A stretch of 64,000 nt of DNA from assembly GCF_004342485.1 (NCBI RefSeq), contig NZ_SMBU01000001.1, forward strand, positions 248,001-312,000, given 5' to 3'. The stretch comes from Roseateles saccharophilus. Its GTDB lineage: Bacteria; Pseudomonadota; Gammaproteobacteria; Burkholderiales; Burkholderiaceae_C. Each line of letters begins with the position of its first letter. Position 1 is the first letter of the stretch. Made by a program: the position numbers and the translations under genes. This document shows, piece after piece, positions 1 to 64,000 of the stretch. Under the pieces are notes generated by a model. It saw nothing but the letters and a program-made list of their open reading frames with translations. It was not told where the DNA came from and ran no database searches.

Positions 1-423
1 GCCACGGGCGTCATCCCGCTGGGCATCGCGATGGGCCTGCTGGTCATCTTCATGAATTTCATCAGCAACGCCTGGGTGGCGGCGCCCTTCCTGATGATCC
101 TGGGTGCCATCGGCGGCTACCTCGTCGTGCCGATGAACGCGCTGCTGCAGCACCGTGGCCACAACCTGATGGGTGCGGGCCGCAGCATCGCCGTGCAGAA
201 CTTCAACGAGCAGGCCTGCATCCTCGGCATGGGCGCCTTCTACACGGCCATGACCAAGTTCGGCCTGTCGGTGTTCGGCGCCATCACCATCTTCGGCCTG
301 GTCGTGGCCGCCGCGATGTGGTGGATCCGCGGCTGGCACCAGCGCAATCTCGTCGAGTACAAGGACGAGGTCGAGCATCTTCTCGATGTCGCCCGGACCG
401 ACCACATCCCGCAGGACAGATAG
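1..423 (+). CDS. lplT: Lysophospholipid transporter LplT, C-terminal part (5' end outside window)
   Basis: The open frame is already running at base 1, so only the last 140 codons are present. LplT is an inner-membrane MFS flippase that imports lysophospholipids for re-acylation by the Aas acyltransferase. The visible part holds three hydrophobic membrane segments and the stretch VPMNALLQHRGH followed by GAGRSIAVQNFNE, which I recognise as the LplT-type loop. The tail after the last helix is charged and soluble, as expected for a cytoplasmic C-terminus. It ends convergent to the SGNH hydrolase, with a GC-rich hairpin between the two stops. The family call is solid; the rest of the gene cannot be judged. 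Confidence 0.85.
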   Translation, partial: ATGVIPLGIAMGLLVIFMNFISNAWVAAPFLMILGAIGGYLVVPMNALLQHRGHNLMGAGRSIAVQNFNEQACILGMGAFYTAMTKFGLSVFGAITIFGLVVAAAMWWIRGWHQRNLVEYKDEVEHLLDVARTDHIPQDR

Positions 424-433
424 CCCACTCCCC

Positions 434-448
434 GCCGGCTGCGCCGGC
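434..448. repeat. GC hairpin between convergent genes
   Basis: GCCGGC, a 3-base loop, then GCCGGC form a perfect 6-bp stem between the stops of lplT and the SGNH hydrolase. There is no T-run on either side, so it is not a classical terminator. The same GCCGGC-N3-GCCGGC unit recurs downstream of bufA (38118-38132), suggesting a dispersed hairpin that may serve as a 3' end or mRNA stabiliser. Confidence 0.45.
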
Positions 449-456
449 CGACTCAT

Positions 457-1425
457 TCACGAGGTCGGAGTGCTTGCGCCACGGCCTTTTCGGCCCGAGG
501 TCGGCTGGATCAGGTGCTTGCCCTCCAGCACCATCTCGATGGCCTCGCTCCAGGCGCGGGCGATCTTGAAGCAGCCGCTGTGGTTGAGGTGGATCTCGTT
601 GTGCCAGTCGCCGCTGATGCCGGTCGAGCCCGGCGCGGCCAGGGCCAGCGGCACGGTGGTGGAGTCGAACACGAACAGGCCGGGGAAGGCCTCCTTGTCG
701 GCGGCCATGCTCTTGAGCAGCTGGGCGAGATGGAAGACCATCAGCCGGCTCACCGCCGCCCAGTCGGCCGCCGGCACGCCATAGGTCTTCAGCGCCGGGT
801 AGAGCCAGGGGCCGCTGGCGGCACCCAGGTCGTCGTTGCTCTCGGCGCCGGCCGGGCGCGGCATGGGCACGGCATAGCAGTGCATGAAGACGGGCTTGCC
901 CGTGGACGGCCCCTGGTCGCGCAGGCTCAGCAGGTGCTTGACGTTGGCGCGCAGATAGCCGGCATAGGTGGCCCAGCCGGGCTCGGAGAAGTAGCGCGCG
1001 ACGCCGGCCGAGGGCGGGCCCCATTCGGTCTGGCGGCGCAGCAGGCGCAGCTCCAGCGGGATGGGCGTGCCGTCCCAGTTCTGCGCCGGTGTGCGGGCGG
1101 CGGCGATGAGGTCGTTGCCGCCGACGGAGAGCAGCACGCCGTCCCAGGCCGGGGCCTCGGTGCCGGCCAGCAGCCTGACGAAGTCGGGGCTGGATTGCAG
1201 GTCCACCATGTGCGACAGCGCATTGCCCGTGCCGGCGCAGTTCACGGCGGCGGTGGCGGACTTGAAGACCAGCTCCTGCAGCAGATTGGCGTGGGCGTTG
1301 AGCTTGGCCGTGGCGTTGGAAAACCAGGAGTCCCCCTGGGCCAGCAGCTTCCAGCGAAAACCGCCGAGATCGGGCGGGGTGTTGCCGGCCAGGTCGGCCG
1401 GGGTGAAGCAAGCCAGGTGATCCAT
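457..1425 (-). CDS. SGNH/GDSL-family hydrolase
   Basis: A 322-residue esterase/lipase-type hydrolase. Block I is GDSWFS at residues 31-36 (nucleophile Ser33), block III is GGND at about 102-105 (oxyanion Gly and Asn), and block V is DWHNEIH at about 273-279, supplying the acid/base Asp-His pair. No signal peptide is evident, so it is probably cytosolic; the substrate is unknown. The frame stays open far upstream, but the ATG at 1425 is preferred because the upstream extension has no hydrolase-like sequence and would run into the divergent glutathione peroxidase gene. No strong ribosome site precedes this ATG, so the start is tentative. It is convergent with lplT. Confidence 0.72.
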   Translation of the reverse strand: MDHLACFTPADLAGNTPPDLGGFRWKLLAQGDSWFSNATAKLNAHANLLQELVFKSATAAVNCAGTGNALSHMVDLQSSPDFVRLLAGTEAPAWDGVLLSVGGNDLIAAARTPAQNWDGTPIPLELRLLRRQTEWGPPSAGVARYFSEPGWATYAGYLRANVKHLLSLRDQGPSTGKPVFMHCYAVPMPRPAGAESNDDLGAASGPWLYPALKTYGVPAADWAAVSRLMVFHLAQLLKSMAADKEAFPGLFVFDSTTVPLALAAPGSTGISGDWHNEIHLNHSGCFKIARAWSEAIEMVLEGKHLIQPTSGRKGRGASTPTS

Positions 1426-1581
1426 GAACGTGATGTTGTCCGAAGTAGCTGACCGTGGGGCGCTCCACGGAGGCAGCGCTCGAATTTCGCGCGATTGGAA
1501 GGCCAGCCGCGCGCCGGGCGCCATGCTACAAACCCTGGGAGCGCCCGCGTTAGCATGGCTCAGCTTTTTTAGGGAGGCCCC

Positions 1582-2070
1582 ATGGCCGAGAACGTGTTCG
1601 ACTTCCAGGCCCTCTCCATCCGCGGCGAGCCTGCCGACCTGGCCGCCCAGCGCGGCAAGGTGCTGCTCATCGTGAACACGGCCAGCGAGTGCGGCTTCAC
1701 GCCGCAGTTCAAGGGCCTGGAGAAGCTCTGGGAAGACTATGGCCCCAAGGGCCTGGTGGTCATCGGTTTCCCGAGCAACGAGTTCGGCGGCCAGGACCCG
1801 GGCAGCAACGACCAGATCGCGAGCTTCTGCGAGATGAACTACGGCGTCAGCTTCCCGATGATGGGGAAGATCAAGGTCAACGGCAGCGAGGCCCACCCGC
1901 TGTGGAAGTTCCTGAAGAGCGAGAAGCCGGGTTTCCTGGGCACCGAGGCGATCAAGTGGAACTTCACGAAGTTCCTCGTCGGTCGCGACGGCCAGGTCAT
2001 CAAGCGCTACGCGCCCAACGATGGGCCCGACAAGCTGCGCGCCGACATCGAGGCGGCGCTGGCGGGCTGA
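1582..2070 (+). CDS. Glutathione peroxidase (BtuE/Gpx family)
   Basis: A 162-residue thiol peroxidase that reduces hydrogen and lipid peroxides with thioredoxin or glutathione as donor, in the cytosol. The catalytic tetrad is visible: Cys37 in NTASECGFT, Gln71 in NEFGGQD, and Trp126-Asn127 in KWNFTKFLV. Cysteine replaces the selenocysteine of animal enzymes, as usual in bacteria. Length matches the family (about 160). A clear AGGGAGG ribosome site at 1571-1577 fixes the start. It is divergent from the SGNH hydrolase and convergent with the halogenase operon, so it is probably transcribed alone. Confidence 0.93.
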   Translation: MAENVFDFQALSIRGEPADLAAQRGKVLLIVNTASECGFTPQFKGLEKLWEDYGPKGLVVIGFPSNEFGGQDPGSNDQIASFCEMNYGVSFPMMGKIKVNGSEAHPLWKFLKSEKPGFLGTEAIKWNFTKFLVGRDGQVIKRYAPNDGPDKLRADIEAALAG

Positions 2071-2081
2071 AGGCGGCGTAG

Positions 2082-3638
2082 TCAGCGCGCGGGTTTGTGG
2101 TCTACCGCGCCACGCAGCTTGCGCACGAAGTCGCGCAGCGTGGGCGATTGCTGTGACGCCATCTGGCGCACGCTGCGCACATGCTCCATGGCCTTGAGGC
2201 TGACCTCGGGCGCAATGTGGGCGGCCAGCCCGATGCCGCGGCTGGGCAGGCGATGCATGCCGGCCAGGATGTAGGTCCAGTTCGCCGGGCCGAACAGCGA
2301 CAGGCGCTTGTCCAGATCAGTGGGCGTGGGCAGCTTGGCGTCCCACAGCTGCAGCAGTTCCGCCAGCCGTGGCGGCATGCTGGCCGGGTCGGTGCAGGTG
2401 CGCCAGAACGGCGTGTCCCGGCGCTGTGACAGCGCGTAGTGGGCCACGATGAAGTCGCGCAGCTCCTCGTACACGTCGCCGACGGCACGGTTCAGTCGGT
2501 CGCGGCAGACCGTGCTGTCGCCTGCCGGAGCGATGTGGTCGACGAACAGCTGCAGCACCCACTCGATCAGGTAGATGCCGGTGGACTCCAGCGGCTCGAT
2601 GAAGCCGCCGGCAAGGCCCAGCGCCAGGCAGTTCTGCTCCCAGGCGCGAGCCGCATGGCCCACGCGCATGCGCAGCAGGCGTGGCTCGGCCAGTGCGGTG
2701 CGGCCGGCGTTGTGGCGCTGCAGCGTGGCGACGGCCTCGTCGTCGCTGCAGAAGCGCGACGCATACACATAGCCCGTGCCGCTGCGGCTCTGCAGGTCGA
2801 TCTCCCAGGTCCAGCCGGCGTCCTGGGCGGTGGAGGTCGTGTAGCTGCGCAGCGGCGCGTTCTCGTCGGCATAGGCCACGGGGAAGGCGACCGCACGGTC
2901 GCAGGGCAGCCAGTCGCTGAACGACTCCCAGGGCACATCCAGCGTCTTCTGCAGCAGCAGCGACTGGAAGCCGCTGCAGTCGACGAAGAAGCTGGCCGCG
3001 AAGCGCCGGCCGTCGTCCAGCTCGACGGATTCGATGCCCGCCGGGCCGCGGTGCACCTGGGCGACGTTGCCCTGCACATGCTGCACGCCGCGCTCGATGG
3101 CCGTCTGCTGCAGCAGCGTGGCGAGCTTGACGGCGTCCAGGTGGTAGCCGTAGCTGACCGGTGCCTGGTAGTCCGGCGAGTGCATCAGCTTGGGCGACTG
3201 GTTGCCGTCGTACAGCCGCGTCTGCACGGTGCAGGCCTCGGCCATCGGGGGTTGCAGCATGCCGCGCTGCATCAGGTTCAACCAGTGCACCGTAGCCGGA
3301 TAGCCGTTGAACGGAAGTGGCATGTCGAACGGATGGTCGTAGCTGTCCTCGGCAGCCGTGCCGCCCTTGCGCCAGCCATTGAAGCGGATGCCGTTTTTCA
3401 GCGTCGCGTCGGCAGCCGTGAACAGCGTGCTCTCTGGTAGGCCCAGCGCCTGCATCGTCGCGCGCAGTGTCGGCACGGTGGCCTCGCCGACGCCGATGGT
3501 GCCGATCTGCGGCGACTCGATCAGCGTGATGGGAAGTGGCGTGGGGCGGGTCGCGCTCAGTGTGCGCTGCAGGAAGGCTGCGGCCAGCCAGCCGGCAGTG
3601 CCGCCGCCCACGATGACGATGGATTGGATGTCGGACAA
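2082..3638 (-). CDS. Flavin-dependent tryptophan-halogenase-like protein
   Basis: A 518-residue member of the flavin-dependent tryptophan halogenase family; these use FADH2, O2 and halide to make hypohalous acid that is passed to a catalytic lysine. Seen here: FAD motif GGGTAG at 11-16, GVGEATVPT at about 49-57, the catalytic lysine Lys81 in ATLKNGIRF, and EPLESTGIYL around 349-357 (equivalent to the Glu-Ser pair of PrnA). The motif usually written WxWxIP reads WTWEID (276-281), so the proline is replaced. There is no signal peptide, so it is cytosolic. It is the last gene of an operon with DUF6445 and PEP-CTERM genes, with no NRPS, PKS or tryptophan pathway nearby. Substrate unknown; a protein or small aromatic is possible. 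Confidence 0.85.
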   Translation of the reverse strand: MSDIQSIVIVGGGTAGWLAAAFLQRTLSATRPTPLPITLIESPQIGTIGVGEATVPTLRATMQALGLPESTLFTAADATLKNGIRFNGWRKGGTAAEDSYDHPFDMPLPFNGYPATVHWLNLMQRGMLQPPMAEACTVQTRLYDGNQSPKLMHSPDYQAPVSYGYHLDAVKLATLLQQTAIERGVQHVQGNVAQVHRGPAGIESVELDDGRRFAASFFVDCSGFQSLLLQKTLDVPWESFSDWLPCDRAVAFPVAYADENAPLRSYTTSTAQDAGWTWEIDLQSRSGTGYVYASRFCSDDEAVATLQRHNAGRTALAEPRLLRMRVGHAARAWEQNCLALGLAGGFIEPLESTGIYLIEWVLQLFVDHIAPAGDSTVCRDRLNRAVGDVYEELRDFIVAHYALSQRRDTPFWRTCTDPASMPPRLAELLQLWDAKLPTPTDLDKRLSLFGPANWTYILAGMHRLPSRGIGLAAHIAPEVSLKAMEHVRSVRQMASQQSPTLRDFVRKLRGAVDHKPAR

Positions 3639-3669
3639 GGAAATCTCCGGCGCCGCCGGCGGCGGACGG

Positions 3670-4365
3670 TCAGTTCAGCGCGCTGAGGAACAGGCGTTGC
3701 GTCAACCTGGCGCTCGCCAGCGTCTGCGACGCCGGCACGTCGCGCATGTCGATGGAATGGAAGGCGTTGCCGGGGTACATGACCATACGGTTGAAGCGCC
3801 CCGTCACGGCATGCAACTTGACCCAGACCGTGCCGTCTTCCACGGCATAGGTGTCGGGCTGCGTGCTCTGGCCCTGCTGGTGAAGCCACGCGTCGTAGCG
3901 CTCGATCTCGTCGGCGTTGCGCAGCATGGCCAGGCCCAGCGGCCGATGCTCGAAGAAGGCCGTGCCGACATCCAGTTCGGGGGACAGGTAGACCACGCCT
4001 GCCAGCGGCAGCCCGTCAACGTGCGGATGCTTCTGCTTGGCGAGCATCTGCCGGGCCGGCGTCGTAACGATGGAGAAGTCCGAGAACAGCGCCTCGGCAC
4101 GTACCTGGGCGTGGCCGAGCTGGCGCAGCAGCGTGGCCACGCGCTCGAACAGGGGTTGGATCAGTGCACTGTCGATGCGGGCGTGCAAGCCTGGGTAGTA
4201 GGCCAGCGAGGAGTCGTAGTTGCCGCCGAGCGCCAGCGCCCGCACGGCATGCGGGTCGGCATAGAAGTCGTCGATGACAAGCACCGGGCAGCCGGCGCCC
4301 ACCTGTTCGATGTGGACCGACGCCGCCGTGTTCAGCGCGAATGGGTCGGCGGCGGGGCTGGTCAT
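3670..4365 (-). CDS. DUF6445-family, 2OG-Fe(II)-oxygenase-like protein
   Basis: A 231-residue protein of the DUF6445 type, a family commonly found beside tryptophan-halogenase-like genes. A possible non-haem iron triad can be read: His115-x-Asp117 in HPHVDG and His203 in YPGNAFHS, followed by arginines (220/224) where a 2-oxoglutarate-binding Arg would lie. This makes an iron/2-oxoglutarate oxygenase fold plausible, but activity is inferred. No signal peptide. Its ATG overlaps the stop of the upstream PEP-CTERM gene (ATGA at 4362-4365), so the two are translationally coupled; the halogenase starts 31 bases after its stop. Confidence 0.6.
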   Translation of the reverse strand: MTSPAADPFALNTAASVHIEQVGAGCPVLVIDDFYADPHAVRALALGGNYDSSLAYYPGLHARIDSALIQPLFERVATLLRQLGHAQVRAEALFSDFSIVTTPARQMLAKQKHPHVDGLPLAGVVYLSPELDVGTAFFEHRPLGLAMLRNADEIERYDAWLHQQGQSTQPDTYAVEDGTVWVKLHAVTGRFNRMVMYPGNAFHSIDMRDVPASQTLASARLTQRLFLSALN

Positions 4366-5231
4366 TCCTGCCTACGGCGGCGGCGTGCGGCGGCAAGGCC
4401 CAGGGCGGCCGTGGCGGTCAGCGCCAGCGTGGCCGGCTCCGGCAGGCGGCCCGAAGGCGTGTCGTCGACCTGCAGCGTCAGCACGGCCTGATCCAGGCGG
4501 AACTGGCCAGTCTGCGCGAAGACGCTGGCGTCCAGCGTGCCGGCGGTGGCAAAGCTTGCCAGCGCGAGGCTGTCCAGCGTCATGTCCACGCTGAGCGCGC
4601 CGGAGACGGAGTGATAGACGTTGCGGGACTGGTCGTAATAGGTGTCGGTGCCGTACATGCCGTTGCCCGACTGGCCGGCGAAGACCTGCGGGCCGTAAGC
4701 GGTGGCCGAGTTGCTGACAGAGGAGTCGCTGCCCGTCTGCGTCGTGTTGCCGGCATGCACGCTCATCGTGTCGACGGTGTTGTCGCTGTAGAGCACGTTG
4801 TCGCTGCGTAGGAAGGTGCGGTTGGTGCCCTGCACCGGGTAGTAATAAGCGGGCACGTAGTAGCCGCCGCTGCAGCCGCCGGACCACCAGCTGTAGGACG
4901 TGCAGACGAAGTAGCCGCCGCCGCCGTACTGGTAGAAGGCCGTGAAGTTGGTCTGGGACTCCAGCATGTAGCTGCCGTATTGCGTCACGCCGCTGCCATA
5001 GGAGGCATCGGACACGCCGTACACCTGCAGCGAGCCCGACAGCACCTGCTGGGATTCGAGGTTCTGGCCACTGAGCGTCGAGCCGAGATCGAAGTGCAGC
5101 CCCGTACCGCCCCCGTTGAGCAACTGGCCCAGATTCAGCGTCTGCGACACCGTGACCGGCGCGGCGGAAACCCCGGCGGCGGCACCTGCGGCGACCAGGG
5201 CGCCGGCCAGTTTCGTGATGTCCATTCCCAC
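4362..5231 (-). CDS. PEP-CTERM sorting-domain protein, Tyr/Gly/Cys-rich
   Basis: A 289-residue exported protein. The N-terminus has a Sec-type signal (ALVAAGAAAGVSAAP), and the C-terminus carries a PEP-CTERM tail: PEP at about 264-266, a hydrophobic helix, then a run of five arginines. Such tails are cleaved by exosortase (EpsH/XrtA) for surface or exopolysaccharide-linked display. The middle is rich in Tyr, Gly, Ser and Thr, with a segment around 110-135 unusually dense in Tyr and Trp and holding both of its cysteines. A GTG start at 5231 lies 5 bases after GAGGAG; an in-frame ATG six bases on is the alternative. It is the first gene of the halogenase operon. No exosortase is in the window. 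Function unknown. Confidence 0.8.
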   Translation of the reverse strand: MGMDITKLAGALVAAGAAAGVSAAPVTVSQTLNLGQLLNGGGTGLHFDLGSTLSGQNLESQQVLSGSLQVYGVSDASYGSGVTQYGSYMLESQTNFTAFYQYGGGGYFVCTSYSWWSGGCSGGYYVPAYYYPVQGTNRTFLRSDNVLYSDNTVDTMSVHAGNTTQTGSDSSVSNSATAYGPQVFAGQSGNGMYGTDTYYDQSRNVYHSVSGALSVDMTLDSLALASFATAGTLDASVFAQTGQFRLDQAVLTLQVDDTPSGRLPEPATLALTATAALGLAAARRRRRQE

Positions 5232-5361
5232 GGCAACTCCTCGTTTTGTAGTGGAGTTGATGTTAGGGGGTTGACTTTTCGATGGGAATCGCCAGGTCGC
5301 GGGGTAGGTCCCTCAGACGCGGGGGTGAGGAAGGGCGGTGCGGATTCTTACCGGTTTGGCC

Positions 5362-6573
5362 CTAGACGGTTTCGATGTCCGCCAGCGCCGCGCCGTTGTT
5401 CAGGTCCAGGTAGTTGGCGAGGTTGCCGGGCCGGTAGGGGCGGGCGGCTTCGCCGGGGTCGTGCACGACGGCGGCCTGGCGCCAGCGATCGATGATGGAC
5501 TGGTGCAGCCGCAGGCCGGCGGGCATCTGGCCGGGTGCGACCCGGGCCGCGATGCCCAGCGCCTTCCACGGCAGGTGCTGCCAGGGGGCGTGGGCCCAGG
5601 CGCCGGCTTCGGGCTGGGGCGGCGTGGGCAGCGGGTCGACGAAGCGCAGGCCCCGGGCCGCGACGCCGGCCTGCATCCAGGCCAGGGCCGCGTCCGACAG
5701 GCCGGACTCCTCGGCCGTGTTCGGGTAGCCGCCGCCCACGTCGGCATGGGCGCCGGGGAAGAGCACCTGCGTGATGCAAGCATCGGCTGTCCACAGGCAG
5801 GGCGTGAAGTTCTGGCGCTGCTCGTCGGCCGCCACCGCGTGCAGGCCGCGCTCGACGGCCGGGCTGAGCCGCGTGTCGGCGAACTGCAGCGCGTCCACGA
5901 GGCCGCCGTCGGTGCCGATCTGCGGGATGCCCAGCGACCCCACGGTGTCCCAGACGGCCACCGTCGCGACGGTGATGCCCGTGCGCCGCGGCGGGCTGGC
6001 CGGGCCGGCGCTGAAGAAGCCGGGCAGCGAGGTGAGCAGGTCCTCGAGCCGGCCGAGCAGGGTCGGGTCGCCGCCCAGGGCGCCGCGCCGGTAGTCGCTC
6101 CATGCCGCCGCGCCGAGGCGGTAGGCGTTGGTCTTGTCGTCCAGGTCGCTGTGCGCCGGGTCCAGCAGGCCCTGTGACGCGATCAGCCCGGCCAGCGCCC
6201 GCGCCGTGTAGGCGCCGCGGCTGAAGCCGAGCAGGTGGATGCGGTCGCCGGCCTCGTAGTGGCGCGACACGAAGGTGTAGCCGCGGATAACGCGCGCGAT
6301 CAGCCCGGCGCCCAGCGTGCCGCCCAGCATCTTGACGAGCAGGTTGTTCGAGTCGCCGACGCCGTGCAGGTATTTGGCCGCCTGCAGCGTGGCGCCGGCG
6401 CCATCGACGAGGAAGCGCTCCTGCTCGTCGGCCAGCGCGATCGTGTCCAGAGAATCGACGCCGGCCAGGTTGTGGAAGAGCTTGAGCACATTGGTCGGCG
6501 GCCCCGGCTCCTCCTCGTCGCTGCCGCTGCCGTTCCAGGTGCCGTCGGCACAGAAGACGATCTGCTTGCCCAT
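5362..6573 (-). CDS. DUF2235 (Tle1-like) alpha/beta hydrolase
   Basis: A 403-residue DUF2235 protein. The N-terminal CADGTWN (8-14) and the nucleophile elbow GFSRGAYTAR (Ser118) are the hallmarks of this family, which includes type VI secretion phospholipase effectors (Tle1) and uncharacterised hydrolases. A HADVGGGY segment later in the protein is also typical. There is no signal peptide, no PAAR/VgrG/Hcp gene and no obvious immunity gene adjacent, so a secreted-effector role is not supported by context. It stands alone between the PEP-CTERM operon and a divergent DUF2332 gene. Confidence 0.75.
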   Translation of the reverse strand: MGKQIVFCADGTWNGSGSDEEEPGPPTNVLKLFHNLAGVDSLDTIALADEQERFLVDGAGATLQAAKYLHGVGDSNNLLVKMLGGTLGAGLIARVIRGYTFVSRHYEAGDRIHLLGFSRGAYTARALAGLIASQGLLDPAHSDLDDKTNAYRLGAAAWSDYRRGALGGDPTLLGRLEDLLTSLPGFFSAGPASPPRRTGITVATVAVWDTVGSLGIPQIGTDGGLVDALQFADTRLSPAVERGLHAVAADEQRQNFTPCLWTADACITQVLFPGAHADVGGGYPNTAEESGLSDAALAWMQAGVAARGLRFVDPLPTPPQPEAGAWAHAPWQHLPWKALGIAARVAPGQMPAGLRLHQSIIDRWRQAAVVHDPGEAARPYRPGNLANYLDLNNGAALADIETV

Positions 6574-6712
6574 GGGGTCCTCCCAAGCGTTGAAGCCCGT
6601 CTTTTAGACCGGAGCGGGCGTTTCAGCCATCCCCTGCGGCGTGCTGCCACCAGCGCCCGCGGCCCAGGCGCAGTCGTGCAATGCCGGCGGCGGGCCTGCC
6701 TATGCTGGCGGC

Positions 6713-7825
6713 ATGGATCACCCCGAAGAACTCGCCGAACTGCTACGCCGCTTCGGCCGCGAGGAATGCGCGCAGGAGCCGCTCTACGCCGCGCTCTGCG
6801 AACTGGCCGCCGAGGACGCCCGGCTGTGCGCGCTGCTGGCCGAGGCGCCGCCCGAGCAGCGCAAGGTCAACCTGCTGCTGGCCGCGCTGCACGAGCGCGT
6901 GCTGGCCGGTGCCGCGACCGAGCTGGCGGCCTACTACCCGAGCGCCGGCGGCGGGCGGGCCGTGGACAGCGGCCTGGCCGCCGCGCTGGCGGCCTGCGTC
7001 GAGCGCGAATGGCCGGCCCTCGTGCAGCATTTGCGCCATGGCGCGACGCAGACCAACGAGGTCGCCCGTGGCGCGGCGATCTGGCCGGCCCTGGGCGCCG
7101 CGGCCGCCGCCACCGGCGCCCGCCATCTCGCGCTGCTGGACTTCGGCTGCAGCGCGGGCCTGAACCTGGGCGTCGACCGGTACGCGCTGCGCTACCGCGG
7201 CGACGACGGCGGCTGGCATGCCCGCGGCGCGGCGCGCGACGGGCGCGCGGCCGAAATCGAATCGCTGTGGCTGGGCGGCGCGCCGCTGCCGCCGCTTGAT
7301 GCCGGCTGGCGCCTGGCGCTGCGCCACGGTCTGGACCCGGCGCCCGTCGACGTCAACGACCCCGCGCGCCTGCGCTGGCTGCAGGCCTGCCTGTGGCCGC
7401 ACGACGCGCGCCGCCGCGAGCGCCTGGCCCGCGCGGCGGCGCAGCTGCAGGCGCTGCCGCACCGGCTGGCCCGGGCCGACGACTGCGTCGCGGCCATCGA
7501 GCCCTGGCTGCTCGGCCTGCCGGCCGGCGTGCAGCCCGTGCTGCTGACGAGCTGGGTGCTGTACTACCTGAGCCCGGCCGACCTCGCGCGGCTGCGCGTG
7601 ACGGTGGACCGCCTCGCGCTGGGCCACGGCCTGGCCTGGATCTGCGGCGAATTGCCGGCACTGAGCGCACGGTGCGGCGCCGCGCCGCCGCTGCCCGCCA
7701 TGCCCGCCGGCGAGGTCGCGGCGTCGGCCACGCTGTGGACGCTGCGCCATGCGCGGGCCGGTCGCATCGCGGAGCGGCACCTGGGCTGGAGCCACCCGCA
7801 CGGGCGCTGGGTCGCCTGGCTGTAG
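6713..7825 (+). CDS. DUF2332-family protein
   Basis: A 370-residue cytosolic protein of the DUF2332 type, a conserved family without a firmly assigned reaction. Features that fit: the N-terminal helical region with ALCELAAED and PEQRKVNLLLAALH, the central Gly-rich segment LLDFGCSAGLNLGVDRY (a nucleotide- or SAM-binding-like loop), and LTSWVLYYLSP near the C-terminus. The Gly-rich loop resembles motif I of methyltransferases, so SAM binding is a reasonable guess only. The ATG at 6713 gives the N-terminus seen in relatives; longer in-frame starts add a low-complexity leader. It precedes the aminotransferase gene by 64 bases. Confidence 0.62.
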   Translation: MDHPEELAELLRRFGREECAQEPLYAALCELAAEDARLCALLAEAPPEQRKVNLLLAALHERVLAGAATELAAYYPSAGGGRAVDSGLAAALAACVEREWPALVQHLRHGATQTNEVARGAAIWPALGAAAAATGARHLALLDFGCSAGLNLGVDRYALRYRGDDGGWHARGAARDGRAAEIESLWLGGAPLPPLDAGWRLALRHGLDPAPVDVNDPARLRWLQACLWPHDARRRERLARAAAQLQALPHRLARADDCVAAIEPWLLGLPAGVQPVLLTSWVLYYLSPADLARLRVTVDRLALGHGLAWICGELPALSARCGAAPPLPAMPAGEVAASATLWTLRHARAGRIAERHLGWSHPHGRWVAWL

Positions 7826-7889
7826 AGGCCGCTATGGGGGTATTTGCGGCCGCTCGGATAATCTCGGCTTCCCAACGGAGTCGAGCCCC

Positions 7890-9086
7890 ATGTTCCAGCA
7901 CGTCGATGCCTATGCCGGCGATCCCATCCTGAGCCTCAACGAGGCCTTCCAGAAGGACCCCCGCGCCGGCAAGATCAACCTGTCCATCGGCATCTATTTC
8001 GACAACGACGGCCGCATCCCGATGCTGCCCTCGGTGCGCGCCGCCGAGCTGGCCGTCGTCGAGGCCGCGGGCCCGCGGCCCTACCTGCCGATGGAGGGCG
8101 CGGCCAACTTCCGCAGCGCCGTGCAGGCCCTGCTGTTCGGGCCCGAGCACGTGGCGCTGAAGGCCGGCCGCATCGCGACCATCCAGGGCGTGGGCTCCAG
8201 TGGCGGCCTCAAGGTCGGCGCCGACTTCCTGAAGCGCTATTTCCCCGACAGCAAGGTCTATCTCTCCGACCCGACCTGGGACAACCACCGCGCCGTCTTC
8301 GAGGGCTCGGGCCACAGCTGCGAGACCTATCCCTACTACGACGCGGCCACCGGCGGCGTGCGCTTCGAGGCCCTGCTCGCTCATTTCAAGGCCCTGCCGG
8401 CGCGCAGCGTCGTGCTGATGCATGCCTGCTGCCACAACCCGACCGGCGTGGACCTGAGCCAGGACCAGTGGCGTGCGCTGGTGCCCGTCATCCGCGAGCG
8501 CGGGCTGCTGCCCTTCCTGGACCTGGCCTACCAGGGCTATGGCGACGGCATCGAGGAGGACGCCTTCGCGCCGCGCCTGCTGGCCGACGAGGGCCTGAGC
8601 TTCCTGATTGCCAACAGCTTCTCCAAGAGCATGAGCCTGTACGGCGAGCGCTGCGGCGCGCTGAGCGTCGTCTGCCCCGACGCCGACCAGGCCGCGCGCG
8701 TGCTCGGCCAGCTGAAGTTCATGATCCGGCGCAACTATTCCAACCCGCCTATGCATGGCGGCCAGATCGTCGCCAAGGTGCTGACCGATCCGAAGCTGCG
8801 TGCGATGTGGGAGGCCGAGGTGGCCGAGATGCGTGGCCGCATCCAGGAGATGCGCCGCCAGCTGCACGACGTGCTGGCCGCGAAGCTGCCGGGCCGCGAC
8901 TTCGGCTACTTCCTGACCCAGCGCGGCATGTTCAGCTACACCGGCCTGACGCCGGAACAGGCCGAGCGCCTGAAGACTGAGTTCGGCGTCTACATCCTGC
9001 GCTCGGGCCGGATGTGCGTGGCGGGGCTGAACACCCGCAACGTCGAAGCCACCGCCGAGGCGATGGCCGCCGTGCTGGCGGCCTGA
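7890..9086 (+). CDS. tyrB: Aromatic/aspartate aminotransferase (class I, PLP)
   Basis: A 398-residue fold-type I aminotransferase of the AspC/TyrB branch. The N-terminus (DPILSLNEAFQKDPRAGKINLSIGIY) and the Schiff-base lysine Lys246 in NSFSKSMSLYGER are diagnostic, and CCHNPTGVDL holds the Asn that contacts the PLP ring. It interconverts aromatic amino acids (or aspartate) and 2-oxo acids using glutamate, in the last step of Tyr/Phe synthesis. Length equals the family norm. The start ATG at 7890 is chosen because it begins the conserved N-terminus; the longer frame overlaps the previous gene. Whether it prefers aromatic or dicarboxylic substrates cannot be read from sequence alone. Confidence 0.87.
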   Translation: MFQHVDAYAGDPILSLNEAFQKDPRAGKINLSIGIYFDNDGRIPMLPSVRAAELAVVEAAGPRPYLPMEGAANFRSAVQALLFGPEHVALKAGRIATIQGVGSSGGLKVGADFLKRYFPDSKVYLSDPTWDNHRAVFEGSGHSCETYPYYDAATGGVRFEALLAHFKALPARSVVLMHACCHNPTGVDLSQDQWRALVPVIRERGLLPFLDLAYQGYGDGIEEDAFAPRLLADEGLSFLIANSFSKSMSLYGERCGALSVVCPDADQAARVLGQLKFMIRRNYSNPPMHGGQIVAKVLTDPKLRAMWEAEVAEMRGRIQEMRRQLHDVLAAKLPGRDFGYFLTQRGMFSYTGLTPEQAERLKTEFGVYILRSGRMCVAGLNTRNVEATAEAMAAVLAA

Positions 9087-9094
9087 CACGATCC

Positions 9095-9958
9095 ATGCGA
9101 CAGCGGCTCTGCGGCCTCGCCGCGCTGCTGCTGGCCGGTTCTGCCCAGGCGGCAGGGCCGGTGGTGGACAGCATCGTCTGGCTGAACGGCGACACGCTCG
9201 CGGTGCGCGTCGGCGACGGCGTCGTGCGGCCCTCCGACATGATCTCGAGCTGGCTGCAGGCCCATATGCCGGGTGTCGAGCTCAGGCCGACGCTGGCCAA
9301 TGCCGAACGCAGCTGGACGCTGGTCCGCCAAGGTGAGAAGGCCTGCATCGCCAACGCGGTACGCCTGCCGGAGCGCGAGCGCCTGGCCTATTTCAGCGCG
9401 GTCTGGCTGATGCCGCCGCCCCAGCTCATCGTGCGCCGCGAGCGCCTTGATGCGCTGCCGCTGGATGTGCGCGGCGCCGTCAACCTGCAGACCCTGCTGG
9501 CCGATGCCTCGCTGCGTGGCGCCATCGCCCAGGGGCGCAGCTATGGCCCGGCGCTGGACGCGCTACTCGCACCAGGCGGCGTGGGGCTGCTGCGCGTGAC
9601 GGGCGCCGACTTCGGCAGCAACCTGGTCTCCATGGTCCTGCAGGACCGGGTGGACTACACGGTCGAATATCCCAACATCCTCGTCGCGCTGGGCAGCCAG
9701 CGCGAGGGCGAGCTGCCGCTCGCGGCGCTGCCGGTCAAGGGCGCCGCCGACCCCGTCCCCAGCGGCGTGGCCTGCCCCCGCACGCCTTGGGGCCACGCGG
9801 CCATCCGCCTGATCGACCAGGCCCTGGGCACGCCCGCCGGCGCGGCCATGCTGCGCGAGGCCCTGCGCATTTCCCTGCCGGCCGACACCCAGCGCGCCTA
9901 CCGCGACGCCTTCGACGCCTACTTCCAGCGCCGCGCCAAACCCACGCCCGGGCTGTAG
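9095..9958 (+). CDS. Periplasmic solute-binding-like protein (TIGR02285-like)
   Basis: A 287-residue exported protein with a signal peptide ending GSAQA-A. The body (VDSIVWLNGDTLAVRVGDG near the N-terminus, SWTLVRQGEKACIANAVRLPER about 70 residues in, and DRVDYTVEYPNI) looks like the TIGR02285 group of periplasmic binding-like proteins, relatives of the amino-acid-binding family 3. It starts 8 bases after the aminotransferase stop, so it may be co-transcribed. No permease or ATPase is adjacent; such orphans often act as environmental sensors or have unknown roles. A second binding-like protein of similar size is at 18906. Confidence 0.55.
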   Translation: MRQRLCGLAALLLAGSAQAAGPVVDSIVWLNGDTLAVRVGDGVVRPSDMISSWLQAHMPGVELRPTLANAERSWTLVRQGEKACIANAVRLPERERLAYFSAVWLMPPPQLIVRRERLDALPLDVRGAVNLQTLLADASLRGAIAQGRSYGPALDALLAPGGVGLLRVTGADFGSNLVSMVLQDRVDYTVEYPNILVALGSQREGELPLAALPVKGAADPVPSGVACPRTPWGHAAIRLIDQALGTPAGAAMLREALRISLPADTQRAYRDAFDAYFQRRAKPTPGL

Positions 9959-10107
9959 AGCGTGTTCCCGATCCCATCGGCGCCATGAGGGGACCGTAAA
10001 CAAGCGCTTGGCCATAACGCGGAGTGATGGCCGCAGCCGCCGCTTTCATTGGCAGCGGCGCCCAAGCATCCTTACGCTGCCGGCTGAAGAATTGGCCCAG
10101 GGGCAGG

Positions 10108-11349
10108 ATGAAGCATTGCGTGGTGATCGGCGGTGGCGTGGTGGGCCTGACCACCGCCTGGGCGCTGCTGGAGCGCGGTCACGCGGTGACGCTGCTGGAG
10201 CGCGACGAGGCCGTCGCCCAGGGCGCCAGCCGCGCCAACGGCGGCCAGCTCAGCTACCGCTATGTGTCGCCGCTGGCCGACGCCGGCGTGCCGTTGAAGG
10301 CGCTGCGCTGGCTGCTCGACCCCGACGGCCCGCTGCGCTTCAAGCCCGAGGCCAGCCGGGCGCAGTGGGCCTGGCTGATCGCCTTCCTGCGCAACTGCCG
10401 CGGCCCGGTGAACCGCCGCAGCACCGAGCGCCTGCTGGCCCTGGGCGCCTACAGCCAGGCCGCGTTCGCGCGCCTGCAGGCCGAGGCGCAGCTGGGCGAC
10501 ACCATCGCACTGCGCACGCCGGGCAAGCTGGTTGTCTACCGCAATTCCACCGAGTTCGCCCGCGCGGCGGCGCGCGCGAACGCCGGCCTGGAGCAGGCCC
10601 TGTCGCACGACGACTGTGTCGCGCTGGAGCCGGCGCTCGCCGACACCGAGGCGACGCTGGCCGGCGGCATCTTCACGCCCGGCGAGGCCGTGGCCGACTG
10701 CCATGCCTTCTGCGCCGCACTGCACGCACGCTTGAGTCAGCGCGAGCGCTTCCGCGGGCGCCTGGGCGCGCGGGTCGATGGCCTGCTGCGCGACGGCCGC
10801 GGCGCCGTGCGGGGCGTGAGCACCGGCCTGGCCGAGGTCGGCGCCGATGCCGTCGTGCTGGCCGCCGGCCTGGCCAGCCGCGCGCTGGCCGCGACGGTCG
10901 GCGTGGCGCTGCCGCTCTACCCGCTGAAGGGCTACAGCCTGACCGCGCCGATCGGCCCCGGCCACCGCCCGCCCGAGGTCAGCGTGACCGACTTCGAGAA
11001 GAAGATCCTCTACGCCCGCATCGGCCACGAGCTGCGCGTGGCCGCGATGGTCGACCTCGTCGGCGACGACGCCAGCCTGGACGCCGGCCGCCTGGCCTCG
11101 CTGCAGCGTTCGGTGCGCGCCACCTTCCCGCACGCGGCCGACTATGACCGCGCCACGCCCTGGGCCGGCCTGCGCCCGGCCACGCCCAGCGGCGCGCCCA
11201 TCCTCGGCGCCAGCGGCGTCTCCGGCCTGTGGCTCAATGTCGGCCATGGCGCACTCGGCTTCACCTTCTCCTTCGCGACGGCCAACATCGTGGCCGAGCT
11301 GGTCAGCGGCCGTGCCAGCCCGCTGCCTCTGGACGGCCTGACGCTGTGA
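10108..11349 (+). CDS. dadA: D-amino-acid dehydrogenase-like FAD oxidoreductase
   Basis: A 413-residue FAD-dependent oxidoreductase of the DadA/DAO family. The N-terminal Rossmann motif VVIGGGVVGLTTAWALLERGH (about 4-24), the family-typical SRANGGQLSYRYVSPLAD, the substrate-domain segment LYPLKGYSL and the C-terminal TPSGAPILG...NVGHGALGFT are all visible. DadA oxidatively deaminates D-amino acids to 2-oxo acids, passing electrons to the respiratory chain. The start ATG at 10108 follows AGGGGCAGG. The next gene overlaps its stop (GTGA), so dadA, a serine hydrolase and an LD-carboxypeptidase form one unit, suggesting use of D-amino acids released from peptidoglycan peptides. A perfect CAAGCGCTTG palindrome lies upstream (10001-10010). 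Confidence 0.82.
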   Translation: MKHCVVIGGGVVGLTTAWALLERGHAVTLLERDEAVAQGASRANGGQLSYRYVSPLADAGVPLKALRWLLDPDGPLRFKPEASRAQWAWLIAFLRNCRGPVNRRSTERLLALGAYSQAAFARLQAEAQLGDTIALRTPGKLVVYRNSTEFARAAARANAGLEQALSHDDCVALEPALADTEATLAGGIFTPGEAVADCHAFCAALHARLSQRERFRGRLGARVDGLLRDGRGAVRGVSTGLAEVGADAVVLAAGLASRALAATVGVALPLYPLKGYSLTAPIGPGHRPPEVSVTDFEKKILYARIGHELRVAAMVDLVGDDASLDAGRLASLQRSVRATFPHAADYDRATPWAGLRPATPSGAPILGASGVSGLWLNVGHGALGFTFSFATANIVAELVSGRASPLPLDGLTL

Positions 11350-12443
11350 CCGCCGACGATCTCGCCGCAGCGCTGTGCGCCGCCGTGCTCGCCCAGCGCT
11401 TCGAGACGACCCCCGACGGCCAGCAGGGCGGCGCGCCACTGGGCTGGCACCCGAGCATCGACCTCGCGGTGGCCGTGTTCCCGCGCGGCGCGGCGCCGGT
11501 CTGCGCCAATGTGCTGTTCTCGCGCGAACATCCGCAGGGCCTGGTCGCGCGCTTCGACGGCGGGGACGGCGCGGTCGACAACATCGGCTTCCATGCCGAT
11601 GTGCGCGACGCGGCCGGCGACTCCTTTGCCTGGCTGCCCGGCGCGGACTGGTCGCGCATCGCCTTCCCCGCCTGGTTCGGCAGCGGGCCGAGGTTCGTCG
11701 CGCCCTACCCGGCGTCGCTGTTGAAGACCCTGGTCGCCGTCGGCGTGGCCCGCCTCGTCGACGCCGGCCGCAGCGACTGGGCCCTGCCGCTGGCCCATGG
11801 TGGCGCGACCCGCCCGTTGGCCGACTGGCTGTTCGACATGATCACGGTCAGCAGCAACGAGGCCACGTCGGCCCTCGTCGCCCATCTGCATGCACGCGGC
11901 GCCATCCGCCGCGAGGGCGGGCGCGAGGTGCGCAACGAGCTGCACGAACTCTTCGAAGCCCAGGGCCTGCCGGGGCTGCGGCTGGCCAACACCGCGGCCG
12001 ACGGCGGCTGGGGCAATGGCGCCGGCGCGGGCGTCGGCCAGATCCAGATGACGGCCTGGGACGCGCTGCGCCTCGTCTGGCGGCTGGACGCCGACGCGCC
12101 GGCCCGGCCGCCGCTGGTCAGCGCCGCCAGCCGCGCCGTCATCCGCCGCGCGCTGGACGCGCAAAGGCTCAACGAGATCCTGTCCAGCGAGTCGCTGCGC
12201 GCGCTGCCGGGCTGGGTGGCCGGCATCCCGGCGCCCCCCGCGCGGTTCGCGCACAAGACCGGCAACACGCAGAACTACGGCAGCGATGCCGGCATCGTGC
12301 ACGACGGCGACCTGCACTATCTGATCGCGGTGACGACCAGCCTGGGCCAGCGCCATGCACCGCATCCCGATGCAGCGACGACCTGGAAGCTGCCGGCCCT
12401 GGGCGCGGCGGTGCATGCATGGCTGAAGACGGCGAATTCCTGA
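11346..12443 (+). CDS. SxxK serine hydrolase (beta-lactamase/PBP-like)
   Basis: A 365-residue protein with the three motifs of penicillin-recognising serine enzymes: SLLK (Ser124-Lys127), SSN near 168-170, and KTG near 304-306. The GTG start at 11346 overlaps the dadA stop as GTGA. No convincing signal peptide is seen at the N-terminus, so the enzyme may be cytosolic, unlike true beta-lactamases. It could be a D,D-peptidase, a peptide or amide hydrolase, or an esterase. Its position between a D-amino-acid dehydrogenase and an LD-carboxypeptidase (whose gene overlaps its 3' end by 25 bases) suggests work on D-amino-acid-containing peptides. Confidence 0.68.
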   Translation: MTADDLAAALCAAVLAQRFETTPDGQQGGAPLGWHPSIDLAVAVFPRGAAPVCANVLFSREHPQGLVARFDGGDGAVDNIGFHADVRDAAGDSFAWLPGADWSRIAFPAWFGSGPRFVAPYPASLLKTLVAVGVARLVDAGRSDWALPLAHGGATRPLADWLFDMITVSSNEATSALVAHLHARGAIRREGGREVRNELHELFEAQGLPGLRLANTAADGGWGNGAGAGVGQIQMTAWDALRLVWRLDADAPARPPLVSAASRAVIRRALDAQRLNEILSSESLRALPGWVAGIPAPPARFAHKTGNTQNYGSDAGIVHDGDLHYLIAVTTSLGQRHAPHPDAATTWKLPALGAAVHAWLKTANS

Positions 12444-13324
12444 TCCCGCCGCTGCGCCGCGGCGCGGGCATCGCCGTCATCGCGCCGGCCGGCCCGCCCG
12501 GGCCCGGGCGTCTCGAACCCGTCGAGGGCTGGCTGCGCGAGCGCGGCTACGCGCCCACGCTGCTGCCGAGCTGCTACGGGCCGGCGCCGCTGGACTTCCT
12601 CGCCGCGCCCGATGCCGTGCGCCTGGCCGACGTGCACGCCGCCTTTGCCGACCCGCGCTTCGATGCCGTGCTGGCGCTGCGCGGCGGTTCGGGCTGCATC
12701 CGCCTGCTCGACCGCCTGCAGCCCGGCCGGCTCGCGGCCAGCCGCAGGCTGCTGATCGGCTACAGCGACCTGACCGTGCTGCATGCGCTGCGCACGAACG
12801 CCGGCATCCCTTCGCTGCACGCGCCCATGCCGGCCAGCGACTGGGGCCTGCCCGGCGCCGCGGCCGACACCGAGGCGCTGTTCGCGGGCCTGGCGCGTGG
12901 CTGGCGGGCCGGCGACCTGCTGGGCCGCGCCCGGCCGCAGGCGCTCAGCCACGGCGGGCGGGCGCGCGGGCGCCTGATCGGCGGCAACCTGGCGATGTTC
13001 TGTGCGCTGCTCGGCACGCCCTATCTGCCCGAGGCCGACGGGGCCCTGCTCTTCATCGAGGACATCGGCGAGGAGCCCTACCGCGTCGACCGCATGCTGA
13101 GCCAGCTGCGCCTGGCCGGCGTGCTGGGCCGCATCGCCGGCCTGGTGCTGGGCAGCTTCAGCGGCGCCGGGAGCCCGGACGCCGTGCTGGCCGACCACCT
13201 GCAGGGCCTGCCCTGCCCGGTGCTGGCCGGCTGGCCCGCCGGCCACGGCCAGCCCAACCGGCCGCTGCCGCTGGGCCTGCACGTCGAACTCGACGTGGCG
13301 GCCGGCACGCTGACGCTGGTCTGA
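12419..13324 (+). CDS. ldcA: LD-carboxypeptidase (peptidase S66, LdcA)
   Basis: A 301-residue cytosolic S66 peptidase. LdcA removes the terminal D-Ala from murein tetrapeptides during peptidoglycan recycling. The nucleophile Ser lies in LIGYSDLT (after LALRGGSGCIRLLDRL), the catalytic Glu in LLFIEDIGEEPYRVDRML, and the catalytic His in PAGHGQPNRPLPLG. The gene overlaps the upstream serine hydrolase by 25 bases and shares its promoter. Unlike the second copy at 19679, this one has no export signal. It ends before a terminator-like hairpin that belongs to the opposite strand. Confidence 0.87.
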   Translation: MAEDGEFLIPPLRRGAGIAVIAPAGPPGPGRLEPVEGWLRERGYAPTLLPSCYGPAPLDFLAAPDAVRLADVHAAFADPRFDAVLALRGGSGCIRLLDRLQPGRLAASRRLLIGYSDLTVLHALRTNAGIPSLHAPMPASDWGLPGAAADTEALFAGLARGWRAGDLLGRARPQALSHGGRARGRLIGGNLAMFCALLGTPYLPEADGALLFIEDIGEEPYRVDRMLSQLRLAGVLGRIAGLVLGSFSGAGSPDAVLADHLQGLPCPVLAGWPAGHGQPNRPLPLGLHVELDVAAGTLTLV

Positions 13325-13360
13325 GCGGCTTCCCCGGTTGCGCGGGTCGCGCTGCATCCG

Positions 13361-13383
13361 AAAAAAAGCCCCGATGCGGGGCC
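13361..13383 (-). terminator. Intrinsic terminator of the TonB receptor gene
   Basis: Read on the minus strand, GGCCCCGCATCGGGGC forms a GCCCC/GGGGC stem with a 5-base loop, followed at once by seven T residues. It lies about 38 bases past the stop of the TonB-dependent receptor gene and 37 bases past the convergent ldcA stop. The T-run is only on the minus strand. Confidence 0.8.
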
Positions 13384-13420
13384 GTGGAAACCGGCCCGGG
13401 GGCCGGCAGGGAGCTTTGGC

Positions 13421-16288
13421 TCAGAAGAACTTGTAGCTCGCCGTCAGCGTCAGCGTGCGGCCGCGCGGGTCGGCCACGCGCGGGTCCCAGCCTGTGCCGA
13501 CCGCGTTGTCGACGTCGTGCCAGGTGAAGGGCGGCTGGACGCCGAAGAGGTTGATGATGCCGGCGCCCAGCGACAGGTCCTTCACGCCGGTGAAGGTGCC
13601 GATGAGGTTGAAGGTGAGGTACTTCGAGACCTTGCGTCGCTGCAGTTCCGGGACGTTGGTGAACGTCGTGTGATCCTCGTCCCAGTAGCTTGCCGAGTAG
13701 TTCGCGGACAGCGTCGTCGACAGCGTCGGCGTCTTGTAGGTGCTCGACAGCGAGCCCTTCCACGGCAGGTAGAGCGTCGTGTTCGTCCACTGGCCGACGT
13801 ACTGGATCATCGGTGTGCCGGAGACGAGCTGCTCCCTGGCGCTGATCATCTTGGTGGCCGACAGCGTCGTCGTCAGCCGGTTGTCGCCCAGCTTGGCCGC
13901 CCAGTTGCCGGTCAGGTCCAGGCCCTTGGTCATGCTGCCGCCGGCGTTGATCCAGCCGGCCTGGATCAAGGTGATGTTGCCGCTGGGGTCGCGGATGAAG
14001 TTGTTGGCGAAGACCGAGTAGTTCTGCAGCTCCTGAGTCGGCGTCAGGTTGTGGATGCGGTCGATCATCTTGATCTGCCAGTAGTCCACCGAGGCCGTCA
14101 TGTCCTTGACCGGCGAGAACACCACGCCCAGCGAGCCCTGACGCGACTTCTCCGGCTTGAGCTGGGCGTTGCCGCCGGACAGGTAGGGGATGCTGTTGAG
14201 CTGGCAGGACGGGTCGTTGTTGCCCGTCGGGTTGGGGCATTTGACCGGGTCGGGGAAGGTGCCCGTCGTCGCGAGCGTCACCGTGGCCAGATGCAGTTGC
14301 TGCGGTGTCGGTGCGCGGAAGCCGGTGTTGTAGGAGCCGCGCAGCAGCAGGTCGGTGTTGGGCGTGAACTTGAAGCTGACCTTGGGGTTGGTCGTGCTGC
14401 CGACCTCCTGGTAGTGGTCGTAGCGCAAGGCCAGGTCGAATTCCAGGCTCTTCAGCGCGGGGATCAGCAACTCGCCGTAGACGGCGCCGACGTTGCGCGT
14501 CATGTCGGGTGCCGAGCCGTTGCCGGGGCAGCCCATCACCGAGTTGGCCAGCAGCATGTTGCCCTTGCTGAAGGACGACACGCAGTTGTAGTTCTGCGTG
14601 CCGCTGTAGCCGTAGAACTCGCGGCGCAGGTCGGTGCCCAGCGCAAAGGACAGGTCGCCGGCCGGCAGCTTCATCAGCGGGCCGGAGATGTTGGCGAGGA
14701 CCTGGTCGACCTGGGTGCGGCCGTCGGCGAGGCGGCCGTGCACCTTGGTGTCTTCCACGGCCTTCATCGCCGCGGCCGTCTGCGTCTGGCCCGGCATCAG
14801 GAAGGGGTTGTAGATGCCGCTGGTCAGCAGCGCGACCAGCTTGTTGGTGTCGGCATAGCCGTCCACCATCTCCTGGTAGCCCGAGGCCTTGCCGCGGGCG
14901 ATGGAGAGGCGGTAGTCATAGTTGCCCCAGGCGCCCTCGATGCCGGCCGTCAGGCGGTCGTTGACGGACTCGTTGCCCAGCGTGCGATAGCCCCAGTCCC
15001 ACATGCGCAGCCGGTAGGCAATGGACTTGGTCGGGTCGAACTGGTTGGCGCCGTACAGCGCCTTCATGTTGACGTAATAGGGGCCGTTGACCGGGTAGTT
15101 GGCGCCGGTCGGATAGGCCGTGCCGTTGACGACCGAGCCCAGCCCGAGCGCAGTCGTGCTGAACTGGTAGGGCGTGAATTCGCCCAGCGAGTAGTAGCGC
15201 GAGCCGACGAACTCGACGAAGCCGGTGGCGTCCTTGCCGACGTTGAAAGTGGCGCGTACGACGCCGCTGGTGGTCTTGCTCGGCGCCGCCAGCATGTACT
15301 GGCGGCCGTAGTCGGTGCCGCAGCGATAGGTGCTGTTGGCCTTGGTGTAGCCCAGGCCCGACAGCACCGTCGGGTTGGCGAGCTGGCTGACGCCGAAGGG
15401 CACGGCCGTGCACTGGTTGGTCAGGGCCAGCGCGTTCAGCACGGTGTACTTGGTCGGGTCGGTCGCGCCGATGGTGGTGCCCGCCGTCGGCAGCGCGCTG
15501 CCGCTCTGGCCGAGGATGTTGCCGAAGAAGGGCGAGCTGGACGTGTCAGGCGCCAGGCCACGATCGGGCTGGTAGCCCAGGGCCCAGGGACGGTCCACGC
15601 CGCGCAGGATGTCGTTGCGGCTGTGCGTGATGCTGCCGGAGATGTTGAAGCCCTGGGTCGCCATGTCGCCCCAGCCGGCTGTCAGGTTGAGCTTGCGCTG
15701 CTGGCCGCCCGCGCCGTCCTGCGGCGAGCTGTAGTTCGCACTGGCCTGCACGCCCCGGTAGTCGCGCTTCAGGATGAAGTTGATGACGCCGCCGATGGCG
15801 TCGGTGCCGTAGATGGCCGAGGCGCCGTCCTTCAGCACCTCGATGCGCTCGATCATGTCCAGCGGAATGGCATTCAGGTCCACCGAGCCGCCCGACGTGC
15901 CCTGGTTGGACAGGCGCCGGCCGTTCAGCAGCACCAGCGTGCCGGTGGGGCCGAGGCCGCGCAGGTTGGCATAGGCGCCGCCGCCGGCGAGGCGGTCGCC
16001 CTCCTGGCCGAAGACGCTGTTGCTGGACACCGCGTTGTTGGCGTTGGCCGCGTTGGCGGCCAGGGAGCGCAGCACGTCCTCGGCGCTGCTCAGGCCCTTC
16101 TGGCGGATCTGGTCGGCCGTGATGACCTCCAGCGGCAGTGCGCCTTCGTCCACCAGCCGCTTGATGCTGGAACCCGTCACCTCGACGCGCTCCAGCTTGG
16201 CAGCGGTTTCGCTCTGCGCCAGCGTGATGCCGGCATGGGCGGCGAGGCCGAGGACCGCCAGCCGGCCCACCAGACGATTCAGCTTCAT
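13421..16288 (-). CDS. TonB-dependent outer-membrane receptor (large, plug plus barrel)
   Basis: A 955-residue outer-membrane receptor. A signal peptide (AVLGLAAHAGITLAQ) is followed by ERVEVTGSSIKR, a TonB-box-like leader, then the plug domain with NGRRL, DLNAIPLDMIERIEVLKDG and GTDAIGGVINFILKRDY, and a beta-barrel ending in a terminal Phe (ASYKFF) as barrel proteins do. The size and plug wording fit the receptor group that takes up peptides, oligosaccharides or other bulky ligands rather than classic siderophore receptors. The ATG at 16288 begins the signal peptide. It is monocistronic with its own terminator and is divergent from the ornithine-cyclodeaminase/dacB pair. Ligand unknown; neighbours suggest cell-wall peptides or D-amino-acid peptides (inference). 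Confidence 0.88.
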   Translation of the reverse strand: MKLNRLVGRLAVLGLAAHAGITLAQSETAAKLERVEVTGSSIKRLVDEGALPLEVITADQIRQKGLSSAEDVLRSLAANAANANNAVSSNSVFGQEGDRLAGGGAYANLRGLGPTGTLVLLNGRRLSNQGTSGGSVDLNAIPLDMIERIEVLKDGASAIYGTDAIGGVINFILKRDYRGVQASANYSSPQDGAGGQQRKLNLTAGWGDMATQGFNISGSITHSRNDILRGVDRPWALGYQPDRGLAPDTSSSPFFGNILGQSGSALPTAGTTIGATDPTKYTVLNALALTNQCTAVPFGVSQLANPTVLSGLGYTKANSTYRCGTDYGRQYMLAAPSKTTSGVVRATFNVGKDATGFVEFVGSRYYSLGEFTPYQFSTTALGLGSVVNGTAYPTGANYPVNGPYYVNMKALYGANQFDPTKSIAYRLRMWDWGYRTLGNESVNDRLTAGIEGAWGNYDYRLSIARGKASGYQEMVDGYADTNKLVALLTSGIYNPFLMPGQTQTAAAMKAVEDTKVHGRLADGRTQVDQVLANISGPLMKLPAGDLSFALGTDLRREFYGYSGTQNYNCVSSFSKGNMLLANSVMGCPGNGSAPDMTRNVGAVYGELLIPALKSLEFDLALRYDHYQEVGSTTNPKVSFKFTPNTDLLLRGSYNTGFRAPTPQQLHLATVTLATTGTFPDPVKCPNPTGNNDPSCQLNSIPYLSGGNAQLKPEKSRQGSLGVVFSPVKDMTASVDYWQIKMIDRIHNLTPTQELQNYSVFANNFIRDPSGNITLIQAGWINAGGSMTKGLDLTGNWAAKLGDNRLTTTLSATKMISAREQLVSGTPMIQYVGQWTNTTLYLPWKGSLSSTYKTPTLSTTLSANYSASYWDEDHTTFTNVPELQRRKVSKYLTFNLIGTFTGVKDLSLGAGIINLFGVQPPFTWHDVDNAVGTGWDPRVADPRGRTLTLTASYKFF

Positions 16289-16497
16289 CTCAACGACTCC
16301 AGGGTGATTTGATTGCCGGCCATGTTCGCCGCCGCGCGTGGGTGCGCCCAGGGGGCAGCACCCCAGGTGTTGCGTGTTTCCCGATGAATGCTTGTGCAGC
16401 GCACATAACCTGCGGGAATGCATGGCCGAGTGAAAGCGCGCTGCGGGTGCGCCGCGGCCCCTCTACAGTGCCCATGAACCGTTTTGGAGCCCTTGCG

Positions 16498-17430
16498 ATG
16501 CGACTGATCACCGAGGCCGAAGTCACGGCCGTTCTCGACCCCGACAGCGCCGTGGCCGCGCTGCGCGCCGCCTTTGCCCAGCACGGGCGCGGCCGGGCCC
16601 AGGTGCTGGGCCGCCACCGCGCCACCGCCACGCAGGACGGCGCCGCGCTGGCCATCAGTGCGATGGGCGCCATCCTCGATGCCGATGGCGAGCTGCCGGC
16701 CGTGCTCGGCACCAAGGTCTACTCGGCGCGCGACGGCAAATATCACTTCCTCGTCAGCCTGTTCTCGGCCGCCACCGGCGCGGCCATCGCGACGCTGGAG
16801 GCCAACGAGTTCACGCGGCTGCGCACGGCTGCCGCCACCGCCGTCGCGGCGGACCTGCTGGCGCTGCCGGACGCGCGCACGCTGGCCGTCTTCGGTGCCG
16901 GCATCCAGGCGCGGGCCCATGCCGAGGCGCTGTGCCGCGTGCGCCGCTTCGAGCGCGTGCTGGTCTGCGCCCGCTCCGGCGCCGAGGCGCTGGCGCGCGA
17001 TCTGCAGGCGGCGCTGGGCCTGACGGTGCGCACGGCCAGCGTGGCCGAGGCTGCCGCCGAGGCCGACGTGATCGTGACGGCGACGCGCTCGGCGGTGCCG
17101 CTGTTCGACGGCGGCCTCGTCAAGCCCGGCGCCTTCGTCGCTGCCGTCGGCACCAGCACGCCGACGGCCCGCGAGCTGGACGACGCGCTGCTCGGCCGCG
17201 CCAGCCTGGTCGTCGTCGAATGGCTGGGCGCGGCGCGCCATGAGGCCGGCGAGCTCGTCATGGCCGCGCCCGGCGTCGTGGCGCCGGAGCGCCTCGTCGA
17301 GCTCGGCGCGCTGATCGTCGAGCCGCGCCCGCGCGGGCCGCTGGACATCGTCGTCTACAAGAGCGTGGGCGTGGGCCTGGAGGATGTGGCCCTGGCCCGC
17401 TTCGTCGCCCGCCGCCTGGGCGTCTGCTGA
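16498..17430 (+). CDS. Ornithine cyclodeaminase / mu-crystallin family protein
   Basis: A 310-residue NAD(P)-dependent protein of the ornithine cyclodeaminase family. Visible features are the substrate-domain Arg region (GTKVYSARDGKYHFL), LEANEFTRLRTAAATAVAADLLA, and the Rossmann loop LAVFGAGIQARAHAEAL at about 125-141. Family members make proline from ornithine, alanine from pyruvate, reduce cyclic imines, or bind staphyloferrin precursors. The exact reaction is not decidable here. The ATG at 16498 is placed 8 bases after GGAG; an upstream ATG at 16474 is less well placed. It overlaps dacB by one base (TGATG), so the pair is co-transcribed. Confidence 0.78.
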   Translation: MRLITEAEVTAVLDPDSAVAALRAAFAQHGRGRAQVLGRHRATATQDGAALAISAMGAILDADGELPAVLGTKVYSARDGKYHFLVSLFSAATGAAIATLEANEFTRLRTAAATAVAADLLALPDARTLAVFGAGIQARAHAEALCRVRRFERVLVCARSGAEALARDLQAALGLTVRTASVAEAAAEADVIVTATRSAVPLFDGGLVKPGAFVAAVGTSTPTARELDDALLGRASLVVVEWLGAARHEAGELVMAAPGVVAPERLVELGALIVEPRPRGPLDIVVYKSVGVGLEDVALARFVARRLGVC

Positions 17431-18845
17431 TGCGCGTCTGGCCGTTTGCGGCGGCGCTGCTGCTGGCGGGTTGCGCCGCGCGGCCTCTGCCCGACCCCGT
17501 GCAGGCCGCCCTCGACCGGGCCGGCCTGCCGGCCGACAGCCTGGGTTTCGTGCTGCAGCCGCTGGACGGCTCGCGGCCGGCTCTGCAGCGCCGCGCCGAA
17601 GAAGCCATGGCGCCGGGCTCGACGATGAAGCTGGTGACGGCCGTCGTCGCGCTGGAGCGCCTCGGCATCAACCATCGCGGCCACACCGAGCTGCTGGCCG
17701 CCGCGCCGCCGGTGGGTGGCGTGCTGGACGGCCCGCTGATCCTGCGCGGCGGCGCCGACCCCGACCTCGACTGGCCGGCGCTGTGGTGGCTGCTGCGCCA
17801 GCTGCGCGAGAGCGGCCTGCGCGAGATCCGCGGCGGCCTGGTCGTCGACAGGACCCTCTTCAACCCGACCCGTTTCGACACGGGTCAGCCGCCCTTCGAC
17901 GAGGCGCCCGAGTTCGACTACAACGTGATCCCCGACGCGCTGCAGCTCAACGGCAGCCTGCTCGACATCGAGCTGCGCTCGACGGAGGCGGGCGTCGCCG
18001 CGCGCAGCCTGCCGGCGCTGGCCGGCCTGAGCCTCGACGCCGGCGCGATGACGCTGTCCGCGCGGCCCTGCAAGGACTGGGACGAGGACTGGAAGCCCGC
18101 CGAGCTGGTCGCCGACGGCGACGCGCGGCGGCTGAAGCTGCACGGTGCCTTCCCGCGTGGCTGCCGCCAGCTCGCGCCGCTGCAGCTCGTCGACCGCCAA
18201 TGGCTGCTGACCCATGCGGTGCGCCAGTTCTGGGCCGAGCTGGGCGGCACGATGGCCGCTGGCGATGTCGAAGGGCCGGCCTCGGCCGGCGCCGTCGTGC
18301 TGGCCAGCCACGCGGGGCGGCCGCTGGCCGAGCTGCTGCGCGGCGTGATGAAGCGCAGCGACAACGCGCTGGCCCGTCTCGTCTACCTGCAGCTCGGCGC
18401 CCAGGCCGCGCAGCCGGGCGAGTCCACGCTGGCAGCGGCCGACCGCAGCGTGCGCGCCTGGTTCGCGGCCCATGGGCTGGACGACCGCGGCCTCGTGCTC
18501 GACAACGGCTCGGGCCTGTCGCGCAGCGAGCGCATCAGCCCTGCGCAGCTGGCCGGCCTGCTGCGCGTGGCCCAGGCCGGCGCCCAGGCGCCCGAGCTGC
18601 TGGCGACGCTGCCCATCGCCGGCGTCGACGGCACGCTGTCGCGCCGCTTGAAGGACGGCCCGGCCACCGGCCGCGCGCGGCTCAAGACCGGCACGCTGCG
18701 CGGCGCGGTCGGCCTCGCCGGCCTCGTGCCCGACGCGAGCGGGCGGGCCTGGGTCTTCGTCGCGCTGCTCAACCACCCCGACGCGGCGGCCAGGGGGCGG
18801 CCCGTACTGGACGCCCTCGTGAACTGGGTGGCGGCCCGGCGCTGA
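17430..18845 (+). CDS. dacB: D-alanyl-D-alanine carboxypeptidase/endopeptidase, PBP4 family (lipoprotein)
   Basis: A 471-residue S13 peptidase. Motifs: STMK at 64-67, SDN near 310-312, KTG at 419-421. PBP4 trims the terminal D-Ala and cleaves DD-crosslinks in periplasmic peptidoglycan. The N-terminus reads LLLAGC with Cys15 at a lipobox, so it appears to be a lipoprotein rather than a freely soluble periplasmic enzyme as in E. coli. The region between the SxxK and SxN motifs is long, as in this class. It shares one base with the upstream gene. Its neighbours include two LD-carboxypeptidases. Confidence 0.88.
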   Translation: MRVWPFAAALLLAGCAARPLPDPVQAALDRAGLPADSLGFVLQPLDGSRPALQRRAEEAMAPGSTMKLVTAVVALERLGINHRGHTELLAAAPPVGGVLDGPLILRGGADPDLDWPALWWLLRQLRESGLREIRGGLVVDRTLFNPTRFDTGQPPFDEAPEFDYNVIPDALQLNGSLLDIELRSTEAGVAARSLPALAGLSLDAGAMTLSARPCKDWDEDWKPAELVADGDARRLKLHGAFPRGCRQLAPLQLVDRQWLLTHAVRQFWAELGGTMAAGDVEGPASAGAVVLASHAGRPLAELLRGVMKRSDNALARLVYLQLGAQAAQPGESTLAAADRSVRAWFAAHGLDDRGLVLDNGSGLSRSERISPAQLAGLLRVAQAGAQAPELLATLPIAGVDGTLSRRLKDGPATGRARLKTGTLRGAVGLAGLVPDASGRAWVFVALLNHPDAAARGRPVLDALVNWVAARR

Positions 18846-18905
18846 CTTCTTGGCGGTCACGTACCGTCGGCTTAGGATGCGGGCACGACTCGACGGGAGG
18901 CGGGC

Positions 18906-19682
18906 ATGGGAATCCTCAGTTGGCGCGGTCTGGCCTGCATGGCCGGGCTGCTGGCGCTGCCGGCCTGGGCGCAGACGCCGATGCGCTTCGTCACGGAGCC
19001 CTTCCCGCCCTACACCTTCGCCATCGACGGCCGCCCGGCGGGCCCGATGGTGGAGGTGCTGCAGGCCGCCTGCGCGCGGCTGGCCTGGAGCTGCAGCATC
19101 GAGGTGCTGCCCTGGCGGCGTGCGCTGAACATGGCCCAGCGCGGCGAGGTCGAGGGCATCTTCACCGTCGTCGACTCGCCCGAGCGGCGCCAGTACTTCC
19201 ATGTGTCGCCGCCGGTCATCGAGGGCCGCTATGTGCTGTTCGCGCGGCTGGGCAGCAGCTACCAGTACGCGGGCGACCCGCAGACCCTGGCCGGACGCGT
19301 CATAGGCGCCTACGGCCCGTCGGCCACGGCGCTGACGCTGGAGCAGCTCATCGAGGGCGTGCCGCGTGCGCGCAGCGAGGTCGAGCCCGACAACCGCACC
19401 GTCGTGCGCAAGCTGGCTGCCGGCCGCTATGGCGAAGATGGCCTGGCCCTGGCCAACGAGGCTGTCGCCCAGCACCTGATGCGCGAGGACGGCGTCCGCA
19501 ACCTGCAGCCGGCCGGCCTCGTGAAGGCCTTTGGTTACTCCTTCGGGCTGACGCGCCAGAGCGTCGACCTGGCCCAGGCCCAGGCGCTGGCGAAGACGCT
19601 CTACGAGCTCTGCCGCAGCGGCCGCACGGCCGAGCTGCTCAAGCCCTACGGGCTGCCGGCGTCGGCCTGCGTGAAGCCTTAG
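18906..19682 (+). CDS. Periplasmic amino-acid-binding-like protein (SBP family 3)
   Basis: A 258-residue exported protein; the signal peptide ends LPAWAQ. The body begins with RFVTEPFPPYTF, typical of family 3 solute-binding proteins, then PMVEVLQAACARL and ALNMAQRGEVEGIFTVVDSPERRQYF, which matches the ligand-pocket lobe. No transporter genes are adjacent, so this is an orphan binding protein. A GGGAGG ribosome site precedes the ATG by a few bases. Its stop overlaps by 4 bases the stop of the convergent LD-carboxypeptidase gene. Confidence 0.72.
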   Translation: MGILSWRGLACMAGLLALPAWAQTPMRFVTEPFPPYTFAIDGRPAGPMVEVLQAACARLAWSCSIEVLPWRRALNMAQRGEVEGIFTVVDSPERRQYFHVSPPVIEGRYVLFARLGSSYQYAGDPQTLAGRVIGAYGPSATALTLEQLIEGVPRARSEVEPDNRTVVRKLAAGRYGEDGLALANEAVAQHLMREDGVRNLQPAGLVKAFGYSFGLTRQSVDLAQAQALAKTLYELCRSGRTAELLKPYGLPASACVKP

Positions 19683-20752
19683 AGCACGGCGGGCGCCAGC
19701 AGCCTGATCGTGCCGGCGTCCGCATCGATCTCGGCCGGCGCGCCCACCGGCACGGTCAGCTTGCGCTTGATGTGGCCGATGGACGCGCCGCGGAACACCG
19801 GCACATTCAGCGGCAGGAAGTAGTCGTCGAAGACCTCGTCCAGCGTCAGGCTGCCATAGCCCTCGCCGGGCTCGCATTTCGTGAAGCGGCCGAGCACGAC
19901 GCCGGCCAAGGCGCTGAGCGCGCCGGCGAGGCGCAGCGTGGAGAGGCAGCGGTCCACGCGGTAGATGTATTCGTTGATGTCCTCGAGGAAGAGGATCGCG
20001 CCGCGGCAGTCGGGGAAGTAGGGCGTGCCGGCCAGCGAGGCCAGCACGGTCAGGTTGCCGCCCACGAGCGGCCCCTGCGCGCGGCCCGGCCGGATGGTCG
20101 TGATGCGCTCCTCGCGCGCGACGAGGTCGTCCGCGGGCGGCGCGACCGGGTTGCGCAGCACGGCGGCCTCGGCGTTCATCGCGACGGCCTTGAAGTTCTG
20201 CACCGAGTAGTCGTTCCACTCCGACGCGGCCACCGGGCAGTGGAAGCTGACCAGGCCGGTCTGGCGGTGGATGGCGTTGACGAGGCTGGTCAGGTCGCTG
20301 AAGCCGCCGAAGAACTTCGGCTTGCGGCGGATCAGCGCGTAGTCCAGCCTGTCGACGATGCGGTTGCAGCCCGAGCCGCCGGTCATCGCGAGGATGCCGG
20401 CCACCGAGTCGTCCGCGAACATTGCATTGATGTCGGCGGCGCGCTGGGCGTCAGTGCCGGCGAAGGGGCCGCGGCGTGCGGCGACGAACTCGCCCGGCTT
20501 GACCTTGAAGCCCAGGGCCTGCAGCGACTCGATGGCGAGCTTCAGCGGCTCGCGCTCGAAGCTCGCGTTGGCCGGGCTGACGAGGCCGAGCGTGTCGCCC
20601 GGGCGCAGGCGCGGCGCGCGCAGCGGGCCGGAAGTGGATGGGGCGGATGGCGTGGCCTGGGCCGGCTGGGTTGTGGCCAGCAGGCTGGCGGCGCCGGCGC
20701 CGAGTTGCAGCAGTTGGCGGCGGGAGGCTTGCATGGCTTCGACGCGGGGCAT
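19679..20752 (-). CDS. LD-carboxypeptidase, S66 family, with Tat-like signal
   Basis: A 357-residue second S66 peptidase. It begins with SRRQLLQLGAGAASLLA, a twin-arginine motif plus hydrophobic stretch, and PAQA, so export by Tat is likely; E. coli LdcA is cytosolic. Catalytic elements: GGFSDLT (Ser nucleophile), LFLEDINEYIYRVDRCLSTLRLAG (Glu), and GASIGHIKRKLTVPVG (His). The start at 20752 gives MPRVEAMQASRR; an inner ATG gives MQASRR, which is better placed for a Tat signal. A periplasmic LD-carboxypeptidase would act on intact murein or released peptides before import. It is divergent from the haem peroxidase gene. Confidence 0.84.
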   Translation of the reverse strand: MPRVEAMQASRRQLLQLGAGAASLLATTQPAQATPSAPSTSGPLRAPRLRPGDTLGLVSPANASFEREPLKLAIESLQALGFKVKPGEFVAARRGPFAGTDAQRAADINAMFADDSVAGILAMTGGSGCNRIVDRLDYALIRRKPKFFGGFSDLTSLVNAIHRQTGLVSFHCPVAASEWNDYSVQNFKAVAMNAEAAVLRNPVAPPADDLVAREERITTIRPGRAQGPLVGGNLTVLASLAGTPYFPDCRGAILFLEDINEYIYRVDRCLSTLRLAGALSALAGVVLGRFTKCEPGEGYGSLTLDEVFDDYFLPLNVPVFRGASIGHIKRKLTVPVGAPAEIDADAGTIRLLAPAVL

Positions 20753-20857
20753 GGGGCTGTCCTCAAGATGAATCTTTTTGGCCTTCGCAGGATTGACGCT
20801 GCGACGACCGGCTCGCTATGTTGCTCGATCCGCGAGGCAGCCCGTGAGGAGATGCGC

Positions 20858-23698
20858 ATGAAGTTTCATCTGACAGCCATGCTGTTGCCCTGGCTGCTGG
20901 CTGGCTGCGTCAGCACGACGCCCCAGGCCAGCCTGGACGACACGAAGAACTGCTCGGCCATGGTGCTGGGCGGCTTTCGCAAGGTGGCCGACGAGCGCGG
21001 CGAGCGCTTCAACGGCAAGGTCGGCGAGGACGTCGCGCGCTGCCGCGGCGGCGACAAGGCGGCGGCCTTCCGCGGCACGCCCTATGTCGACTGGGCCAAC
21101 TACTGGGCCACCGGCGACGCCAGCTCGCTGCTGCCGGGCAGCGGCGCCGTGGGCAGCCACCTCGGGCCCAACGGCCGCGGCGTTGACGGCGCGCTGCTGG
21201 ACCTCGAATACCAGCGCATGGAGCTGATCAAGCTCAATCTGTTCGACAACTCCGGCAGCTTTGCCGACTACGCGCTCGGTCGCGACGGTGTGCCCGGCCT
21301 GGCCCTCAAGACCTGGCCCTCGATGCGGCTGCCGGCCAGCTCGCCCTTCTACGCGGCCGTGGGCGGCGACGGCCCGCAGCTCTGCACCGGCGAGCTGATC
21401 CGCTGGCGCCAGCTCAGCGGCATCTGCAACGACATCAGGAACCCGCGCATGGGCTCCAGCGGCACGTTGTTCGCGCGCAATGTGCAGTTCGAGGCCACCT
21501 ACCCCGACCTCAGCGACGACCAGCTCGCCCGCAACCGCCACGGCGACCGCCTGTCGCTGCTGCAGCCCGACCCGCAGCTCATCAGCCGCAAGCTGTTCAC
21601 GCGCACCCAGAGCGACCCGGCCAGGTGCCGCGACGGCCAGGGCCTGCCCGGCGCGTCGGCCGACGCGAACTGCGACTACCAGAAGGCGCCCTTCTTCAAC
21701 GTGCTGGCGGCGTTCTGGATCCAGTTCATGACGCACGACTGGTTCTCGCACATGGAAGAGGGTCACAACGCGCCCGACTGGATGCCGGTGGGGTGCGCGG
21801 GCGATGCGGCTGGGCTGGGTTGCCGGCCCGGCGACCGCATCGACCGCGGCTATGTGGCCGACAGCGGCGCGCCGCCGCGCTACACGGCTCCTGACGGCGC
21901 CAGGCCGCTGGCGCGAGCCTTTCGCACCCATGCCAACAACGTGACGGCCTGGTGGGACGCCTCGCAGATCTACGGCTACGACGCGATCTCGCGCCAGCGC
22001 GTGAAGCGCGACCCCGACGACCCGGCCCGGCTGCTGATGCGGCCCGGCGCGCGCACCGGCGCCGGCGAGGCCCAGGGCCAGCTGCCGGTGTTCGCGCCCG
22101 GCGACCCGATCAACCCGCAGTGGGCGGGGCAGGGCAGCGCGGCCTTTCCGGACAACTGGAGCATCGGCATCGGCTTCTATCACACGATCTTCTCGCGTGA
22201 GCACAACGCCTTCGTCGCCGAGTTCCGCCGCCGCGCGGCGTCCACGCCCGATGCGGACTCGGGCCTGCGCGATCCGGCCAAGCCGGGCGATCTGATCCGC
22301 TACCGCGACGTGACGGCCGACGTGCTCTTCGAGGTGGCCCGCCTCGTCGTCGCGGCCGAGATCGCCAAGATCCACACCATCGAATGGACGCCGCAGCTGC
22401 TCTACGACGAGCCCCTCTACCTCGGCATGAACGCGAACTGGGGTGGCCTGTTCGAAGGCCATCCGCGCGTCGAGCATGCGCTGGAGGCCGTCGTCGTGCA
22501 GAACTTCGGCAAGTCCGAGAACGCGAAGAAGGCCGGCCAGTGGTATTCGGCACTGGCCTCGGGGCCGGGCATCTTCGGCCTTGGCGCGCGGGTCTACAAG
22601 GACGACCACCTGTTCGCCCGCCACGACCCGGTCAAGGACGACATCTGGAACCTCGCCAACCCGGAGGACGTGAACGGCGGCGTCAACCATTTCGGCTCGC
22701 CATTCAACTTCCCGGAAGAGTTTGTCAGCGTCTACCGTCTGCACTCGCTGGTGCCCGACCTGATCGAGCTGCGCCACTGGGACGCCGACCCCAACCGCAT
22801 CGCGGCCAAGGTGCCCGTCATCGACACCTTCCGCGCCAAGGCCACCGGTGCGCTGGCGGCCCAGGGCGCGGCCGACTGGGCCCTGTCCATGGGCCGCCAG
22901 CGCCTGGGCCTGCTGACGCTGGGCAACACGCCGGCCTTCCTGCAGAACCTGCCTTTGCCGAGGCTGCAATCCAGCACCGGCAGGATCGACGTCGCCGCGC
23001 TGGACCTGATCCGCGACCGCGAGCACGGCGTGCCGCGCTTCAACGAGTTCCGCCGCCAGTACGGCCTGCGCCAGCTCACCAGCTTCGATGACTTCGTCGA
23101 CGCCCACCTGGCCGCCGGCTCGCCCGAACGCGCACGCCAGCTCAAGGTCATCGCCGAGCTGCGCAGCATCTATGGCCAGCACAGGTGCGACGCCAGCAAG
23201 ATCATCACGGCCGCGCAGAAGAACCTCGACGGCAGCCCCATCAACGACTGCCTGGGCCACCCGGACGGCAGCCTCGTCGACAACATCGAGGACGTGGACA
23301 CGGTGGTGGGCTGGCTGTCCGAGTTCACGCGGCCGCATGGCTATGCGATCTCGGAGACGCAGTTCCAGGTCTTCATCCTGAACGCGTCGCGGCGGCTGTT
23401 CAGCGACCGCTTCTTCACGAGCAGCTTCCGGCCCGAGTTCTACGGCCGGCTCGGCGTCGAGTGGGTGATGAACAACGGCCCCACCGGCCCGCAGTTCGAG
23501 CCCCGGGAGAGCAACGGCCACCGCGTGCCGGTCTCGCCCCTGAAGCGCGTGCTGCTGCGCACGATGCCCGAGCTCGGCAACGAGCTGAGCACGGTCGTCA
23601 ACGCCTTCGACCCCTGGGCGCGCGACCGTGGCGACTACTACAGCGTCGGCTGGAAGCCGCGCGCCGGTGCCGAGAGCGACCCGGCGTTCAAGCCATGA
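20858..23698 (+). CDS. Animal-type haem peroxidase, lipoprotein
   Basis: A 946-residue protein of the peroxidase-cyclooxygenase (animal haem peroxidase) superfamily, rare but known in bacteria. Seen: a lipobox (LLPWLLAGC), the distal-histidine region FWIQFMTHDWFSHMEEGHN, the calcium-loop-like ASQIYGYD, the FSREHNAFVAEFRRR segment that corresponds to the family's REHN motif, and the candidate proximal-histidine segment AEIAKIHTIEW. The 300-residue N-terminal part before the peroxidase core has no family I can name. Oxidation of halides, phenols or lipids is possible. ATG 20858 is preferred over 20852 since GAGGAG abuts the latter. It lies head-to-head with the Tat LD-carboxypeptidase. Confidence 0.82.
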   Translation: MKFHLTAMLLPWLLAGCVSTTPQASLDDTKNCSAMVLGGFRKVADERGERFNGKVGEDVARCRGGDKAAAFRGTPYVDWANYWATGDASSLLPGSGAVGSHLGPNGRGVDGALLDLEYQRMELIKLNLFDNSGSFADYALGRDGVPGLALKTWPSMRLPASSPFYAAVGGDGPQLCTGELIRWRQLSGICNDIRNPRMGSSGTLFARNVQFEATYPDLSDDQLARNRHGDRLSLLQPDPQLISRKLFTRTQSDPARCRDGQGLPGASADANCDYQKAPFFNVLAAFWIQFMTHDWFSHMEEGHNAPDWMPVGCAGDAAGLGCRPGDRIDRGYVADSGAPPRYTAPDGARPLARAFRTHANNVTAWWDASQIYGYDAISRQRVKRDPDDPARLLMRPGARTGAGEAQGQLPVFAPGDPINPQWAGQGSAAFPDNWSIGIGFYHTIFSREHNAFVAEFRRRAASTPDADSGLRDPAKPGDLIRYRDVTADVLFEVARLVVAAEIAKIHTIEWTPQLLYDEPLYLGMNANWGGLFEGHPRVEHALEAVVVQNFGKSENAKKAGQWYSALASGPGIFGLGARVYKDDHLFARHDPVKDDIWNLANPEDVNGGVNHFGSPFNFPEEFVSVYRLHSLVPDLIELRHWDADPNRIAAKVPVIDTFRAKATGALAAQGAADWALSMGRQRLGLLTLGNTPAFLQNLPLPRLQSSTGRIDVAALDLIRDREHGVPRFNEFRRQYGLRQLTSFDDFVDAHLAAGSPERARQLKVIAELRSIYGQHRCDASKIITAAQKNLDGSPINDCLGHPDGSLVDNIEDVDTVVGWLSEFTRPHGYAISETQFQVFILNASRRLFSDRFFTSSFRPEFYGRLGVEWVMNNGPTGPQFEPRESNGHRVPVSPLKRVLLRTMPELGNELSTVVNAFDPWARDRGDYYSVGWKPRAGAESDPAFKP

Positions 23699-23713
23699 GG
23701 TGAAATGCGGGGC

Positions 23714-23950
23714 ATGAGCTCCGACCTGCCCCCGCTGCCTGCCATCGCCCCCGGCCACTACCGCCACTACAAGGGCGGCGAATACGAGGTGCTTGCCACC
23801 GCCCGCCACAGCGAGACGCTGGAGGCCCTGGTCGTCTACCGGCCGCTCTACAACGACAGCGGCTGGTGGGTGAGGCCGCATGCGATGTTCATCGGGAACG
23901 TCGTCATCGACGGCGTCGAGAAGCCGCGCTTCGAGCGCATCGGATCATGA
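23714..23950 (+). CDS. DUF1653 small protein
   Basis: A 78-residue protein with PGHYRHYKGGEYEVLATARHSETLE and ALVVYRPLYNDSGWWVRPHAMF, the signature of DUF1653, a compact beta-sheet family of unknown function. The ATG at 23714 is 10 bases after GAGGTGA; an ATG at 23705 adds three residues but sits directly on the ribosome site. It follows the peroxidase by 15 bases and overlaps the acetyltransferase start by ATGA, so it is within one transcription unit. Confidence 0.8.
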   Translation: MSSDLPPLPAIAPGHYRHYKGGEYEVLATARHSETLEALVVYRPLYNDSGWWVRPHAMFIGNVVIDGVEKPRFERIGS

Positions 23951-24417
23951 CGGCGCAGCCCTGCGGGACCAGCCTCGCCCTCGAATCCGCCGACCAGCCC
24001 GAGGTCATCGCCCTCATCGCCGAGCTGGACGCCTACCAGGACACGCTCTACCCGCCCGAGAGCCGGCATCTGCTGGACCTGAGCGGCTTGACGCAGCCGA
24101 ATGTGCTGTTCGCCGTGGCGCGGGATGCGAGTGGCCGGGCGATCGGCTGCTGCGCCGTCGTGTTGTCGCCGGACTTCGGCGAACTCAAGCGCATGTTCGT
24201 CAGCCCGCATGGCCGCGGGCAGGGCGCGGGTGGGCGACTGCTGGCCCTGCTGGAGGCAGAGGCTCGGGGGCGCGGCTGTGGCCTGTTGCGGCTGGAGACT
24301 GGGCCCTACCAGCCCGAGGCGCTGGCGCTTTATGCCCGCTGCGGCTTCGCGCGCCGCGGGCCCTTCGGCGGCTATGCCGATGACCCGCTGAGCGTGTTCA
24401 TGGAGAAGGCGTTGTAG
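23947..24417 (+). CDS. GNAT-family N-acetyltransferase
   Basis: A 156-residue acetyltransferase. The acetyl-CoA pyrophosphate loop RGQGAGGRLL (motif A) and the preceding beta-strand LKRMFVSPHGRG are clear, as is EALALYARCGFARRGPFGGY (motif B). Relatives of this length often acetylate small molecules, amines or peptides; the substrate is unknown. The start overlaps the DUF1653 stop by four bases, so the two are translationally coupled. Confidence 0.85.
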   Translation: MTAQPCGTSLALESADQPEVIALIAELDAYQDTLYPPESRHLLDLSGLTQPNVLFAVARDASGRAIGCCAVVLSPDFGELKRMFVSPHGRGQGAGGRLLALLEAEARGRGCGLLRLETGPYQPEALALYARCGFARRGPFGGYADDPLSVFMEKAL

Positions 24418-24534
24418 GGCCGCATGCGGTTTGGCACATCGGTCTGCCGGGCTCGTCAACTCCTTTCAGGAGGCCGATCGCGGTTGGGCGCGATAACCTT
24501 CCCGGAGGCTTGATGCGACGCTCGAAGGGATCCC

Positions 24535-25260
24535 ATGCGCCAAGATGCTTTCACTCATCTCCCGCAACTCCGCGACCGGGTGACGCCCGCCGAGAAGTCA
24601 GCGCTTCGGGCGACTGTCGAAGTGCTGGCGGCCTGGGATCAGCGTGCACGCGACGCGGGCTTCCCGGTCAATTGGCGAGTCGGCGACCAGCAGCTCGACA
24701 TCTCGCGGCAAGCAGTCCTCGGCGGCCTTGATCCGGCCGAGGACTTATGGGTCTTCGCCTACGGCGGTCTGATGTGGGACCCAGGCATTCATTTTGAGGA
24801 AATCAGGCTCGCCAACTTGGCGGGGCATGTCCGTCGCTTCTCCCACAAGAACACGATAGGGCGCGGCTCTCCCGAGCACCCGGCGCTGATGCTGTCGCTG
24901 GAAGAAGGCGCGGGCTGCTGCGCTGGCTTGGCCTTTCGGGTCGAGGCCTCGGCCGCGGACTTCGAAGCTGCGATCGTCTGGCGCCGGGAAATGCTCTGGG
25001 ACGACTATCGGCCCCAGCTGATGCCGGTCAGCACGCCTCAGGGCGAGGTCAAGGCCCTGGTCTTCCGGGCAAACAAGGAGCATCCGAATTACTTCGGCGA
25101 ACATCCCCTCGACGAAACAGCCGCCATGATCGCTGTCGCCCAAGGCGAGATCGGGAGCAATCGCGACTACCTGGCGCAGGTTGCCGCTCAGTTGGGGCGC
25201 TTGGGCATCGAAGACCGCTATGTGCAAGAACTGGCTGCCCGGGTTCAATTGCTCGCCTGA
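24535..25260 (+). CDS. ChaC-like gamma-glutamylcyclotransferase
   Basis: A 241-residue protein resembling ChaC, which cleaves glutathione to 5-oxoproline and Cys-Gly. Matching segments are LWVFAYGGLMWDPG (about 75-84), RRFSHKNTIGRGSPEHPALMLSLEEG, GLAFRV, and WRREMLWDDYRPQ, the last holding the conserved REM glutamate. The normal glycine-rich loop is YGSLMW; here the Ser is Gly. The first 60 residues form a helical extension not usual in ChaC. G+C looks lower than in the neighbours, so the gene may be a later acquisition. Stands alone, convergent to the ABC operon. Confidence 0.72.
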   Translation: MRQDAFTHLPQLRDRVTPAEKSALRATVEVLAAWDQRARDAGFPVNWRVGDQQLDISRQAVLGGLDPAEDLWVFAYGGLMWDPGIHFEEIRLANLAGHVRRFSHKNTIGRGSPEHPALMLSLEEGAGCCAGLAFRVEASAADFEAAIVWRREMLWDDYRPQLMPVSTPQGEVKALVFRANKEHPNYFGEHPLDETAAMIAVAQGEIGSNRDYLAQVAAQLGRLGIEDRYVQELAARVQLLA

Positions 25261-25311
25261 GACCTGAGTAGCGGAGCGCTTCACTGCGGTTGGGGCCAGT
25301 TGCGCAGATGA

Positions 25312-25326
25312 GCAGCCGTGGGCTGC
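25312..25326. repeat. Hairpin between convergent genes
   Basis: GCAGCC-GTG-GGCTGC gives a perfect 6-bp stem with a 3-base loop in the 112-base space between the ChaC-like gene and the end of the ABC operon. No T-run follows on either strand, so a terminator role is uncertain. Nothing else is recognised in this space. Confidence 0.3.
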
Positions 25327-25372
25327 CAGTGCCCACCGTGCCAGCCGGCTCCGCTCGCTGAACGGCGTTGCG

Positions 25373-26386
25373 TCAGTCCGCCAGCCACTGCAGCGCAACT
25401 GCCGGCAGTGCCAGCTCCAGCTGCATGCCCGGTGCTGGCGCGGCCGCTTCGGGCGGCAGGTTCAGCGTCAGCATCTGCTCGCCCCAGGCCTGCAGCTCGA
25501 CGCTGGTGTGCTGGCGTCCGGGGTGGGCGGCCAGCACGCGAGTCGCCAGGCGCCAGGCGTCCGGCGCGGTGCCGGCGTCGGCGACCTGCAGCGCGGCCAG
25601 CGGTGCGATCCAGCAGCCGGCGTCGCGCCGCCAGGGCTCGGGTGCCGTGCGTGCATCGAGGCGGTTGAAGGCGCCGAGGAAGTCGGCCACGCGGCGTGTG
25701 CGCGGGCGTTGCCACAGCTCGGCCGGCGGGCTGCATTGCTCGATGCGGCCGTCGAACATCACGGCCACCCGGTCGGCCAGCTCGAAGGCCTCGTCGCGGT
25801 CGTGGGTGACGAGCACGCAGCTCTGGCCCAGCTCGCGCTGCAGTTGGCGGAAGGACCGCCGCAGCGGGATGCGGAAGGACTCGTCCAGCGCCGAGAAGGG
25901 TTCGTCCAGCAGCAGCAGCGAGGGCCGCGGCGCGAGCGCGCGCGCCAGGGCCACGCGCTGGCGCTGGCCGCCGGAGAGCTGGGCCGGCCGCTTGGCCGCG
26001 TGCTCGGCCAGGCCGACGAGGGCCAGCAGCTCGGCCACGCGCGCCTGCTGGGCCGCCTCGCCCTCGCGGCGGGCCTGCAGGCCGAAGCCAATGTTGTCGC
26101 GCACGCTGAGGTTGGGAAAGAGGGCGTAGTGCTGGAACACGACGCCGATGCCGCGCCGGGCCGTGGGCAGGGTCGAGATGTCGCGGCCGTCGAGGTGCAC
26201 GCTGCCGCTGTCCAGCGGCTGCAGGCCGGCGATGGCGCGCAGCAGCGTGGTCTTGCCGCAGCCCGAGCCGCCCAGCAGGGCCAGCACCTGGCCGCGCGGC
26301 AGTTCGACATCGATGCCTTGCAGGATGGGCCGGCCGCCGAGGGCCAGGCTGGCCTGGCGGACTAGGAGCGCGCTGGGGTTCGCCAT
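25373..26386 (-). CDS. ABC transporter ATP-binding protein (PotA/PhnT-like)
   Basis: A 337-residue ATPase. Walker A is GGSGCGKT (39-46), the Q-loop is VFQHYALFPNLSVRDNIGFGL, the signature is LSGGQRQRVALARAL, Walker B is LLLLDEPF, and the switch His is in VTHDRDEAFELAD. The last 100 residues are a C-terminal regulatory extension (TOBE-like) as in PotA, FbpC and PhnT. It energises import through the two permeases. Its start overlaps the end of the second permease by 25 bases. Last gene of a seven-gene operon. Substrate class is inferred from the operon (phosphonate or phosphate ester). Confidence 0.88.
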   Translation of the reverse strand: MANPSALLVRQASLALGGRPILQGIDVELPRGQVLALLGGSGCGKTTLLRAIAGLQPLDSGSVHLDGRDISTLPTARRGIGVVFQHYALFPNLSVRDNIGFGLQARREGEAAQQARVAELLALVGLAEHAAKRPAQLSGGQRQRVALARALAPRPSLLLLDEPFSALDESFRIPLRRSFRQLQRELGQSCVLVTHDRDEAFELADRVAVMFDGRIEQCSPPAELWQRPRTRRVADFLGAFNRLDARTAPEPWRRDAGCWIAPLAALQVADAGTAPDAWRLATRVLAAHPGRQHTSVELQAWGEQMLTLNLPPEAAAPAPGMQLELALPAVALQWLAD

Positions 26387-27165
26387 GAGGTGAGCATTTG
26401 GATGACCAGGCCGAGCCCGGTGACGATGACGAGGCTGACGACGATCAGCGCCGCCGCGAGGTGGCCGTTGGCGCCGCGCAGGCCGTTGACCAGGGGCTGC
26501 AGCAGCTCCAGCGAGCCGGCCAGCAGCAGGTTGGCGATGGCGAACTCCATGGCCGCCGTCGTCCAGGCCAGCAGGCCGGCCGCGGCGAAGGCCGGCAGCA
26601 GCAGCGGCAGCAAAACACGGCGCAGCAGCAGGCCGTCGGAGGCGCCCAGCGTGCGGCTGGCGTCGATCAGCGGCTGGGCGTCCAGTTGCTGCAGCGCGGC
26701 CGACAGCGTCTGGTGCACCAGCGGGAACAGCAGCGCGGCCAGCAGGCCGACGTAGACGGCGCGCAGGTCCAGCACATCGCCCCAGCGGCCGACGAACAGG
26801 TCCAGCGCGCCGATGGCGACGACCACCGGCGGGATGGCATAGGGCAGCAGCGCGAGCGCGTCCAGCAGCGCCTTGAGGCGCGGCGCCGCGAGATGGGCGG
26901 CCAGGCTGGCGGCGCCGCCAAGCAGCAGGGCCAGGACCGCCGCGGCGCCCGAGACCCAGACCGAATTCCATGCGGCGGTGGTCACGCGCTCATCGGCCGC
27001 GAGGCCCGCCAGCCAGTGCAGCGTCGCGCCCTGCGGCAGCAGGCCCTGGTCCCAGCGCTCGCTCAGACCATAGGCCAGCACGGCCAGTGGCGGCAGCAGC
27101 ACCAGCAGCGCCGCGGCCCAGAAGGCGAAGGCGGGCGGGCGCCAGGGGCGATTGACCGACCTCAT
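26362..27165 (-). CDS. ABC transporter permease (second)
   Basis: A 267-residue inner-membrane permease with about six hydrophobic segments. The cytoplasmic coupling loop reads DASRTLGASDGLLLRRVLLPLLLP, the EAA-type motif that meets the ATPase. It belongs to the binding-protein-dependent family used for iron, polyamine, thiamine and 2-aminoethylphosphonate import. The ATG at 27165 overlaps the stop of the first permease (TCAT). Confidence 0.86.
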   Translation of the reverse strand: MRSVNRPWRPPAFAFWAAALLVLLPPLAVLAYGLSERWDQGLLPQGATLHWLAGLAADERVTTAAWNSVWVSGAAAVLALLLGGAASLAAHLAAPRLKALLDALALLPYAIPPVVVAIGALDLFVGRWGDVLDLRAVYVGLLAALLFPLVHQTLSAALQQLDAQPLIDASRTLGASDGLLLRRVLLPLLLPAFAAAGLLAWTTAAMEFAIANLLLAGSLELLQPLVNGLRGANGHLAAALIVVSLVIVTGLGLVIQMLTSWRTPARS

Positions 27166-27989
27166 GCCGAACGCCTCAGGCGCGCCGACCACCAGCGCCC
27201 GCCGGCGATGACGGTGAGCAGCAGCAGGGCCATCACGAGGGACAGGGCCGTGGCCAGCTCGGGCTGGGAAAAGATGTCGCCGCTGACGGCCGCGGCGATG
27301 CGCACAGCCAGCACCGGGCTGGCCGTGCCGGCCAGCGCGAAGGGCGTGGCATAGGCGGCGGCCGCGTTGGCGAACAGCAGGCTGGCCGTCTCGACCAGGC
27401 TGGGCGCCAGCAGCGGCAGGCCCACGCGGCGCCAGAAGCGCGCCGGCGAGGCGCCCAGCGTGGCGGCGGCCTCGGCCAGCGTCGGGTCCAGCAGGCGCAC
27501 CGGCGCCATCAGCAGCACGACGGCCAGCGGCAGCTGGAAGGCGGTGAAGGCCAGCAGCAGGCCGGCGTCGCTGTTCAGGTCCCAGCCCTGCAGCAGGCCG
27601 GCATTGCGGGCCAGCGTCGTCAGCACGCCCTGGCTGCCGAGCAGCAGGGTCAGCGCCAGGGCCAGCGGCACGCCGGCGAAATTGGCGCCCAGGCCGGCCA
27701 GCACGGCCACCGGCTTCTCCCAGCGCGGATGGGCGACGAGGTGCAGGGCCGCGCCCAGGCCCAGCACCAGGCCCAGGGCCGTGGACGCGGCCGACAGCAG
27801 CACGGTGCGCGCGATGGCGTCGATGTAGAAGCGGTCGGCCCAGAGCTCGTGCAGCGCGCATTCGCCGCCGCCCAGGCAGGCGCGCAGCAGGTCGAGGCTG
27901 CGCCAGCCGAAGGGCAGCAGCAGGGCCGCGGCCATCAGCGCGAGCAGGGGCCCGGCTGCGAGCCAGGCTCGGGCGGGGGTCAGGCGCAT
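27162..27989 (-). CDS. ABC transporter permease (first)
   Basis: A 275-residue inner-membrane permease, first of the pair. The coupling loop is EAAATLGASPARFWRRVGLPLLAPS. Several long hydrophobic segments span the length. It overlaps the upstream phosphodiesterase by 10 bases and the downstream permease by 4, so the four cytoplasmic and membrane components are tightly coupled. Two separate permease genes with one ATPase and one binding protein fit the PhnSTUV/FbpABC/PotABCD layout. Confidence 0.86.
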   Translation of the reverse strand: MRLTPARAWLAAGPLLALMAAALLLPFGWRSLDLLRACLGGGECALHELWADRFYIDAIARTVLLSAASTALGLVLGLGAALHLVAHPRWEKPVAVLAGLGANFAGVPLALALTLLLGSQGVLTTLARNAGLLQGWDLNSDAGLLLAFTAFQLPLAVVLLMAPVRLLDPTLAEAAATLGASPARFWRRVGLPLLAPSLVETASLLFANAAAAYATPFALAGTASPVLAVRIAAAVSGDIFSQPELATALSLVMALLLLTVIAGGRWWSARLRRSA

Positions 27990-28765
27990 CCGAGGCGCTG
28001 GGCGACGAAGCCGCGGACGCCGAGCTGCGTCGTCGGCCAGCCGGCCGGTGCGTCGGCGCCGCCCGCCTGGGTGTCATGAGGCAGCCAGACCAGGGGCACG
28101 TCGCGTTCCACCGGCAGGGCGCCGCCGTGCCAGTGGTCGGCATGCATGCCGTGGTCGCTGGTCAGCAGCAGGTCGTAGCCGGCGGCATGCCAGCGCGGCA
28201 GGGCCTGGGCCAGCACCGCGTCCAGCTTGCGGGCAGCGAAGCTGTAGCCGGTGGACTCGCCGCCGTGGCGGTGGCCGGCCAGGTCCAGCCCCATCGGGTG
28301 AACGAACAGGAAGTCCGGCGCGTGGGCCTGGCGCAGCGCCTCGGCGTCGGCCAGCAGATGGGAGTCGGGGTAGTCGTCCTCCCAGTACCAGCGCGCGGCC
28401 TCGATGCCGAGCTGGGGCAGGGCGGTCTCGCGGTGGGCGAGCGGGTCGAAGACGGCGCCGGCCAACAGCTCGAACACCCAGTGGTAGGCCGCCACGGCGG
28501 AGTGGCGGCCGGCGGCGGCGAGGTCGTCGAAGACCGTGCTGCCGCAGCGCTGGCCGGCCTGGCCGTTGCCGAGGATGCCGTGGTCCAGCGGCGTGCGGCC
28601 ATTCAGCACGGTGGCGTAGAGCGGGCGCGACAGGCTGGGCAGCTCGCAGCGCAGGTTGCTCCAGTGCGCGCGGCCGGCCTCGTTCAGGGCCTGGACATAG
28701 CCGAGGTAGTCGCGCGCGGTGTCGGCGCGCAGGCCGTCGACCAGCAGCAGGACGAGCTTGTTCAT
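27980..28765 (-). CDS. Alkaline-phosphatase-superfamily phosphodiesterase/phosphonate hydrolase
   Basis: A 261-residue protein of the type I phosphodiesterase/nucleotide pyrophosphatase group. Metal ligands: Asp in LLLVDGLRAD (N-terminus), MGLDLAGHRHGG (Asp and His), and SDHGMHADHWHGG (Asp-His and His). The nucleophile region is LPSLSRPLYATVLNGRTPLDHGILG; Ser occupies the place where Thr or Ser is usual. The family includes nucleotide pyrophosphatases, phosphonoacetate hydrolase and phosphopentomutase. There is no signal peptide, so it acts in the cytosol, on whatever the ABC system brings in. It is short compared with nucleotide pyrophosphatases (about 400). Its start overlaps the binding-protein gene stop by four bases. 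Confidence 0.76.
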   Translation of the reverse strand: MNKLVLLLVDGLRADTARDYLGYVQALNEAGRAHWSNLRCELPSLSRPLYATVLNGRTPLDHGILGNGQAGQRCGSTVFDDLAAAGRHSAVAAYHWVFELLAGAVFDPLAHRETALPQLGIEAARWYWEDDYPDSHLLADAEALRQAHAPDFLFVHPMGLDLAGHRHGGESTGYSFAARKLDAVLAQALPRWHAAGYDLLLTSDHGMHADHWHGGALPVERDVPLVWLPHDTQAGGADAPAGWPTTQLGVRGFVAQRLGCA

Positions 28766-29811
28766 GCGCCGAGCACCTCGCGCTGCCAGGCGCGTGGCAG
28801 CTTCTTCACTTCCTCGGTCCACAGTGCCGGCTTGAGCGCGCGCGCAGCCTGGTACTGCGCGGCGGGCAGCAGCTTCTTTTTCAGGTCCTCGGGCAGGGCC
28901 AGGTGGTCCACACGGATGGGCCGGGCGTTGCCGCGCGCGAGGTTGAGCTGGCCGGCATCGCTGAAGATGTATTCGCGCGCCAGGTCGCCGGCCGCGGGGC
29001 GCCTGGAATACTTGTTCAGCAGCGTCGTGTAGCCGCTGGTGATGCTGCCGTCGCTGGGGATGAGCACCTCGTAGTCGGCCGCGTTGGGGATCTTGTCGCG
29101 GTAGCTCAGCGCGTTGAAGTCCCACATCAGGAAGACCTCGGCCTCGGCGCGTTCCATCAGCGCGGGCGAGGGGTCGGTGCTGATCAGCTTGTGGGCCTTG
29201 GCGAGCTGGGCGAAGGCCTGCAGCGCGGGCTGCAGCTTGGTTTCGTCGCCGCCCAGCGCATGGGCCGCGGCCAGCACGGTGGCATTGGCCTGGGCCGCGC
29301 GGCCGACGGCGCCGATCAGCACGCGTGGCTGGGCCGCGAACAGCGCCTTCCAGCTACGCGGCACCTCCTTCAGGAGCCGCCTGTTGACGGCGAAGGCGAT
29401 GGTGCCGGTGTAGGCCAGGGCCCAATGGCCGTCGGCGTCCTTGGCCCAGTCGGGTACCTGCACCCAGGTCGTGGGCTTGTAGGCGCGCGTGATGCCGCGG
29501 GCCTTGGCGATGGCACCGAACTCGAAGCCGACGTCGCCGATGTCGATGCTGGCATTGGCGCGCTCGGCCTCGATCTTGGCGATCTCCTCGGCGCTGCTCA
29601 TGTCGGTGTCGACATGGGCGAGGCCGTAGAGGCGCTGCAGGTCGGCCCAGGTGGCGCGCCAGTTGGCCCAGTCGTCGGGCATGCCGACGCTGGCGATGCG
29701 GCCCTCGGTGCGGGCGGCTTTCTCGAGCTCGCTGGGCTGGGCGAAGGTCAGGGGTGCCAGGCCGCCAGCGGCCAGGCCGGCGAGGACGTGTCGGCGGTTG
29801 AGTTTGCTCAT
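28762..29811 (-). CDS. ABC transporter substrate-binding protein (Tat-type signal)
   Basis: A 349-residue extracytoplasmic binding protein. It opens with NRRHVLAGLAAGGLAPLTFAQ, a twin-arginine leader. The body, including VGMPDDWANWRATWADLQRLYGL, DIGDVGFEFGAIAKARGI and VPDWAKDADGHWALAYTGTIAFAVNRRLL, fits the family of iron, polyamine and phosphonate (PhnS) binding proteins. It delivers ligand to the two permeases encoded downstream. Use of the Tat route suggests folding in the cytosol, sometimes with a bound cofactor. It overlaps both neighbouring genes by four bases. Confidence 0.8.
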   Translation of the reverse strand: MSKLNRRHVLAGLAAGGLAPLTFAQPSELEKAARTEGRIASVGMPDDWANWRATWADLQRLYGLAHVDTDMSSAEEIAKIEAERANASIDIGDVGFEFGAIAKARGITRAYKPTTWVQVPDWAKDADGHWALAYTGTIAFAVNRRLLKEVPRSWKALFAAQPRVLIGAVGRAAQANATVLAAAHALGGDETKLQPALQAFAQLAKAHKLISTDPSPALMERAEAEVFLMWDFNALSYRDKIPNAADYEVLIPSDGSITSGYTTLLNKYSRRPAAGDLAREYIFSDAGQLNLARGNARPIRVDHLALPEDLKKKLLPAAQYQAARALKPALWTEEVKKLPRAWQREVLGA

Positions 29812-30947
29812 GCCTTGGTGGAGAAGCGGAGTTGGTCGAGGCTCAGGCGGTGGCTGAGGCGGGTGTCGCCCTTCACGTCGCGGATGGCGAGAGTCAGCTC
29901 GGGCACGGGCTTGGAGAAGTCCAGGTCGACGAGGCCGAAGTTGATGTCAGCATAGACCTCGGACACGCGGCGCGCGTTGGGCGTCGGGATGTCCCAGACC
30001 TCGGTCAGGCCGCTGGAGGTCAGGTCCCACAGCGGGTAGCAGCCGGGCGTGTCCCAGCGCGACAGGTCGGCGTAGTGCATGTCGCCGCTGATGACGACGA
30101 CGCCCTCGGCGCGCTTGTCGCGGATCAGGTCCACGAGGCGCTGGCGTTCCAGCGGGAAGTTGTTCCAGCCCTCCCAGCCCGTGCCCTCGGCGGCCAGCTG
30201 CACGCTGGAGCACAGGATGCGCACGTCGGCGGGCTCGGCCAGGCGCTCGGCCAGCCAGGCCCATTGCGGCTCGCCCAGCAGCGTCGCGGCCGGGTCGAGG
30301 TTGGGCACATACCAGCCCTTCATCGCACCGCCGCCGAGCTTGGCCTTGGCGACCATGGCCGCATAGCCCTGCTTCAAAGCCGGGTCGGCGACCAGGGGCG
30401 TGCGGTTGAAGCGCAGGTCCAGCATCAGCAGCTGCACCGTGCGGCCGCCGCGCTCGATGCGGTAGGCCTCGTAGATGCCGGGGCGGCTGCGGCGCGGCGA
30501 GTCGGCGGGCTCGCCCCATTCGTCGCAGAAGAGCTGCTGCGACAGGGCCTTGAACGGGTAGTCGCCGCCGACGTCGTCGTCGCCGAAGTCGTGGTCGTCC
30601 CAGATCGCGAGATGGGGCACGTCGCGGCGGAAGGACTGCAGCGCCTCCACGCGGCGGAACTCCGCGTAGCGCTGGCGCAGCGTGTCGGCGTCCTGCGCGT
30701 CGGCATAGAGGTTGTCGCCGAGGAAGAGGAAGAGCTCCGGCCGCGCGGCCCGCACCGCGGTCCAGATGGGCTGGGGCTTGGACTGCTTGGCGCAGGAGCC
30801 GAAGGCAATCCTCAGCCGTTGCAGGCGCTGCGGGTCGGTGGGCGCGGCGAGCACAGGCGGGCGCGAGCCCGCCTGTGCGCTGACGCCCACCGCCGCCAGC
30901 CCGGCGGCCAGCATCAGCTGGCGCCGGTCGAGCTGGGCGAGGCTCAT
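29808..30947 (-). CDS. phoD: PhoD-like alkaline phosphatase/phosphodiesterase
   Basis: A 379-residue Tat-exported metallophosphatase. The leader DRRQLMLAAGLAAVGVSAQA carries the twin arginine. Core motifs: IAFGSCAK, LFLFLGDNLYAD, LAIWDDHDFGDDD and SGDMHYADL, the last supplying Asp and His metal ligands. PhoD enzymes hydrolyse phosphate mono- and diesters in the periplasm with iron and calcium. The gene overlaps the TonB receptor by one base and the binding protein by four, so outer-membrane uptake, periplasmic cleavage and inner-membrane import are encoded on one transcript. Confidence 0.87.
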   Translation of the reverse strand: MSLAQLDRRQLMLAAGLAAVGVSAQAGSRPPVLAAPTDPQRLQRLRIAFGSCAKQSKPQPIWTAVRAARPELFLFLGDNLYADAQDADTLRQRYAEFRRVEALQSFRRDVPHLAIWDDHDFGDDDVGGDYPFKALSQQLFCDEWGEPADSPRRSRPGIYEAYRIERGGRTVQLLMLDLRFNRTPLVADPALKQGYAAMVAKAKLGGGAMKGWYVPNLDPAATLLGEPQWAWLAERLAEPADVRILCSSVQLAAEGTGWEGWNNFPLERQRLVDLIRDKRAEGVVVISGDMHYADLSRWDTPGCYPLWDLTSSGLTEVWDIPTPNARRVSEVYADINFGLVDLDFSKPVPELTLAIRDVKGDTRLSHRLSLDQLRFSTKA

Positions 30948-33181
30948 CAGAGCTTGCCGGTGAACGTGACGAAGAACTGGCGCGGCGCGCCGGTCAACAG
31001 GGTCTGGCTGTCGCCGCTGTTGCCGAAGCCGTTGCTGCCCACCGTCGAGATGTATTTGCGGTCGGTCAGGTTGGTCACGCCCAGCTGCACGCTGCCTTCG
31101 GCCAGGAAGCCCAGCGACTTGGCGCGCAGGCCGCCGCTCAGGTTGAACAGCGTGCGGCCGGACACCGCGGCGTCGTTCAGGTAGCTGTAGTAGCGCTTGG
31201 ACATGTAGTCGGCGCCGAAGTTGCCGAACCAGTGGCCGTCGTCGTAGCTGAGGATGCTCTTGACCATCTGGTCGGGCGCGTCGACGACATGCTTGCCGGC
31301 GGTGGCGACCGTGACGGTGTTGTTGCTGGCGTCCTTGCTGGTGACGTTGTCCTGATAGGTCGAGTTGCTCAGGCTCAGGCTGTTGTACCAGCTGACGCCC
31401 GGCATCAGGCGCAGCGACAGCGCCGCTTCCAGGCCCTTGGTGCGCACGCCGCCGACGTTGCTCAGCACCGTCGGATTGCCCTGGATGCCCGAGCCCTGGG
31501 TCACGCCGAGCAGGCGGTCCTTGAAGTTGACGAGGTAGGCGGTGACGGCGGCCTCGTAGAGCTTGCTGCTGGTGCGCCAGCCGGCCTCGAAGTTGTCCGA
31601 GGTCTCAGGGTGCAGCGAGCCCTTGATCGCGTCGAAACCCGCCTGGGTCGTCGCGAACGGCGTCGTGCCGGTGCCGGCGCCCTGATAGGCGCGCATATTG
31701 CGCGAGACGCTGGTGAAGAGCTCGTCACTGCGGCTGAGCTGGTAGTTCAGGCCGACCTGGGGCAGGAAGCCCTTGCTGGCCGTGATGGAGCCGTTGGGGT
31801 GGCCGCTGCCCAGCTGCAGGTTGCCGTCGATCTTGGCGCGCAGCGACTTGAAGCCGGCGCCCAGCGTCAAGTCCTTGGCGATGGCGATGGTGTCGGACAG
31901 CGAGAACTGGTCGGTCTTGGTGTTGAAGGCGTACTGCCAGGCGGTCTGGAAGGGGTTGCTCGGGAAGCTGTAGACGTCGGGGATGGCGTTGGCGCTGACG
32001 GCGTAGAAGCGGCGTGCCTGGTCGAAGTCGTTGTTCTCGTGCCAGAGCGAGGCGCGCAGCTGGTGGATGCCGATCTCGTAGTCCAGCGTGGCGGTCAGGC
32101 CGTCGCGCTTGATGCCGTATTCGGTCGTGCGCAGCGCGATGGGCGTGCCGTCGGGCGAGGCGGTGTAGGGCGTGAACCAGAGGCCGCGGCCGTCGTTCTT
32201 GTGGTGGTAGACGGTGGTCTTCAGGCGCAGGCCCTCGGCCAGCTTGGTGTCCAGCGTCACGCCGGCCAGCGTGTCCTTGCGCAGGCCGGAGCCGGCGTAG
32301 TAGGCGTCGTCGACGCTGGTCTCGCCATGCGTCCAGATGCCCTTGGCCGACTGCAGCGCGGTGTTGAAGTCGGGGTAATAGTTGTCCCAGTTGTAGCCCA
32401 GGCGGTTGACCATCTCCAGGGACATGTCCTGGTAGTCGACTTCGCGGCGGTTGGACGTGTTGACGAAGGCCGACAGGCGGGTCTCGCCGAAGTCCTTCAC
32501 ATACTTCAGGTTGAACTGGTCCTGGCGCTGCTGGCCCTGGCCGCGCCACTTGTCGGCCTGTTGGTGGGTGTAGCTGGCATAGATGGCGCCGAGCTCGGAC
32601 TGGCCGCTGTCCAGGCGCACGAAAGTGCGGCGGTTGCTGTCGCTGCCCAGGGTCTGCGAGAGCTGCAGGCCGAAGGCCTTGGCCGGGTCGATGGAATAGA
32701 ACTGCAGCGTGCCGCCGAGGTTGCTGGACGAGGGGGTGTCCAGCGAGCCCGTGCCCTGCGACAGGTCGGCGCGGGCGACGTTCTCGCTGGAGATGGCGCG
32801 GCTGATGTGCAGGCCGTTCAGGTTGCCGTAGCTCATGTCGCCCAGCGGCACGCCGTCCAGCGTGAAGCCGAGCTGGTTCTGCGAGAAGGCGCGCACCGTG
32901 AAGCGGGTGGACCACTCGTAGTTGCCCAGCGGGTCGGCCGATTGGAAGTTGACGCCGGGCAGGCGCGACACGGTGGCCAGGGGGCTCTGGCCGGCCGCGG
33001 CGGCGGCCTCGAAGTCGGCCTTGGTCAGGCCCTGCACGGAGCGGATCTGGCCGCGGCCGAGCGTGACGGTGACGCGTTCGAGTTCCTGGGTGTCGGCGCT
33101 TTGCGCGAGGGCCGGCAGGGCGGTGAAGGCCAGAGCCAGCAGGGCGGCCAGGGGGCTGAGGGCGTGAACTGCAGATCGCAT
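30947..33181 (-). CDS. TonB-dependent outer-membrane receptor of the phosphatase/ABC operon
   Basis: A 744-residue outer-membrane receptor. Signal peptide AALLALAFTALPALAQ; a TonB-box-like ELERVTVTLGRG; plug with VSRLPGVNFQSADPLGNYEW and DGVPLGDMSYGN; barrel ending VTFTGKL. First gene of the seven-gene operon running to 25373. The association with PhoD and an ABC importer suggests that the ligand is a phosphate ester or phosphonate too large for porins; this is inference. ATG 33181 starts the signal peptide. Confidence 0.87.
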   Translation of the reverse strand: MRSAVHALSPLAALLALAFTALPALAQSADTQELERVTVTLGRGQIRSVQGLTKADFEAAAAAGQSPLATVSRLPGVNFQSADPLGNYEWSTRFTVRAFSQNQLGFTLDGVPLGDMSYGNLNGLHISRAISSENVARADLSQGTGSLDTPSSSNLGGTLQFYSIDPAKAFGLQLSQTLGSDSNRRTFVRLDSGQSELGAIYASYTHQQADKWRGQGQQRQDQFNLKYVKDFGETRLSAFVNTSNRREVDYQDMSLEMVNRLGYNWDNYYPDFNTALQSAKGIWTHGETSVDDAYYAGSGLRKDTLAGVTLDTKLAEGLRLKTTVYHHKNDGRGLWFTPYTASPDGTPIALRTTEYGIKRDGLTATLDYEIGIHQLRASLWHENNDFDQARRFYAVSANAIPDVYSFPSNPFQTAWQYAFNTKTDQFSLSDTIAIAKDLTLGAGFKSLRAKIDGNLQLGSGHPNGSITASKGFLPQVGLNYQLSRSDELFTSVSRNMRAYQGAGTGTTPFATTQAGFDAIKGSLHPETSDNFEAGWRTSSKLYEAAVTAYLVNFKDRLLGVTQGSGIQGNPTVLSNVGGVRTKGLEAALSLRLMPGVSWYNSLSLSNSTYQDNVTSKDASNNTVTVATAGKHVVDAPDQMVKSILSYDDGHWFGNFGADYMSKRYYSYLNDAAVSGRTLFNLSGGLRAKSLGFLAEGSVQLGVTNLTDRKYISTVGSNGFGNSGDSQTLLTGAPRQFFVTFTGKL

Positions 33182-33411
33182 GGTGTGGAGGCGCTGAGCG
33201 CGTTTTGAGGCTGCGGAGGGCCGACCCGGGAACAACCCGTGCCAGCCGTGTGACGGGCCGCAATGTCACAAAAATCCACGACAGTTCTGCGACAGATCGG
33301 TGTCTTTGGCCTGATTTCCACGAATTTCCACAAGCGTCCTCGCATTCACACAACCGCCATCTGGCTGTGGCCCACTCAGGCCGCGCTCCTTCTTCCCGTC
33401 CCTTGCCGCAC
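33182..33411. promoter_or_regulatory. Divergent promoter region with candidate DeoR operator
   Basis: This 230-base AT-richer gap separates the TonB-receptor operon from its divergent DeoR regulator. It holds two notable elements: TGTGAC-N10-GTCACA, a perfect 6-bp dyad at 33249-33270, and ATTTCCAC repeated directly at 33314-33321 and 33324-33331, one helical turn apart, with AATCCACG nearby at 33273-33280. DeoR-family repressors often bind paired direct or inverted repeats, so either is a possible operator. Neither promoter can be fixed confidently by eye. Confidence 0.4.
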
Positions 33412-34227
33412 ATGTGGGTTGCCGAACGACACCGCCTCATCCTGGACCTGCTCCAGACGCATCAACGCCTGACGACCGAACACTTTGCCGAGGCCCTGGG
33501 CGTGTCCCGGGAGACGGTGAGGCGTGACCTGATCGAGCTGGAGCGCTCGGGCCATCTGGCCCGCGTGCACGGCGGCGCCGTGCCGCCCGCCGCCGCGCCG
33601 GCGGTGCCGCCCGAGCCGGCCTATCTGGAGCGAACCGGCCTGCAGCAGCCGCAGAAGCGCGAGATCGCGCGGCTGGCGGCGACGCTGATCCAGCCCGGCC
33701 AGGCCTGCTTCCTGGATGCCGGCTCCACGACGCTGGCGCTGGCCCAGGAACTGGCCCAGCGTGAGGGCCTGATCGTCATCACCAACTCGCTGGATGCCGC
33801 CATGGTGCTGGCCTGCCACCGCCGCCACGAGGTGCATCTGCTGGGCGGCCGGCTGGAGGACGATGTGCCCGCCACCTACGGCGAGCAGACCGTGGCCGAG
33901 ATCGCGCGGCTGCAGGTGGACTGGGCCCTGGTGTCGCCGGTGGGCATCGATGCCGCCAATGGCGCGATGGACTACCTGTGGCACGAGGCCACGGTGGCGC
34001 GCGCGATGCTGGGCCGCGCGCGCCAGCGCGTGGTGCTGGCTGACGCCAGCAAGCTGGGCCAGGCCAGCCGCGTCCAGATCTGCCCGCCGGCCGAGGTGGA
34101 CGTGCTGGTGACCGATGGCGGCGCCGACGCCGCGCAGCTGGAGCGCCTCACGGCCGCGGGCGTGAAGCGCGTGCTGCAGCCCGAGGCGGTTCAGCGCCCG
34201 ACAGACTCCTGCGCCGCCGCCGCATAG
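33412..34227 (+). CDS. DeoR/GlpR-family transcriptional regulator
   Basis: A 271-residue repressor. The N-terminal winged helix reads RHRLILDLLQTHQRLTTEHFAEALGVSRETVRRDLIELERSGHLARVHGGAV (about 6-57), the DeoR signature. The C-terminal half (IQPGQACFLDAGSTTLALAQ, IVITNSLDAAMVL, LGGRL) is the sugar-phosphate-binding DeoRC domain. Members respond to phosphorylated metabolites, which fits control of the divergent phosphate-ester operon. The start ATG at 33412 is the one giving the usual N-terminus. Its last 37 bases overlap the 3' end of the convergent GHL10 gene. Confidence 0.88.
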   Translation: MWVAERHRLILDLLQTHQRLTTEHFAEALGVSRETVRRDLIELERSGHLARVHGGAVPPAAAPAVPPEPAYLERTGLQQPQKREIARLAATLIQPGQACFLDAGSTTLALAQELAQREGLIVITNSLDAAMVLACHRRHEVHLLGGRLEDDVPATYGEQTVAEIARLQVDWALVSPVGIDAANGAMDYLWHEATVARAMLGRARQRVVLADASKLGQASRVQICPPAEVDVLVTDGGADAAQLERLTAAGVKRVLQPEAVQRPTDSCAAAA

Positions 34228-35471
34228 GGCCCGGCGCGCAGGGCGTCGGCGATGCCGCGGCGGTTCTGGGCCAGTGCCGCCATGCTGAAGTGGATGTGGC
34301 CGCTGCCCGGCGATAGGCGCCGGATGCTGTCGATCTGGCCCAGGATCTCCTCGGGCAGCCAGCTTTGCGGCGTTGAATCGATGCGGCTCGTGAACAGGCC
34401 CGGGTGGATGGGCCGGCCCAGCGGGTTCAGCGCGCGCCAGGCCTGCAGCAGCGTCTCGAAGGCCTGGGCCGTTTGCGCGCGTGGCCAGTAGAGCTGGGGC
34501 GCGAGATAGTCCAGCCAGCCCTCGCGCAGCCACAGCTCGACGTCGGCATAGAGCTTGTCGAACTGGCTGAAGCCGCTGATGCCCGGCGGGCGCGCATCGG
34601 GCCGCGGCAGGCCGAAGGGGCTGATGCCAAGCCGCGCGCCGGGGCGTACCTCGTGCACGAGGGCGTAGAGCCGCTGCACCAGGCTGTTGACGTTGTAGCG
34701 CCGCCAGTCGGCCCGCGCGAGGCTGCCGCCGCCGGCCGCATAGGCCTGCCAGCTCGGCTCGTCGGGAAAGTCGACGTCGTTCTTCGCGGCGTCCTGCACC
34801 GGGTAGGGATAGAAGTAGTCGTCGATGTGCACGCCGTCCACCGCATAGCGCGTCAGCAGCTCGCGCACGACGGCCAGCGTGTGCTCGGCGGCGGCGGGCT
34901 CGCCGGGGTCGATCCAGAGCTGGTCGCCATAACGCTTCACCCAGCCGGTGTGAGTGCGGCTGAGATGGTTGTCGGCTGGCGCGGACTTGGCCGTGCTGTG
35001 CCGCGCGCGGTAGGGGTTGAACCAGGCATGCAGCTCCAGGCCGCGCGCATGGGCCTCGGCGAGCCAGACGGTCAGCGGGTCGTAGCCGGGGTGGCGGCCC
35101 TGGGTGCCGCTCAGCACCTCGCTCCAGGGTTCGAGCGTGGATTCGTAGAGCGCGTCGGCGCTGCTGCGCACCTGCAGGATCAGCGCGTTCAGCCCGGTGC
35201 GGGCGGCCACGTCGCAGAGGCCGCGGATCTCGGCCTGCTGGGCCTCGGCCGGGAGACCCTTCTTGCTGGGCCAGTCGATGTTGGCGACGGTGGCGACCCA
35301 CGCGGCGCGCCATTCGCGCGGCGGCGGTGCCGGCAAGGCAGCGGAGGCCGCGGGCGCGGGGGCGGATGCAGCCTCCGCGGGTGGCGTGATCGCGCCGGGT
35401 GCGGCGGGCGGCGTCGTGCAGGCCGCGAGCAGCGGCAGGCTGGCGAGGCCGAGCAGGTCGCGGCGCTTCAT
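34191..35471 (-). CDS. GHL10 (DUF187) glycosidase, DigH-like lipoprotein
   Basis: A 426-residue lipoprotein (SLPLLAAC lipobox) with a Pro/Ala-rich linker to about residue 50 and a GHL10 domain: EWRAAWVATVANIDWPSK, TGLNALILQVRSSADALY, HAWFNPYR, VDGVHIDDYFYPYP, LGISPFGL and WLDYLAPQLYW. E. coli DigH of this family cuts peptide-free peptidoglycan glycan strands. The conserved Asp residues in DGVHIDDYFYP are the candidate catalytic acids. It overlaps the upstream permease stop by four bases and is third in the murQ operon, so a role in releasing or processing cell-wall sugars fits. The exact substrate is inferred. Confidence 0.82.
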   Translation of the reverse strand: MKRRDLLGLASLPLLAACTTPPAAPGAITPPAEAASAPAPAASAALPAPPPREWRAAWVATVANIDWPSKKGLPAEAQQAEIRGLCDVAARTGLNALILQVRSSADALYESTLEPWSEVLSGTQGRHPGYDPLTVWLAEAHARGLELHAWFNPYRARHSTAKSAPADNHLSRTHTGWVKRYGDQLWIDPGEPAAAEHTLAVVRELLTRYAVDGVHIDDYFYPYPVQDAAKNDVDFPDEPSWQAYAAGGGSLARADWRRYNVNSLVQRLYALVHEVRPGARLGISPFGLPRPDARPPGISGFSQFDKLYADVELWLREGWLDYLAPQLYWPRAQTAQAFETLLQAWRALNPLGRPIHPGLFTSRIDSTPQSWLPEEILGQIDSIRRLSPGSGHIHFSMAALAQNRRGIADALRAGPYAAAAQESVGR

Positions 35472-36751
35472 GGCCTGTCTCCCTCGGGCTTCTTCATGCC
35501 GAAATCGTCGGGAACCCTGATCAGCGCCGCCATCACGAAGCTCGGCACCGTCGCCAGCAGCACCCAGCCGAAGAAGGGCACATAGCCGATGTGGTCCTGC
35601 AGCCAGCCGCTCCACATGCCGGGGATCATCATGCCCAGGGCCATGAAGCCCGTGCAGAGCGCGTAGTGGGCGGTCTTCTGCGGGCCTTCGGCGACATGGA
35701 TCATGTACATCAGATAGGCCGTGAAGCCGAGGCCGTAGCCGAACTGCTCGACGGCCAGCGCGGCGCTGATGACGGCCAGGCTGGCCGGGTGGGTCAACGC
35801 CAGCGCGAGGAAGGCCAGGTTGGGCACGTGCATGGCCAGCACCAGCGGCCACAGCGCGCGCTTCAGGCCCACGCGGGAGATGACCCAGCCGCCCACCAGC
35901 CCGCCCAGCGTCAACGCGCCGATGCCGACGGTGCCGTAGGCGAAGCCCACGGCCTTGGTGCTCAGGCCCAGGCCGCCCTTGTCCACCGTGTCCAGCAGGA
36001 AGGGGCTGGCCAGCTTCAGCAACTGCGCCTCGGGGAAGCGGTAGAGCAGCAGGAAGCCGAGGATGACGGCGATGCCGGGCTTGGCGAAGAAGCCGGCGAA
36101 CACGGCGAAGAACTCGGCCAGCAGCCCGCGCGCGGCGCGGCGGCCGGCGCCGGGCGTGTCGGCCGCGGGATGCGGCAGCACGAAGCTGTGCCACGCGGCC
36201 AGCCCGATGAACAGCGCGCCCAGCAGCCAGAACACCAGGCTCCAGGCGTCCACCACGCTGCCGGTGCGCTCGCTCAGCTCGCCCGCCAGATAGACCAGCC
36301 CGCCTTGGCCCGCGATATTGGCCAGGCGGTAGAAGGTCGAGCGCACGCCGACGAGGGCGGCCTGGCGGTGCTGCGGCAGCGCCAGCATGTAGTAGCCGTC
36401 GGCCGCGATGTCGTGCGAGGCCGACGTGAACGCCATCAGCCACAGTACGGCCAGCGACATCTGGAAGACCTTGTCCGTCGGGACCGTCAGCGCCACGCCC
36501 GCGAGCGCCGCGCCGATGATGAACTGCAGCGCGGTGATCCAGCGCCGCTTGGTGCCGAACAGCTCCGCCAGCGGCGACCACAGCGGCTTGAGCACCCAGG
36601 GCAGATAGAGCCAGCTCGTGTAGAGGGCGATGTCGGTGTTGGAGATGCCGAGGTTCTTGTAGAGCACCACCGACAGCGTCATGACGACGACATAGGGGAT
36701 GCCCTGGGCGAAGTACAGGCTGGGCACCCAGGCCCATGGCGAGCGTGTCAT
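35468..36751 (-). CDS. MFS permease, AmpG-like muropeptide/sugar transporter
   Basis: A 427-residue protein with about twelve hydrophobic segments. The opening SLYFAQGIPYVVVMTLSVVLYKNLG and the SHDIAADGYYM and KRALWPLVLAMHVPNLAFL segments resemble AmpG, which imports GlcNAc-anhydroMurNAc peptides. It is shorter than E. coli AmpG (491), lacking the extra terminal helices, so a related sugar substrate remains possible. It overlaps murQ by four bases upstream and the GHL10 gene by four downstream, fixing it as the middle gene of a murein-recycling operon. Confidence 0.75.
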   Translation of the reverse strand: MTRSPWAWVPSLYFAQGIPYVVVMTLSVVLYKNLGISNTDIALYTSWLYLPWVLKPLWSPLAELFGTKRRWITALQFIIGAALAGVALTVPTDKVFQMSLAVLWLMAFTSASHDIAADGYYMLALPQHRQAALVGVRSTFYRLANIAGQGGLVYLAGELSERTGSVVDAWSLVFWLLGALFIGLAAWHSFVLPHPAADTPGAGRRAARGLLAEFFAVFAGFFAKPGIAVILGFLLLYRFPEAQLLKLASPFLLDTVDKGGLGLSTKAVGFAYGTVGIGALTLGGLVGGWVISRVGLKRALWPLVLAMHVPNLAFLALALTHPASLAVISAALAVEQFGYGLGFTAYLMYMIHVAEGPQKTAHYALCTGFMALGMMIPGMWSGWLQDHIGYVPFFGWVLLATVPSFVMAALIRVPDDFGMKKPEGDRP

Positions 36752-37629
36752 GGGTGCAATGCGCGGCTCACGCTGCCGTCCGCCGCGTCCAGCAATGCGC
36801 GTGCCTCATCAGCGCCCACGCCGCGCCCGAGCATCACCAGCGCCGTCTTCACATGCTGGTCGCACTGCGCCAGCGCCGCCTGCGCGTCCGCCTCGCTGGC
36901 GCCGGAGGCGCGCACCGTCAGCGCCAGCGCGCGCCGCACGAGCTTGGCGTTGGTGGCCTTCAGGTCCACCATCAGATTGCCGTAGACCTTGTTGAGCCTC
37001 ACCATCAGCGCCGACGAGAAGGTGTTCAGCGCGATCTTCTGCGAGGTGCCGGCCTTGAGCCGCGTGCTGCCTGAGATGACTTCGGGGCCGGTGTCCAGCG
37101 TGATGCCGATGTCGGCCTGGGCCGCGACCGGCGCGCCGGGGTTGTTGGCAAAGCCGATGGTCAGCGCGCCGGCCGCTCGCGCGGCCTCAATGGCGCCCAG
37201 CACATAGGGCGTGGCACCGGACGCGGCCAGCAGCAGGGCCACGTCGTTGGGGCCGGGCTGCAGCGCGGCGAGGTCGGCGGCGCCCTGGGCACGGTCGTCC
37301 TCGGCGCCCTCGACGGCGACGAACATCGCGCTGGCGCCGCCGGCGATCACCGCCACCGCCCGTTCGCGCGGCCAGGAGAAGGTGGGGTAGAGCTCCACGC
37401 TGTCCAGCACGCCCAGGCGGCCCGAGGTGCCGGCGCCGGCATACAGCAGCCGGCCGCCGGCGCGGATGCGCGGCAGGGCGGCGTCCACGGCCGCGGCCAG
37501 CTGCGGGGCGGCGGCCTGCACGGCGGCGACGGCGGCGTTCTGGTCGGCTATGAATGCATCCAGCAGGGCCGGGGTGGCGTAGCTGTCCAGGTCGGGATGC
37601 CGGGTGCTCGGGGTTTCGGTGTTCAGCAT
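36748..37629 (-). CDS. murQ: N-acetylmuramic acid 6-phosphate etherase
   Basis: A 293-residue SIS-domain lyase that splits the lactyl ether of MurNAc-6-phosphate to GlcNAc-6-phosphate and lactate. The SIS loop GAGTSGRLGVLDSVE (65-79) and the catalytic glutamates Glu79 and Glu110 (in VEGAEDD), corresponding to E. coli Glu83 and Glu114, are present, as is SGSTRLKAGTSQKIALN. ATG 37629 is preferred; the longer frame adds an Arg-rich leader. First gene of a coupled trio with the AmpG-like permease and the GHL10 glycosidase. No MurNAc kinase (AnmK, MurK or PTS) is in the window, so the source of MurNAc-6-phosphate must lie elsewhere. Confidence 0.93.
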   Translation of the reverse strand: MLNTETPSTRHPDLDSYATPALLDAFIADQNAAVAAVQAAAPQLAAAVDAALPRIRAGGRLLYAGAGTSGRLGVLDSVELYPTFSWPRERAVAVIAGGASAMFVAVEGAEDDRAQGAADLAALQPGPNDVALLLAASGATPYVLGAIEAARAAGALTIGFANNPGAPVAAQADIGITLDTGPEVISGSTRLKAGTSQKIALNTFSSALMVRLNKVYGNLMVDLKATNAKLVRRALALTVRASGASEADAQAALAQCDQHVKTALVMLGRGVGADEARALLDAADGSVSRALHP

Positions 37630-37848
37630 GGGGATGGCGGCTTCAGGCCGCCGGACTCTAGCGCGGCACCGGGCCATGACGAATGCCACGGGCCATTGCA
37701 GTCATAACGGCAGGTAATCAGAATCTGCCGGCTGGCTGTAAGGACTCGCCGAGTCACACGACACAAGCTGGCAAGTCGATGCGGGCTCTACTCGGATCGA
37801 CCTGTGGTGATCCCGATCTCAACCACTTCTCTTTTCTGGAGACTCCAA

Positions 37849-38106
37849 ATGAACGCATCCCTCAAGACCGGCCTGGGCATCGCCGCCGCCGCTGCCGCCC
37901 TGTTCGCCACCACCGCCTTCCCGACGGCCGCCGTCGCGGCCGACGGCATGGTCAAGTGCTCCGGCGTCAACAGCTGCAAGGGCACCTCCGAGTGCAAGAC
38001 CGCCAAGAACGACTGCAAGGGCCACAACAGCTGCAAGGGCCAGGGCTGGGTCAGCAAGGCCTCGGCCGCCGAGTGCACGAAGGCGGGCGGGACCGTCGAG
38101 AAGTAA
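37849..38106 (+). CDS. bufA: BufA2-type bufferin precursor (small Cys-rich periplasmic metallophore)
   Basis: An 85-residue secreted peptide. A signal peptide (LGIAAAAAALFATTAFPTAAVAA) precedes a mature part of about 54 residues with six cysteines in CSGVNSCKG, ECKT, DCKGHNSCKG and a last EC. This is the BufA2 bufferin pattern: ribosomally made peptides whose cysteines are converted to thiooxazole by the BufB/BufC pair and which bind copper. A ribosome site (TGGAGA) sits 8-10 bases before ATG 37849. Transcription is followed by a set of GC hairpins before bufB. Candidate ECF-sigma-like promoter GTAA-N17-CGAC at 37738-37762, weak. Confidence 0.88.
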   Translation: MNASLKTGLGIAAAAAALFATTAFPTAAVAADGMVKCSGVNSCKGTSECKTAKNDCKGHNSCKGQGWVSKASAAECTKAGGTVEK

Positions 38107-38117
38107 GACCACCCCCT

Positions 38118-38171
38118 GCCGGCTTCGCCGGCCCCCTCAAGGGGGCACTGCCTATGGCCCGGCAAAGCCGG
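38118..38171. repeat. Three consecutive GC hairpins between bufA and bufB
   Basis: GCCGGC-TTC-GCCGGC (38118-38132), GCCCCC-TCAA-GGGGGC (38131-38146) and CCGGC-AAA-GCCGG (38159-38171) lie in the 129-base bufA-bufB gap. The first two share two bases and exclude each other in part. No T-run follows, so they look more like mRNA-stabilising or attenuating structures, or a dispersed intergenic repeat, than a full terminator. They could set a high precursor-to-enzyme ratio. Confidence 0.5.
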
Positions 38172-38235
38172 TTCCATGGCAGTCGCTTGATGGCGCGCGT
38201 GCCTGCGGCCGCGCGTCGTTTTCGTTTGCACTGAC

Positions 38236-39063
38236 ATGACCAAGATCCAAGGCTTTGGCCTCGGCCTGCGTGTCGAGCACTACGCCGCCTTCGAGGCCGG
38301 CGTCGATGCCGCCGTGCGGCCCGACTGGCTGGAGATCATTTCCGAGAACTACATGGTGCCCGGCGGGCCGCCGCTGGCGCATCTGGAGCGCATCCGGGCG
38401 GACTACCCGCTGGTCATGCACGGCGTGTCGCTGTCCGTCGCCGGGCCGGCGCCGCTGGACCTGGGCTATCTGCGCGAGCTCAAGGCCCTCGCCGATCGGC
38501 TGCAGCCCGGCTGGGTGTCCGACCACCTCTGCTGGAGCGCCGACGCGCACAGCCAGCTGCACGACCTGCTGCCCGTGCCGCTGACCCGCGCTGCCCTCGA
38601 CCATGTCGGCGCCCGCATCGCCCAGGTACAGGACATCCTCGGCCGTCCGCTGGTGCTGGAAAACGTGTCCAGCTATGTGCGATTCAAGGCCGACGAGATG
38701 CCGGAGTGGGAATTCATCGCGCAACTGCTGCAACAGACCGGCGCGAAGATGCTTCTGGACGTCAACAACATTTACGTTTCCGGCCGCAACCACGGCTTCG
38801 ACCCGCGCGCCTATCTCGACGGCATCCCCGTCGAGCCGGTGCGCCAGATCCACCTCGCCGGCCACGAGGACCGCGGCGACATCGTCATCGATACCCACGA
38901 CCATCCGGTGCGCGACGAGGTCTGGCAGCTCTACCAGTACGCGCTGATGCGCTTCGGCGCCGTGCCGACGATGATCGAACGCGACGACCACATCCCGTCG
39001 CTGCCCGAACTGCTGGACGAGCTGGGTGTCGCGCGTCGCCTGGCCGCGGAGGCCCTGCGATGA
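38236..39063 (+). CDS. bufB: BufB: DUF692 multinuclear non-haem iron oxidase (MNIO)
   Basis: A 275-residue TIM-barrel MNIO that modifies cysteines of bufferin precursors using iron and oxygen. Characteristic segments are [73 protein letters not shown] and IERDDHIPS, which supply the His/Glu/Asp/Asn iron ligands. The length matches MNIOs. Its stop overlaps the bufC start (ATGA). Works with BufC, which recognises the peptide. Confidence 0.94.
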
Positions 39064-39872
39064 GCGTCGGCGCCCAACAGCGTCAGCTCGCCGCCGCCAT
39101 CCGCGATGGCGACGATGCGCCCGGCCTGCTGGCCGGCGACTATGCGACCGGCCTCGAGGTCTACCGCCACGCCTACCGCGCCCGCCTGGCCGCGGCGCTG
39201 GCCGACAACTACACGGTGCTGGCCCGCGCGTTGGGCGACGAGGGCTTCGATGCGCTGGCCCGGGCCTATATCGCCGCGCATCCCAGCCAGCATCCGTCCA
39301 TCCGCTGGTTCGGCCATGAACTGGCCGGCTTCATGGCCGCGGCCGGCGAGGGCCTGGTGCCTCATCCCGGCCTCGTCGATATCGCCCGCATGGACTGGGC
39401 GCTGCGCAACGCCTTCGACGCCGCCGCGGCGGCGCCGCTCGAACCGGCCGCGCTCGCGGCGCTGAGCCCCGACGACTGGGCCGGCCTGGTGCTGAGGCTG
39501 CAGCCCGGCGTGCAGCGCATTGCGCTGGCCCACGCCATCGAGCCCGCCTGGCGGGTGCTGCGCGAATGGGAGCCCCCGACGTCCGAACCCGGCGGCGTCG
39601 ACCAGCCCGAGCTGCCCGAGCCCGTGGCGCATGCGCATGAGCTGCTGGCCTGGCGCCAGGGCCTGGAGACGCGCTGGCGCTCGCTGGAACCGCTGGAGGC
39701 CGCTCTGCTCGATGCCGTCGCCGCGGGCCAGCCCTTCGCGTTGCTGTGCGAGCGTGCCGCCGCCGAGCTGGGTGACGCCGAGGCTGCTGCGCCGGCTGTT
39801 ATCGGAGCGCTGCAGCAGTGGCTTGCCGACGGACTGCTCGCGGCGTCAAATTCGACGGTTGCTCAGGCGTAG
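39060..39872 (+). CDS. bufC: BufC: DUF2063 partner protein
   Basis: A 270-residue DUF2063 protein. The N-terminal domain ([36 protein letters not shown] and [14 protein letters not shown]) is the DUF2063 signature; it binds the precursor leader/core and presents it to BufB. The C-terminal half is more variable, as in homologues. ATG 39060 overlaps bufB. The operon ends here; no DoxX-type membrane protein or sigma factor follows, unlike some buf loci. Confidence 0.9.
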
Positions 39873-39922
39873 ACGGGGCAGACTTGCATGGGAGCGACCT
39901 TCACATTGAAGGGCGGGAATGC

Positions 39923-40672
39923 TTAGCGCTTGCCGCCGATCTCGATGTCAGGAAGTTCAAGCCGCGTGTCGCCCTCATCAAGGCGAGAGGCAGGCACCAA
40001 CTGCAGTCGATAGTTCCGCCAGGTGGAGTATTTGGAGAAAAGCTGCCACGCCGGTGGGTCCGGATCGCCCGGTAGCCCTTGGAACGTGAGCATTGGCTCC
40101 ACCGTGTAGGCCCACCGTTCGAAGCGCCAATCCTGGTGACTTCCAGCATGCAGCAGCTGCTTTGGCGCATCGGGCTGAGATGCGATCTCGATCGGCAGCG
40201 GGCATTTGAGCGACGCCGCGCCGCGTGACTCGCAGAGAACCTGGTACTGCTGTTCCGGGAATCGCAAGACCTCTCTCGGAAGACCGCTGCGACTGAGGCG
40301 GAAGGTGGGCTGCGACAGCACGGCTTGCCGGCCGGGCGCGATGCGCAGCTGCAGGCAGATGAATCTCTCCGAAACAGGCTCGCACAAACCCAGGCGTGCG
40401 TCGAGGAGATCGGGAACCAGCAGGCGGGTCACGTAGGGCTGGCTGCTCTGCAGTTCGAAATCTTGGCTTGCCGCAGCCGGCCTCACGTTGACCAGGCTGG
40501 TCGTGCGGCAGGTCGAGCAGGCCTGCAGGACGCCAACGCCCATCAGCGCGGCCAGTTGAAGCGTTCGACACGTCGTGGAGGCGTGATGAAGTGAACCGGC
40601 CCTGTGTCTCGGTACCCGCTTTGCCGCCGTGGACGCCTGGCCCGGATCTGCGGGGGGCGCGGGATTTCTCAT
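39923..40672 (-). CDS. Hypothetical secreted or lipoprotein-like protein, low GC
   Basis: An open frame of about 249 codons (ATG 40672). No family is recognised. A hydrophobic stretch LQLAALMGVGVLQAC near residue 37-51 may be a lipoprotein signal, but the preceding 35 residues are unusually long and basic, so the true start may be a later codon. The mature part has hydrophilic beta-like segments and several cysteines. G+C is visibly lower than in bufC before it (one counted line is 62 %, against 85 % for a line in bufC), suggesting recent acquisition. Opposite strand to both flanking genes. Confidence 0.5.
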   Translation of the reverse strand: MRNPAPPADPGQASTAAKRVPRHRAGSLHHASTTCRTLQLAALMGVGVLQACSTCRTTSLVNVRPAAASQDFELQSSQPYVTRLLVPDLLDARLGLCEPVSERFICLQLRIAPGRQAVLSQPTFRLSRSGLPREVLRFPEQQYQVLCESRGAASLKCPLPIEIASQPDAPKQLLHAGSHQDWRFERWAYTVEPMLTFQGLPGDPDPPAWQLFSKYSTWRNYRLQLVPASRLDEGDTRLELPDIEIGGKR

Positions 40673-40829
40673 CAGATTCCCTTGAGATGGGTGCCATGCA
40701 GATTTTGCGCGCCTGCCCGGGCTGCTGCGGGTTGCCAGGCCTGTAGTGACCCTGTGCGTGGAACCCTTCAGGCGGCGCGGTCGTGCCGGCTTGGCTATCC
40801 TGCCGCCCACGTCATTTCCGAGGTGTGCC

Positions 40830-41366
40830 ATGCCCCGTACCCTGAAGCTCACGCTTGCCGCGCTGTCCGTCGCCTTGTTCCTGCCCGTCGCCCATGCGGC
40901 GCTCAATGTGGGCGCCACGGCCCCGGATTTCAGCGCCGACTCCGCCGTCGGCGGCCAGCCCTTCAAATTCCACCTCGCCGACGCGCTGAAGAACGGCCCG
41001 GTGGTGCTGTACTTCTATCCCAAGGCCTTCACCAGCGGCTGCACCGTCGAGGCCCACCAGTTCGCCGAGGCGAGCGACAGGTTCAAGGCCCTGGGCGCCA
41101 CCGTCATCGGCATGTCCAACGACGACATCGACACGCTGAAGAAGTTCAGCGTCGAGGCCTGCCGCAACAAGTTCGCCGTCGCGGCCGACGCGGGCGCCAA
41201 GGTCATGAAGGACTACGACGCCGCCCTCAGGCTGCTGCCGGGCATGGCCGACCGCGTGTCCTACCTGATCGGCACCGACGGCAGGATCGCCGCCGTGCAT
41301 GCCAGCATGAGCCCCGAGGGCCACATCGACGCGATGCTGAAGGCCGTTCAGCAGTTGAAGAAGTGA
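40830..41366 (+). CDS. Periplasmic peroxiredoxin (BCP/AhpC-TSA type)
   Basis: A 178-residue thiol peroxidase. The signal peptide (LFLPVAHA-A) puts it in the periplasm. The peroxidatic Cys is in FYPKAFTSGCTVEA (P-x-x-x-T-x-x-C), and another Cys in VEACRNKF could resolve it. It reduces hydroperoxides outside the inner membrane. Its stop overlaps the amidase GTG start (GTGA at 41363-41366). ATG 40830 begins the signal peptide. Confidence 0.88.
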   Translation: MPRTLKLTLAALSVALFLPVAHAALNVGATAPDFSADSAVGGQPFKFHLADALKNGPVVLYFYPKAFTSGCTVEAHQFAEASDRFKALGATVIGMSNDDIDTLKKFSVEACRNKFAVAADAGAKVMKDYDAALRLLPGMADRVSYLIGTDGRIAAVHASMSPEGHIDAMLKAVQQLKK

Positions 41367-42736
41367 TCGCCGGCCTCGGTGCGGCCGAGCTGCTGTCGGC
41401 CTACTGCTGCGGCGAGCTGTCGCCGGTCGATGCCGTGCAGGCCGTGCTGGCGCAGGCCGGGCGCCGCGAGGGCGGGCTGCATGCGCTGTGCGCCGTCGAG
41501 GCCGAAGCGGCGCTGGCCGCGGCGCGTGCCAGCGAGGCGCGCTGGCGGGCCGGCAGCGCGCTGGCGCTGGACGGCGTCCCGGTCACGCTGAAGGAGAACA
41601 TCGCCGTGCCCGGCGCGGCCTACAGGTTGGGCACCGCGGCCACGCCCGATGGCGCCGTGGCCGACTTCGAGGCCCCGCCCGCCGCACGGCTGCGCGAAGC
41701 CGGCGCGATCCGCTGGGCGCGCACGACGATGCCCGACTACGGCATGCTGAGCTCGGGCCTGTCCAGCCTCTACGCCGAGCCGGCGCGCAACCCCTGGGAC
41801 GTGGCGCTGACGCCGGGCGGCTCCAGCGCCGGCGCGGCCGCCGCGGCCGCGGCCGGCTACGGCCCGCTGCACCTGGGCACCGACATCGGCGGCTCCATCC
41901 GCCTGCCGGCCGGCTGGTGCGGCCTCGTCGGCCTCAAGCCCAGCCATGGCCGCGTGCCCATCAAGCCCGGCTATGCCGGCCGCGTCGCCGGGCCGCTGAC
42001 CCGCACGGTCGCCGACGCCGCGCTGATGCTGGCCGTGCTGGCCCAGCCGGATGCGCGCGACCCGACCCAGCTGGCGCCGGGCGCCGTCTCGCCCCGGCCG
42101 CTCGAACTGCGCGGGCTGAGGCTGGGCCTGCAGCTGGACGCCGGCTGGGGCGAGGCCGTGCAGCCCGAGGTGGCGGCCGCCATCGTGGCCGCCGCGCGCG
42201 CCTTCGAGCAGGCCGGCGCCATCGTCGAGCCGCTGGCCGCCTTCACGACTCGAGAAACAGCCGACGGCATCGACCGCTTCTGGCGCATGCGCTCCTGGCT
42301 GGACATCTCGGCCCTGCCGCCCGAGCGCCGCGCCAAGGTGCTGCCCTACATCCTCGACTGGGTGGCGCCCGCGGCGGGCTACGACGGTGCCACGGTCTTT
42401 CGCGGCTACAGCCAGATGCAGGCGCTGCGCGAAGCGGCCAACGCGGCCTGCGAGCCCTTCGACTTCGTGCTGTCGCCCGTCAGCCCGATGCCGGCCTACC
42501 CGGCCCATCTGGCCAGCCCGCTGCACGACCCGGCCCGGCCCTTCGAGCACATCGCGTTTACGCTGCCCAGCAATATGAGCGAGCAGCCGGCGCTGGCCAT
42601 CAATGCGGGCTACACGGGCGAGGGGCTGCCCATCGGCCTGCAGATCGTCGGCCGGCGCTTCGACGATGCCGGTGTGCTGGCGCTGGGGGCCGCGTGGGAG
42701 CAGCTGCGGCCTGCGCAGCGCTCCTGGCCTTTCTGA
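41363..42736 (+). CDS. Amidase signature-family hydrolase
   Basis: A 457-residue amidase of the Ser-cisSer-Lys class. Catalytic Lys is in VPVTLKENIAVPG, the cis-Ser in TPGGSSAGAAAA, and the nucleophilic Ser in TDIGGSIRLPAG. It hydrolyses an amide or carbamoyl bond; related enzymes act on indoleacetamide, aryl acid amides, or the GatA glutaminyl-tRNA step. The absence of gatB/gatC next to it argues against GatA. GTG start at 41363, overlapping the peroxiredoxin stop. Convergent with a STAS-like gene. Confidence 0.86.
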   Translation: MIAGLGAAELLSAYCCGELSPVDAVQAVLAQAGRREGGLHALCAVEAEAALAAARASEARWRAGSALALDGVPVTLKENIAVPGAAYRLGTAATPDGAVADFEAPPAARLREAGAIRWARTTMPDYGMLSSGLSSLYAEPARNPWDVALTPGGSSAGAAAAAAAGYGPLHLGTDIGGSIRLPAGWCGLVGLKPSHGRVPIKPGYAGRVAGPLTRTVADAALMLAVLAQPDARDPTQLAPGAVSPRPLELRGLRLGLQLDAGWGEAVQPEVAAAIVAAARAFEQAGAIVEPLAAFTTRETADGIDRFWRMRSWLDISALPPERRAKVLPYILDWVAPAAGYDGATVFRGYSQMQALREAANAACEPFDFVLSPVSPMPAYPAHLASPLHDPARPFEHIAFTLPSNMSEQPALAINAGYTGEGLPIGLQIVGRRFDDAGVLALGAAWEQLRPAQRSWPF

Positions 42737-42745
42737 CGGCCGGCT

Positions 42746-43270
42746 TCAGGGGCGCGAAGGCGGCGCCTGCAGCGGCAGGCCGGCGGCGGCGAGATCGGCG
42801 TTGACCAGGGCCCAGGCCGAGTCGAAGTCGTCGGCGCGGCGCACCGGGCGGCTGGCGCGCCAGATGTCCATCAGCGCGGGCAGCCTCTCGATGCCGGGGG
42901 TGCCCGGGCGCACGAGGAAGACGGTGGAAACCGCGACGATGCCACGGTTGGAGAAGCTGTGGATGCTGGCGCGCAGCTCGGCCAGCGCGTCGGCGTCCAT
43001 CTCCATGCTGCCGCGGATCTCGAGCAGGTCGCCGAAGCGGCGATCGGCCGGCAGGCGGCGGCCGGCCAATGCGATGGCGCGCTTCACGGCGGCCATCAGC
43101 CCGGCGTCGAAGGGGCCCTCGGCCATCGACACCATCACGCGGCCGTGCACGCCGACGCTGACCCGCCCGAAGCTGGGGCGGATGCGTCTGTGGAGCGGCG
43201 GGGCGGGGATGGGGCGCATGGGCTTGCGGAACTGCTGCGGCGATTTTGCACCGCTCGATGGGCGCGTCAT
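42746..43270 (-). CDS. STAS/SpoIIAA-like small protein
   Basis: A 174-residue cytosolic protein with no certain name. The pattern VHGRVMVSMAEGPFDAGLMAAV, FGDLLEIRGSMEMDADALAEL and RPVRRADDFDSAWALV follows the STAS/SEC14-like fold seen in stand-alone proteins of proteobacteria, with an N-terminal basic tail of 30 residues. Function unknown. Divergent from the SnoaL-like gene. Confidence 0.5.
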   Translation of the reverse strand: MTRPSSGAKSPQQFRKPMRPIPAPPLHRRIRPSFGRVSVGVHGRVMVSMAEGPFDAGLMAAVKRAIALAGRRLPADRRFGDLLEIRGSMEMDADALAELRASIHSFSNRGIVAVSTVFLVRPGTPGIERLPALMDIWRASRPVRRADDFDSAWALVNADLAAAGLPLQAPPSRP

Positions 43271-43350
43271 GCCAACAGGAAGCTTGCAGGTAAAAAGTGG
43301 CGAAGGCCGCCTTCGTGTCCAATGATCCGCTCCAGAACCCGGAGCCGCCC

Positions 43351-43752
43351 ATGACCCATCCCATCGATGCCTGGCATGAACTGGCCAAGGCCCGCAACCC
43401 GCGCGCGCTGGCCGCGCTGCTGGCCGAGGACGTCGTCTTCCACTCGCCCGTCGTGCACACGCCGCAGCGCGGCCGTGCGCTCGCGACGCAATACCTCGCC
43501 GCCGCGCTGGCCGTGCTTGGCAACGAGAGCTTTCGCTATGTGCGCGAGATCCGCGGCGAGCGCGATGCGCTGCTGGAGTTCGAGCTGGAGCTGGCCGGCG
43601 TGCAGGTCAACGGCGTGGACATCATCCGCTGGAACGACGCCGGCCGGATCACCGACTTCAAGGTCATGGTGAGGCCGCTGAAGGGCATGCAGGCCGTGCA
43701 ACAGAAGATGGCCGAGCTGCTGGCGCAGATGCAGCAACAACAGCAGCAGTGA
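43351..43752 (+). CDS. SnoaL/NTF2-like domain protein
   Basis: A 133-residue protein of the NTF2-like superfamily: AWHELAKARNPRALAALLAEDVVFHSPVV with the cone-shaped fold start, GRALATQYLAAAL, and VDIIRWNDAGRITDFKVMVRPL near the end. It closes with a polyglutamine-rich tail. These proteins bind small ligands or act as isomerases; the substrate cannot be named. GGAG lies 7 bases before ATG 43351. It abuts the ABC-2 permease end to end. Confidence 0.7.
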   Translation: MTHPIDAWHELAKARNPRALAALLAEDVVFHSPVVHTPQRGRALATQYLAAALAVLGNESFRYVREIRGERDALLEFELELAGVQVNGVDIIRWNDAGRITDFKVMVRPLKGMQAVQQKMAELLAQMQQQQQQ

Positions 43753-44880
43753 TCAGTCCAGCGTGCGGCGGTAGCGCAGCAGCGCGACGCCGCCGGCCGC
43801 GGCCAGGAAGGCCAGCATCGGCCACAGCTCCGGCAACAGCTCGGCCGCGCCCGAGCCCTTCAGCATGACGCCGCGCACGATGCGCAGGAAGTGGGTCAGC
43901 GGCAGCGCCTCGCCCAGGTGCTGCGCCCACTGCGGCATGCCGCGGAAGGGGAACATGAAACCCGACAGCAGCATGGACGGCAGGAAGAAGAAAAAGGTCA
44001 GCTGCAGGGCCTGGAGCTGATTCTTCGCCAGGGTCGAGAACGTGAAGCCCACGCCCAGGTTGGCCAGCATGAAGACGCCGATCATCGCCAGCAGCAGCGC
44101 CGCGCTGCCCACCATGGGCACCTCGAAGAGCAGGAAGGCCGCGCCCAGGATGACGCCGAGCTGCACATAGCCGAGCACGACATAGGGCAGGATCTTGCCG
44201 ACCATGACCTCGAAGGGCCGCACCGGCGTGGCCAGCAGGTTCTCCATCGTGCCGCGCTCGCGTTCGCGGGTCATTGCCAGCGAGGTCAGCATGACCATGG
44301 TCATCGTCAGGATGGTGCCGATCAGACCGGGCACGATGTTGTAGCGCGTCAGGCCCTCGGGGTTGTAGCGGCGCTGGATGCGCACGTCGAAGGGCGGCGC
44401 CGTGGGCGCCAGCGCCGCGAGCGGACCGCGCAGGTCGCGGGCCAGCGCGGTGCTGCCGAGCTGATTCAGCGCGGCGAGGGCGTTGCCCGAGGCCGAGGGG
44501 TCGGTCGCGTCCGCCGCGATCAGCAGCGACGGGCGCTCGCCGCGCACGATGCGGGCGCCGAAGTCGTCGGGCACGACGATGAGGAACTGGATGTCGCCGC
44601 GCTGCAGCAGCGCGTCGCCACGCGACTCGGCGATGCCGCTCTCGACGATGCGGAAATAGCCGCTGGTCTGCAGCGCCGCGACGACGCTTCGCGCCATCGG
44701 GCTGGCATCCTGGCTGACGACCGCGGCAGGCAGGCCCTTGGGGTCGGTGTTGATCGCATAGCCGAACAGCACCAGCTGCAGGATGGGCACGCCGACGGCC
44801 ATCGCGAAGGTGAGGCGGTCGCGCAGCATCTGCTGCACCTCCTTCAGCGCGATCGCGAAGGTGCGGGCCAGGGATTGCAT
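43753..44880 (-). CDS. ABC-2 type exporter permease (YbhS/YbhR-like)
   Basis: A 375-residue inner-membrane exporter subunit. One N-terminal helix, a large periplasmic domain (about 45-180), then five helices with the segment TRERERGTMENLLATPVRPFEVMVGKILPY that is a hallmark of ABC-2 permeases. It works with the ATPase and the membrane-fusion lipoprotein encoded upstream. E. coli has two such permeases (YbhS and YbhR); only one gene is seen here, so it may form a homodimer. It overlaps the ATPase stop by one base. Confidence 0.86.
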   Translation of the reverse strand: MQSLARTFAIALKEVQQMLRDRLTFAMAVGVPILQLVLFGYAINTDPKGLPAAVVSQDASPMARSVVAALQTSGYFRIVESGIAESRGDALLQRGDIQFLIVVPDDFGARIVRGERPSLLIAADATDPSASGNALAALNQLGSTALARDLRGPLAALAPTAPPFDVRIQRRYNPEGLTRYNIVPGLIGTILTMTMVMLTSLAMTRERERGTMENLLATPVRPFEVMVGKILPYVVLGYVQLGVILGAAFLLFEVPMVGSAALLLAMIGVFMLANLGVGFTFSTLAKNQLQALQLTFFFFLPSMLLSGFMFPFRGMPQWAQHLGEALPLTHFLRIVRGVMLKGSGAAELLPELWPMLAFLAAAGGVALLRYRRTLD

Positions 44881-45626
44881 CAGCCGGCCTCGGAGAAGTT
44901 GTCGGTGGCCTGGCCGACGAGGCGCACGAAGGCGTCTTCGAGGTTGTCCGCGCCGGCGGCCTGCACGATGGACGCCGCCGTGCCGCGCGCCAGCACGCGG
45001 CCGTAGGCGATGTAGACCAGCTCGTGGCAGCGCTCGGCCTCGTCCATGTAGTGCGTGGACACGAGCACGGTGATGCCCTCGCCGGCGAGCTGGTGGATCT
45101 GGTCCCAGAACTCGCGCCGGGCCTTGGGGTCGACGCCGGCCGTGGGTTCGTCCAGCAGCAGCAGGCGCGGCCGGTGCAGCAGGCAGGCGGCGAGCGCGAG
45201 GCGCTGCTTCCAGCCGCCGGACAGCGCGCCGGCGAGCTGGGTCTGGCGCGTGGCCAGGCCCAGGCGTGCCAGCGCGCCGTCGACGGCAGCGCGGCGGTCG
45301 GGCATCGAGAACAGCCGCGCGATGAAGTCCAGGTTCTCGCGGATGGAGAGGTCGTCGTAGAGGCCGAACTTCTGCGTCATATAGCCGACCTGGCGCTTGA
45401 CTTCGGCGGCCTCGCGGCGGAAGTCCAGCCCCAGCACGCGGCCCTCGCCGGCGTCTGGCGTCAGCAGGCCGCAGAGCATGCGCAGCGAGGTGGTCTTGCC
45501 GCTGCCATTGGGGCCGAGGAAGCCGACGATGCGGCCGCTGCCGACCTGCATGTCGACCGCGTCGACGACCTTGCGGCCGCCGTAGGACTTGGAGAGCCCC
45601 TTGACGTCGATGGCCAGCTCGCTCAT
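44880..45626 (-). CDS. ABC exporter ATP-binding protein (YbhF-like)
   Basis: A 248-residue ATPase: Walker A GPNGSGKTT, signature LSGGWKQRLALAACLL, Walker B LLLLDEPTAGVDPKARR, switch His in STHYMDEAERC. Full E. coli YbhF carries two nucleotide-binding domains; this one has one, so it must dimerise. Starts with ATG 45626 overlapping the stop of the HlyD-like gene by four bases. Exports a hydrophobic drug or lipid-like compound, by family. Confidence 0.88.
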   Translation of the reverse strand: MSELAIDVKGLSKSYGGRKVVDAVDMQVGSGRIVGFLGPNGSGKTTSLRMLCGLLTPDAGEGRVLGLDFRREAAEVKRQVGYMTQKFGLYDDLSIRENLDFIARLFSMPDRRAAVDGALARLGLATRQTQLAGALSGGWKQRLALAACLLHRPRLLLLDEPTAGVDPKARREFWDQIHQLAGEGITVLVSTHYMDEAERCHELVYIAYGRVLARGTAASIVQAAGADNLEDAFVRLVGQATDNFSEAG

Positions 45627-46567
45627 CGAGTCACATCCAGAGGCTGGCCGGGGTGCAGTCGCTCCGCGTCCTCGGTCTTCACGGGCCTGGCCTCGACGAG
45701 GAAGACCAGCTTGTCGCGCTGCTGGTTGGAATAGATGACGGGCGGCGTGTACTCGGGGCCGTTGGCGATGAAGCTGATGCGCGCGGGGATGGGCGCGCCG
45801 CAGCCGTCGCAGTGCAGGCTCACGGCCGCGTCCAGCCTGAGGCCGCCGACGGCGGACTGCGGCACATAGAAGCGCGCCTTGCGGTTGGCCGGCGGCAGCA
45901 GGGCCAGCACCGGCTGGCCGGCCGCCACCCATTCGCCGGGGCGCATGAAGACGTCCTGCACGCGGGCCGCGACGGGCGCGTTCTGGCGCTTCTGCTCGAC
46001 GCGCCAGGCCGTCTGCGCGCGGCCACTCTGCGCGGCCTCGGCCAGCGCGCGGGCGGCGCTGCGTTCGTCGTCGCGGGCCGGCAGCTGGGCCACCTGCAGG
46101 GCGGCCTCCAGCTCGCCGACGCGGGCGCGGGCCTGGGCCAGCGTCGTCGTCGCGTCGTCCACGCGTGCCCGCGCGACGAAGCCCTGCGTGAGCAGCTGCT
46201 GCTGGCGGGCGAGGTCGCTGGCGGCCAGGCGCTCGGCGGCGCGGGCCTGGTCGAGCTGGGCGCGCGTGACGGCCAGCTCGGGCGCGCGCCGGCCCTTGTC
46301 CGTGTCGAGGGCCTGGGCGCGGGCGCTCTGTGCGCGCGCCTGGGCCTCGGCATCGGCGGCGAGCTCGGGCGTAGCGTCCAGCGCGAACAGGGCCTGGCCG
46401 GCGGCGACGGCCTCGCCGGAGCGCACGGCCAGCTCGCTGAGCCGCCCCGCCACCGGCGGCGCGATATAGACCAGCTCGGCCTCGGCATAGCCGGTCCAGC
46501 CCGGCGCAGGCTTGTCGCCGCAGGCGGCGAGCAGCAGGGGCGTCAACAACAGCAGGGCCGGTCTCAT
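45623..46567 (-). CDS. Membrane-fusion (HlyD/YbhG-like) lipoprotein
   Basis: A 314-residue adaptor. Signal peptide with lipobox LLLAAC, a biotinyl-lipoyl-like beta-domain (APPVAGRLSELAVRSGEAVAAGQALFALD, and MRPGEWVAAGQPVLALLPP), and between them an Ala/Gln/Arg-rich coiled-coil hairpin (about 70-190). It links the inner-membrane pump to an outer-membrane channel. First structural gene after the TetR regulator, 13 bases downstream, so the four genes form one operon. Confidence 0.86.
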   Translation of the reverse strand: MRPALLLLTPLLLAACGDKPAPGWTGYAEAELVYIAPPVAGRLSELAVRSGEAVAAGQALFALDATPELAADAEAQARAQSARAQALDTDKGRRAPELAVTRAQLDQARAAERLAASDLARQQQLLTQGFVARARVDDATTTLAQARARVGELEAALQVAQLPARDDERSAARALAEAAQSGRAQTAWRVEQKRQNAPVAARVQDVFMRPGEWVAAGQPVLALLPPANRKARFYVPQSAVGGLRLDAAVSLHCDGCGAPIPARISFIANGPEYTPPVIYSNQQRDKLVFLVEARPVKTEDAERLHPGQPLDVTR

Positions 46568-46580
46568 CTTCGGGTCTCCT

Positions 46581-47210
46581 TCAGACGCCGCTGGCCAGGC
46601 CGAGCAGCGCCCATTCGATGCGTTTCTGCAGCGCGGCGTCGGACAGCATCTGCTCGTCCAGTGCGGCCAGCAGCGGGGCCGGCATGGCGCCGACGGACTG
46701 CATGCCGCCAGCCAGGATCAGCGGCGCGACGACGGCGCCCATCAGGAAGGCGAAGCGCGTCAGCGGCGGCTGCTCGGGCAGGCGGCCGCGCGCCTGCGCC
46801 TCCTGCAGCAGCGCCAGCAGCACGCCGAGGTGGCGCGGCGCGTTGGCGCGCAGGAAGTCCTGGGCCACGGACTCGCCGCCCTGGGCATCGGCCCAGACGC
46901 GGGCGATCAGCGGCCGGTGCTCGCGCACGAAGCGCGCGATGCCGAGCAGGGCCGCGGCCAGGCGCTCCATCACGTCGGCCTCGCCCTGGCTGGTCAGCGA
47001 CAGCGCGGCGAACATCTCTTCGTAATGGCGCTGCAACAGCGCGCGCAGGAAGGCGTCCTTGCTGCCGAAGTGGTAATGCACCATGGCCGGGTTCACGCCG
47101 GCGGCCTCGGCCACGCGGCGCACCGACAGGCCGGCGCAGCCGAGCCCGGGGTAGAGGGCGGCGCCGGCGGCGAGCAGAAGCCGGTCCTGATCCTGGCTGG
47201 GGCGTGGCAT
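46581..47210 (-). CDS. TetR-family repressor, CecR-like
   Basis: A 209-residue TetR repressor. The N-terminal helix-turn-helix is LLLAAGAALYPGLGCAGLSVRRVAEAAGVNPAMVHYHFGSKDAFLRALL (about 10-58). The C-terminal ligand domain has the CecR-like features FVREHRPLIARVWADAQGGES and LMGAVVAPLIL. In E. coli cecR sits in front of ybhGFSR and senses antibiotics; the same order is present here. ATG 47210 gives the expected N-terminus. Confidence 0.84.
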   Translation of the reverse strand: MPRPSQDQDRLLLAAGAALYPGLGCAGLSVRRVAEAAGVNPAMVHYHFGSKDAFLRALLQRHYEEMFAALSLTSQGEADVMERLAAALLGIARFVREHRPLIARVWADAQGGESVAQDFLRANAPRHLGVLLALLQEAQARGRLPEQPPLTRFAFLMGAVVAPLILAGGMQSVGAMPAPLLAALDEQMLSDAALQKRIEWALLGLASGV

Positions 47211-47218
47211 GGCGGCGA

Positions 47219-47240
47219 TTATTAAACACATGTCCAATAA
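47219..47240. promoter_or_regulatory. Candidate operator of the CecR-like repressor
   Basis: TTATT-N12-AATAA, an inverted repeat containing the palindrome ACATGT, starts 9 bases upstream of the TetR start codon in an AT-rich patch that stands out from the GC-rich surroundings. TetR repressors usually bind such dyads in their own promoter. The arms are short and the symmetry centre of ACATGT is one base off, so confidence is modest. Confidence 0.35.
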
Positions 47241-47337
47241 CGCCAAACCTTGATCTGCACCAATTGCCTTCCGCGGCCGCATCACTAGCATGCCGAACGA
47301 CCGGCCGCGTCCAGCGGTCACCCCAAAGGACAAGACC

Positions 47338-48654
47338 ATGGATCTCGCCAACTGGATGCGCAGCTTCACCATCCGCACCCGCATGCATGGCGCCATCGCG
47401 ATGGTGCTGACGATGTTCGCGGCCCTGGCCCTGACCGGCCTGATGGGTGCGCGCGAGCTGAGCGCACTGAACGCCGGGGCAGCCGCACAGACCGCGCGCA
47501 GCCTGCAGCCGCTGGCCGAGGCGCGCCAGGCCCTGGCCGAGCTGAAGCTGCCGGAGAAGGACGCCGCCGCCGAGCGCCTTGCCGGCGCGCTGCAGACGCT
47601 GCAGCGGGGCCTGGAGGACAAGGGCCGGGTCCAGGCCTTCGATGCCGAGATGGAGAGCATCGGCTGGTGCGCGGCGGGCGTGCTGCTGGTCGTGCTGCTG
47701 CTGGTCGTGCCGCTGACGCTGGTCAACTCGGCCACCATCACCAGCCCGATGCGCGACGCCCGCAACCTGGCCCAGTCCATCGCCGGCGGCGCGCTGGACA
47801 ACCGCATCGAGGTGGTCGGCCGCGACGAGACGGCCGACCTGCTGCGCGCGCTGGACGCGATGCAGGCCAGTCTGCGCGACCTGGTGCGCCAGGTGAAGAC
47901 CTCGGCCCAGAGCATCGAGACGACCAGCAGCGAGGTCGCCTCGGGCAACCTCGACCTCAGCCAGCGCACCGAGCAGGCGGCGTCCAGCCTGCAGCAGACG
48001 ACCAGCTCGATGGAAGACCTGACCAGCGGCGTGCGCCACGGCGCCGATGCGGCCGGCAAGGCGCGCGAGCTGGCCGCGGGCGCCGCCGAGGTGGCGCGCC
48101 GCGGCGGCGAGGAGGTGTCGGAGGTGGTGTCGACGATGGACGAGATCAATGCCAGCTCGCGCCGCATCGGCGACATCGTCGGCCTGATCGACAGCATCGC
48201 CTTCCAGACCAATCTGCTGGCGCTGAACGCGGCCGTCGAGGCGGCGCGCGCCGGCGAGCATGGCAAGGGCTTTGCCGTCGTCGCCAGCGAGGTGCGGGCC
48301 CTCGCCCAGCGCTCGGCCGGCGCGGCGCGCGAGATCAAGACCCTGATCACCGCCAGCGTCGAGCGCGCCGAGGCCGGCGCCCGCCTGGTGCAGCATGCGG
48401 GCACGACCATGCACGAGATCGTCGACAACGTGCAGAAGGTCAGCGACATGATCGGCGAGGTGGCCACCGGCGCGGCCGACCAGAGCGCACGCATCGGCCG
48501 CATCAACGGCGCCGTCAGCCAGCTCGACCACATGACCCAGCAGAACGCGGCCCTGGTGGAGCAGTCCGCCGCCGCGGCCGACAGCCTGCGCCAGCAGCTG
48601 CAGCTGCTGACGGGCGCGGTGGCGCAGTTCAGGCTCGACGCAGGCCGAGCTTAG
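47338..48654 (+). CDS. Methyl-accepting chemotaxis protein with short periplasmic domain
   Basis: A 438-residue chemoreceptor. TM1 lies at about 15-36 and TM2 at about 102-123, leaving a sensory part of only about 65 residues, well under the usual 150-residue four-helix bundle. Then come HAMP and a full signalling hairpin with the tip [47 protein letters not shown]. There is no CheR-binding pentapeptide at the C-terminus. AAAGGA lies 7 bases before the ATG. Divergent from the CecR operon. With so little periplasmic sequence, the signal may come from the membrane or cytosol. Confidence 0.86.
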
Positions 48655-48666
48655 AATCCGGCCTCA

Positions 48667-48718
48667 AGCGCCGATTTGTTCCGGATTGCGGGCGCTCTAC
48701 AAATGCCGCTAAACAGGA
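48667..48718 (+). ncRNA. SAM-II (SAM-alpha) riboswitch
   Basis: Before metX the leader matches the SAM-II aptamer pattern: stem AGCGCC (48667-48672) pairs perfectly with GGCGCT (48691-48696), with GATTT and CCGGATTGC between, followed by AAATGCCGCTAAACAGG, equivalent to the conserved 3' pseudoknot strand (AAATG, GCTAAA and AGG). SAM-II controls methionine biosynthesis genes by binding S-adenosylmethionine. The aptamer ends about 57 bases before the metX start, leaving room for a separate expression platform. Confidence 0.88.
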
Positions 48719-48726
48719 CTCCGAGC

Positions 48727-48760
48727 AACCGGCGTCCCGCAACAGTGGCGCCGGTTTCTT
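48727..48760 (+). terminator. Hairpin between riboswitch and metX, likely attenuator
   Basis: AACCGGCG (48727-48734) and CGCCGGTT (48749-48756) form a perfect 8-bp stem with a 14-base loop, followed by TCTT. It sits between the SAM-II aptamer and the ribosome site (GGAG, 48765-48768). The T-run is short, but a SAM-controlled transcription terminator is the obvious reading; alternatively the hairpin only insulates the ribosome site. Confidence 0.55.
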
Positions 48761-48775
48761 CATTGGAGTAGGGCC

Positions 48776-49911
<1,136 letters not shown>

Positions 49912-49915
<4 letters not shown>

Positions 49916-50487
49916 GCTTCGACCCCGCCATCGCGGCCCTGGTGCCGCCCGGCTCGCGCGTGCTCGACCTCGGCTGCGGCACCGGCGAGCTGCTCGAGCA
50001 CCTCATCAGGCACAAGGGCTGCAGCGGCTACGGCGTGGAACTGGACGACGCCAACCTGCTGGCCTGCGTGAAGCGCGGCGTCAACGTCATCCAGCGCAAC
50101 CTGGAAGAGGGCCTGTCCATCTTCGAGGACCAGAGTTTCGACGTCGTGCTGCAACTGGAGACCCTGCAGCATCTGCGCAATGCCGAGCAGATGCTCAAGG
50201 AGACGGCGCGCGTGGGCAAGCTGGGCATCGTCAGCTTCCCCAACTTCGCCCACTGGCCCAACCGGCTGCAGGTGCTGCTGGGCCGCATGCCGGTCACGCG
50301 GGCCCTGCCCTACGAGTGGTACGACACGCCCAATATCCGCGTCGGCACCTTCGCCGACTTCGAGGTGCTGGCGCGCAAGAACCGCCTCAAGGTGCTGGAT
50401 GCCTTCGGCCTGCAGGGTGGCGAGGTGGTGCGCGCGCTGCCCAATCTCAGGGCCAGCGTGGCGGTGTTCAAGTTCGAGCGCGAGTAG
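49912..50487 (+). CDS. metW: MetW
   Basis: A 191-residue SAM-methyltransferase-fold protein. SAM loop [12 protein letters not shown] (about 19-30), then [11 protein letters not shown] and [44 protein letters not shown], all typical of MetW, which activates MetX by complex formation in many proteobacteria. Coupled to metX by a four-base overlap. The same SAM-II element regulates both. Confidence 0.94.
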
Positions 50488-50502
50488 CGGCCGACGCCCC
50501 GG

Positions 50503-50694
50503 TCAGGCGGCCTTCTTGTGGCGGCCCTTCCTGACGTGTTTCTTGTGCTTGGCCTTGGTGGCCTTCTTCGCGCCGGCCTGGGCCTTGACGGGGCTGGTGG
50601 CGTGGCTGGTCGTGTGGTGGCGGGCGACGCGGGCCTCGGCGGCGGGGGCGGCGAAAGCGAGGGCCAGGGCGGCGGCGGTGAGCAAGGTTTTCAT
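50503..50694 (-). CDS. Small secreted Lys/His-rich protein
   Basis: A 63-residue peptide: signal (LLTAAALALAFAAPAAEA) followed by a 42-residue basic tail with Lys/His repeats (KKATKAKHKKHVRKGRHKKAA). GGAG lies about 8 bases before the ATG. It resembles small basic exported proteins of unknown role found widely in Burkholderiales; histone- or acid-shock-like binding of anionic polymer is a guess. Convergent with metW. Confidence 0.65.
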   Translation of the reverse strand: MKTLLTAAALALAFAAPAAEARVARHHTTSHATSPVKAQAGAKKATKAKHKKHVRKGRHKKAA

Positions 50695-50825
50695 GGGGAG
50701 ACTCCTGAGAATGCGTACAGGTTACACCGACGCGCCGCGCGCGCCGCCTGACCTGCCTCAAGGAAAGGCCAGCGCGCGACCTCACAGGGAACCGCCGGGC
50801 CGCCCCAAGGTTTCTTGACCCCCTC

Positions 50826-50844
50826 GGGGGGGGGGGGGGGGGGG
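50826..50844. repeat. Run of 19 G residues
   Basis: A pure G19 tract (C19 on the other strand) starts after CCCCCTC, so CCCCC and the first five G form a hairpin. It lies just past the stop of the MORN-repeat gene on the minus strand. Surrounding bases resemble a dispersed GGGGGTC-AAGAAACCTTGGGG intergenic element. Could be slippage-prone or an assembly artefact. Confidence 0.75.
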
Positions 50845-50854
50845 CTGGGCGCCC

Positions 50855-52576
50855 TCAGTTGCCCTTGCGGACCATATAGCCGTCGTCCGTGCGCTCGTCT
50901 TCCTTGAAGACGCCCTCCCAGCGGTCGCCGGTGGGCCAGTAGAAGATGCCCTGGCCGTGCTTGAGGCCGCGCGCCCAGGCGCCCTCGTAGCGCTCGCCGC
51001 TCTTCCAGGCGTACCTGCCCTCGCCATGGGCCTTGCCGGCCTCGAACTGGCCCTCGTAGACGTCGCCGCTGGGGAAGACCATGCGGCCCTGGCCTTGCGG
51101 CAGGCCGGCGGCGAGCTGGCCCTCGTACTGGTTGCCGTTGGTGAAGCGCATGCGGCCCCGGCCCTGGGGCTTGTCGTTGACCCATTCGCCGTCGTAGCGC
51201 TGGCCGCTGGTCCAGACATAGAGGCCCTTGCCATGCGGCAGGCCCTGGTGGATCTGGCCGGTGTAGACGTCGCCGGACGCATAGGTCAGCCTGCCCTCGC
51301 CCTCGGGCTGGCCGTCCACCAGCGTGCCGTCGAACTGGTTGCCATTGGCGAACACCATCAGGCCGTGGCCGGTCGCGTGGTCGCCCGCCCAGTCGCCCTT
51401 GTAGCGCTGGCCGTTGGCCCAGCGGATCTCGCCGGCGCCCTCACGCCGGCTGTGCGTCAGCGGGCCTTCGTAGACGTCGCCGTTCTTCCATTCGACGCGG
51501 CCGGTGCCGGAGACGGTGTCGTCGTCCTCGCGCACGAACCGGCCGACATAGTGCGTGTCGCCGGCGCTGCGGTCGAAGAGCTTGGGTTCGGGCGCCGCGG
51601 GTGCGGCCAGCGGAACGATGGGCGTGGCAGCAGCCTGGCGCAGCGGCGCCGCCGTTGCGGCAGTTGCGGCGGCTGTAGCGGGCGGCGGGGTGGCAGGCTT
51701 GGGCGCCGCAGCCACGGCGGTGGGAGCCGTGGGAACGGCAGGCGCCACCGCGGGCGGGGCGCCCGGCAGCGGCGTCGCCACCCAGGGCGTGCCGCGCTCG
51801 CGCGCCAGGGCCTGGGCGTTGTTCAGGGCCAGCTCCTGGGCGCTGCCTTTGCAGAGCCTGGCGGTGTCGCGCCACAGGGTCTCGCCGATCTGGCTCTGGG
51901 CCTGGCGCTCGGCCAGCGGCAAGGCCGCGCCAGCGTTGCGCAGCCTGGTGCTGAAGTCGCGGGCGCGCTCGAAGGGCGGGGCGCAGAACTCGGCGTTGTG
52001 GCCGTCGATCTCGCTCTGCTCGCGGCGGCGCTGGGCGGTCTGCTGCTGGCTGCCGCTGCACTGGTCGACGGCCAGGTCCCACATGCCCTCGGCCTTGCGG
52101 TAGAGGCTGGCGGCCTCGGCGAAGCGGCGTTCGCCGAAGGCGCCGCGGGCCAGCTCCTGCAGCGCGCTAGCGTCGTGATGGGCGCTCTCGCACTGGCTGC
52201 CGGCCTGCAGCTTCTCGGCCAGGGCCTCGCGGGTCTTCTGGCTGTCGGCGAGGTTGCGGGTCGCGCGATCGCGGGCCCGGCCCTCGCATGCGGCGATGGC
52301 CGAGCCCCACTGGGCCACGGCCTCGTCGTAGAGCGTGACCTGGGCCTGCAGCGGCTGCTGCTGGGCATGCGCGGTGGCGGCCTTCAGGTCGGCGGATAGC
52401 GCGTGGCTGGTCAGCTGGTTGCAGCTGGGCGGCGGCGGTGCCGGCGTCGGGCGGGGTTCGGGGGCGGAGGCCGCGGCGGCCTCGGGGGCGCTGGCGGCGT
52501 CGGCCGGCGGGGTCTGGGCGCGGGCGGCCGCGGTGGCGAGCAGCAGCGCAAGGGCGAGGGTGGGGGCCGGTTTCAT
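50855..52576 (-). CDS. MORN-repeat protein, exported
   Basis: A 573-residue protein. Signal peptide (LALALLLATAAARAQ), then Pro/Ala-rich linker (about 20-50), a helical region (55-260) with four or more cysteines, a second Pro/Ala/Thr linker, and ten tandem MORN units of about 23 residues at the C-terminus (each like YEGxWxxGxxxGxGxxxxxxG, from about residue 345 to the end). MORN repeats bind lipids or scaffold membrane proteins. The start overlaps the stop of the lipoprotein gene upstream (TCAT at 52573-52576). Helical domain is unnamed. Confidence 0.86.
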   Translation of the reverse strand: MKPAPTLALALLLATAAARAQTPPADAASAPEAAAASAPEPRPTPAPPPPSCNQLTSHALSADLKAATAHAQQQPLQAQVTLYDEAVAQWGSAIAACEGRARDRATRNLADSQKTREALAEKLQAGSQCESAHHDASALQELARGAFGERRFAEAASLYRKAEGMWDLAVDQCSGSQQQTAQRRREQSEIDGHNAEFCAPPFERARDFSTRLRNAGAALPLAERQAQSQIGETLWRDTARLCKGSAQELALNNAQALARERGTPWVATPLPGAPPAVAPAVPTAPTAVAAAPKPATPPPATAAATAATAAPLRQAAATPIVPLAAPAAPEPKLFDRSAGDTHYVGRFVREDDDTVSGTGRVEWKNGDVYEGPLTHSRREGAGEIRWANGQRYKGDWAGDHATGHGLMVFANGNQFDGTLVDGQPEGEGRLTYASGDVYTGQIHQGLPHGKGLYVWTSGQRYDGEWVNDKPQGRGRMRFTNGNQYEGQLAAGLPQGQGRMVFPSGDVYEGQFEAGKAHGEGRYAWKSGERYEGAWARGLKHGQGIFYWPTGDRWEGVFKEDERTDDGYMVRKGN

Positions 52577-53916
52577 TTCTGCTTCGGTGCCGATTCGATG
52601 GGCAGTTCGAGCATGGCATCGACGAGGCCGCGCGAGAAGCGGCCGGCGCCGGGGTCGTCGGCACTCTCGAAGGAGAAGCTGGCCCGGGCCGAGGCCAGCG
52701 GCATGGCGCCGATCTCGGCCAGCAGCGCGTCGGCGCGGAAGCCGCCGAGGATGGCCGTGACCTCGGCCTCGAAGCCGCGCGCCGCGGCCACCTTGTTCAG
52801 CGCCGCCAGGCGGTCCGCGTCGAACAGGAAGGCGTTGGCATAGAAGCTGCGCTCGATGAGCTTCTGGTGCAGCGTGAAGCCGGCCAGCGGCGGCGCGCCA
52901 AGGGCCGCCATGCGTGTGAAGGCCCAGGCGTCGGCGCGCTCGAAGGCGGTGGCCGCGATGCGCGAGATGCCGCCCAGCGAGCCGCGGTTGGCGGCGGCCG
53001 CCTGCATCACGTTGAGCACCTGCTGGCGGCTGACCTGCTGGGCGGCCTCCACCAGGCCGTCGCGGACCCGCTGTGCCGCCAGGGCCTTGCCCTGCTCGAT
53101 GAGCTGCTGCCTGATGATGTCGCTGGCCACGTTGGCGGCGGCGCTCTTGGCCGCGCTGATGGCCGCGTCGGCCGCCATGGCCGCGGCCTTCACGCCCGAG
53201 GCCAGCGTGGCGAGGTTGTAGAGGGTGCCCGCGATCTTGATCGCGTAGTGGTAGGTCTTCATGCGGGCCCCGCCCTCTTCGGACAGGCCCTGGGTCCATA
53301 GCACCATCCACAGCGCCTCGTCGGGCGTGGGCTCGGCCTGGGTCAGCTCCAGCGGGTGCAGGCTGAGCAGCCAGTGGTAGTCCTGCAGCTGCGGCGTGTT
53401 GGGTGGCGCGAAGCGGGTGTAGCCGCGGCAGACCTCGAAGGGCGTGACGAGCACGTCCTTGCCGGTGGCCGTGCCGACGTGAAAGGGCCGGCCCGCATCG
53501 CGCGCGTCGGCCAGCCATTCCAGCAGGTGCTCGCCGTCGTCGCCGGCCTGGCCGCCGATGCGGTTGATCCGCGTGCCCATGGGCAGGGGCGAGTCCTGGG
53601 TGATGGCGATGACGGTCAGGCGCTCGTCCACCTGCAGTGCGCGCACCCAGGCGACGCGGTCGTTCTCGCCCCAGCCGGCGCTGGTGGCGACGGCGAAGGG
53701 CAGCTCCCACTGCTTGTCGCAGTCCCGGTCCTGCAGCGCAGCGCTGCGCGCGATGGCCGGGCGGATCAGCCGCTCGCCCGCACCATAGGCGCGCATGCCG
53801 CCGAGCAGGGGCTCGTTGACCGGGCGGCCGTCGTCCACCGTGAACCTGGGGCCGGAGGCACAGCCGGCCAACAGCGTGAGCAGGGCCAGCAGGGCGGGCA
53901 GCAGCAGGCGGGTCAT
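52573..53916 (-). CDS. Lipoprotein partner of the MORN protein, PDZ-like segment
   Basis: A 447-residue lipoprotein (LLTLLAGC). Residues about 60-180 contain a PDZ-like pattern (LTVIAITQDSPLPMGTRINRIGGQ, then a substrate-loop-like stretch). The central 235-290 is an Ala-rich amphipathic region (ASGVKAAAMAADAAISAAKSAAANVASD), and a C-terminal part with repeated ALAEIGAMPLASARASF-like text follows. No known family. Translationally coupled with the MORN protein, so they probably act together at the outer membrane. Confidence 0.6.
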   Translation of the reverse strand: MTRLLLPALLALLTLLAGCASGPRFTVDDGRPVNEPLLGGMRAYGAGERLIRPAIARSAALQDRDCDKQWELPFAVATSAGWGENDRVAWVRALQVDERLTVIAITQDSPLPMGTRINRIGGQAGDDGEHLLEWLADARDAGRPFHVGTATGKDVLVTPFEVCRGYTRFAPPNTPQLQDYHWLLSLHPLELTQAEPTPDEALWMVLWTQGLSEEGGARMKTYHYAIKIAGTLYNLATLASGVKAAAMAADAAISAAKSAAANVASDIIRQQLIEQGKALAAQRVRDGLVEAAQQVSRQQVLNVMQAAAANRGSLGGISRIAATAFERADAWAFTRMAALGAPPLAGFTLHQKLIERSFYANAFLFDADRLAALNKVAAARGFEAEVTAILGGFRADALLAEIGAMPLASARASFSFESADDPGAGRFSRGLVDAMLELPIESAPKQK

Positions 53917-54013
53917 GGTGCGTCGAGCCTAAGGGCAGGGCGAGCTCGCCTGCTCCGTCGTTTTCCCCGATCCTGCCGGGCCTGTGTGACGTTAGAACCG
54001 GCTCAAGCCCAGC

Positions 54014-55783
54014 TCATGGCGCCTGCAGCGGGGCGGTGTCGGCGCGGCACACGCGGTTGCGGCCCTGGTCCTTGGCGGCATAGAGGGCGCGGTCGGCGTC
54101 GTGGAACAGGCCGTCCAGGTCGATCGGGCCGCGCGCCTCGGCGCAGGCCAGGCCGAAGCTGGCCGTCAGGCGCAGCGTCGGGCCTTCGGGGGCCGCGACC
54201 GGCGTGTCGGCCAGCGTCGCGCGCAGGCGCTCGGCAAGCTGGGCGGCCTGCTCGGGGCGGCAGTTCACGGCCAGGATGACGAACTCCTCGCCGCCCTGGC
54301 GGGCCAGCAGCTCTCCCTCGCGTACGGTGGCCTGGGCCAGCCCGGCCGTGGCGCGCAGCACCGCGTCGCCGGCCGGGTGGCCGTGCTGGTCGTTGATGCG
54401 CTTGAAATGGTCGAGGTCGAAGACGAGCAGGGCGACCGGCCAGCCGTGGCGCCGTGCCTGGGCGAGCAGGGCGGCGGCACGCTCGACGAAGGCGCGGCGG
54501 TTGGGTAGGCCGGTCAGGAAGTCGGTGTCGCTGGCGATGCGCAGCTGCTCGATGAGGCGTTCGCGCTCGCCCTCCAGCGCCCGGCTGCGCAGCGTCGCAT
54601 CGCGCAGCGCGGCGACGGCGCGCTTCATGTCGCCGATCTCGTCGGCGCGCGTGATGGGTGGCTCGTGGTCGCTGGGCTGGACGCGCCCGCCCATGATGGC
54701 GTTCATGGCCTGCGTGCTGCGCAACAGGGGCAGCAGCACGCGGTGGCGGATCAGCAGGAAGACGCTCAGCTCTATGCCCAGCACCGCCAGGCCCAGCGCG
54801 GTGTTGATGGCCATGTGCCGGCGGCTCTGTGCGACGCGCTCGCGGGCGGCGTCGCGGGCGGCGGCGAACAGCGCGTCGCGCAGCTCGACGATGGTCTTCA
54901 TCGGTGGCACATAGCGGGCGACGAAGGCGGCCGAGTCCAGGCCATAGGCCTCGCCGGCCAGGCCGCGCTCGGTCATCTCGCGCACGAAGGGCAGGTCGGT
55001 GCCGAAATAGCGTGCCTCCATCGTCGCGATGGCGGCCTGCAGCGGGGCCTCGGCGCCGCTGACGCGGGCCTGCAGGCTGATCAGCTTGCGCAGCTGCTCG
55101 ATGCGGCCCATCAGCAGCGGGATCTCGTGCCTCTCCTCGTGGCCCAGGGGCTGCCGGGTGGCCAGCGGCGTCGTGAACTGGGAGCCCAGCCGGCCGGCGT
55201 ACTCGCGCAGCTCGGCCGCGTAGCGCGCGCCGACCAGGGGCATGGCCAGTTCGGGGTAGACAGCCTCGGCCGCGGCCGACTGCGTCGTCACGGCGCCCAG
55301 CACCGTGTCGATGACGGCGAACATCTGGTCGATGGGGCCGCGCGTGAGGCGCTGGCCCGGCGCGCTGCGCTGGGCATGGGGCAGGGCGGCGACGCGGTCC
55401 ACCTCGATGCGGGCGCGGCCCAGCTCCTGGCGGGCATGGATCAGCTGGGCGCGGGCCGAGGTCGAGGCCGGGTCGCGTGAGCCGGCCAGCGCGGCCAGGG
55501 CCTCGTCGAAGGCAGCATCCGTCGTGCGCCGGAAGTCCGCCAGCCGGGCCCGCTTGGCCGGGTCGGGCGGGTCGGTGTCGTTGAGCACCGGGATGGCCGG
55601 GCCGCGCTCGGCCGAGGCCTTCTCGGCCACCTTCATGCCCAGGTAGGCGCGCTGCATGGCCGCCAGGCCGAGCTCTGCCGCGCCGACCTGGCGCCAGTCG
55701 GCCCAGACCGAGCGCAGCAGCAGCGACGTCACCAGGCTGAGCAGCAGCCCGGTGGTGAGCAGGAAGATGCGGGTCAGGCGCAT
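54014..55783 (-). CDS. Membrane diguanylate cyclase with periplasmic sensor
   Basis: A 589-residue GGDEF protein. TM1 at about 7-26, a large periplasmic helical sensor (27-320), TM2 at about 327-346 followed by a HAMP-like segment, then a GGDEF domain with DTDFLTGLPNRRAF, DLDHFKRINDQHGHPAGD and active site RQGGEEF. It makes cyclic-di-GMP, controlling biofilm and motility. The inhibitory-site position reads RExE rather than RxxD, so product feedback may be weak. Divergent from the M20 peptidase. Confidence 0.9.
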   Translation of the reverse strand: MRLTRIFLLTTGLLLSLVTSLLLRSVWADWRQVGAAELGLAAMQRAYLGMKVAEKASAERGPAIPVLNDTDPPDPAKRARLADFRRTTDAAFDEALAALAGSRDPASTSARAQLIHARQELGRARIEVDRVAALPHAQRSAPGQRLTRGPIDQMFAVIDTVLGAVTTQSAAAEAVYPELAMPLVGARYAAELREYAGRLGSQFTTPLATRQPLGHEERHEIPLLMGRIEQLRKLISLQARVSGAEAPLQAAIATMEARYFGTDLPFVREMTERGLAGEAYGLDSAAFVARYVPPMKTIVELRDALFAAARDAARERVAQSRRHMAINTALGLAVLGIELSVFLLIRHRVLLPLLRSTQAMNAIMGGRVQPSDHEPPITRADEIGDMKRAVAALRDATLRSRALEGERERLIEQLRIASDTDFLTGLPNRRAFVERAAALLAQARRHGWPVALLVFDLDHFKRINDQHGHPAGDAVLRATAGLAQATVREGELLARQGGEEFVILAVNCRPEQAAQLAERLRATLADTPVAAPEGPTLRLTASFGLACAEARGPIDLDGLFHDADRALYAAKDQGRNRVCRADTAPLQAP

Positions 55784-55856
55784 GGTGGCGGGGGCGGCGG
55801 GGCATTATCAGAGCGCCTAAACTGGCTGGCCGCGCCACAAGCGCCAGGAGTACGCC

Positions 55857-57332
55857 ATGAATGCACGAGATCCGCATCTCCCGCTGCAAGCCGACGAGGC
55901 GAGCGCGCTGGGGGCTTTTGCTGCAGCGCTCTGGGACGAGGAAATCGTCCCCGCGCTGACCGACTACATCGCCATCCCGGCCAAGAGCCCGATGTTCGAT
56001 GCCGACTGGGCCGCCAACGGCCACATCGAGAAGGTGCTGACCCAGGCCGCGGCCTGGGTGGAGAGCAAGAAGGTCGCCGGGCTGAAGCTCGAGATCGTGC
56101 GCATCCCGGGCCGCACGCCGGTCATCTTCTTCGAGGTGCCGGCCACCAAGGCGGGCAGCGAAGACAGCATCGTCCTCTACGGCCACCTGGACAAGCAGCC
56201 CGAATTCAGCGGCTGGCGCAGCGACCTCGGCCCCTGGACGCCCAAGTACGAGAACGGCCTGCTCTACGGCCGCGGTGGCGCCGACGACGGCTACGCGGTC
56301 TATGCGTCGCTGACGGCCATCATGGCGCTGGACGCCCAGGGCATCCCGCGCCCGCGCTGCGTCGGCGTCATCGAGACCTGCGAGGAGAGCGGCAGCTTCG
56401 ACCTGCCGGCCTATATCGACCTGCTCAAGCCCAGGCTGGGCAATGTGTCGCTGGTGGTCTGCCTGGACTCCGGCGCCGGCAACTACGACCAGCTCTGGCT
56501 GACGACCTCGCTGCGCGGCATGGTCTCGGGCGTGCTGAAGGTCGAGGTGCTGACCGAGGGCATCCACAGCGGCGACGGCTCGGGCGTCGTGCCCTCGTCC
56601 TTCCGCATCCTGCGCCAGGTGCTGGACCGCCTGGAGGACAGCAAGACCGGCCGCCTGCTGCCGGAGAGCTTCCACTGCGAGATTCCCGGCGCGCGCCTGG
56701 CGCAGGCCCAGGCCACCGCCGCCATCCTGAAGGAAGAGGTCTACAAGCGCATGCCCTGGGCTTGCGGCGCGGACGGCGGCCCGGTGCTGCCGGTGACGAG
56801 CGACCCGGTCGAGGTGCTGCTCAACCGCACCTGGCGGCCGACGCTGTCGGTGGTCGGCGTGGACGGCTTCCCCGAGCTGAAGAACGCCGGCAACGTACTG
56901 CGCCCCTACACGGCCTTCAAGCTCAGCCTGCGCCTGCCGCCCCTGGTGGACGGCAATGCCGCGGCGCTGGAGCTCAAGGCCCTGCTGGAGGACAACGCAC
57001 CCTACAACGCCAAGGTGACGTTCGTGCCCGACGGCCGCGCCGGCGCCTATGGCGCCACAGGCTGGAACACGCCCGAGCTGTCGCCCTGGCTCAGCCAGGC
57101 GCTGAACGACGCCAGCCAGGCCCACTTCGGCGCGCCGGTCGGCTATATCGGCCAGGGCGGCACCATCCCGCTGATGAGCATGCTGCAGAAGGGCTTCCCG
57201 AAGGCGCAGATGATGGTCTGTGGCGTGCTCGGCCCCAAGAGCAATGCCCATGGGCCCAACGAGTTCCTGCATGTGCCCTATGGCAAGCGGCTGACGGCGG
57301 CCGTCGCCCAGGTCATGGCGGCGCATCCCTGA
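55857..57332 (+). CDS. M20-family metallopeptidase
   Basis: A 491-residue di-zinc dipeptidase/carboxypeptidase. Metal ligands: LYGHLDKQP (His and the bridging Asp region), GRGGADDGY, ETCEESGSFD (Glu-Glu), and HGPNEFLHVP (His). The lid domain is inserted in the middle (TEGIHSGDGSG). It cleaves a dipeptide or acyl-amino acid; the length matches the CPG2/DapE-type group with a large lid. No signal peptide, so cytosolic. A LysR gene starts 10 bases later on the same strand. Confidence 0.88.
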   Translation: MNARDPHLPLQADEASALGAFAAALWDEEIVPALTDYIAIPAKSPMFDADWAANGHIEKVLTQAAAWVESKKVAGLKLEIVRIPGRTPVIFFEVPATKAGSEDSIVLYGHLDKQPEFSGWRSDLGPWTPKYENGLLYGRGGADDGYAVYASLTAIMALDAQGIPRPRCVGVIETCEESGSFDLPAYIDLLKPRLGNVSLVVCLDSGAGNYDQLWLTTSLRGMVSGVLKVEVLTEGIHSGDGSGVVPSSFRILRQVLDRLEDSKTGRLLPESFHCEIPGARLAQAQATAAILKEEVYKRMPWACGADGGPVLPVTSDPVEVLLNRTWRPTLSVVGVDGFPELKNAGNVLRPYTAFKLSLRLPPLVDGNAAALELKALLEDNAPYNAKVTFVPDGRAGAYGATGWNTPELSPWLSQALNDASQAHFGAPVGYIGQGGTIPLMSMLQKGFPKAQMMVCGVLGPKSNAHGPNEFLHVPYGKRLTAAVAQVMAAHP

Positions 57333-57342
57333 CCGAGGAAGG

Positions 57343-58290
57343 ATGGACCAGCTCCGCGCCATCAAGGTCTTTGTCCGCGTCATCGACGAGGGCAGCTTTG
57401 CCGCCGCGGCGCGGGCGCTGGACCTGGCGCCGGCCGTGGTCACGCGCCTGGTGGCCGAGCTGGAGGAGCATCTCGGCACCCGGCTGCTCAACCGCACGAC
57501 GCGGCGCCTGGCGCTGACCGAGATCGGCGAGGCCTATCTGGAGCGGGCGCGGCGCATCCTCGCCGATGTCGACGAGGCCGCGGCGCTGGCCGCCTCGGCC
57601 ACCCAGGAGGTGCGCGGACTGCTGCGCGTGCTGTGCCCGCCGGCCTTCGCCGTGCACCAGCTTGCCAAGCACCTGCCCCGGTTCCACCGCGACTACCCGC
57701 TGGTGTCGCTGGAGATCACCTCGCCCGGCCCGGTCGACACGGTGGACGACAGCTACGACCTGACCATCCTGCTGTCGCGCGCGCCGCTGGACGGCGACTT
57801 CATCGCCCGTCGCCTGGCGCGCAGCGAGTTCATCATGTGTGCCTCGCCCGACTACCTGGACCAGCGCGGCCGGCCTCAGCACCCGAGCGAGCTGAAGGCG
57901 CACGACGCACTGCTGCCGCCCACGGCCTCGCTGCTGCGCGGCCTGACGCTGCAGCGCGGCGACGGCAGCGAGGAGATCACGCTGCCCGTCGTGCCCTCGC
58001 GCGCCGCGCTGGCGACGACGCACATGGACACCAACTACGCCGCCGCCCTGCACGGCCTGGGCGTGGCCGGCCTGCCCAGCTTCATGGTCGAGGACGCGCT
58101 GCTGGAGCAGGCCCTGGAACGCGTGATGCCACAGTGGCGCATGTTCAGCACCACGCTCTGGGCCGGCATGCCGACGCGCAAATACGTGCCGGCGCGCACG
58201 CGCGCCTTCCTCGACTTCCTGCTCGAGATCTTCGGCGGCGAGGACAAGGACCCCTGGCTGGTGGCCGCCGGCTGCGCCACCTGCCCCTGA
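57343..58290 (+). CDS. LysR-type transcriptional regulator
   Basis: A 315-residue LTTR. The winged HTH is MDQLRAIKVFVRVIDEGSFAAAARALDLAPAVVTRLVAELEEHLGTRLLNRTTRRLALTEIG (1-62), with the hinge and two-lobed effector domain behind. Its start follows GAGGAAGG closely and is 10 bases from the M20 stop, so it may be co-transcribed and could regulate that peptidase or another target. Convergent, without gap, with the following gene. Confidence 0.9.
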   Translation: MDQLRAIKVFVRVIDEGSFAAAARALDLAPAVVTRLVAELEEHLGTRLLNRTTRRLALTEIGEAYLERARRILADVDEAAALAASATQEVRGLLRVLCPPAFAVHQLAKHLPRFHRDYPLVSLEITSPGPVDTVDDSYDLTILLSRAPLDGDFIARRLARSEFIMCASPDYLDQRGRPQHPSELKAHDALLPPTASLLRGLTLQRGDGSEEITLPVVPSRAALATTHMDTNYAAALHGLGVAGLPSFMVEDALLEQALERVMPQWRMFSTTLWAGMPTRKYVPARTRAFLDFLLEIFGGEDKDPWLVAAGCATCP

Positions 58291-58857
58291 CTACCTGAGG
58301 CTGAAGCCCAGCTGGAAGAATTCCGGGAAGCGCGCTTCCATGGCCCGCTTCAGCGGCCCGAAGGCGACATAGCGGCTGGACGTCTTGGCGATGTGGGCCA
58401 GCAGCCGGCGCTCCTCGGCATGGCCTTCGCCCAGGGTCGCCAGCAGCGCGAGGTGCTGGCGCAGTGCGCTCCACTCCAGGCCGCGCCAGTATTCACCGAA
58501 GTCGGCCGCCAGGTCCTCGTCCAGCCGGCCCTCGGCGCGGCAGGTCTCCCAGTGGCGCACGGCCCAGTCGATCTCCTGTGCCTCGTCCCAGGCCAGCTCG
58601 GGCGGGCGCAGCAGCGCGGCCAGCCCGTCCGTTGCGCGGCTCCGGGGCGCGTCGTCGAGCAGGCGCTGCAGCACGGCGTCCAGGCCGCTGCTCCAGGCAT
58701 CCTGGGCGATGCGGGCCAGGCCGGCGCGCAGCGCGGCGGCGTCGGGCGGGACCGGCGTCGCCGCTTGGGCGCGTAGTTCGGCGCAGGCGGCGCGCATCAG
58801 CCGATCGGCGTCGTCGGGGTGGGCTTGCAGGGCAGCGATCAGTTCGGGTGGCGTCAT
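58291..58857 (-). CDS. Shortened AmgK-like protein (C-terminal lobe only)
   Basis: A 188-residue protein. Its C-terminal half (DWAVRHWETCRAEGRL, ADFGEYWRGLEWSALRQHLALLATL and SSRYVAFGPLKRAM) resembles the end of AmgK, the MurNAc/GlcNAc anomeric kinase that normally sits divergent to lptD. The kinase part of about 340-residue AmgK (HGDFxxxN catalytic loop and metal DxD) is absent; the first 90 residues do not match any part of it that I recognise. The ATG at 58857 leaves only about 95 bases before lptD. The similarity is from memory, not a search; a remnant or a new role is possible. Confidence 0.5.
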   Translation of the reverse strand: MTPPELIAALQAHPDDADRLMRAACAELRAQAATPVPPDAAALRAGLARIAQDAWSSGLDAVLQRLLDDAPRSRATDGLAALLRPPELAWDEAQEIDWAVRHWETCRAEGRLDEDLAADFGEYWRGLEWSALRQHLALLATLGEGHAEERRLLAHIAKTSSRYVAFGPLKRAMEARFPEFFQLGFSLR

Positions 58858-58913
58858 GGGAAGAAGGGCCCTCGTGGATAATGAAATTCTAAGAATCGCC
58901 GGCCCCGGCCTCC

Positions 58914-58939
58914 CTCAGACAACGAGCTCAGACAACGAG
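58914..58939. repeat. 13-bp tandem duplication in the lptD leader
   Basis: CTCAGACAACGAG occurs twice in perfect tandem (58914-58926 and 58927-58939), just before the lptD start. Thirteen is not a multiple of three, so gain or loss of a copy would change the frame of any upstream extension of lptD. Confidence 0.85.
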
Positions 58940-58951
58940 CCCCTGCCGCCC

Positions 58952-61321
58952 GTGCCGCGCCCGCTCCCCCAACCCCGCCCCGCCCCGCTGCCCACGCTGA
59001 TCGCCCTGGCTCTGTGCGCCTGTGGGCAGGCCTCGGCGCAGCAGGCCCCGGCCGAGGACGCACCGCTGACGCTGCGTGGCAGCCGCGTGCTGGGCGCGCC
59101 GGCCAGGCCCGGCGACAAGCCGGCCCTGGTCATCGGCGCCGGCAAGCTGTCGGCCCAGGCCGACCAGAGGGCGGAGGGATCGGGCGGCGTCGACCTGCGC
59201 TATGGCGAGCTGCTGCTGCGCGCCGACAAGCTGGACTACAGCGTCGTCGAGGACCTGGCCAAGGCCGAGGGCAACGTCAACATCAGCCACAAGGGCAATG
59301 TCTTCACCGGGCCGGCGCTGCAGCTCTATGTGAGCCGCTTCGAGGGCGAGTTCCTGACGCCGAGCTTCTTTCTCGGCGCGACCGGCGGCTCGGGCAAGGC
59401 CAAGGTCATCAACTTCATCGACAGCGAGCATCTGAGCGCGACCCAGGGCACCTACACGAGCTGCCCCGCGGTCGAGAACCAGGAGCCGGACTGGCAGATC
59501 TCGGCGCGGCGGCTGCGCATGGACCTGGCCGCCAACGAGGGCGAGGCCGAGGGCGCGGTGCTGCGCTTCCTGGGCGTGCCCATCCTGGCCGCGCCGTCCA
59601 TGAGCTTCCCGCTCAGCTCGGAGCGCAAGTCGGGCTGGCTGCCGCCCAACATCTTCCTGGACAACCGCAGCGGCTTCGAGTTCGGCGTGCCCTATTACTG
59701 GAACATCGCGCCCCAGCGCGATGCGACGTTCACGCCCTTCGTCATGACCAAGCGCGGCGTGGGCCTGGACAGCGAGTTCCGCTACCTGGAGCCCGGTCAT
59801 GCCGGCCGCATCAACGTCGACCTGCTGCCCACCGACCGCGTGTTCGGCCACTCGCGCTGGAGCCTCAAGCTCAACAACGACGGCAACTTCGGCGACTGGC
59901 GCTACCGGCTCAGGAGCGAGCGCGTCTCCGACGACGACTACTGGAAGGACATGTCGCGCCGCGTCGAGAGCCAGACGCCGCGCCTGCTGGCCAGCGACCT
60001 GAACGTCAACCGCCAGAAGGAGCTGTCCTGGGGCGTCATCGACACCTATGCGCGGCTGCAGCACTGGCAGACGCTGCAGGGTACCGATGCGCTGGCGCAG
60101 TTCGACACGCCCTACCAGCGCAGCCCCCAACTCGGCGTGCGCGTGACGACGGCGGCCGACGAGGCCGTGCTGGACAGCTTCCGGCCCTGGGGCCGCAAGG
60201 CGCGGCTGGAGGGCAGCCTGGAGCTGGAGTACAACCGCTTCGACCTGCCGGGCTCGGCTCTGGCGGCCCAGGCGCGCGGCGGCCAGCGTGTGCATGCGCT
60301 GGGCCATATCGCCGCGCCGCTGGGGGGCGAGGCCTGGTGGTTCATCCCGCGCGTGTCGGTCAATGCCGCCAGCTACGACCTGGATCGCGCCCAGGCCGAC
60401 GGCCGCACGCGCATGAGCCGCGTGATCCCGACGCTGAGCATCGACCACGGCTGGGTCTTCGAGCGCGACGCGACGCTGTTCGGCCGCGAGATGCGCCAGA
60501 GCCTGGAGCCGCGGCTGTTCTACGTGAACACGCCCTTCCGCGACCAGAGCAACCTGCCCAACTTCGATTCGGCGCCCAAGGACTTCAACTTCGACTCGAT
60601 CTACACCGACAACCAGTTCTCCGGCGTCGATCGGGTGTCGGACCTGCACGCGCTGAGCGTCGGCGCCACCAGCCGCTGGGTCAGCGCGGCCCAGGGCGAG
60701 GAGGTGCTGCGCCTGGGCGCGGTGCAGCGCTTCCTGTTCCGCGACCAGTACGTCACGCCGGACGGACAACCCGTCACGCAACGTTTCTCCGACCTGCTGC
60801 TGGCCGCCGCCGCGCATCTGGAAGAGCGTTGGTGGGCCGACGGCACGCTGGAGTTCAACCCCGAGAGCGGCCGCTCGGTGCGCTCGGTGCTGCGGGCCCG
60901 CTATTCGCCGGGGCCGTTCAAGACCCTCAGCGTCGCCTACCGCTATGCGCGGGCGCAGAGCGAGCAGGTCGAGCTGGCCTGGCAGTGGCCGATCTACGGC
61001 CAGCCGGTGACGCAGCGCTCGCAGGCGAGCTGCGGCGGCGCCTGGTACAGCGCCGGCCGTGTGCAGTACTCGCTGCGCGACAAGCGCCTGACCGACTCGG
61101 TGGCCGGCTTCGAGTACGACGCCGGCTGCTGGGTGATGCGCTTCGGCCTCGAGCGCCTGTCCACCGGCCGGGCCGAGACCAACACGCGGTTGATGCTGCA
61201 GCTGGAGCTGGTCGGCCTGTCGCAGCTCGGATCGAACGCCCTCAAGGTCTTGAAGGACAATGTGCCCGGTTACCGCAGGCTGAGCTCCGACCGCTCACCG
61301 AGTTCAGATTTCCTACCATGA
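58952..61321 (+). CDS. lptD: LPS-assembly protein LptD
   Basis: A protein of about 789 residues from the GTG at 58952 that inserts LPS into the outer leaflet of the outer membrane. Signal sequence (LIALALCACGQASA), periplasmic beta-taco (LRYGELLLRADKLDYSVVEDLAKAEGNV), YTSCPAVENQEPDW (conserved Cys), then the 26-strand barrel, with late cysteines in ASCGGAWY and DAGCWVM for the disulfides. An ATG at 58856 gives a longer frame but a weak leader, so the GTG is favoured. A GATAAT element near 58881 could be the -10. Its stop overlaps surA by four bases. Confidence 0.9.
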   Translation: MPRPLPQPRPAPLPTLIALALCACGQASAQQAPAEDAPLTLRGSRVLGAPARPGDKPALVIGAGKLSAQADQRAEGSGGVDLRYGELLLRADKLDYSVVEDLAKAEGNVNISHKGNVFTGPALQLYVSRFEGEFLTPSFFLGATGGSGKAKVINFIDSEHLSATQGTYTSCPAVENQEPDWQISARRLRMDLAANEGEAEGAVLRFLGVPILAAPSMSFPLSSERKSGWLPPNIFLDNRSGFEFGVPYYWNIAPQRDATFTPFVMTKRGVGLDSEFRYLEPGHAGRINVDLLPTDRVFGHSRWSLKLNNDGNFGDWRYRLRSERVSDDDYWKDMSRRVESQTPRLLASDLNVNRQKELSWGVIDTYARLQHWQTLQGTDALAQFDTPYQRSPQLGVRVTTAADEAVLDSFRPWGRKARLEGSLELEYNRFDLPGSALAAQARGGQRVHALGHIAAPLGGEAWWFIPRVSVNAASYDLDRAQADGRTRMSRVIPTLSIDHGWVFERDATLFGREMRQSLEPRLFYVNTPFRDQSNLPNFDSAPKDFNFDSIYTDNQFSGVDRVSDLHALSVGATSRWVSAAQGEEVLRLGAVQRFLFRDQYVTPDGQPVTQRFSDLLLAAAAHLEERWWADGTLEFNPESGRSVRSVLRARYSPGPFKTLSVAYRYARAQSEQVELAWQWPIYGQPVTQRSQASCGGAWYSAGRVQYSLRDKRLTDSVAGFEYDAGCWVMRFGLERLSTGRAETNTRLMLQLELVGLSQLGSNALKVLKDNVPGYRRLSSDRSPSSDFLP

Positions 61322-62628
61322 TGCATCGCCTCGCTCCCTCCATCCTTGCCGTGACGCTGGCCCTGGCCGCCTTCAACGCCGCCGCCCAGACGCCCACGCT
61401 GCAGCCGGGGGACTACATCGCCGCCGTCGTCAACCAGGACGTCGTCGCCGCCAGCGAGGTCATCCAGCGCACCGAAAGGCTGCGTCAGGAAGCCCGCCAG
61501 AAGGGCGAGGTCATGCCCGAGACGGCCGGCCTGCGCAAGCAGGCGCTGGAGGCGCTGATCGAGGACCGCGTCCTCGTCACCTATGCCCGCGAGAACGGCG
61601 CGCGCATCGACGAGGCCGAGCTGGACCGCGTCGTCGCCAACGTGGCCGCGCAGAACAAGCTGACGCTGGAGCAACTGCGCGAGCGCCTGAAGACCGATGG
61701 CACCGACTACAAGAGCTTCCGCGAGAACCTGCGCGACCAGATGATGACCGAGCGCGTGCGCGAGCGCGAGGTGCAGGGGCGCATCAAGGTGACCGACGCC
61801 GAGATCGACGCCTGGCTCGACAAGAAGCGCGCCGCGCTGGAGCAGGGCGGCCAGATCAACCTCGCCCAGGTGCTGGTGTCCGTGCCCGAAGGTGCTGCGG
61901 AGAGCGTCGTCGCCGAGCGCCGTGCGCGTGCCGAGGAGGCCCTGGCCCGCATCAAGGGTGGCGAGGACTTCGCCAAGGTCGCCCGCGAGATCTCCGAGGA
62001 CGGCAACAAGGCGCGTGGCGGCGAGATCGGCATGCGCCCGGTCGACCGCCTGCCCGACGTCTTCGTCGCGGCCGTCAAGGGTCTGAAGACCGGCGAGGTC
62101 GCGCCCCAGCTGCTGCGCAGCGGCGCGGGCTTCCACATCCTCAAGGTCGTCGAACGCCACGGCGCGTCGGCGCTGACGCAGAGCCAGCAGACCCATGCCC
62201 GCCACATTCTGCTGCGTCCTTCGCCCCAGTTGAGCGCCGAGGTCGCGGCGCGCCGCCTGGTCGAGTACAAGCGCCAGATCGAATCCGGCCAGGCGACGTT
62301 TGAACAGCTCGCCAAGTCCTACTCCGAGGATGGCAGCGCCGAGAGCGGTGGCGACCTCGGCTGGATGGGGGCCGGCGGCTTCGTGCCCGAGTTCGAGGAG
62401 GCGATGAACGCGCTGCCCCTCGGCGGCATCTCGGGGCCGGTGGTGTCGCGCTTCGGCATCCACCTGATCCAGGTGTTGGAGCGCCGCGCCGTCGAGATCG
62501 AGCCCAAGCAACTGCGTGACCAGGCCCGCAACGCGCTGCGCGAGCAGAAGTACGACGAGGCCTACCAGGACTGGGTCAAGGACCTGCGCGCGAAAGCCTT
62601 CGTCGAAGTCCGCGAATGGCTCGATTGA
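61318..62628 (+). CDS. surA: Peptidyl-prolyl isomerase / chaperone SurA
   Basis: A 436-residue periplasmic chaperone for outer-membrane proteins. Signal peptide ([12 protein letters not shown]), N-domain ([24 protein letters not shown]), then two PpiC domains, the first starting at [13 protein letters not shown] (about 179) and the second at [11 protein letters not shown] (about 292). Length fits the family. Overlaps lptD by four bases (ATGA at 61318-61321) and rsmA by 13 bases, so the three are one unit. Confidence 0.95.
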
Positions 62629-63398
62629 GCGGCCAGCACATCCCGCGCAAGCGCTTCGGCCAGCACTTCCTGACCGACAAGGCGCTGATCGGCGCCATCG
62701 TCGACCTGATAGACCCGCAGCCGGGCGAGACCCTGGTCGAGATCGGGCCGGGCCTGGGCGCGATGACGCTGCCGCTGCTGGAGCGGCACAAGCCGCTGAC
62801 CGTCATCGAGCTGGACCGCGACCTGGCCGCGCGGCTGCGCAAGCGCGGCGATGTCGAGGTCATCGAGAGCGACGTGCTCAAGGTCGATTTCCACGAACTG
62901 GCGGTCGTCAAGGGCGCCAAGCTGCGCGTCGTCGGCAACCTGCCCTACAACATCTCCACGCCCATCCTCTTCCATCTGCTGGACGCGGTGGACGACGTCG
63001 TCGACCAGCATTTCATGCTGCAGAAGGAAGTCGTCGATCGCATGGCCGCCGGGCCGGGCGGCAAGGACTACGGGCGCCTGTCCGTGATGCTGCAGTGGCG
63101 CTATGACATCGAGTCGGTGCTGGATGTGCCGCCCGAAGCCTTCGACCCGCCGCCGCGCGTCGACTCGGCCATCGTGCGCATGCTGCCGCTGAAGACGCCG
63201 CCGGCGCTGGACCCGGCGTTGCTGGGCGCCCTCGTCGCCAGCGCCTTCTCGCAGCGCCGCAAGCTGTTGCGCCATAGCCTGGGCCACTGGCTGGCCGAGC
63301 GCGGCTACTCGGGCCACTTCGACCTGCAGCGTCGCGCCGAGGAAGTGCCGGTCGACGAGTTCGTCGCGCTGGCGCTGGAAGTCCCGCCGCAGAAATGA
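62616..63398 (+). CDS. rsmA: 16S rRNA dimethyladenosine transferase RsmA
   Basis: A 260-residue KsgA enzyme that dimethylates A1518 and A1519 of 16S rRNA. Motifs: FGQHFL (N-terminal), [11 protein letters not shown] (SAM), [18 protein letters not shown] (active site) and DPPPRVDSA. In many proteobacteria pdxA lies between surA and rsmA; here there is no pdxA. Followed at once by a terminator. Confidence 0.96.
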
Positions 63399-63400
63399 AA

Positions 63401-63430
63401 ACGGGACCCGAGGGTCCCGTTGTTCTTCGT
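63401..63430. terminator. Bidirectional intrinsic terminator after rsmA
   Basis: ACGGGACCC and GGGTCCCGT form a 9-bp stem with a 2-base loop, preceded by A residues and followed by TTGTTCTT. Placed 3 bases past rsmA and 20 bases past the minus-strand small ORF, so it can end transcription from both sides. Confidence 0.85.
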
Positions 63431-63449
63431 TCGCGGGTTCAGCGCGGCA

Positions 63450-63641
63450 TCAAGCCGCATTGAGCCACATCGACGTATCGAAGGCGCTGCACATCATCGG
63501 CATGTTCACGCCGAAGTTGGGATTGCCAATCGTCGATTTCGCGCTTTTCGGCGCAGGCTTTTCAACCACCGGGGCCACCTCAGCAGCCCGCTCCCATGAC
63601 CCGTTTTCTTGGGAGCGGGCTACTGAAAAGAATAGAAACAC
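63450..63641 (-). CDS. Doubtful small ORF downstream of barstar
   Basis: A 63-codon frame on the minus strand overlapping the last 22 bases of barstar. Codon third positions in its last 45 codons are mostly G or C, which suggests coding, but no family is recognised, and the first 15 residues overlap a 12-bp hairpin. It has Lys/Pro-rich text (VVEKPAPKSAKSTIGNPNFG) and ends DTSMWLNAA. May be a small protein or chance. Confidence 0.3.
   Translation of the reverse strand: MFLFFSVARSQENGSWERAAEVAPVVEKPAPKSAKSTIGNPNFGVNMPMMCSAFDTSMWLNAA
63585..63621. repeat. 12-bp inverted repeat at the end of barstar
   Basis: AGCCCGCTCCCA (63585-63596) pairs perfectly with TGGGAGCGGGCT (63610-63621), loop 13 bases. 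The right arm covers the barstar stop. No T-run on either strand, so it is not a usual terminator. Unusual stability for a position inside a coding end. Confidence 0.7.
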
Positions 63642-64000
63642 CGGAAGGGGATCTTCCTGTCGGCCCAGTAGTCGGCCGTGTCGCGGAAGACATCGAGCAG
63701 CTGCTCGCGCGCCTCGCGGTCGAAGCGCACGTTGTCGGGCAACTGCTCCAGCACCACGACGAAGCCCGGCTGGCTGCCGGCCTTGTGGACGAGGTCGGTC
63801 ATGCAGTCATGCAGGGCGTCCAGGTTCTTGCCGAAGTGAGCCGGGAACAGGAAGGCCTGCGCGATGCCGTCGAGCACGTCCTGCTTGGACTGTGCCTCCG
63901 ACAGGTTGGCGTACAGGAAATGCTGGCCCGCTTCTTGGGCGGCCTGCATCAAGTCCTCGACCCGGTAGGCCCGTATGGCCTGCACGATATTGGGACGGAC
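63620..64000 (-). CDS. Barstar-family RNase inhibitor, 5' end outside window
   Basis: At least 126 residues of a barstar protein. The frame stays open to the window edge (VRPNI before the GTG at 63985), so the start may be beyond it. The family core is AFLFPAHFGKNLDALHDCMTD with the barnase-binding loop, and PGFVVVLEQLPDN and DVFRDTADYWADRKIPFRCFYSF follow. Barstars block barnase-type ribonucleases by direct binding. No ribonuclease gene is in the window; it may lie just outside. The last residues overlap a hairpin. Confidence 0.86.
   Translation of the reverse strand, partial: VRPNIVQAIRAYRVEDLMQAAQEAGQHFLYANLSEAQSKQDVLDGIAQAFLFPAHFGKNLDALHDCMTDLVHKAGSQPGFVVVLEQLPDNVRFDREAREQLLDVFRDTADYWADRKIPFRCFYSFQ

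What the first reader, a model, noticed from the sequence alone, without database searches (positions are those of the whole stretch)
2082..5231. Coupled operon of PEP-CTERM protein, DUF6445 protein and tryptophan-halogenase-like enzyme
Seen: three minus-strand genes, the first two overlapping as ATGA and the third 31 bases on. The first makes an exported PEP-CTERM protein rich in Tyr and Trp; the others look like an iron/2-oxoglutarate oxygenase and a flavin halogenase. Known: halogenases of this family modify tryptophan or other aromatics, usually in secondary-metabolite clusters, none of which is here. Inference: the two enzymes may halogenate or hydroxylate aromatic residues of the PEP-CTERM substrate before export, a surface-protein modification system not described to my knowledge.
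Basis: partly seen in the sequence, partly recalled or inferred. Interest (0 to 1): 0.78.

Follow-up and report, generated by a model that had tools for sequence, protein, structure and literature searches.

The report
Cassette modifying a bacterial surface protein
Three linked bacterial genes appear to form a dedicated kit in which a halogenase-like enzyme and an iron oxygenase chemically alter tryptophans in one exposed loop of a cell-surface protein; this is inferred from comparison and still needs a test.

Summary
Observation confirmed: a PEP-CTERM protein, a DUF6445 protein and a PF04820 flavin halogenase form one minus-strand operon (ATGA overlap, then 31 nt). The trio is a real unit: eight distinct loci keep the three genes in the same order with different flanks (window, a congener, two genomes of its family, one of its order, two Massilia, one alphaproteobacterial MAG cut at its end). 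None of 51 non-trio DUF6445 rows examined shows a credible PEP-CTERM neighbour. All eight hosts encode exosortase. Seven of seven full-length PEP-CTERM partners carry a short Cys-bracketed loop containing Trp (CTSYSWWSGGC here); 0 of 11 control PEP-CTERM proteins do. In the window protein every Trp and Cys lies in that loop, which AlphaFold leaves as a disordered tip. DUF6445 models as a 2-oxoglutarate/iron oxygenase, is fused to halogenases elsewhere in the genus, and sits in RiPP-like clusters in Streptomyces. The halogenase keeps the catalytic Lys and Glu but lacks a PrnA lid stretch. Best reading: the two enzymes modify the Trp loop (halogenation and/or hydroxylation) before export and exosortase sorting. 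Linkage and motif are shown by comparison; substrate, chemistry and purpose are inferred. No paper describing it turned up in our open-access searches.

The parts
4362..5231 (-). PEP-CTERM protein gene (289 aa), proposed substrate
5160..5231 (-). signal-peptide-like N-terminus (about residues 1-24)
   Evidence: read from sequence by eye; no predictor run
4872..4904 (-). Cys-bracketed Trp loop, residues 110-120, CTSYSWWSGGC; proposed modification site W115/W116
   Evidence: such a loop in 7 of 7 full-length homologues
4365..4442 (-). PEP-CTERM sorting tail (PEP, hydrophobic stretch, Arg cluster)
   Evidence: TIGR02595 21.1 bits against cut-off 16
3670..4365 (-). DUF6445 gene (231 aa), predicted Fe(II)/2-oxoglutarate oxygenase; H115, D117, H203, R220 invariant in 16 aligned members
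2082..3638 (-). flavin-dependent halogenase gene (518 aa, TTG start); K81 and E351 align with PrnA K79 and E346 (catalytic role recalled)

Best explanation
The trio is a dedicated protein-modification cassette. The PEP-CTERM protein is the substrate; two cytoplasmic enzymes made from the same operon act on it before it is exported by Sec and sorted by exosortase. The flavin halogenase (FADH2 supplied by a general flavin reductase) halogenates or otherwise oxidises Trp in the Cys-bracketed loop, and the DUF6445 2-oxoglutarate/Fe(II) oxygenase hydroxylates or crosslinks residues in or beside it; the Cys pair probably closes the loop by a disulfide after export. Shown by comparison: linkage, gene order, loop conservation, catalytic residues, exosortase in every host. 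Predicted: the oxygenase fold. Inferred: that this protein is the substrate, the order of steps, the chemistry, and the use of the product (adhesion, matrix, UV or redox properties).
For: Trio in eight distinct loci with the same order; neighbours differ (GPx and Tle1-like in the window by Pfam; other flanks read by eye). PEP-CTERM and DUF6445 reading frames overlap in 6 of 8 loci (4 bases in window, G016, Root335, L074, G308; 8 bases in G352), with gaps of 9 (ZL223) and 3 bases (L075). Full-length PEP-CTERM homologues in 2 of 100 sampled genomes, the same 2 that carry trio-type DUF6445. No credible PEP-CTERM neighbour in 51 non-trio DUF6445 rows. Trp loop in 7 of 7 full-length partners against 0 of 11 controls; one Trp is the only invariant column inside the loop of the 7-row alignment, with invariant Tyr columns on either side. 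The loop falls in a stretch with pLDDT<50 (residues 104-123) between confident strands. Trio halogenases form one group, 94/92, of 8 in 30. The PrnA lid stretch that I recall as binding free Trp is missing. DUF6445: HxD...H...R invariant in 16 of 16; fold matches to prolyl and lysyl hydroxylases of proteins. Halogenase and DUF6445 are one fused protein in 14 of 51 non-trio rows and at one further locus of the window's own genome (L061), so the two enzymes are natural partners. DUF6445 lies beside TIGR03975 RiPP radical SAM enzymes in two Streptomyces. Exosortase in 8 of 8 hosts.
Against: No biochemical evidence. The fused halogenase-DUF6445 pairs and other halogenases of this genome lie near TonB receptors (seven long ORFs tested, all receptors), not PEP-CTERM proteins, so the enzyme pair itself is not specific to surface proteins. 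Catalytic Lys and Glu are kept in 30 of 30 halogenases of the tree, so they do not mark the trio. An acid replaces Pro of the WxWxIP motif in 8 of 8 trio members (1 of 22 others), so halogen transfer is not certain. Number and place of Trp in the loop vary; one loop has a single Trp, and two proteins have further Trp outside it. The substrate model is weak (best 73.0, other four 50.7-58.5 mean pLDDT). A Sec substrate must be caught before export. L075 is cut, so its loop was not seen.
Confidence: 0.6

Rival explanations
1. The halogenase-like enzyme hydroxylates rather than halogenates, and the enzymes build a Trp-derived cofactor or a Trp/Cys crosslink in the loop, as QhpG does on the way to cysteine tryptophylquinone.
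For: The QhpG model matches the window halogenase weakly (E 3.5e-7, 29.5 bits against cut-off 240). QhpG dihydroxylates a peptidyl Trp (Trp43, next to Trp42, in a chain with Cys37) and its structure resembles FAD halogenases (PMC7876137, passages). Every loop holds Trp and Cys. Pro of WxWxIP replaced by an acid in 8 of 8.
Against: Residues aligned with the halogenase Lys and Glu are kept in 8 of 8. Cys-Trp spacing is not constant across the loops. No dehydrogenase or heme subunit recognised next to the genes.
Confidence: 0.15
2. The enzymes act on a free small aromatic molecule, and the PEP-CTERM protein is a surface binder or carrier of it, in the place that TonB receptors hold beside other halogenases of this genome.
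For: Seven long ORFs near own-genome halogenases are all TonB receptors, at one locus with SapC, Cupin_8 and a halogenase-DUF6445 fusion. So the same enzyme pair works beside a receptor elsewhere.
Against: Trio halogenases form their own group and all seven full-length PEP-CTERM partners have the Trp loop; I recognised no other biosynthetic gene directly next to the trio in the loci read (mostly by eye).
Confidence: 0.15
3. The PEP-CTERM protein is a RiPP-like precursor: the modified Trp loop is cut out and released as a small product.
For: DUF6445 occurs in RiPP-like clusters; peptide Trp halogenases are known from RiPPs (PMC10858898 abstract; PMC12518702 abstract and passages).
Against: The rest of the protein is conserved, with a predicted beta domain and a sorting tail, and I recognised no linked precursor protease or exporter.
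Confidence: 0.05
4. The co-transcription is incidental and the proteins are functionally unrelated.
For: The trio is rare: 2 of 20 genomes of the genus, 2 of 62 of the Massilia genus.
Against: Eight loci with conserved order and different flanks, one of them in an alphaproteobacterial MAG.
Confidence: 0.05

Closest known systems
RiPP-directed flavin halogenases (MibH, SrpI, ChlH)
   Same: Flavin halogenases that act on Trp within a ribosomally made chain; SrpI contacts the disordered region of an otherwise structured substrate (PMC10858898, abstract); ChlH also chlorinates an internal Trp of a 1054-residue protein (PMC12518702, passages).
   Different: Here the proposed substrate is an exported, exosortase-sorted 289-residue protein. 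Of 30 PDB sequences matched, MibH (5uao) is the weakest (E 1.2e-58), so the enzyme is not of the MibH/ChlH branch by similarity.
QhpG, maturation enzyme of quinohemoprotein amine dehydrogenase
   Same: Flavoprotein that resembles FAD halogenases and oxidises a specific Trp in a protein (PMC7876137, passages).
   Different: The window enzyme is far below the QhpG model cut-off (29.5 against 240 bits) and the Cys-Trp spacing of the loops varies.
TonB-receptor-linked Trp halogenase loci, including halogenase-DUF6445 fusions with SapC and Cupin_8
   Same: Same two enzyme families as partners, even fused in one protein.
   Different: Outer-membrane receptor instead of a PEP-CTERM protein; halogenase placed before DUF6445 in the fusions, after it in the trio; separate branches in the tree.
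PEP-CTERM/exosortase sorting system
   Same: Signal-like N-terminus, PEP-CTERM tail, exosortase in the genome.
   Different: A linked modifying enzyme pair of this kind was not found in print by the searches (open-licence PMC papers only).

Membership tests
Flavin-dependent halogenase (PF04820) | Profile match over full length | tested here: met
   E 1.5e-134, residues 7-473
Flavin-dependent halogenase (PF04820) | FAD motif GxGxxG, catalytic Lys and Glu | tested here: met
   GGGTAGW, K81, E351 in 8 of 8 trio members; the role of PrnA K79/E346 is recalled; also kept in the other 22 proteins
Flavin-dependent halogenase (PF04820) | WxWxIP motif (recalled) | tested here: not met
   WxWxI followed by Asp or Glu in 8 of 8 trio members; both Trp kept. 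Three PDB entries (9lu2, 2pyx, 9ltb) also lack the Pro, so the motif is not decisive
Flavin-dependent halogenase (PF04820) | Halide-dependent activity | not testable with these tools
   no assay
Free-tryptophan halogenase (PrnA/RebH type) | C-terminal lid stretch binding the amino acid backbone (recalled) | tested here: not met
   ten residues of PrnA in that stretch have no counterpart
2-oxoglutarate/Fe(II) oxygenase superfamily (DUF6445) | HxD...H metal triad and distal Arg | tested here: met
   H115, D117, H203, R220 invariant in 16 of 16 aligned members
2-oxoglutarate/Fe(II) oxygenase superfamily (DUF6445) | Double-stranded beta-helix fold | tested here: met
   AlphaFold pLDDT 86.6, pTM 0.86; all seven PDB matches with E<=0.001 are such enzymes: prolyl-4-hydroxylases, OGFOD1, LH3, WelO5 (TMq 0.39-0.52, rmsd 4.8-10.7): family level clear, detail weak
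PEP-CTERM/exosortase substrates | Signal peptide, PEP-CTERM tail, exosortase in the genome | tested here: met
   TIGR02595 over cut-off; PF09721 in 8 of 8 hosts; signal peptide read by eye
RiPP system | Short leader-core precursor with linked protease or exporter | tested here: not met
   289-aa protein with predicted beta domain and sorting tail; the four neighbouring ORFs given to Pfam show none
TonB-linked halogenase locus | Adjacent TonB-dependent receptor | tested here: not met
   neighbours matched GPx and Tle1-like families

The most novel reading that the evidence does not exclude
A dedicated cassette that halogenates and hydroxylates Trp residues in a Cys-capped, disordered loop of an exosortase-sorted surface protein: a post-translational modification system for PEP-CTERM proteins and a natural whole-protein (not RiPP) Trp halogenase.
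Probability: 0.4. Interest if true: 0.87.

Novelty: new variant of a known kind. Interest (0 to 1): 0.76.

Why it matters
This genome alone has 14 full-length matches to the Trp halogenase family, and for most such enzymes no substrate is known to me. This cassette names a candidate protein substrate and the residues, so the question becomes one mass-spectrometry test. If right, it would add halogenated or hydroxylated Trp to the chemistry of bacterial surface proteins, give DUF6445 a function, and supply enzymes that mark a loop in a whole protein, of use for labelling.

Tried and rejected
Chance neighbourhood: disfavoured by eight conserved loci. Spread: trio-type DUF6445 in 2 of 100 relatives, 2 of 20 of the genus, 3 of 399 of the family, 2 of 399 of the order, 1 of 369 of the class, 1 of 398 of the phylum, 1 of 23 of the genus of G539, 2 of 62 of the Massilia genus; samples overlap and those centred on the window include its own genome. 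Weaker matches at E 1e-25 to 1e-30 (two and nine) are not trio type. Plasmids: six records, at most 30.6% identity. Viral contigs: 76 loci, at most 30% identity; their neighbourhoods were not examined. PEP-CTERM beta domain: no PDB match with E<=0.001, nothing claimed. DUF6445 profile against PDB sequences: chance-level matches only. The PEP-CTERM pattern also matched three non-trio rows (L017, L078, L093); read in context none is a credible tail. Of the 51 non-trio rows (48 distinct loci) many carry only about 1.5 kb each side, so a more distant PEP-CTERM gene would be missed. The shuffle test treats seven homologues as separate, so its combined value overstates; 7 of 7 against 0 of 11 is the safer statement. 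The controls were pattern-picked from fetched loci (mostly tail matches), not random; of the 12 printed I dropped L075, itself a cut trio member. Gene calls in scripts came from a crude caller, and several flank labels are by eye.
Full report
Observation. Searches confirm three minus-strand genes at 4362-5231, 3670-4365 and 2082-3638, with an ATGA overlap between the first two and a 31-base gap before the third. Family searches give a PEP-CTERM tail (TIGR02595 above cut-off), DUF6445 (PF20043, E 1.8e-37) and Trp_halogenase (PF04820, E 1.5e-134). The neighbours on either side match glutathione peroxidase and a Tle1-like lipase domain.

Conservation. A search of 100 relatives with the DUF6445 protein gave one clear orthologue besides the window (G016, 58%, E 3e-86); the next match was E 3e-19. 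The PEP-CTERM protein hit the same two genomes over its length and otherwise gave C-terminal partial matches. In G016 all three genes stand in the same order with 46-47, 57 and 62% identity, between different neighbours. A scan of the genome-contig collection (84,980 species by its description) with the two-row DUF6445 alignment gave 15 loci. Five carry the trio: Massilia sp. Root335, Massilia sp. ZL223, a proteobacterial MAG (L074), an alphaproteobacterial MAG (L075, contig cut inside the PEP-CTERM gene) and a 15,809-base Burkholderiales contig (L072) that by length and position is G016's. The other ten are distant DUF6445 without a PEP-CTERM partner. Samples of the window's family and order added G352, G308 and G539, G539 being the same contig as L074. 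Distinct loci: window, G016, G352, G308, Root335, ZL223, L074/G539, L075 = 8. The trio is sparse (2 of 20 in the genus; 2 of 62 in the Massilia genus), which suggests horizontal transfer (inference). In a tree of 30 halogenases the eight trio members fall on one side of a branch with support 94/92; the tree also held 13 others from the window's own genome, which has 14 full-length PF04820 matches plus one short one.

Contrast set. Of 51 non-trio DUF6445 rows (48 distinct loci), 23 have a halogenase nearby and none a credible PEP-CTERM tail; three pattern hits were spurious on reading. In 14 of the 51 the halogenase and DUF6445 form one open frame of 732-745 residues within the stretch held; Pfam confirms both domains in the two of these I submitted (L021, L023) and in L061, a further locus of the window's own genome. 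Seven long ORFs chosen beside own-genome halogenases are all TonB-dependent receptors; at L061 SapC and Cupin_8 stand between the receptor and the fusion. So the two enzymes are habitual partners, and the PEP-CTERM protein is what sets the trio apart.

The target motif. The middle of the PEP-CTERM proteins is variable, Tyr-rich and gapped, yet each of the seven full-length members has a Cys-bracketed loop with Trp: CTSYSWWSGGC, CYYSWWGGSSC, CSYWSWSC, CYYTWLGSRRC, CGSWGWSTC, CSWWSWSC, and CSWC followed by W. In five of seven all Trp lie in the loop or touch it; G016 and G352 have further Trp elsewhere. In the 7-row alignment one Trp is the only invariant column inside the loop, with invariant Tyr columns on both sides. 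None of 11 control PEP-CTERM proteins has such a loop. AlphaFold with five sequences gives a beta domain (ten-residue means mostly 72-91) and leaves residues 104-123 below 50 as a tip between strands 89-102 and 129-149; the best model averages 73.0 and the other four 50.7-58.5, so it is only a guide.

The enzymes. The halogenase keeps the FAD motif and the residues aligned with PrnA K79 and E346, as do all 30 proteins of the tree. It lacks ten residues of the PrnA stretch that I recall as holding the backbone of free Trp. An acid replaces the Pro of WxWxIP in 8 of 8 trio members; of 22 others 18 have Pro, 3 Gly and 1 Glu. Neither enzyme begins like a signal peptide (by eye), so cytoplasmic action before export is inferred. 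DUF6445: H115, D117, H203 and R220 are invariant in 16 aligned proteins; the model (pLDDT 86.6) has seven PDB matches with E<=0.001, all 2-oxoglutarate oxygenases: prolyl-4-hydroxylases, OGFOD1, LH3 and the halogenase WelO5. In two Streptomyces, tandem DUF6445 genes lie beside a TIGR03975 RiPP radical SAM C-methyltransferase (E 4e-169 and 2e-168), and on a Piscinibacter plasmid beside DUF692 and TfuA-like genes. These settings make ribosomal peptides or proteins a plausible substrate class for the family.

Mechanism. Best explanation as stated, confidence 0.6: modification of the Trp loop in the cytoplasm, then Sec export and exosortase sorting (exosortase in 8 of 8 hosts). Shown: linkage, motif, residues. 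Predicted: oxygenase fold. Inferred: substrate identity, chemistry, timing, purpose. Main rivals: a QhpG-like cofactor or crosslink, and a small-molecule role with the PEP-CTERM protein as binder.

Literature. Searches for DUF6445 (0 papers) and PEP-CTERM with tryptophan halogenase found nothing. Halogenase with exosortase gave two papers, whose passages place the terms in unrelated contexts; one of them is also the only paper for halogenase with PEP-CTERM. PEP-CTERM with posttranslational modification and tryptophan gave one paper on a Xanthomonas effector, seen as a listing only. Tryptophan halogenase with SapC and TonB-dependent gave none. Only open-licence PMC papers are held. RiPP Trp halogenases and QhpG are the closest precedents.

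Verdict. A conserved three-gene unit, not found in print by these searches, with an unusually clear candidate target; the chemistry is untested.

Noticed in passing
L061:5285-7510 and rows L021-L038 (14 of them): Single proteins fusing a Trp halogenase to DUF6445 in the window's own genome and in other sampled genomes, mostly of its genus; at L061 in a locus with a TonB receptor, SapC and Cupin_8.
   Followed up: partly
L076:6858-10469: Candidatus Caenarcanales MAG: three tandem DUF6445 genes followed by a Trp halogenase that also has Glu at the WxWxIP proline position; substrate unknown.
   Followed up: partly
L077, L078 (about 3900-13100), L079 (about 6500-11600): Streptomyces and Nonomuraea loci with two or more tandem DUF6445 genes; in L077 and L078 a RiPP radical SAM C-methyltransferase, and in L078 and L079 small ORFs with similar C-termini that look like precursor peptides (by eye): possible RiPP clusters using DUF6445.
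   Followed up: partly
L184:3103-10189 (plasmid NZ_CP136338.1): DUF6445 in a row with DUF692, carbamoyltransferase-domain, TfuA-like and GNAT genes.
   Followed up: no
L097-L172: Distant DUF6445-like proteins are common in IMG/VR viral contigs (76 loci), several as C-terminal parts of ORFs of about 550-1000 aa.
   Followed up: no
G000: The window's genome has 14 full-length Trp halogenase matches, seven long ORFs near them being TonB-dependent receptors.
   Followed up: partly
window 5362-6573: Next gene upstream has a T6SS Tle1-like phospholipase catalytic domain (PF09994, E 3e-63).
   Followed up: no
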